This document shows positions 1 to 20,693 of a stretch of 20,693 bases of DNA, piece after piece. The notes under the pieces are model-generated. The model was not told where the DNA came from, made no database searches, and saw only the letters and a program-made list of their open reading frames with translations. Location of the stretch: IMG/VR virus record IMGVR_UViG_3300049914_000065, positions 1-20,693 of that record, one strand, 5' to 3'. Source of the stretch: a virus. Every line of letters begins with the position of its first letter. Position 1 is the first letter of the stretch. The translations under genes and the position numbers were made by a program.

Positions 1-169
1 CGCTGGTCGTATTCGTGGGCTTCGGCTTCGACGTGGGAGGGAGGTCGGGCTTGCCCTTGACGTACTTGCCCTTGTCGGGGTCCCAAACGTAGCCCTTCGC
101 CGCCATCTGCGCGGCGTACTTCTCTTGCGCGTCCTTGAGCCACCAGAGCGGGTCATACATCACGCCCAT
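1..169 (-). CDS. Partial hypothetical protein (5' end only)
   Basis: The first 56 codons of a gene that runs off the left edge of the window. It begins MGVMYDPLWWLKDAQ and continues with Lys, Pro and Thr-rich sequence containing PPTSKPKPTN. The start is ATG at 169, preceded by an excellent ribosome binding site (GGAGGTGAGAC, 6-nt spacing). It follows the giant virion gene by 14 nt after that gene's double stop (TGATGA), so it belongs to the same late transcript. No family is recognised. Its position after portal and giant protein suggests a structural or assembly role, which is inference from place only. Confidence 0.8.
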   Translation of the reverse strand, partial: MGVMYDPLWWLKDAQEKYAAQMAAKGYVWDPDKGKYVKGKPDLPPTSKPKPTNTTS

Positions 170-183
170 GTCTCACCTCCTCA

Positions 184-3100
184 TCAGTAGGTATACCAGT
201 CCAAAAACCGATAACCAAAGTTCGTGTCGCTATCGAACCACGCATCAAGTTCCCGGGAGAAGTCGGGGGAGAAGCGCCGCAGCCGCGCGACCGTTGTGTT
301 GAGCGCCTTGACGTGCTGCTGGCCGTACTTCGAGGCCACCGAGTTCATCGGCGCGTTGTAGTACTCCGAGTAAGTAGTGCGCATGTCGTTCCTGCGCCAC
401 TTAGCCTCGGCGAGCAGGAAGCTCCACGCGGCGACCCGCATCAGCTCGGTCTTCTGCGCCCCCTCGTAGGACTCCCAGTCGACCTTCTGCCACGCCTCAT
501 CTATGCGGCGCGTCTCGGGAGCGTCCTTGGAGAGCTCGCGCTTCACGGTGCGCATGAAGGCGTCGTAGGTCGCTTGCTTGGCGACCGCCGTCGCCCCGGT
601 CCCCATGCTGGTCACCTTGGGGGTGAGCACGAAGGGAATCGCGATCAGGCGGTCGGCGACCCCTCCGGCGATGACGGCCCCGCCCTTGACGCCCTTGAGG
701 ACCTTGTCGCGGTTCGCCCAGTAGGCGACCATCGCTGCCTTGTACTCGCTGGTCCCCGAGCCTAGAGCCTTGGCCTCGTTGTACTGGCGGTTGAGTTCCA
801 TCTGGATGGCGTCGAGCTTGGGCGAGGCCGGGATGCCCACCGTGTTCAGGGTCTGCGAGCCGATGAAGTACCACTGCTTGCTGCCCGCCGAGTCGATGAC
901 CGCCTTGAAGATGGCGTCGCGCTGCGCGGTCTTGACCTGATTGAGCTGGTCGACGTAGGGCGTCTCTGAGAGGAACTTCTTCGCCAGCTCGGGGTCGGGT
1001 ATCCACTTCGCGAGATCGAGAGCGCGCAGCGCGTCGGCGGTAGCGAGGACCTTGGGCTTGAGACGGCCCCACTTGGCCGCCTTGACCGCCTCAAGCGCCC
1101 CTTGGCTCTCGGGGTACGCCTGGTCGGCGTACTTGTCGAAGAAGACGTTCGCTACCGCGTAGACGTTGTAGTCGACCGGGTTCATCTTGTTGGCGGCGAG
1201 GAGGCTCGGCCAGATACCCCAGTCCTCGTTCGGGTTCTCGAACATATACATCAGGCGGTCATAGTCCCAGCCCTGCGTGCGCTTCATGTACTTCGCCGTC
1301 TTGTCGGCCCACTTCAGCGCCCGTGTGATCTTGGCGATGGTGCGCTTCCGTGCCTCGGCGCGTGGGGCGTCCCCGGCGTAGCGCACGCCGCCACTACGCC
1401 ACTGGGTCTCGACGTAGGTCCCGCCGTGGACGTCGACGTAGAGGTTGTGGATCGCCGCCTCAAGCTCGGACTCGGACTTCCAGCTCACCTTGCCGTTGGT
1501 GAACTGCTGCTGCCAGTCGTAGCCGTCGAAGGAGGCCCCCTTGGTATCGTAGTTGTAGGGGCTGACCCAGAACTTGAGCATGTCCTTGTTCTTCGGGTCG
1601 AGCTTGAGCGCGACCTGCTCCTCGGCAGAGGCGTCGTAGTAGGCGAGGTAGCGGTCGAGCCACGGGTTGTCCTCGCGGAGCTTCGCGGCCGTTGCGTTGT
1701 TCCCCTTGGTGGTGGCGTCGTAGTACTTGAAGAGCCAGTCGTTCTTCTCGGCGACCTCGGCCGGCGAGTAGCTCACCGTGGTCGGGTTCGGCATCTGCTT
1801 CATGACCTCTGCGAACATCGCCTCGGGGTGCGCGCCGAGCTGCAAGCCGAACGACCACCACCAGGGCTTGTCGCGGTGCAGCTCGCCCTCGGTGTAGTGG
1901 AGCTGGCCGAGCATCGCGTTGATGGACGCCTTGCGCAGGCGGTCGGGGTCGCCGAAGAGGGTCACGAGGGTGTCGCCTATCATCGGCATCTGGTCGTAGT
2001 CGGCCCAGCCGGTGATGCCGTACATGAGCCGCGCCTGCCGGGAGAAGGGGGCCATGCGCCCCGAGAGACCGGCCATCATGGCGACGTCGCCGTAGTCCTC
2101 GGGGTCACCGCCCAGCGCTCCGATGAGAGTCCGCGCCCCTCCCGTGACGAGGAAGCTCGCCTGCGGGAGGTTGCTCTTGATGATGCCGCCCAGACCTGTC
2201 CCTGCGTTCTCGTCGGTGGCGGCGAAGAACGGGACTCCGGGGACGAACACCTGATAGTCGCCGATGTTGAGGAACTGGTCGGGCATGAACTTCCGGTAGC
2301 CCTGCGTGTAGGTGGTGATGGCGAGCGGGTGCTTGAAGAAGGTCGCCCCCCAGTACTGCCAGAACTGGCGGTAGGCGTTGCCGAAGGGGATCAGGTTGCG
2401 CGTCATGTCCTCGAACATCGTCGAGGAGCGCGAGTAGGTCACCTTGTTGGCGTAGCGCATCGCGCGCTCGGCGGCGAGCTGGTGTAGTTCTTCGAGTCCC
2501 TCGGGGGTCCTAGCGAGCTTCGGGCTGCGCAGCAGTTCGGCGTCGCGCTCCATGTAGTAGCGGTCGGAGAAGACGACCTCGCGCATCCAGTTACTCATCG
2601 CCCCGAGGAGCTGGACGGAACCCGCCCGGCGGCTCTCGGTGAAGGGTACCCGGACGCCGTTGTAGACGTAGTGGAAGGGGTTCGCCTTGACGAGCATGTT
2701 GAGGGGGTTCGAGTTGGCCCCGACGAACGCCGCTTCGGGCGCGTTGACCGGCCAGAGGTACTCGTCGGGGACGCGCTTGAGGGCCTCGATGTCGGCCACC
2801 TTGGAGGTCATCGCCTGGCGCAGCTCGACGTTTCTGGAGATCGCCTCCATGCGGTCCTGCCAGAGCCCGGCCCACTCGTCGAAGGCCACCTTGTCGACGC
2901 CCGTGTTCCCGTAGCGGTAGGTGTCCTCGAGGAAGCCCCGGATGTCGCGGGAGAGGTCGGTCTGCTCGGCCATCAGCTCCTCGATGAACGCCTTGATGTC
3001 GCCGGGCTTCTCGGGGAAGGTTCCTCCGTTGCGCTCCACGAGGCGCTGCACGATAGGTTCGTTGGCCCAGCTCTTGAGGTCCTGGGCGAGGTACTCGTAG

Positions 3101-6100
3101 TACCTCGGGTGGGTGCCCTTGAAGACCAGCACCCAGCTTCCCGATTCTGAGGCCGTCCAGTCGTAGGCCATCTTGTCGTGCAGCTCGGCTCTGATCTCGG
3201 TCATGTCGATGCCGAGGTTCTTCTCCAGCTTGTTCAGCGGGCGCAGGCCCATCTTGCCGCGCATCCGGCCGAGGGTTCCCTCGGAGATGAGCCGGATGTA
3301 CTCGTCGCCGATGTTCACCCGGATAGGGAATCCGAGGGAGGCCATGACAGTCTCCTTGAAGATCGTCATCAGGGGTTGGAAGACGGCCTGGTCGGCGAGC
3401 GCCGCGCCACGACTTGCCGGTCCCGCCATGTAGGAGGCGAGGATGCGCGGGTTGTGACGGAACTGGATGCTCCCCCGGAGTTGACCCATTTTGACCGGCA
3501 CCGGGACAGTGTAGTCGTTGAGCACGTCGTGGGCGCTGTTCAGGGCCTTACGCTGCGCCTTACTGAGGCTCAACCACTCTACGTCGGCGAGACTCTCGAC
3601 CACGTCGATGGCGTCGGCCACGCGGTAGGTCTCAGCCTCGGCCTTGGTAACCGCGTCCTGCAGACGGTCCCGTTCGGCCTTCGTTATGCGCTTCGGCTTG
3701 GAGACAAAGTCGCCGCCGGAAACTTCCTCGAACTCTCCGACGACCTTGGCCCCGAGATCATCGACGTGTTTCGCAAGCTCTGCCTTGGCCTCTTCAAGCC
3801 GGTTGTAGGCGGTGGCGCGGGCCTTGCCGGGAGAGGTGACGAAGGAGCCCTCGGCCCCGGCCTGCGCCGTCCCCACGCCGTGGTAGGCGACCTTGCCGCC
3901 GGTCATGATGGCCCGGCCCTGCATCCGGTGGTAGAGGCGGGTGTACTTCTGCAGGGGTTCGAGCGAGCCGTCCCTGGCGATGATGTTGGCCTCGATCTCG
4001 TCGTCGAGTTCCTGAATGATCCTCTGGGCCTTGTTGGGGTTGTCCTCTTCCCAGATGCGCTCGCGGTACTCGCGCACCTTCGCCCACGACTCGTCGGTCA
4101 TCTTGGAGAGGCCCATCTTGGTGGCGACCATGTAGTTGTAGGACGCCCCTGTCTTGGCGCTGACGGGGTGCGTCTTGCCGTACAGGCTGGGGGTGATGAA
4201 GAAGCGCAGCATGTTCTTCTTGCCGAACCCGGTGCGGTAGGCGTGCTGGCGCAGGTTCTTTATCATCGCGCTGGCCCCGCCGTCTATCTCGATGCCGTGC
4301 TCGTCGCGCAGCTTGGCGAGGAGGGGCTCGACCTTGTCCGGGTCGGTCTCAGCGGCTATCTTGCGGACGAGGTCGCGCGCCCCGGCATTGGTGTCGGGGA
4401 CCTCGTACATCTCGGCGATCCACGAGGGGTCGTCGACCTTCGCCATGACCTCGGCGTTGTTGCGGAAGAGGACGTTGTACATGCGGCTCATGTACTCAGG
4501 GACGGGAGGCCCCCCGGTGAAAACAGGCGGGACGGTCGGAACTCGCGGCTCGGGCAGCGCCCCTTCGGTCTCTCTGAGGAGGGTCTGGTAGCGGTCGAAG
4601 AGGGCGTTCGCCTCGGGGGTCGCGTGACGCGCCGTGGCCCGTCCCCGGATGTTCTCCCACAGGGTGACGAGCCAGTTCGTGAAGGTGCGCATGAGTGGCT
4701 TGTACTCGACCGCCTTGAGAGTGCCCTTCTCGACGTACTCGGAGAAGTACTCACCGAACGCCTTGGCGAACTTCTCTTCGGCGGCCACCGTCCACGTCTC
4801 GCCTTCTCTGAGACCCGCCCACTCGCGAGCGACCGCGTTGTCCTTGGCGTTCAGCGTGCGGCGGAAGATGTGCCCCAGCTCGTGGGTCATCTCCTTCGGG
4901 CCGGAACTCTTCAAGGCGCGGATCAGGGCGCGACCGTCGGCGATGAACTGCACCGAGGCCGAACCCTTCCCGGTTCCCTTCATGGCCCCTGCGAGGCGCT
5001 GGCCGACGAAGACGTCGGTGGCTTCTCCGGCGTAGCGCGCGTTGGTCGCCGCGAGGATGGCGTAGCGTTCGACCTGCTCGGCGTCGAGCTTGCCCTCGGT
5101 GGCCTTCTCGACCTGCGTGAGCCACTCCTCGAGGGTGCGCGGCGGGGCCGGCCGTGGTCGCGGCACGAGAGCATCGATGAACTCCCCGATGTTCTCCCCT
5201 GATACCGTGTAGAGTGTGCGTCCGTCGGCGGTCTTGCTTTTCTTGTCGAGCGCCATGCCGGTCTGCTTCGCCGCCCTGACGATGGCCCCGACCTTTCCGG
5301 CGCGGACGTTCTGCGGGCCGAGGTCAACGAGCTTGAACTCGATGTAGGGTTCGACGCCCTTGGCCGGGTGGCCCTTGGGGTGTCCCGCGCCCCCGGCGTG
5401 CGAGCCGTAGGTAGGGAACTCGCCGTCGTTGAGGCGCTGCACGTAGGAGGGGAAGTCGCCCGCTCCGACGTCTACCGCGACGGGGCCAGCGGGCGTCTCG
5501 ACCTTGGCGACCTCGACCCCAGCTTCGTTCTTCGACGCGGTCTTCTCAAGGAAGGCGGCGTCCTCGGCGGTCAGGTCAACCTGCCCCGGCATCTCCTCAG
5601 GGAGTTTCGCCTTGGGAGTGGGGCCGGGGCCACCCTGGTCGATGGCTCCCATGCCGAGCTGCGTGTCGCCCGTGATGCGCTCGCCCTCGAAGGCGATGGC
5701 GTTCTGTCCTGCGACGCCCTCCTCGACTAGGCTCGCAGGGGCAAGGTTCCTCCCGCTGAGGATGTCGTCGAGCTGACCGTAGAGGAGCCGATGCTCCTCG
5801 GTCGCCTTCTCAAGCGCCGAGACGGCCCCCTTGCCGGTAGCCTTCGCCTTCTGCGCTGGCTGGCGCTGGAGGAACGCCCAGAGCGAGTCTTGGTCGACGA
5901 TGCCCGAGCCGGGGAACTCCGGGCCGATGATGTTCTGGGCAAGGTCGTCCATCGGAAGGCCGTTCTTCCTCGCGAGGTGGCGATGGGCGGACTGGTTCTC
6001 GGAGAGAGAGAGACTCTTGTCCCAGTAGGGCGAGGTGCTCGACTTGATGCCGCCCAGCTCATCGATGCGCGCCATGATGGCAGCGTCGTCGTAGGCGGTC

Positions 6101-8118
6101 GCGGGGACTTCGAGGAAGCCCTGCGAGGAGAGCTGGGGGTGCTTCTGCTCTAGGTCGTCGATGCGCGTGATGAGGCTCTCGGCTTTGGCGCGATCCGCTG
6201 CCGGGAGGCGCTCCAGTTCGGCGGGTTCGATGTCGACGTAGCGCAGGACGTCGGGACCGACCCGCTCGGAAGCAGTCCCGTACTTGCGCACACGGTAGGA
6301 CTGCTCGAGAGCGTGCCCTCCCCGGAAGGCGAGGTCCCCGGTGGCGCTGGCAACGGGACGCCCCATCGCGTCGAGCTTGGCCCCGAGGAAGAACTGCACT
6401 CCGAGCCATGCCGCGTCCCCTGAGTCGCTCGCCCACTGCGGCGTGTAGCCGTACTCGTCGACGGCCAGCTTCTGGGCCATGTCCTTGAGCGGGTTCTGCC
6501 CCCAGTTCTCCTGCAGGCCCTCGATCCAGCGCGAGCCGTCGATGAAGTTGCCCCAGTGGTAGTTCCAGAAGGCCCACTGCTCGCCCCTGCCGGGAGTCTC
6601 AAGAAGTCCTGCCTTGACCATGCGCACGTACTCGTCCACGCTGTCGACGCCCGCCTCGTCCAGACTCGGGAGCATGGAGGTCGAGATGTCGTAGGCGGTC
6701 GAAAGCCCGTCGCCGATGCCGATGAGCGGTAGCATGAGGGCCGTCACCCCCTGATGCGCGGCCCAGCCGATAGGGGCGGCGATGGGGTGCAGCCACTTGT
6801 TCTTCTCGGCGAAGTTCATCATCTTCCCCGGAGCGCCCATTATCATCCCGGCGATCTTGAGCGGGGTCATGGTTTCTTCGTCGTAGATGGCGCGCTCGCT
6901 GGCAGGGAGGCGATCGGGGCCGAACTTCATGGCGAAGGTGGCCCGCGCTGCCGAGGCCGACTGGCCGACGGGACGCCCGAACATCCAACTGTCGAAGAGG
7001 ATTCCCCTGGAGGTCTCGTTCTCGGTCGCCCGCAGAGCGTCGAAGACCCCCTCGATGGTCTTGCCGTTGTGCCAGTCGGGCATCGGTACGCCGAGCTTTG
7101 ACCCCATGTCCTCCCACGCCTCGCGGGAGAAAGGCTTCTCGCGCATGTACTCGAAGACCCGGCGCGCGTTGGCTTGGTCTTGGTCCTGTCCATAGACGGC
7201 GTAGGCCCACGACTGGCCCATCGCGTACATCCCCACGGCCATCAGGGCGTCAGGGTCGCCGTAGGGGTCGGTCGGGTCGTACTCGATGCGTGCCCCGCGC
7301 CTCTTGAGGCGCTCGGTCACCACGCGCAGGAGGGCCTTCCCTTCGGCGTCCCCCTGCAGGGCGAGGTCGTCGGTGGTCTCGGGCCTACGCTTCATCATCT
7401 TGACGAAGCTCTGCATGTCCTCGACGCTCTTCTCGTAGGGGACGATGTGAGTCGAGGCGAGGATGCGCTCGTTGCCCTGATCCGGAGCCTGCCCCGGAGG
7501 GAGGGCCATTCCGCGCCGCATCACGTTCTCCTCTTCCTCGCCGACCGGGTTCTGGAAGAGGTTGACATTGACGTCGGGGTGCAGGTTCTGCAGCGTGGGG
7601 TGGTTGTCGGGGTTGTTCCAGCGCTCCAGATCACGCTCATGCTGGAACTGCGCATTGAACCGCGCCGCTCCCTTGAAGAGCGCGAGGTAGCCCTCGTAGG
7701 TGAGGTCCTTCGTGCCGGGGTTCTGCAGCAGGGAGACGACCGCGTCGGGGGGCGCGAGACTGCCGGTGCGCGCGAAGTAGGCAAGGTTGATGTTGCGGGT
7801 CTGCAGCTCCTCCAGCGTCATGGAGAGCGACGGACCGCCCGCGACCGCCATCGCGCCCTTGGCGATCTGCGCGCCGGTGGAAACGAACGAGGAGACCTGT
7901 GCCTCGGGCATCTTGGGAGGCTTCTGGCCGACGTTCTTGGGAGGCTTCTGGCCGACGTCCCAGAGGGGGACACCCTTGGGCTGCGGGGCCCCCGAGTAGT
8001 AGGCGTAGTCGCCGGGTCCGGGGATGTTGTACTTCTTGCGGCGCTTCTTGGCGGCGATGCTCTCGCCCGTCACAGGGTCGACCGTGACCTTGTCGAGCCA
8101 GTCTTGGAAGTAGCTCAT
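184..8118 (-). CDS. Giant (2644 aa) virion-type protein with HELGH metalloprotease-like motif
   Basis: By far the largest gene here. The N-terminus is basic (KKRRKK at residues 24-29) and carries a duplicated VGQKPPK heptapeptide (residues 55-69). A zincin-like motif, HELGH, lies at residues 1079-1083; H1079, E1080 and H1083 would bind zinc and catalyse, and EEKFAKAFGEYF about 30 residues later could supply the third ligand (E1115), as in gluzincins. Hydrophobic stretches occur near residues 440-480 and again near 1900 (RNLIPFGNAYRQFWQYW). Regions such as RVNIGDEYIR (about 1600) resemble large phage polyvalent or internal virion proteins. It starts 3 nt after the previous stop without an obvious ribosome binding site, so translation is probably coupled. 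It is likely packaged in the particle and ejected with the DNA, but it might also be a tail or head-internal scaffold. The metalloprotease activity is an inference from the motif. Confidence 0.72.
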   Translation of the reverse strand: MSYFQDWLDKVTVDPVTGESIAAKKRRKKYNIPGPGDYAYYSGAPQPKGVPLWDVGQKPPKNVGQKPPKMPEAQVSSFVSTGAQIAKGAMAVAGGPSLSMTLEELQTRNINLAYFARTGSLAPPDAVVSLLQNPGTKDLTYEGYLALFKGAARFNAQFQHERDLERWNNPDNHPTLQNLHPDVNVNLFQNPVGEEEENVMRRGMALPPGQAPDQGNERILASTHIVPYEKSVEDMQSFVKMMKRRPETTDDLALQGDAEGKALLRVVTERLKRRGARIEYDPTDPYGDPDALMAVGMYAMGQSWAYAVYGQDQDQANARRVFEYMREKPFSREAWEDMGSKLGVPMPDWHNGKTIEGVFDALRATENETSRGILFDSWMFGRPVGQSASAARATFAMKFGPDRLPASERAIYDEETMTPLKIAGMIMGAPGKMMNFAEKNKWLHPIAAPIGWAAHQGVTALMLPLIGIGDGLSTAYDISTSMLPSLDEAGVDSVDEYVRMVKAGLLETPGRGEQWAFWNYHWGNFIDGSRWIEGLQENWGQNPLKDMAQKLAVDEYGYTPQWASDSGDAAWLGVQFFLGAKLDAMGRPVASATGDLAFRGGHALEQSYRVRKYGTASERVGPDVLRYVDIEPAELERLPAADRAKAESLITRIDDLEQKHPQLSSQGFLEVPATAYDDAAIMARIDELGGIKSSTSPYWDKSLSLSENQSAHRHLARKNGLPMDDLAQNIIGPEFPGSGIVDQDSLWAFLQRQPAQKAKATGKGAVSALEKATEEHRLLYGQLDDILSGRNLAPASLVEEGVAGQNAIAFEGERITGDTQLGMGAIDQGGPGPTPKAKLPEEMPGQVDLTAEDAAFLEKTASKNEAGVEVAKVETPAGPVAVDVGAGDFPSYVQRLNDGEFPTYGSHAGGAGHPKGHPAKGVEPYIEFKLVDLGPQNVRAGKVGAIVRAAKQTGMALDKKSKTADGRTLYTVSGENIGEFIDALVPRPRPAPPRTLEEWLTQVEKATEGKLDAEQVERYAILAATNARYAGEATDVFVGQRLAGAMKGTGKGSASVQFIADGRALIRALKSSGPKEMTHELGHIFRRTLNAKDNAVAREWAGLREGETWTVAAEEKFAKAFGEYFSEYVEKGTLKAVEYKPLMRTFTNWLVTLWENIRGRATARHATPEANALFDRYQTLLRETEGALPEPRVPTVPPVFTGGPPVPEYMSRMYNVLFRNNAEVMAKVDDPSWIAEMYEVPDTNAGARDLVRKIAAETDPDKVEPLLAKLRDEHGIEIDGGASAMIKNLRQHAYRTGFGKKNMLRFFITPSLYGKTHPVSAKTGASYNYMVATKMGLSKMTDESWAKVREYRERIWEEDNPNKAQRIIQELDDEIEANIIARDGSLEPLQKYTRLYHRMQGRAIMTGGKVAYHGVGTAQAGAEGSFVTSPGKARATAYNRLEEAKAELAKHVDDLGAKVVGEFEEVSGGDFVSKPKRITKAERDRLQDAVTKAEAETYRVADAIDVVESLADVEWLSLSKAQRKALNSAHDVLNDYTVPVPVKMGQLRGSIQFRHNPRILASYMAGPASRGAALADQAVFQPLMTIFKETVMASLGFPIRVNIGDEYIRLISEGTLGRMRGKMGLRPLNKLEKNLGIDMTEIRAELHDKMAYDWTASESGSWVLVFKGTHPRYYEYLAQDLKSWANEPIVQRLVERNGGTFPEKPGDIKAFIEELMAEQTDLSRDIRGFLEDTYRYGNTGVDKVAFDEWAGLWQDRMEAISRNVELRQAMTSKVADIEALKRVPDEYLWPVNAPEAAFVGANSNPLNMLVKANPFHYVYNGVRVPFTESRRAGSVQLLGAMSNWMREVVFSDRYYMERDAELLRSPKLARTPEGLEELHQLAAERAMRYANKVTYSRSSTMFEDMTRNLIPFGNAYRQFWQYWGATFFKHPLAITTYTQGYRKFMPDQFLNIGDYQVFVPGVPFFAATDENAGTGLGGIIKSNLPQASFLVTGGARTLIGALGGDPEDYGDVAMMAGLSGRMAPFSRQARLMYGITGWADYDQMPMIGDTLVTLFGDPDRLRKASINAMLGQLHYTEGELHRDKPWWWSFGLQLGAHPEAMFAEVMKQMPNPTTVSYSPAEVAEKNDWLFKYYDATTKGNNATAAKLREDNPWLDRYLAYYDASAEEQVALKLDPKNKDMLKFWVSPYNYDTKGASFDGYDWQQQFTNGKVSWKSESELEAAIHNLYVDVHGGTYVETQWRSGGVRYAGDAPRAEARKRTIAKITRALKWADKTAKYMKRTQGWDYDRLMYMFENPNEDWGIWPSLLAANKMNPVDYNVYAVANVFFDKYADQAYPESQGALEAVKAAKWGRLKPKVLATADALRALDLAKWIPDPELAKKFLSETPYVDQLNQVKTAQRDAIFKAVIDSAGSKQWYFIGSQTLNTVGIPASPKLDAIQMELNRQYNEAKALGSGTSEYKAAMVAYWANRDKVLKGVKGGAVIAGGVADRLIAIPFVLTPKVTSMGTGATAVAKQATYDAFMRTVKRELSKDAPETRRIDEAWQKVDWESYEGAQKTELMRVAAWSFLLAEAKWRRNDMRTTYSEYYNAPMNSVASKYGQQHVKALNTTVARLRRFSPDFSRELDAWFDSDTNFGYRFLDWYTY
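7911..7958 (-). repeat. Perfect 24-bp tandem duplication in the giant gene
   Basis: Positions 7911-7934 and 7935-7958 are identical 24-bp units in direct tandem. Being a multiple of three, the repeat keeps the frame and encodes the duplicated heptapeptide VGQKPPK with an Asn linker. Perfect DNA identity suggests a recent slippage or duplication event. Confidence 0.9.
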
Positions 8119-8121
8119 GTG

Positions 8122-8475
8122 CTATTCGAAGTTCGGCGTCGCGGTGTAGAACGAGGACGCGGCGTTGTTGTACTCCTCTTCGGCCGCCGCGAGCATCGTC
8201 TGGACCCACGGCGTCGGTGAGGTCTGGGCGAGAGCGGCGAGTTGCTGGCGCGACCAGTCGGCGCGAGCGAGATCGTCAGCGAGCGCCTTGTGCTCGGCGG
8301 GAATCTCGACCCGGGCGCTCTGACGCGGGGCGGGCGTTCCGGTGGACCCCGTGGGCCGACCGGTGTCGTTTCTCTGCACGAGCGCCCCGTAGGTGCCGTG
8401 TTCGAGTTTCAGGCCGGAAGAGAGTTGCTCGATGCGGGCGGCGTCCCCGTACTGGGGCGTCTTAGGGACCGGCAT
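8122..8475 (-). CDS. Hypothetical structural-module protein (117 aa)
   Basis: A 117-aa protein with a Pro, Thr and Gly-rich N-terminal half (NDTGRPTGSTGTPAPRQ) and a helical C-terminal half (AEHKALADDLARADWSRQQ, then WVQTMLAAAEEEYN). It starts at ATG 8475, one base after the stop of the preceding Lys-rich gene, and ends 3 nt before the giant gene. I do not recognise the family. Between the portal and the giant virion protein, a head-completion, scaffold-like or chaperone role for the giant protein is possible, but this rests on position only. Confidence 0.8.
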   Translation of the reverse strand: MPVPKTPQYGDAARIEQLSSGLKLEHGTYGALVQRNDTGRPTGSTGTPAPRQSARVEIPAEHKALADDLARADWSRQQLAALAQTSPTPWVQTMLAAAEEEYNNAASSFYTATPNFE

Positions 8476-8476
8476 C

Positions 8477-8707
8477 CTACTTCTTCTTCGCGGCGCGTTT
8501 CCGCCCTGCGACTCCCATCCGCGTGAACTTCTTCGCGCCGTACTTCTTGCGCCCCTGAGCGGCGGCGATGGCCGAGGCGCGGTCCTTGCTCATGCCCTTC
8601 TTCGTTAGGGCGTCGACCATCATCGCGAACGCGCCCCCGCCGCCGGGTTTGGTCGACTTGCCCTTGTAGGTCTTCGGCTTGGCCGGAACCTTCTTCTTGG
8701 CGCTCAT
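8477..8707 (-). CDS. Small Lys/Gly-rich basic protein (76 aa)
   Basis: A strongly basic protein: MSAKKKVPAKPKTYKGKSTK, a glycine patch (PGGGG), a short helical centre (FAMMVDALTKKGMSKDRASA) and a basic tail ending RKRAAKKK. The composition suggests nucleic-acid binding or charge neutralisation of packaged DNA. The ATG at 8707 overlaps the preceding stop as ATGA. Together with its upstream neighbour it forms a pair of Lys-rich proteins directly after the portal, so a virion DNA-associated role is plausible. It has no enzymatic motif, and the function is inferred. Confidence 0.8.
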   Translation of the reverse strand: MSAKKKVPAKPKTYKGKSTKPGGGGAFAMMVDALTKKGMSKDRASAIAAAQGRKKYGAKKFTRMGVAGRKRAAKKK

Positions 8708-8946
8708 GGCTTGTACTTCAGCCCCTCGGAAAGCGCCTGCCCATAGGCTTCGTCGCGCGAGAGGTGCTCGACGCTCATCAACTCGTAGACGCGCTGCTCG
8801 ATGTTGGGGGTGAACTCAGGCGTGATCTTGACCGCACGCTTGCGAGCTTTCCCCGAACGCTTACGGGCCGGGGATGCCTTCGGGGAGAGCTTGACCGGGG
8901 GCTTCTTGACCGGTTCCTTGGCCGGGGACTTCTTCCTGGCTGCCAC
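8704..8946 (-). CDS. Lys/Pro/Ala-rich histone-H1-like basic protein (80 aa)
   Basis: The N-terminal 40 residues are a low-complexity Lys, Pro and Ala tail (KKSPAKEPVKKPPVKLSPK, then RKRSGKARKRAVK), similar in composition to histone H1-like tails. The C-terminal half is a compact helical region (NIEQRVYELMSVEHLSRDEA). The start is GTG at 8946 behind a strong ribosome binding site (AAGGAGGTCAAG). This start places 86 nt of the gene inside the 3' end of the portal gene in another frame, an unusually long overlap for this genome. It may bind DNA or the acidic, Gly/Gln-rich portal tail. This is a hypothesis; only the composition and the start signal are visible. Confidence 0.75.
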   Translation of the reverse strand: MAARKKSPAKEPVKKPPVKLSPKASPARKRSGKARKRAVKITPEFTPNIEQRVYELMSVEHLSRDEAYGQALSEGLKYKP

Positions 8947-10927
8947 CTTGACCTCCTTGCATCAGTTGCCGCATCTCGCTGGCGTTCGGGCCTCCGGCCT
9001 CGGTGTCGTGGACGAGGACCGAGGGCTCTTGCGCCGACGGTGCGCCGTTGTGGTAGACGATGTGACCGTGGACCTCGGGGTACTTGGTGCGCATCGTGGT
9101 GTTGATCGCTGCCTTGTCGTTCGGGTCTTCGAGGTAGACCTCGACGCCGACGTAGGCCGGGTTCTTGGAACCGTCAGGCAGCTTCGGTGAGTAGGTCGGG
9201 TCGGTGACGATGCCGCCCGCCAGCCAGACCTTGCCCCGGAGGGGTACCTCTTGGAAGAACTCGATCATGTTTTCGAGAAGTGAGGGCTCGCCTGCGGGCT
9301 GCGCGTTCTGCCCGGTGTTGGGCTTCGGGGGTTCGATGCCTCCGATAGGCTCCGGCGGAGGAGTCTCGCCCATGTAGCCCTTCTGGAGGTTAGCGTTGGT
9401 CGCCCCCTGCGCGCCCATCTCGGGCTGCACGTTGGCCTGGCTGAACGCCTGCGATGCTTGCTGGAGCTGCATGTCCTTGGTGAACTCGTTCTCGATGAGC
9501 GCCGCCTCGCCGGGAGCGTCGGTCACGCCGGGGACGAACTGCATCGCCGTCTGGCGGCTCATGAGGCGGTTCTGTACCGCCTGCAGGACCATGACGAAGC
9601 GGCTCTGGGCGTCGAAGTAGGACGATGCATCAACATACACGATGTTCTCATACCAGCCGCCGAACTCGCCGGTCTTGAAGGACTCCACCGTGGTCGAGTG
9701 CCCCTTGTCGAGGCTGTAGACGGTGTGCTTGGCGCGCGGCCACATCGCGTGCCACATCCTCATCGCCATCTTGTTGAGGGTCGCTATGGAGGGGTATATC
9801 TCGTTGCCCTTGACGTTGAAGGCCATCTGCGTCGGCCCCATGAGGGTCGAGACGCCGCGCCCCGTAAGCACCGATCCCTCGAACGAAGAGCGCATCACCT
9901 CGGGCACCGTGGCCGTGCGGTCGAGGAGCTTGAGGACGGTGTCCTGCGAGTAGAGGAAGGTCTCGGGGACGGCCACCGGAGCGACCCGGTAGACCCGGCC
10001 CCCGACCTGCACCGGGATCGCGTCACGCGGTCCCATCGGTATCTCTTCGGGCAGGTTCTCGCCGCCCTCGATGGCGATGGGCTGCATGATGAGCTGCTCG
10101 ATGATTGCGCTCTTGAGGGACTCGCGGTAGCAGTACTCCTCCTGCACGGGAATCGCCCACTCGATGTCGGAGTCTCCCCACGGTCCCTCCCCGAAGGCTT
10201 CGTTGGGGATCATCACGATGCTCGCGAAGCCCCACTTGTTCTCGATGTCCTTGACCCGGTAGCGCTCGTCGACGATGGTGACGAGGCGCTCCTCGTCAAG
10301 GTACTGCGTCACGTCGACGTCGTCGGAGCCGGTGAGTTTGCTGGCCACGCTGGGGAACATCGCCCGCGCCTGACGCACCTTGTAGCGCGTGTTGAAGACC
10401 GCCTTGGCGACGTTCTGCCCGTCCACGTCGCCGAGGATGGGGTAGAAGCCGTAGGGACTTCTCATCTGCAGCGTGGGGCGCTTGTTCTCGACGTCGGGCC
10501 AGACGACCCCGATGGTCGTCCCCAGAGTCGGGTTCCAGTAACCGATCTGGTTCATGCGCTTGCCGATGTGCGAGTAGGTCCAGAAGCCCTGATAGACGCG
10601 CTCGAGCTTCTCGGCGAGCTTCTTCGGCGCGTCGTTGTCGGGTTCGGCGGGAGTGGCTGGGGGGACCTGCAGACTGGGGATTGTGCCGATGAAGGAGCGC
10701 TTGGCGCTGATGAGACTCGGGAGAAGGTTGAGCTTGAACTCGGCGATCTCGCGGTCGGCGGGTATCTTGCGCCCGGTGATCTCCTGCCAGCTCTCCCAGA
10801 AGCCCTCCATGCGACGCGACTGGTAGTCGCCGCCCACGGCGTCCATGATCATGTCGTACTTGGCGTGGCGGGGCTTGTCGCGCTCGACCAGTTCGTCCTT
10901 CAGGTCGATAATCTCGTCGGTGTTCAT
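8861..10927 (-). CDS. Portal protein
   Basis: A 688-aa protein with the character of podovirus and P22-type portal proteins, which form the dodecameric ring through which DNA enters and leaves the capsid. Supporting segments are RPTLQMRSPYGFYPILGD, the GDSDIEWAIPVQEEYCYRES stretch followed by LKSAIIEQLIMQPIAIE (the long-helix region), and a C-terminal Gln, Ala and Gly-rich tail (QLMQGGQGGSQEEVPGQGTG). It lies downstream of the terminase genes, the usual order. I chose ATG 10927 because it overlaps the previous stop as ATGA and has GGGAAGAA upstream; an in-frame GTG at 10942 would add five residues. The last 86 nt overlap the next gene. No capsid gene follows within the window, which is unusual. 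Confidence 0.88.
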   Translation of the reverse strand: MNTDEIIDLKDELVERDKPRHAKYDMIMDAVGGDYQSRRMEGFWESWQEITGRKIPADREIAEFKLNLLPSLISAKRSFIGTIPSLQVPPATPAEPDNDAPKKLAEKLERVYQGFWTYSHIGKRMNQIGYWNPTLGTTIGVVWPDVENKRPTLQMRSPYGFYPILGDVDGQNVAKAVFNTRYKVRQARAMFPSVASKLTGSDDVDVTQYLDEERLVTIVDERYRVKDIENKWGFASIVMIPNEAFGEGPWGDSDIEWAIPVQEEYCYRESLKSAIIEQLIMQPIAIEGGENLPEEIPMGPRDAIPVQVGGRVYRVAPVAVPETFLYSQDTVLKLLDRTATVPEVMRSSFEGSVLTGRGVSTLMGPTQMAFNVKGNEIYPSIATLNKMAMRMWHAMWPRAKHTVYSLDKGHSTTVESFKTGEFGGWYENIVYVDASSYFDAQSRFVMVLQAVQNRLMSRQTAMQFVPGVTDAPGEAALIENEFTKDMQLQQASQAFSQANVQPEMGAQGATNANLQKGYMGETPPPEPIGGIEPPKPNTGQNAQPAGEPSLLENMIEFFQEVPLRGKVWLAGGIVTDPTYSPKLPDGSKNPAYVGVEVYLEDPNDKAAINTTMRTKYPEVHGHIVYHNGAPSAQEPSVLVHDTEAGGPNASEMRQLMQGGQGGSQEEVPGQGTGQEAPGQALPEGIPGP

Positions 10928-11058
10928 GCGTTCTTCCCGCACTTCGTGCAGCGCAGCACGGTGATGTTCTGTCCCCGGTCACCGTCGTCGACGCGGTCGG
11001 AGCACGGGTAGACGTTCTGAGCGCCGCAGTAGGCGCAGACCGTCGGGTAGTCAGCCAT
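10924..11058 (-). CDS. 44-aa zinc-ribbon miniprotein
   Basis: A tiny gene between the HNH-like gene and the portal. The protein starts MADYPTVCAYCGAQNVYPC and ends RCTKCGKNA, giving two CxxC knuckles about 30 residues apart, the layout of a zinc ribbon. The ATG at 11058 has a good ribosome binding site (GGAGGGCGA), overlaps the previous gene by 8 nt (ATGGCTGA), and its TGA overlaps the portal ATG. The double coupling makes it very likely to be translated. Similar small zinc ribbons in phages may bind nucleic acid or partner proteins; no specific role can be read here. Confidence 0.8.
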   Translation of the reverse strand: MADYPTVCAYCGAQNVYPCSDRVDDGDRGQNITVLRCTKCGKNA

Positions 11059-11401
11059 TCGCCCTCCTTCGGGCCTGCGCATGATGCGTGGGGCAGAGCC
11101 ACTTGTCGATGCCCTGATGGTGGAACTGGATGTCGGTGCGGCTGCACCCCGGCCACTGACAGGTCTTGGGCATGGGGGGGGCTTTCTTCAGGGCCTTGCC
11201 CTGCTCGCGGTGGTAGGCGTTGCGCGCGCCCTTCTGGGTCGAAAGGCGCTTCGCGTCGGCGCGGCGCTGGGCGTCCTTGTCGCGTCCTTGGACAAGGGCT
11301 TGGCGCTCGGCGGTCGAGAGGGAGTTGTACGCCTTTCGGGAGGCGAGACGCTTGGCCTGCGCAGCCTTGCCCTTCTTCGTGACGGGCCTGCCCGGTTTCA
11401 A
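11051..11401 (-). CDS. HNH-endonuclease-like basic zinc protein
   Basis: A 116-aa protein with a very basic helical N-terminus (MKPGRPVTKKGKAAQAKRLA and on to about residue 80) and a C-terminal zinc-type motif: CQWPGC, then FHH, then WLCPTHH. The spacing resembles a minimal HNH nuclease fold, which is often encoded beside terminase genes and can assist packaging or cos cleavage. The canonical Asn and second metal site are not obvious, so catalysis is uncertain. It starts at TTG 11401, chosen because AGGAGG lies just upstream with a 6-7 nt gap. It could instead be a purely DNA-binding zinc protein. Confidence 0.65.
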   Translation of the reverse strand: MKPGRPVTKKGKAAQAKRLASRKAYNSLSTAERQALVQGRDKDAQRRADAKRLSTQKGARNAYHREQGKALKKAPPMPKTCQWPGCSRTDIQFHHQGIDKWLCPTHHAQARRRANG

Positions 11402-11443
11402 GCGACACCTCCTGATGTTGTCAGCATAGTCTACAGGTTCCGT

Positions 11444-11572
11444 CTAGCAGAGGGGCGGAGCGCCCCGGATCATGGCGACGAGCAAGGCGATGACGAACTC
11501 CTCCCACTGCTCGCTGTCGACCTTGGAAAGCTCACCCTCGGCGTCAGAGAGGAAGAAGTCGACCTCACTCAC
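11444..11572 (-). CDS. 42-aa ORF coupled to terL
   Basis: A short acidic and hydrophobic protein: MSEVDFFLSDAEGELSKVDS followed by EQWEEFVIALLVAMIRGAPPLC. The GTG start overlaps the terminase stop (GTGA). The C-terminal part could form an amphipathic or membrane-seeking helix. No family is recognised. Coupling to the large terminase and the lack of another gene here support it as real, but it could be a chance reading frame of 43 codons. Confidence 0.55.
   Translation of the reverse strand: MSEVDFFLSDAEGELSKVDSEQWEEFVIALLVAMIRGAPPLC
11452..11466 (-). other. GC-rich stem-loop at the end of the terminase module
   Basis: A perfect 6-bp stem (GGGGCG and CGCCCC) with a 3-nt loop, located at the end of the 42-aa ORF just before the 42-nt gap ahead of the HNH-like gene (11402-11443). 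No T-run follows, so it is not a classical terminator. It could slow transcription or protect mRNA 3' ends. That gap otherwise holds only the next ribosome binding site. Confidence 0.35.
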
Positions 11573-13254
11573 GCCGTGACCTTGCGAGCGACGTACTCGC
11601 GGTTCGCGTAGTAGGGGTTCTTGATCGTGAACGACGGGCTCGACTTGTGGCGGTAGGCCGTACGCCGCTCGCGTGCCGCGCGGATCGCCAGCTCGGCGAA
11701 CCAGAAGGCCATCACGTAGTCGGTGAGGCTCTTCCTTCTCCCGGTGCGGTCGAAGGAGAAGTAGACGAACTGGTCGATGAACTCGTTGGCGATCTTCTGG
11801 TCGCGGTCGGTCGCATAGGGAATGTCGACGAGGCCGTCGCGGAAGATGGCCTCCATGCTCTTGACCCCCATCACCGGGTCGATCTTGTTGCGCCCCGTCA
11901 GGTGGGCCTCGATCAGGACGCCGCGTCGCTTGGCCTCCTGCACGCGGTGGTGCGAGATGAGCAGGTTGGCGAAACCGTTCTTCTCGACCCGGGCGAGGTC
12001 GTAGTGGTACTGCGCGTAGAATCCGGGGTGCGGAATCTGAGGGTTCCCGTCCAGCAGGATGTCGAGCAGCCACTCGACCCCGACCTGAGCGCGATAGGCG
12101 TCGATGAGATAGCGCGTGTCGTGCGCGGGGTCGCCCTCACGAGGGAAGCCCAGAAGGTCGAACGTCGGCCAGGCGGCGAACTTGGATGCTTCACCAGACG
12201 CAGGATCGAAGCCCAAGACTTTGAGCAGGTCAAGATTGCCTCCTCTCTCGTCCTTGGGAAGCTGCCCGAAGGACCGTTCGCGGTTGACGCAGCCGGGATG
12301 CTCGTCGTCGCCCATGAACCACTCCCGGCGGAAGACCATCTCGGAGTCGTCCATCGGGGAGCAGCGGTAGCGCTTGTTGAAGTTGACGAGGCCGAGCGAC
12401 TCGCGCTCGATGTGCAGGGCCTCGTTGGTCCAGAAGTCCCCCCAGAGGGGCCTCGTCTCCTCGGTGTCGGTCCAGCAGTCGAGGTGCAGGGTCGAGTAGG
12501 TCTCGTCCTTCTGGAGTTCGTAGTAGAGGTCCTTGGGGTGGAAGGGCGTCCCGGCCACGGTGATCATGCCGTAGCGGTCGGAGCCCGGGCGCGGGTTGTA
12601 GGGCGCGTCCATCGGCCAGGTGATGCCCTTGGGGACCTGCAGACCGTAGCGGCGGTCGATGGCCCACATCGGGCGCGGTCCGGTCTGCACGGCCATGCGG
12701 AACCACCTTGACTGTTTTCCTCTGGCCTCGGGGGTCAGGCAGGTCTCCTCGGTGACGACGTCGTCGCAGTTGACGATCTCGCAGCCGTGGCCCTTCTGCT
12801 TCCACGAACCGGTGCCGAAAATCTCCAGCGTCGAGTGCTCGTTGGTGTGCTGGCGCTGCTTCACGGTGAAGGACGAACCCTTCCAGTCGCCGGGGTTGTA
12901 GAACTCGCCGTAGTCGGCGAGCAGAAGCTCGTTGCTGGTCAGCTCGTCCTCGATAGCCTTGCAGTACGCCTCGGCGTCCTCGTAGACGCTCATCGTCAAG
13001 ATGATACGGATGTTCGGGTTCCAGCAGATGTGACGCATGATGTTGTACTTGCCGAAGGTCGAGGACTTTGTGTGCCCCGCAGGGACGAGGGCCAGCGAAC
13101 GCCGGTTCTCGTCGGCGTGGGAGACCATCTCGCCCATGAAATCTGCCATGCGCAGGCCGAAATAGTACGCCCCGAAGAGCGGGTAGGACCGACAGAGGAC
13201 GTACTTGCGTTCCTCGTCGGAGAGCGAGGCGAGAGCGTCGCGGACGTCAACCAT
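11569..13254 (-). CDS. terL: Terminase large subunit
   Basis: A 561-aa packaging ATPase/nuclease that drives DNA into the prohead and cuts the concatemer. The N-terminal ATPase domain shows a variant Walker A, VPAGHTKSS (residues 57-65), a Walker B-like CEIVNCDDVV (158-167) and a coupling motif MITVAGTPFHP (230-240). The C-terminal RNase H-like nuclease domain has KVLGFDPASGEASKF with D350 as first metal ligand, YLIDAYRAQ, and a final acidic motif in FDRTGRRKSLTDYVMAFW. The length matches the family. ATG 13254 overlaps the small-terminase stop by 8 nt (ATGGTTGA). Confidence 0.95.
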   Translation of the reverse strand: MVDVRDALASLSDEERKYVLCRSYPLFGAYYFGLRMADFMGEMVSHADENRRSLALVPAGHTKSSTFGKYNIMRHICWNPNIRIILTMSVYEDAEAYCKAIEDELTSNELLLADYGEFYNPGDWKGSSFTVKQRQHTNEHSTLEIFGTGSWKQKGHGCEIVNCDDVVTEETCLTPEARGKQSRWFRMAVQTGPRPMWAIDRRYGLQVPKGITWPMDAPYNPRPGSDRYGMITVAGTPFHPKDLYYELQKDETYSTLHLDCWTDTEETRPLWGDFWTNEALHIERESLGLVNFNKRYRCSPMDDSEMVFRREWFMGDDEHPGCVNRERSFGQLPKDERGGNLDLLKVLGFDPASGEASKFAAWPTFDLLGFPREGDPAHDTRYLIDAYRAQVGVEWLLDILLDGNPQIPHPGFYAQYHYDLARVEKNGFANLLISHHRVQEAKRRGVLIEAHLTGRNKIDPVMGVKSMEAIFRDGLVDIPYATDRDQKIANEFIDQFVYFSFDRTGRRKSLTDYVMAFWFAELAIRAARERRTAYRHKSSPSFTIKNPYYANREYVARKVTA

Positions 13255-13843
13255 CTATGACGTTCGCCATCTTGCGGTCCTGCAGCTCGCGGTACTCCCT
13301 GACCAGTTCCAATGCCCCCTTGAGCATCGTGTCGGTGACCTGCTGGCCCTTGTAGAGCTGGGCCATCACGGTCTCGATGCCCTTCTGCTTCTCCGCGCCC
13401 ACCTTGCCCTCGACCTCAAGCGCCTCGTGGAACCACTCCCTGCCCAGCCGCACGTACTCGGCCGGCGAGAGTGCCGTGGGGTCCTCCTTGTCAGGTTCGC
13501 GGGAGAAGATGTCGGCGACCTTGGTGATGATGTCCTCGCCCATCTTCGTGAGCGGCCCGGTGACCTCCTGGTCGAGTACGTCGAGCGCGTCGGCGACCCC
13601 GATGTCACGGCGGCGGCGCTCCTTCTCGACAAGGTCGGTGAACTGCGGGTTGTTCCATATCTTGGCCGCCGCCTGACCGTACTCCTCCGTGATCCCGCAC
13701 TCTCTGAGGATGAGCTTCTTGACCACCCGGTAGGAGCCGTCGCCGTTGCGTGGCTGCTTGCCTTGATGCCGGTAGAGACCCCTCTCCATGTCGACATACA
13801 ACATCGCCGCTTTTGGAAACCATGAGCGCGTCAGTTCAGTCAT
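13247..13843 (-). CDS. terS: Probable terminase small subunit
   Basis: A 198-aa, mostly helical protein directly upstream of and overlapping terL, the standard position of the DNA-recognition subunit. The N-terminal part contains SYRVVKKLILRECGITEEYGQAAAKIW, compatible with a helix-turn-helix, followed by DLVEKERRRRDIGVADALDV and a C-terminal helical region (ALELVREYRELQDRK) that could oligomerise. The sequence itself is not diagnostic, so the assignment rests mainly on synteny and size. ATG 13843 overlaps the stop of a 17-codon ORF as ATGA; its own ribosome binding site is weak (GAGCGGG immediately before ATG). Confidence 0.65.
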   Translation of the reverse strand: MTELTRSWFPKAAMLYVDMERGLYRHQGKQPRNGDGSYRVVKKLILRECGITEEYGQAAAKIWNNPQFTDLVEKERRRRDIGVADALDVLDQEVTGPLTKMGEDIITKVADIFSREPDKEDPTALSPAEYVRLGREWFHEALEVEGKVGAEKQKGIETVMAQLYKGQQVTDTMLKGALELVREYRELQDRKMANVIDG

Positions 13844-13893
13844 CCCGCTCGCATCGACCCGTCGCCGCCGTCTACGTACACACGGTGTCCCAT
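13840..13893 (-). CDS. 17-codon leader or miniprotein ORF before terS
   Basis: A tiny ORF, MGHRVYVDGGDGSMRAG, with a GAGGG ribosome binding site before ATG 13893 and a stop that overlaps the small-terminase start (ATGA). An in-frame TAG lies just upstream, so it cannot be longer. It may serve to bring ribosomes to the poorly initiated terS, or be a chance frame. Confidence 0.4.
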   Translation of the reverse strand: MGHRVYVDGGDGSMRAG

Positions 13894-13902
13894 GCCCTCA
13901 TT

Positions 13903-14094
13903 CTACTGGCGCTGTCTACGACCGAGGATGTCGGCCCCTGTAGGAGCGACGCGGACGGTCGCGGTGACCTCGGTGTCGGGCATGTTGCCGCGCGGCATCA
14001 TCTCCTGCAGGACGATCCTCCGCACCCAACCCTTCGGTTTGGAACGGATGAACTCGGCTTCCTCATCGCGGAAGTAGAACTTCATGAAGGCCAT
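13903..14094 (-). CDS. Ribbon-helix-helix-like small protein (63 aa)
   Basis: The N-terminal part MAFMKFYFRDEEAEFIRSKP, then KGWVRRIVLQEMM, aligns with the N-terminus of the protein at 19997-20278 (MRINVYLSENEGAFVREKG, KGYLRRLVQAEMM). One short strand followed by two helices suggests a ribbon-helix-helix DNA-binding fold, usual for small phage repressors. The remainder (PRGNMPDTEVTATVRVAPTG) looks like beta structure. ATG 14094 is preceded by GCGAGG; a second ATG at 14085 overlaps the previous stop as ATGA and would align better with the paralogue, so the start is ambiguous. A regulator near the late-gene boundary would fit, but that is inference. Confidence 0.7.
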   Translation of the reverse strand: MAFMKFYFRDEEAEFIRSKPKGWVRRIVLQEMMPRGNMPDTEVTATVRVAPTGADILGRRQRQ

Positions 14095-14390
14095 GAGTCG
14101 GACCTCGCCTTTCTGGTCTCGAAGGGGATGCCGTACTCTCGTTTGAGGAGCCGTGCCAGAGAACTGGTCAGGTGGTCGTTGAAGAGGACGGGGTCGTGAG
14201 GCATACGCTTCAGGCCGAGCCTGCGCGCCATGTGGGGGCGTCTGAGCAGGTGCCCGTAGCAGTCCATCGAAGGACGGACTCCAGCAGCAACGTCCTCGAG
14301 CGACCAGGCCACCAGCGCCGACCACGCCACGGGGTTGCGTCTGCGCCACGCAAGAGCATCGGTCAGGGGGTCAAGGGTGAGCTGCATCAT
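14082..14390 (-). CDS. Conserved-looking phage hypothetical protein (102 aa)
   Basis: A helical, Arg-rich protein (LTDALAWRRRNPVAWSALVAW, then RPHMARRLGLKRMPHD, then NDHLTSSLARLLKREYG and F.TRKARSD). The NP.AW stretch near the start, an Arg-rich middle, an NDH..SSLAR segment and a final F..R pattern resemble small phage proteins I have seen near replication or terminase genes, but I cannot name the family. Two adjacent ATG codons (14390 and 14387) follow GGAG; the first overlaps the stop of the membrane protein gene (ATGA). Confidence 0.75.
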   Translation of the reverse strand: MMQLTLDPLTDALAWRRRNPVAWSALVAWSLEDVAAGVRPSMDCYGHLLRRPHMARRLGLKRMPHDPVLFNDHLTSSLARLLKREYGIPFETRKARSDSWPS

Positions 14391-14539
14391 GGGTACTGCT
14401 CCTGTATCAGGGGGTGACCCCCAGGGTAGGGGTTGTAGCCATCCGAGGACTCGCCGACGACCATCGCGAAGACCATGAAGAGAAGGCCCGCTGCGACGAT
14501 GGCGACGATCGCCCAGCCCCAGAACGTGTCCCAGCTCAT
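14387..14539 (-). CDS. 50-aa single-pass membrane protein
   Basis: A small protein with one clear hydrophobic helix, WAIVAIVAAGLLFMVFAMVV (about residues 9-28), flanked by a short N-terminus (MSWDTFWG) and a Pro, Gly and Tyr-rich tail (ESSDGYNPYPGGHPLIQEQ). Candidate roles are holin or holin-like, superinfection exclusion or membrane anchoring; no lysis gene is adjacent. ATG 14539 overlaps the preceding stop (ATGA), with GAGG and GGAG upstream. A 5-bp GC hairpin (GGGGG, TGA, CCCCC at 14410-14422) sits in its 3' part. Confidence 0.75.
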   Translation of the reverse strand: MSWDTFWGWAIVAIVAAGLLFMVFAMVVGESSDGYNPYPGGHPLIQEQYP

Positions 14540-14763
14540 TTCTCCTGCCTCAGTCGAGCGAGTATCTTGGTCAGGTCGAGCGAGCTTCGCCGCACGGCGG
14601 CGGTCTTGGCGCTCATGCCGGGGAACCAGAGGTTGAAGTGGGTCCCCGAGGCCCTTTCGGGTTCCTTGCCGACCATCTTGTCCTGAAAGGTCCTCAGAGC
14701 GGAAGCACGGAGGATGAACCTCCTCGCCTCGAGGACCGCCTCGTCGAGCGTGTCACGTTTCAT
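14536..14763 (-). CDS. Conserved-looking small phage protein (75 aa)
   Basis: A 75-aa protein: helix DTLDEAVLEARRFILRASAL, then a polar loop and a C-terminal SAKTAAVRRSSLDLTKILARLRQ. The AVRRSSLDLT..LA.LR ending resembles small proteins common in phages of GC-rich hosts, of unknown function. ATG 14763 follows GGAGGAGAC and overlaps the previous stop as ATGA, so expression is well supported. No catalytic or metal-binding residues are apparent. Confidence 0.75.
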   Translation of the reverse strand: MKRDTLDEAVLEARRFILRASALRTFQDKMVGKEPERASGTHFNLWFPGMSAKTAAVRRSSLDLTKILARLRQEK

Positions 14764-14999
14764 GTCTCCTCCTCGGATTGTTTCTCGAAGGGGGGGAAGT
14801 CTGGCACGGTGAATCCGTCGGAGTCGGGGTCTGGTAGCCCCCCCGGGGGTGGACCACCGAACGCGAAGCTACCGTCGGGAGAGAGCACCACCACGCCCTC
14901 GAAGATGCACCCCACTACGCTCATCGGCTCGCTCAGACCCTGCACGTAGATGACGCCTTCCTCAAGCCAGATGCGTGTGCGGTGCAACCCGCTACTCAC
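14760..14999 (-). CDS. Hypothetical protein (79 aa)
   Basis: A protein with beta-strand-like alternation in its first half (HRTRIWLEEGVIYVQGLSEP, SVVGCIFEGVVVLSPDGSF) and a Gly, Pro and acidic tail (FGGPPPGGLPDPDSDGFTVP). The start is GTG 14999 behind GGAGGAACAAC. It overlaps the preceding stop by 3 nt and the next start by 4 nt. Family unknown. The GGPPPGG coding region is a run of C and G forming a CCCCCGGGGG palindrome. Confidence 0.65.
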   Translation of the reverse strand: MSSGLHRTRIWLEEGVIYVQGLSEPMSVVGCIFEGVVVLSPDGSFAFGGPPPGGLPDPDSDGFTVPDFPPFEKQSEEET

Positions 15000-15366
15000 G
15001 TTGTTCCTCCTCGTAGCGGGCGGCGAGGTCGGCCAGGCCGTCGCGGAACTCGCGCAGAGTGAACGAGCCTCCGCTGCTGACGATGCGGATGTCGGCTCGT
15101 TCTAGCAGGGCGATGAACCCCTTCAGCTGCTCCACCTCGGCCTCAGCCCGCTCGGCACGGGAAAGGTTCGCTGTTCCTGCTTCCACGCAGACTGCCGTGA
15201 ACGTCGTCACCCGCTCAAGTTCGGCCCTCAGTGCCGCAATGGCGGCGTCGGCCACGTCCCCGTTTACCTCGTCGTCTGGGGGAAGATGCTCGGTGCCGCC
15301 GAGGCGAAACAGGCGATGCTCGCGGTACGCCCGAACGGCCTCGGGAATGTCGTCGGGCCAGTTCAT
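14992..15366 (-). CDS. Coiled-coil hypothetical protein (124 aa)
   Basis: The central part is strongly helical with heptad-like spacing (DAAIAALRAELERVTTF, then LSRAERAEAEVEQLKGFIAL), and the C-terminus is another amphipathic helix (REFRDGLADLAARYEEEQ). It probably oligomerises. ATG 15366 overlaps the zinc-ribbon gene stop as ATGA, and its own ribosome binding site is weak, so it may depend on coupling. No known domain. Confidence 0.7.
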   Translation of the reverse strand: MNWPDDIPEAVRAYREHRLFRLGGTEHLPPDDEVNGDVADAAIAALRAELERVTTFTAVCVEAGTANLSRAERAEAEVEQLKGFIALLERADIRIVSSGGSFTLREFRDGLADLAARYEEEQRE

Positions 15367-15521
15367 GACGAACTCGTGGTTGTGGTGATGGTGGCATTTG
15401 CCTGTGGATTGCAGTCGCAGGTGTACGTCACTGGTGGAGGCGTGATCCCGTGCCAGATGGTCGGGCTATAGATGGGCGCACCGCACTTCGGGCAGTGTCC
15501 GACTGTGGTGAATCCGTTCAT
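15363..15521 (-). CDS. 52-aa zinc-ribbon miniprotein
   Basis: MNGFTTVGHCPKCGAPIYSP followed by TWHG-like linker sequence and TYTCDCNPQ: a CPKCG knuckle and a CDC pair, consistent with one zinc site, then a Thr/Ser-rich tail. ATG 15521 sits at one of the conserved boundary sequences: TTCGAGAGGAGG, which encodes FERR of the upstream gene, is its ribosome binding site. ATGA overlaps on both sides. Function unknown; nucleic-acid or protein binding is typical of such ribbons. Confidence 0.78.
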   Translation of the reverse strand: MNGFTTVGHCPKCGAPIYSPTIWHGITPPPVTYTCDCNPQANATITTTTSSS

Positions 15522-15976
15522 GGCTGCCTCCTCTCGAAGTGGCTCCCGCAGTAACACGCGGCGCAGTACCCCTTGGCGGCGTAGTAACTCGGGGCGGGCC
15601 CGTTCCTGCACTCCTCGCAGCGGGCGAGAGCCCGCTTCGTCAAGTCGTTGAGCCATAAGACATCAGATTGGCGAGCGGTCGGTTGCGGGCGGATCAGTGA
15701 CCACTCCCGAACTTGTCGCACGACATCCGTCAGCCGCTCCACCTCGGCCTTCTCTGCCTGTAGGGCTTTGACGGCCTCCTCGCGAACGTACCGATGTTCC
15801 TCGCGCTCCCGCTTCAGCCGCCACAGCTCGGCCTCGGCCTTCTCGGCATTGTGTCGCCACTTGTCACACTCGATGCCAAGCTCCTCGAAGCGAATGCGCC
15901 AGTTCTCTACCTCGTCCATCTTGGCCTCTTCGTACTCCCGCACGGCCCTGAGGTATGATGTCAGCCAGTCAGTCAT
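15518..15976 (-). CDS. Coiled-coil protein with C-terminal Cys-rich FERRQP module
   Basis: A 152-aa protein. Residues 10-90 form a long charged coiled coil (RAVREYEEAKMDEVENW, CDKWRHNAEKAEAELW, REEAVKALQAEKAEVERL). The C-terminus has CEEC at 120-123 and CAACYC at 138-143, ending SHFERRQP. This tail is shared in pattern with the proteins at 16602 and 18805. I chose ATG 15976 because it has GAGAGGGACCACG upstream and an 8-nt overlap (ATGACTGA) with the previous gene. It is probably an oligomer with a zinc-binding end; its role is unknown. Confidence 0.72.
   Translation of the reverse strand: MTDWLTSYLRAVREYEEAKMDEVENWRIRFEELGIECDKWRHNAEKAEAELWRLKREREEHRYVREEAVKALQAEKAEVERLTDVVRQVREWSLIRPQPTARQSDVLWLNDLTKRALARCEECRNGPAPSYYAAKGYCAACYCGSHFERRQP
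15519..15538 (-). repeat. Gene-boundary module copy 1 (FERRQP / ribosome binding site / ATG)
   Basis: TTCGAGAGGAGG followed by CAGCCATG: encodes FERRQP and stop of the upstream gene and acts as ribosome binding site for ATG 15521. Further copies: 16215-16230, 16603-16622, 16839-16856 and 18806-18824. Confidence 0.85.
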
Positions 15977-16217
15977 CGTGGTCCCTCTCCGGGTCGAGCG
16001 CGCGCAGCAGGATGTCCAGCGCCTTACCGACGCTCTCGCCATGTGGGTAGTCGTCGGCAATGAGGGCTCGTAGGCAGCGCTTGCCATAGATGCGAACGTA
16101 GCAGTCGGCGTGGTAGGTCATGCCGCCGGCGACACGCTGGTCGCAGTAGGGCAACTTGACGCGGACCTCGGTCGGCCCGATGTCCCCTCCGCACCAGTCA
16201 CATTTCGTTGCCTTCAT
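15969..16217 (-). CDS. Small zinc-binding protein (82 aa)
   Basis: The N-terminus MKATKCDWCGGDIGP gives a CxxCG knuckle, and YHADCYVRIYG later supplies His and Cys, a treble-clef or LIM-like arrangement common in small phage proteins. The C-terminus is helical (ESVGKALDILLRALDPERD). ATG 16217 follows GAGGAGGACGCC, a conserved boundary sequence of this genome, and its first codons (MKAT) are shared with the gene at 18422. A 25-nt gap separates it from the preceding gene. Confidence 0.75.
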   Translation of the reverse strand: MKATKCDWCGGDIGPTEVRVKLPYCDQRVAGGMTYHADCYVRIYGKRCLRALIADDYPHGESVGKALDILLRALDPERDHDD

Positions 16218-16230
16218 GGCGTCCTCCTCT
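16215..16230 (-). repeat. Gene-boundary module copy 2
   Basis: AGAGGAGGACGCC before ATG 16217. Here the upstream FERR reading frame is absent (TAAGAGGAGG), so only the ribosome binding site part survives. Confidence 0.75.
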
Positions 16231-16242
16231 TAGTTGCGGCAC

Positions 16243-16605
16243 TCACAGTTCCCTCGCCAGCGCTAGGAGCCGCCTGCGGGCGGGTTCACGCGAAAGTCCG
16301 TAGTGCCAGCTGGCTGTTCCCTCGTTGTGGTCCTTCAGCAGCCGCAGGACGAAGCGGGCCTGCCTCGTGAATTCCTCGTGCAGATGCGTCTCGGGCCACT
16401 TCTCAGAAGGTTCGCCGAATGCGGCGCGGCGCAGCGCCTCCGCCACCATCTCTTCCGTCAGCGGCCCGTAGGTGAGCTTGGCGCAGCTGGGGCAGGCGGG
16501 CGGCGACAAGAGGTGGGCACGTACGGTTTCCACCTGCTTGTCCGTGTTCAGCAGATGCGAGCAGAACTCGTGTCCGCACCTCTCGCATGTGAATGTGACC
16601 TTCAT
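16243..16605 (-). CDS. Zinc-ribbon protein, paralogue of the 19683 gene (120 aa)
   Basis: N-terminal zinc ribbon (CERCGHEFC and, further on, CPSC) followed by a helical domain with YGPLTEEMVAEALRRA and TRQARFVLRLLKDHN. The same two segments occur in the protein at 19683-20000, and 26 nt encoding ARFVLRLL are identical between the two genes. ATG 16605 lies at a conserved boundary sequence (GAGAGGAGGACGCC), so its ribosome binding site is encoded inside the FERRTP codons of the upstream gene. Function unknown; zinc plus helical domain suggests nucleic-acid or partner binding. Confidence 0.78.
   Translation of the reverse strand: MKVTFTCERCGHEFCSHLLNTDKQVETVRAHLLSPPACPSCAKLTYGPLTEEMVAEALRRAAFGEPSEKWPETHLHEEFTRQARFVLRLLKDHNEGTASWHYGLSREPARRRLLALAREL
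16335..16360 (-). repeat. 26-bp repeat, copy A (matches 19769-19794)
   Basis: A 26-bp segment within the zinc-ribbon gene is identical to 19769-19794 in its paralogue. It encodes ARFVLRLL in both. The identity over every base, including third codon positions, argues for a recent duplication or gene conversion. Confidence 0.9.
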
Positions 16606-16841
16606 GGCGTCCTCCTCTCGAAGTAGGAACAGCCAAAGTTGATGGTCGGCCGTACGAAGTTGAGGCCGTCACCCCCCCCCACTGGGTACGTCATCATCTC
16701 CGGGTATAGGCACTCGCCGCCCTCGCGGTACTCGCACTCCTCACAGCGCACTGTGGGGGCGATAGCGAGGTCTCCCTTGGTCACTGCGTCAATACCGCCG
16801 ACGGTTACGATAGGCAGCGCGTCGGCGTCAATCAGTCGCAC
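16602..16841 (-). CDS. RLIDADAL/FERRTP-family Cys-rich protein (79 aa)
   Basis: Starts MRLIDADALPIVTVGGID, continues IAPTVRCEECEYREGGECLY and ends CSYFERRTP. This architecture (RLIDADAL, then APTV.C..C, then CSY.ER) is widespread in small phage and prophage proteins of unknown function, probably zinc binding. GTG 16841 is chosen because of a perfect ribosome binding site (GAGAGGAGG, 5-nt gap after GGAGG) and the family's usual N-terminus; an in-frame ATG at 16895, overlapping the previous stop, would add 18 residues. A run of nine G (16672-16680) inside the gene could be a slippage site. Confidence 0.78.
   Translation of the reverse strand: MRLIDADALPIVTVGGIDAVTKGDLAIAPTVRCEECEYREGGECLYPEMMTYPVGGGDGLNFVRPTINFGCSYFERRTP
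16603..16622 (-). repeat. Gene-boundary module copy 3
   Basis: TTCGAGAGGAGGACGCC before ATG 16605; encodes FERRTP plus stop of the upstream gene and the ribosome binding site of the downstream gene. Confidence 0.85.
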
Positions 16842-16856
16842 GGCGTCCTCCTCTCG
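16839..16856 (-). repeat. Gene-boundary module copy 4
   Basis: GAGAGGAGGACGCC before GTG 16841. In the FERR frame the 46 nt upstream read QPERRTP but the frame has a stop further up, which suggests the remnant of a lost paralogue. Confidence 0.75.
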
Positions 16857-16887
16857 GGTTGAATATCCGCCACTGGGCGGTTGATTG

Positions 16888-17013
16888 TCAGTCATCAGGC
16901 CCCCATTTCTCTCCGCATACCAGGCACACATACCACCAGCGCCCCCAATCGTCGGCTTCAGTAGTCCAGACCTCGGCCGATCCGCAGCGGGCGCAGGTGA
17001 GGGACTCGGTCAC
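16888..17013 (-). CDS. 41-aa zinc-ribbon miniprotein
   Basis: A compact protein, MTESLTCARCGSAEVWTTEA followed by DDWGRWWYVCLVCGEKWGPD: two CxxC(G) knuckles about 23 residues apart around a Trp-rich centre, a textbook small zinc ribbon. The GTG start overlaps the stop of the replication gene (GTGA), and its TGA overlaps a possible ATG of the next gene. The tight coupling to the replication gene could mean a replication accessory role, but that is inferred. Confidence 0.75.
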   Translation of the reverse strand: MTESLTCARCGSAEVWTTEADDWGRWWYVCLVCGEKWGPDD

Positions 17014-17576
17014 GGCTTGGCCTTCTTCACGTACCCGCAGACGGCGCAGTGCGGGCGCATCTGCTCATCCGGCGTCAGCGGGTTGTCTTCGTGCTTCTTG
17101 GTGCAGACGGGACAGTTATCCACAGGCGGCTTGCCGTTTCTGTGGATAACTCTGTCCCTTTTAAGGTTGGTTGGTAGGTCCTGTAGCGCGTTACTCTTGC
17201 GTTCGGTATGCGTACCGTACGCATACGCGCCTTTCTTCTCTCTCCATTCCTTGGCCCGCAGGCGGTTCTGTTCGCGCCTTTCAACGAGCTTGCCGGCGTA
17301 GTCGTACCAGTCGTTGATGCGCAGTCCGTCGCCGTTCGTGACGAAGCCTGAGTCGATGAGGGCCTTGATGAACTCCTGCGGATCGCCGTCCCAGTCGGCG
17401 CCGATGGCGATGTCCTCGGCCTCATATTTGGTCACGTCGCCGTCGGGGGCGTAGTCGATGCACCACCACCAGAGACAGTGCAGGTGGCCGATTGCCTTGG
17501 CGATGCCGCCGACGCGCCGAGCCAGCTTCCGCGTCTTCGGGTGGTCACGCAGGGATTGATGGCTTTCAATCCACAT
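17010..17576 (-). CDS. Winged-helix replication-initiator-like protein with C-terminal zinc ribbon
   Basis: 188 aa. Residues 1-95 (MWIESHQSLRDHPKTRKLAR, HLHCLWWWCIDYAPDGDV, then FIKALIDSGFVTNGDGLRI and NDWYDYAGKLVERRE) match the pattern of the DnaD/phage replisome-organiser N-terminal winged helix, which recognises origin DNA and recruits host helicase loaders. A basic linker (RLRAKEWREKK) leads to a zinc ribbon with CPVC (155-158) and CAVC (177-180). The DNA of the linker contains a 21-bp palindrome and an inverted pair of DnaA boxes, so the gene probably carries its own origin, as lambda O does. ATG 17576 overlaps the methyltransferase stop by 11 nt. A helicase-loader role is possible; a polymerase or primase is excluded. 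Confidence 0.7.
   Translation of the reverse strand: MWIESHQSLRDHPKTRKLARRVGGIAKAIGHLHCLWWWCIDYAPDGDVTKYEAEDIAIGADWDGDPQEFIKALIDSGFVTNGDGLRINDWYDYAGKLVERREQNRLRAKEWREKKGAYAYGTHTERKSNALQDLPTNLKRDRVIHRNGKPPVDNCPVCTKKHEDNPLTPDEQMRPHCAVCGYVKKAKP
17109..17158. other. Inverted pair of DnaA boxes in a long hairpin (candidate origin)
   Basis: A 50-nt inverted repeat. The left arm (17109-17125) is GGGACAG plus TTATCCACAG; the right arm (17140-17158) is CTGTGGATAA, an extra CT, then CTGTCCC. Each arm contains one exact DnaA box, TTATCCACA, at 17116-17124 and, on the other strand, at 17141-17149. The 14-nt loop holds GGC-TT-GCC-like internal symmetry. The repeat lies inside the replication gene, and TTTTAA follows on the plus strand. 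Confidence 0.7.
17206..17226. promoter_or_regulatory. 21-bp perfect palindrome, probable protein binding site
   Basis: Two perfect 10-bp arms, GTATGCGTAC and GTACGCATAC, around a single central C, within the replication gene and 47 bp from the DnaA-box hairpin. This is the form of a site for a dimeric protein, such as the initiator encoded here or a repressor. The words GTATGCG and GTACGCA recur around the early promoter at 20481 and 20437. Confidence 0.65.
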
Positions 17577-17580
17577 CGGT
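17566..17580 (-). repeat. Boundary repeat, copy at methyltransferase 3' end
   Basis: Reads ACCGATGTGGATTGA on the minus strand. It ends the methyltransferase (TDVD, stop) and contains the ATG of the replication gene. It matches 18422-18436 at 14 of 15 positions. Confidence 0.85.
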
Positions 17581-18432
17581 TAGCCCAGCCCTTGCAGCCA
17601 AGATCGTGAACGCCGCAGCCATTGATTGAGGCACTTGGGCGTTACCGAGGCCGCGCAGTCGGTCCACCCGCGAGGGAACCCCATGAGCCACCCGACCCAC
17701 GTAGGGTTCAGCGAGCCAGTCGTCTCCGTCCTCGCCGTCACGTCCGTCAAGGTCGTCCCCGAGTGTCGTCCGCTCTCTGTCGAATACGCGGCCGACCCAC
17801 TGGCCTTGGCATCTCCCTCTGTCGGGGTGGGGTACGTCTGCCGGGTCGCACCGCCACGGGCTACCCGTGTCGCCAAGTCGTCCCCGCCGGATCCCGGTCG
17901 GTTCGTTCTCGCGAAGTCCGGTCCCGACGGCGAACCCTTGGCGGTAGGCCAGAATCCAGAGCCGCTTCCGCCTGTGCGGGGCACCGACATCGTCTGCTCC
18001 CAGCACGCACCACTCCGCATCGAACCCTGCTTCGGCCAGGTCTCCGAGAATGGTTCCGAAGTAGCCGCTTGAGAGAAGTCCAGGCACATTCTCGCCGAAG
18101 AAAAGTGGCGCTCGGCTCTCTCGTAATATGCGAATGCTGTGAGGCCATCCATTGCGCTCGTCGGCGGCTCCGAGTCGCTTGCCGGCCTGCGAGAACGGCT
18201 GGCACGGGAAACCAGCCGTGACGATGTCGGCGCTTCCGGGCTCAGGGTGGAAGTCGGAAACATCGTCATGGATCGGCACGTCTGGGAAGCGCAGGCCGAG
18301 CACTCGTTTGCAGTAGGCGTCCCGCTCGACGAACTGTACGGGTTCCCATCCGAGCAGCATTGACCCGAGCAGTCCGCCGCCGATGCCCGTGAAGAGGGAG
18401 AGTTCACGCAAGGCCCGTCCATCAGTCCACAT
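17566..18432 (-). CDS. C5 cytosine-specific DNA methyltransferase
   Basis: 288 aa. It transfers a methyl group from S-adenosylmethionine to carbon 5 of cytosine. Motifs in order: I LSLFTGIGGG (11-20, cofactor binding), IV GFPCQPFSQAG with catalytic C77, VI GENVPG (113-118), VIII HRRKRLWILA (153-162), a short variable target region, and a C-terminal RLRGLGNAQVPQ (motifs IX-X). All are intact, so it should be active. No restriction enzyme is nearby, so protection of phage DNA against host restriction is likely. ATG 18432 overlaps the previous gene by 11 nt. The gene is bounded by 15-bp direct repeats, suggesting acquisition as a cassette. Confidence 0.93.
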   Translation of the reverse strand: MWTDGRALRELSLFTGIGGGLLGSMLLGWEPVQFVERDAYCKRVLGLRFPDVPIHDDVSDFHPEPGSADIVTAGFPCQPFSQAGKRLGAADERNGWPHSIRILRESRAPLFFGENVPGLLSSGYFGTILGDLAEAGFDAEWCVLGADDVGAPHRRKRLWILAYRQGFAVGTGLRENEPTGIRRGRLGDTGSPWRCDPADVPHPDRGRCQGQWVGRVFDRERTTLGDDLDGRDGEDGDDWLAEPYVGRVAHGVPSRVDRLRGLGNAQVPQSMAAAFTILAARAGLTDVD

Positions 18433-18436
18433 CGGT
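18422..18436 (-). repeat. Boundary repeat, copy at methyltransferase 5' end
   Basis: Reads ACCGATGTGGACTGA on the minus strand. It ends the upstream coiled-coil gene (again TDVD, stop) and contains the methyltransferase ATG. With 17566-17580 it brackets the methyltransferase, and removal by recombination between the copies would leave a working junction. Confidence 0.85.
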
Positions 18437-18808
18437 CTGCGCCGCGATCACGGCGGCCACGGTCCGGTTCACCATGCCGCGTATCTCGTCCACGTCGGCG
18501 CGGAGGTCGAGCAGCTTGCCCTGCACGTCGTCTATCTGGGCCTGGATTGCGGCCAAGGGATCGGCGAGGCTCTCCTTGTGTCCGTCCGGGTCACTCGTCC
18601 AGTTGTCGCATGCCTGCTGGTCTGAGCCCAGCGTCGTCCACCTCTTGAACCACTGCTGCATCTTGCTTGCACGCTCGCGCGTCCTGGCCCGGATTCTTTC
18701 GCGGTTGTCGGGGTTGGCGGCGTACTCGCGTTGATAGGCGAGCTTCTTGGTCTTGTTGGCGGCGTACCATTCACGCATCTGCGCCCTCTGCCCGTCAGTT
18801 GCCTTCAC
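18422..18808 (-). CDS. Basic/coiled-coil hypothetical protein (128 aa)
   Basis: The N-terminal half is Arg/Lys-rich with tandem helical units (WYAANKTKKLAYQREYAANP, then DNRERIRARTRERASK) like those that precede HNH domains or bind DNA in phage proteins. The C-terminal half is a coiled coil (DPLAAIQAQIDDVQGKLL, DLRADVDEIRGMV). No nuclease motif is present. GTG 18808 overlaps the upstream stop (GTGA) at a conserved boundary sequence (GAGAGGGGGACGCC), and it shares the N-terminus MKAT with the gene at 15969. It may be a DNA-binding accessory protein; function unknown. Confidence 0.72.
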   Translation of the reverse strand: MKATDGQRAQMREWYAANKTKKLAYQREYAANPDNRERIRARTRERASKMQQWFKRWTTLGSDQQACDNWTSDPDGHKESLADPLAAIQAQIDDVQGKLLDLRADVDEIRGMVNRTVAAVIAAQTDVD

Positions 18809-19035
18809 GGCGTCCCCCTCTCGAAGTTGGACGAGCCGTAGCAGCGCCAGCACTTGTCGCCGTGACACGGCGTGTCGTACTTACACTCCTCGCAGCTCAC
18901 GGTCGGGGCGGCGTCGATGATAACTTCGACCGCCAGCAAAACGTCTAAGGTCGTTGCTTCTGGGCGGGATGGGGAGACGTGCCTAAACCATTCGTCAATC
19001 TCCGCCCGCAGCGCGTCCAAGTCTCCGAGTCTCAT
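18805..19035 (-). CDS. RLIDADAL/FERRTP-family Cys-rich protein (76 aa)
   Basis: A paralogue of the 16602 gene: MRLGDLDALRAEIDEWF at the start, then DAAPTVSCEECKYDTPCHGD and KCWRCYGSSNFERGTP at the end. The CEEC and CWRC pairs suggest a zinc site. ATG 19035 shares one base with the previous stop (TGATG) and has GGAG upstream; a GTG at 19038 is the alternative. The final codons encode both FERGTP and the ribosome binding site of the next gene. The family is common in phages, with no established function. Confidence 0.75.
   Translation of the reverse strand: MRLGDLDALRAEIDEWFRHVSPSRPEATTLDVLLAVEVIIDAAPTVSCEECKYDTPCHGDKCWRCYGSSNFERGTP
18806..18824 (-). repeat. Gene-boundary module copy 5
   Basis: TTCGAGAGGGGGACGCC before GTG 18808; encodes FERGTP plus stop and the ribosome binding site of the downstream gene. 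Confidence 0.85.
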
Positions 19036-19493
19036 CACATCACGCTCCAGGGTTGCCAGCCTCGTGCTCTCCAGAGGTGGTAGGCCATACGGACGTTGAT
19101 CCGGGGCGGGAAGACGTTGAACCGATACCCGACGAGCTGGAAGAGGCCCGTGGCCCCCGAGGGGTTATGGGCGCTCGGGTCGCCGCCCGATTCCCGCGAG
19201 ATGCAGTAGAGCGCGTTGCCGAGCTGACTCTTCGGAAAGAACTCGGCGACGAGGGGTGCCCAGCGTCCGACTCGATGCCCGTACAGCCGGCTGAAGTACG
19301 CAATCTGACGAGCCTCGCGGCGCTGCGCGCGCTGTCGATCTGCTCGCTCGTGAGCTTGGCGGAGGGCAGCGGCGCGAAGGGTGGCGCGATATGCGAGCGC
19401 CTCGTCGTAGCCCACGCCGCGAGGAGGGCTAGAGGCCAGAGCGAGAGACCCGTGGAGAGTCCCCAGAAGTATGAGCGCGAGGACAACTCTCAC
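19035..19493 (-). CDS. Secreted lysozyme/lytic transglycosylase-like protein
   Basis: 152 aa. A signal peptide is evident (MRVVLALILLGTLHGSLALA, cleavage probably near residue 20-22), followed by a basic helical linker (RADRQRAQRREARQ) and a transglycosylase/goose-lysozyme-like domain: ALYCISRESGGDPSAHN, SGATGLFQLV, then RMAYHLWRARGWQPWSV. E101 in SRESGG is the likely catalytic acid. It should cleave the glycan strand of peptidoglycan after export. The GTG start overlaps the previous stop (GTGA) behind GGAGGAGGT. Its place in the early operon, far from structural genes and without an adjacent holin, is unusual. A cell-wall remodelling or superinfection role competes with lysis. Confidence 0.82.
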   Translation of the reverse strand: MRVVLALILLGTLHGSLALASSPPRGVGYDEALAYRATLRAAALRQAHERADRQRAQRREARQIAYFSRLYGHRVGRWAPLVAEFFPKSQLGNALYCISRESGGDPSAHNPSGATGLFQLVGYRFNVFPPRINVRMAYHLWRARGWQPWSVM

Positions 19494-19660
19494 ACCTCCT
19501 CCAGAAGGTCGATGAAGTGCCGCTGGGAGTGCGTCTCCCAGGAGACCACGGCGGTGAAGAAGTTCATCTCCTGCACGATGCCGAAGTCTTCATGCTTGCC
19601 GAGGTCTTTGAGGTACTTGGCGTGCTCGGGGGTGAAACGTACCGCGGTGCCTATCCTCAT
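19490..19660 (-). CDS. Small SH3-like beta-barrel protein (56 aa)
   Basis: MRIGTAVRFTPEHAKYLKDL followed by KHEDFGIVQEMNFFTAVVSW and RHFIDLLEEV. The pattern (a G..V.F segment, a G.V.E turn, a V.VSW strand, then D.L) resembles small SH3/KOW-like domains found in phage operons. ATG 19660 follows a strong ribosome binding site (GGAGGGATC). The 22 nt between it and the previous stop contain nothing else. No function is known; protein or RNA binding is usual for this fold. Confidence 0.65.
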   Translation of the reverse strand: MRIGTAVRFTPEHAKYLKDLGKHEDFGIVQEMNFFTAVVSWETHSQRHFIDLLEEV

Positions 19661-19682
19661 GATCCCTCCAAATACTGTTTGG

Positions 19683-20000
19683 CTACTTCCTCGCAAGTCC
19701 GAGGAGCCAGTCGCGTACAGTCGCGTCCGTCCCCCTCAGCGTAGCCCCGTCTGTATCATCGATCTTCCTCAGCAGCCGCAGGACGAAGCGGGCCATTCGG
19801 GTGTAGTCGCCAAACTCTAACCGTTGCGGGTCCGCGCTCATCAGCGCCTCGGCCACCATCTCCTCCGTCAAGGGACCGTACCGAATCTGTTGACAGTCGC
19901 GGCATAGCCCGACGATGGTCGTTTCGTCCGCATTGGGCAGAAATCCGAGGGGAGCACCGAGCGGGAATGTCTTATCGCACTTGTAACACAAGCACCTCAC
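19683..20000 (-). CDS. Zinc-ribbon protein, paralogue of the 16243 gene (105 aa)
   Basis: Starts MRCLCYKCDKTFPLG and has GLCRDCQQIRYGPLTEEM, so two CxxC pairs form a zinc ribbon, followed by the helical segment EEMVAEALMSADPQ and YTRMARFVLRLLRK. Both segments recur in the protein at 16243. GTG 20000 overlaps the stop of the preceding gene (GTGA). The product may act with the ribbon-helix-helix-like protein encoded just before it; function unknown. Confidence 0.78.
   Translation of the reverse strand: MRCLCYKCDKTFPLGAPLGFLPNADETTIVGLCRDCQQIRYGPLTEEMVAEALMSADPQRLEFGDYTRMARFVLRLLRKIDDTDGATLRGTDATVRDWLLGLARK
19769..19794 (-). repeat. 26-bp repeat, copy B (matches 16335-16360)
   Basis: Identical to 16335-16360 over 26 bp, in the same frame of a paralogous gene. 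A neighbouring block encoding GPLTEEMVAEAL is also nearly identical between the two loci. Confidence 0.9.
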
Positions 20001-20278
20001 TGCTTCACCCCACAGACGAGGCACTTCCCGGCCATCACCATGGAGCCGCACTCCTTGCAGACCGGACCCTTGGTCGGTTGCCGGATGGAAGCGTCTACCT
20101 GGGCCAGGCGGCGGTGAACCTCCTGCTCGGTCTCGATCATCTCCCCCGTCAGCGCGGGTCGGCGCTGCTCGACGTAGTGCTGCATCATCTCGGCCTGCAC
20201 GAGGCGTCTGAGGTAGCCCTTGCCCTTCTCGCGGACGAATGCCCCCTCGTTCTCGGACAGGTAGACGTTGATCCTCAT
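19997..20278 (-). CDS. Ribbon-helix-helix-like protein with C-terminal zinc ribbon (93 aa)
   Basis: Residues 1-32 (MRINVYLSENEGAFVREKG, KGYLRRLVQAEMM) look like a short strand and two helices, the ribbon-helix-helix plan of Arc/CopG repressors, and align with the protein at 13903. A helical middle (EMIETEQEVHRRLAQVD) leads to a zinc ribbon (CKECGSMVMAGKCLVCG). ATG 20278 overlaps the first gene's stop (ATGA). As the second gene behind a promoter loaded with repeated TGCGCA sites, it is a reasonable candidate for their ligand and for autoregulation. That link is inference. Confidence 0.72.
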   Translation of the reverse strand: MRINVYLSENEGAFVREKGKGYLRRLVQAEMMQHYVEQRRPALTGEMIETEQEVHRRLAQVDASIRQPTKGPVCKECGSMVMAGKCLVCGVKQ

Positions 20279-20424
20279 GCTGTCGCCACTTGGAGAGCGA
20301 CGGTCGCCACGTCGAGCAGCTCTTCCACCGTCTCGGCTCCTGCGGCGGCGGCGACCAACGCGGCCAAGGCAATATCGTTGGCCTGAGGTCCGGTGTTCAG
20401 GCAGGTGATCTTGTTGACGTCCAC
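20275..20424 (-). CDS. First early gene, 49-aa hypothetical protein
   Basis: MDVNKITCLNTGPQANDIAL, then an Ala-rich helix AALVAAAAGAETVEELLD and VATVALQVATA. It is the promoter-proximal gene of the leftward operon, starting at GTG 20424 behind AAAGGAGGGACT, about 20 nt from the predicted transcription start. The Ala/Val-rich character suggests a small helical protein, possibly binding a partner; it is not clearly transmembrane. Family unknown. Confidence 0.72.
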   Translation of the reverse strand: MDVNKITCLNTGPQANDIALAALVAAAAGAETVEELLDVATVALQVATA

Positions 20425-20436
20425 AGTCCCTCCTTT

Positions 20437-20544
20437 GTACGCAGTGCGCAGAGTGTAGTGCGCATGGAATCCGCTGTCAAGTATGCGCAGGACGCCTATG
20501 TATTTCTGCGCAGTGCGCCTACGTATTTCTGTGCGCAGTGCGTC
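20437..20544. repeat. Array of TGCGCA sites and direct repeats around the early promoter (operator)
   Basis: The self-complementary hexamer TGCGCA occurs five times, starting at 20445, 20459, 20484, 20507 and 20532 (steps 14, 25, 23, 25). Two copies sit in a longer direct repeat, CGCCTA(T/C)GTATTTCTG followed by TGCGCAGTGCG-like sequence, at about 20493-20517 and 20517-20542. One lies between -35 and -10 and one at the start of transcription. This is the pattern of a cooperative operator for repressor or activator binding. Confidence 0.7.
20452..20480 (-). promoter_or_regulatory. Sigma-70-type early promoter
   Basis: On the minus strand, TTGACA (20475-20480) is a perfect -35 box, followed by a 17-bp spacer and TACACT (20452-20457) as -10 box, four of six consensus. 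Transcription should begin near 20445, giving a leader of about 20 nt before the GTG at 20424. It is the only strong promoter I find in the window. Confidence 0.8.
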
Positions 20545-20693
20545 TATGAAGGCCCCCCCTCTTTGTGACGGAGGACGAGCAAAGACAAGAAAAACACCCA
20601 CGCGACTCGTGCCCCCGAGACCTAAAGTCCCCGCCTCTTTCTTGAGCAGGGAAAACGTAGGGCCGCGCCTGCTCTCGGAGTGCCTCCCTACCC
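20545..20693. other. Non-coding right end
   Basis: The last 149 nt contain no gene that I can support. There are C-runs, AG-rich stretches and no convincing hairpin. A 26-codon plus-strand frame starting with GTG near 20564 has no ribosome binding site. It is probably upstream flank of the early promoter region, possibly near a divergent gene outside the window. Confidence 0.5.

Follow-up and report, generated by a model that had tools for sequence, protein, structure and literature searches.

In phage lambda, the repeats bound by the initiator and the adjacent A+T-rich region where the DNA opens both lie inside the initiator gene (PMC5043065). Iteron plasmids such as RK2 and P1 combine phased initiator iterons with DnaA boxes and an AT-rich region (PMC4980987, PMC5043065). 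By our comparison, lambda and the iteron plasmids with DnaA boxes are the nearest known designs to the locus described here. In the open-access literature, we found no paper on phage origins with inverted DnaA boxes, and none of the titles listed there concerns phage pentamer arrays, which is weak evidence of novelty in both cases.

The window, that is, the whole stretch of DNA that was analyzed (20,693 nt), is a fragmentary 20.7-kb record from an uncultured virus. When its terminase was used to look for close relatives, a single remote match came back. Residues 1–128 of its rep gene product (Rep) match the phrog_9474 profile (replication initiation protein) with an E value of 1.2e-39, which places Rep in that family and bears out an earlier reading of the locus as a replication gene. 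Rep consists of a conserved N-terminal domain, a disordered linker, and a short CxxC-rich C-terminus, the Zn-ribbon matches of the protein being weak and below the cut-off. In the structure model, most of the N-terminal domain has pLDDT above 90, and from residue 137 onward the values are mostly below 50; because of this, the linker looks free to act as a DNA signal. Fold comparison gave weak MarR-like winged-helix matches at best (E above 0.1), and no relative of Rep was found in the PDB by sequence. The nearest relative that we found matches at 60%, in a stretch confined to the N-terminal domain, and the protein sequence of the linker is not conserved. Directly upstream of rep is a C5-cytosine methyltransferase gene (window 17566–18432, minus strand; Pfam E value of 1.9e-33), and methyltransferases are also found near rep in the related loci L362 and L011 and in phages Lagaffe and Shimadzu. 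Elsewhere, a 2644-aa protein with a HELGH motif (window 184–8118, minus strand) adjoins the portal and terminase and has no Pfam family match. See Table 1 for the features discussed below.

Table 1. Features of the rep region, in window coordinates.
Feature	Position	Strand	Basis
rep gene, 188 aa, phage replication initiation protein	17010..17576	-	phrog_9474 profile match
Whole inverted repeat, including outer arms GGGACAG/CTGTCCC	17109..17158		Sequence and fold computations
DnaA box 1	17116..17124	+	Exact TTATCCACA
DnaA box 2	17141..17149	-	Exact TTATCCACA, inverted relative to box 1, gap 16 nt
AT-rich stretch, candidate unwinding region	17137..17200		40-nt minimum GC 0.40 vs window mean ~0.64
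A/C tract ACCTACCAACCAACCT, tetramer form of the ACMNN array	17164..17179	-	4 x ACMN
Three ACGC cores, putative 11-bp iterons	17188..17213	-	Exact 11-nt steps: 17210-17213, 17199-17202, 17188-17191
Perfect palindrome GTATGCGTAC-C-GTACGCATAC, putative initiator (Rep) site	17206..17226		Palindrome scan and relatives

Two exact, inverted DnaA boxes lie within a hairpin in the linker-coding part of rep. The plus strand at 17109–17158 reads GGGACAG TTATCCACAG GCGGCTTGCCGTTT CTGTGGATAA CT CTGTCCC, in which the left arm (GGGACAG-TTATCCACAG, 17109–17125) and the right arm (CTGTGGATAA-CT-CTGTCCC, 17140–17158) are 17 and 19 nt long and differ solely by a 2-nt AG/CT step. The perfect core is 12 bp (17114–17125 and 17140–17151) with a loop of 14 nt, and its arm is the only perfect one of that length within 60 nt in the window. 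There is no further TTATCCACA in the 20,693 bases, even with one mismatch tolerated. The expectation with one mismatch is 1.13 matches in the window, and what is unusual is the exactness and the pairing. When the protein was held fixed and codons were drawn by the phage’s own usage, both boxes appeared in 4 of 200,000 synonymous samples; therefore, chance is a poor explanation of both boxes. The box segment uses rare codons (AAA 5%, AGG 8%, AGA 5%, GTT 5%, CCT 11%, GAT 9%), and the inverted repeat encodes residues 140–156 of the 188, nearly all of them with pLDDT below 50 (137–154). The first-pass annotation had described this pair, its very low chance probability, its outward symmetry through GGGACAG/CTGTCCC, and its place over linker residues at about 140–156, all of which our analysis upheld. 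Consensus boxes of the kind expected at a DnaA-dependent origin are thus present in two exact copies, although this consensus may not be the host’s own.

The inverted repeat is also predicted to fold as a single strand, with -17.7 kcal/mol for DNA (z -5.3) and -30 kcal/mol for the coding-strand RNA (z -6.1). The stable DNA fold could permit a different use of the boxes, in which the stem of a single-stranded hairpin would supply one duplex DnaA box from which DnaA loads DnaB. This would be as at the ABC-primosome A-site, where a DnaA box in a stem suffices for DnaA-dependent DnaB loading on SSB-coated single-stranded DNA (PMC6127211). The chief reason to entertain such a hairpin is that the outer arms make the stem longer than DnaA boxes would require. 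We looked for comparable pairs in viral contigs, where GTTATCCACA N4–34 TGTGGATAAC occurs in at least 120 stretches, whereas the same pattern built from the reversed word gave 1; these counts are lower bounds from a sample that may be uneven, and the word was longer in one of the two scans for inverted pairs. Among the matches listed, gap lengths cluster at 4–7, 12–18, 22–25, and 34, and 13–17 is the commonest class, which includes the window’s gap of 16. A Rayleigh test at period 10 on the 49 listed pairs that remained after the strictest de-duplication gave p ~1e-6 with a preferred phase of ~5; this period was picked after seeing the gaps, and the best period over a range still beats all 500 uniform-gap simulations. 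Everted pairs listed prefer a phase of ~9–10. Because the gaps follow a 10-bp rule, the proteins would sit on duplex DNA in a fixed rotational relation, and this phasing, a property of the class and not of this single site, favors duplex DnaA binding over a hairpin, for which loop size would not require it. Furthermore, ungapped pairing extends merely 0–3 bp outward in the viral pairs listed and GGGACAG is not shared among them, and L477, a distant relative described below, has a single box with no partner to form a stem. A hairpin function is, on balance, unlikely.

Inverted pairs in viral DNA lie mostly outside ORFs (60 of the 85 listed, with 21 inside). The ORFs adjoining them (L026–L145, L263–L361) often match terminase families. 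Among the 110 such ORFs listed, the small-subunit family phrog_1482 has 6 members and several large-subunit families have 2–4 each, with overlap between families, and 110 ORFs more than 3 kb away gave one terminase match among the 25 families listed.

Relatives of Rep were gathered from viral contigs and bacterial genomes, many of them Firmicutes, yielding 102 non-redundant genes with the window included. A level of 14 matches in 16 was reached by 92 gene-lag pairs among 47 relatives, compared with 0–2 in Markov sequences. Across the 102 genes, a lag of 11 is the commonest and the lag is a multiple of 11 in 52. The strong repeats all lie at nt 300–700, directly after the N-terminal domain, with none in the first 300; examples are AGTCACGCGCC in L362, CGGACGACCAG in L380, and TGTCACGTGACGGTCACGTGACA in L367. 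The repeats are followed by a tandem ACMNN array (median position nt 427), with at least four consecutive units in 68 of the 102 genes and at least five in 61 (0.2 expected). The same test at other steps found 2 genes at step 3, 1 at step 6, none at step 7, and 10 at step 4, the last being a tetramer form that includes the window. Because neither 11 nor 5 is divisible by the codon length, these repeats are DNA signals and not protein repeats. The rep of the cultured Paenibacillus phage Harrison, at 37040–37927 of NC_028746.1, contains six pentamers along with GTCACGCG-type sites, has a weak lag-11 match (10/16), and adjoins a gene for a DnaC-like loader. In several relatives, Rep is likewise accompanied by a DnaC-like loader, by a G39P-like protein, or by DnaB. 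The cultured relatives Lagaffe and Shimadzu are without the pentamer array, so the module is common, not universal.

Two further kinds of sequence were seen in this part of the gene. Stretches of TAGTAGTAG or ACTACTACT directly follow the ACMNN array in L373, L377, L439, L398, and L380 and resemble DnaA-trios, though their period of 3 is that of codons and they may therefore be protein-level. Additionally, the linker of L001 and L368 holds an HNH-like stretch (CRYCGK...DHIDPNGP, CCRSCHSRKG) where others hold the origin module, and L477 has an HNH-like stretch ahead of its tract.

The window holds elements of the same kind. It has only two perfect palindromes with arms of at least 10 and a loop of at most 20, namely the DnaA hairpin and, 54 nt away, the palindrome at 17206–17226, which is placed similarly in the gene to the repeats of L367 and L385 and has the same one-base-center design. 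A triplet of ACGC cores at 11-nt steps occurred at the position of the iterons in 6 of 3000 Markov genes, a somewhat optimistic chance figure, as are those for the window’s tract, since both triplet and tetramer tract were spotted by eye before scoring. The iterons are weakly alike, sharing only the ACGC core, and end in a family-like junction, GTAACGCGCTAC, that contains GCTAC and has counterparts in L008, L373, and L409 (GTAACGCGCCTAC) and in L386 (GTAACGCTACTAC). At most 2 consecutive ACMNN pentamers are present, which falls short of the four or more that mark the array elsewhere, but 4 ACMN tetramers stand at the expected place. The AT-rich stretch adjoins the repeats, overlaps the DnaA hairpin, and is equaled or exceeded only near 150–240 of the window. 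On the coding strand, the order is GTATGCGTAC G GTACGCATACC GAACGCAAGAG TAACGCGCTAC AGG ACCTACCAACCAACCT TAAAAGGGACAGAG TTATCCACA. Judged by its sequence, the window is best described as having a short and rather degenerate form of the family’s module, with an inverted DnaA pair directly after it, and the initiator’s own sites are probably the repeats at ~17186–17226, not the DnaA boxes. GC skew marks no origin in the window or in phage Harrison, where most genes run one way.

None of the other 101 non-redundant genes of the Rep family has an exact DnaA box. On this ground, we rejected the boxes as Rep’s own word, and the idea in the first-pass annotation that a phage initiator might use the same word is unlikely, as the only relative examined with that word in its gene is L477. 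In the rep of L477, ACCTAACCTAACCTTACCTAACCTAACC is followed after 26 nt by one TTATCCACA, in the same order and on the same strand as in the window. This gene came from a targeted scan for the pattern, and the rough chance of such a match in the family is a few times per hundred (31 positions, 4^9, a few hundred genes); it is supporting evidence, not independent proof of frequency. L477 is the sole Rep gene among seven tract-plus-box matches examined in viral contigs, and the rest look like chance. In the linker of L200, a more remote Rep (phrog_2447), there is an everted exact box pair and then repeated AGACGC. Because the other family members examined are without the box pair, it would be dispensable for the family origin. 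We also considered that the boxes substitute for a missing helicase-loader gene. We rejected this idea as uninformative, since 26 of 42 longer loci, the window and L477 among them, have no detectable loader or helicase homolog.

The absence of the inverted pair from relatives, together with the disordered linker, could also mean that the pair has no function and arose by accident, through an inverted duplication or template switch that made a quasi-palindrome from one box. The arms are identical past the boxes save for the 2-nt AG difference, a pattern that could result from template switching. However, an exact consensus box would first have to arise by chance, directly after an origin-like module, and the box of L477 stands at the corresponding place. 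The gap is also within the preferred phased class. We regard an accidental origin as improbable.

DnaA is a transcription factor as well. Bound at the pair, it might limit rep transcription or translation, or the very stable RNA hairpin might do so, with no part in an origin. Such a regulatory element is quite unlikely in our estimate. The site lies within the coding sequence ~420 nt from the start, not at any promoter or start codon; no T run follows it on the coding strand; a terminator scan (loops 3–8 only) omitted it; and it sits directly after the family’s repeat and tract module. A transcription terminator proper was rejected given the short T run, the wrong strand for these genes, and its absence from the scan list. 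No known RNA family was found at the site.

The reading that we favor, and think probable, is an in-gene origin at ~17109–17226 at which Rep would bind the repeats, opening would occur in the tract and the AT-rich DNA, and host DnaA at the box pair would help. First, the N-terminal domain of Rep would bind the palindrome and the 11-bp-phased repeats (17188–17226). This binding would strain or open the neighboring strand-biased A/C tract and AT-rich DNA (17137–17200). The inverted consensus boxes (17116–17149) would then be bound, as duplex DNA, by two host DnaA molecules at a fixed rotation to each other, which would assist the opening and recruit the host’s DnaB helicase. The first two steps would be common to the Rep family, and the DnaA step would be an addition in this phage and, in a one-box form, in L477. 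We infer these binding and opening events from the elements, their DNA-level nature and order, their place in the family, and the phasing. That the family module by itself serves as an origin is likely; the DnaA role we rate lower, although host DnaA binding at the pair is plausible and fits the phased pairs elsewhere. The proposal in the first-pass annotation thus stands in part: there is good support, mainly from the family’s 11-nt repeats and ACMNN array, for an origin within the gene itself as in lambda O, and the phage initiator using the box word is the part that looks unlikely.

More tentatively, the widespread Rep family may have, within its own gene, an origin built of 11-bp iterons and an ACMNN array that is DnaA-trio-like, with the phage initiator reading one exposed strand pentamer by pentamer. 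It is a possible, though doubtful, extension of this reading that the present phage shortened the array, added a host DnaA pair, and hands helicase loading to the host. Equally tentative is its last element, by which inverted DnaA pairs in helical phase would belong to the standard makeup of many phage origins.

The module makes origin location testable in many unstudied phages from sequence alone, and a cultured relative, Harrison, exists. It is a case of coding sequence doubling as a DNA signal, at 11- and 5-nt steps, and it suggests a way in which a phage origin could come to need host DnaA or cease to need it. From the phased inverted pairs follows a simple rule of geometry for contact between DnaA molecules on duplex DNA.

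Among known systems, Francisella phage KIRK resembles this locus in having a putative origin with repeats that was found in analyzing replication gene ORF43; the passages on that origin make no mention of DnaA boxes, of an 11-bp step, or of a pentamer array (PMC7924643). The DnaA-trio or DnaD recognition element of bacterial oriC is, like the array here, a short strand-biased tandem motif beside double-strand initiator sites (PMC10201434), with a step of 3, whereas here the step is 5 (or 4) and the consensus is ACMNN. The ABC-primosome A-site also places a DnaA box in a potential hairpin stem (PMC6127211), and a stable hairpin is found here, but the A-site has one box on single-stranded DNA, whereas this locus has a box in each arm and the related pairs show helical phasing. 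The set of putative elements is that of the iteron plasmids RK2 and P1, except that here it lies in a phage coding region with only two boxes, which are inverted. Finally, the iterons of lambda gene O are 19-bp and near-palindromic, unlike the 11-bp-step repeats, strand-biased tract, and DnaA boxes seen here, and Rep matches phrog_9474 with no lambda O family match in profile searches. Nevertheless, repeats and AT-rich DNA stand in the same relation within the initiator gene in both (PMC5043065).
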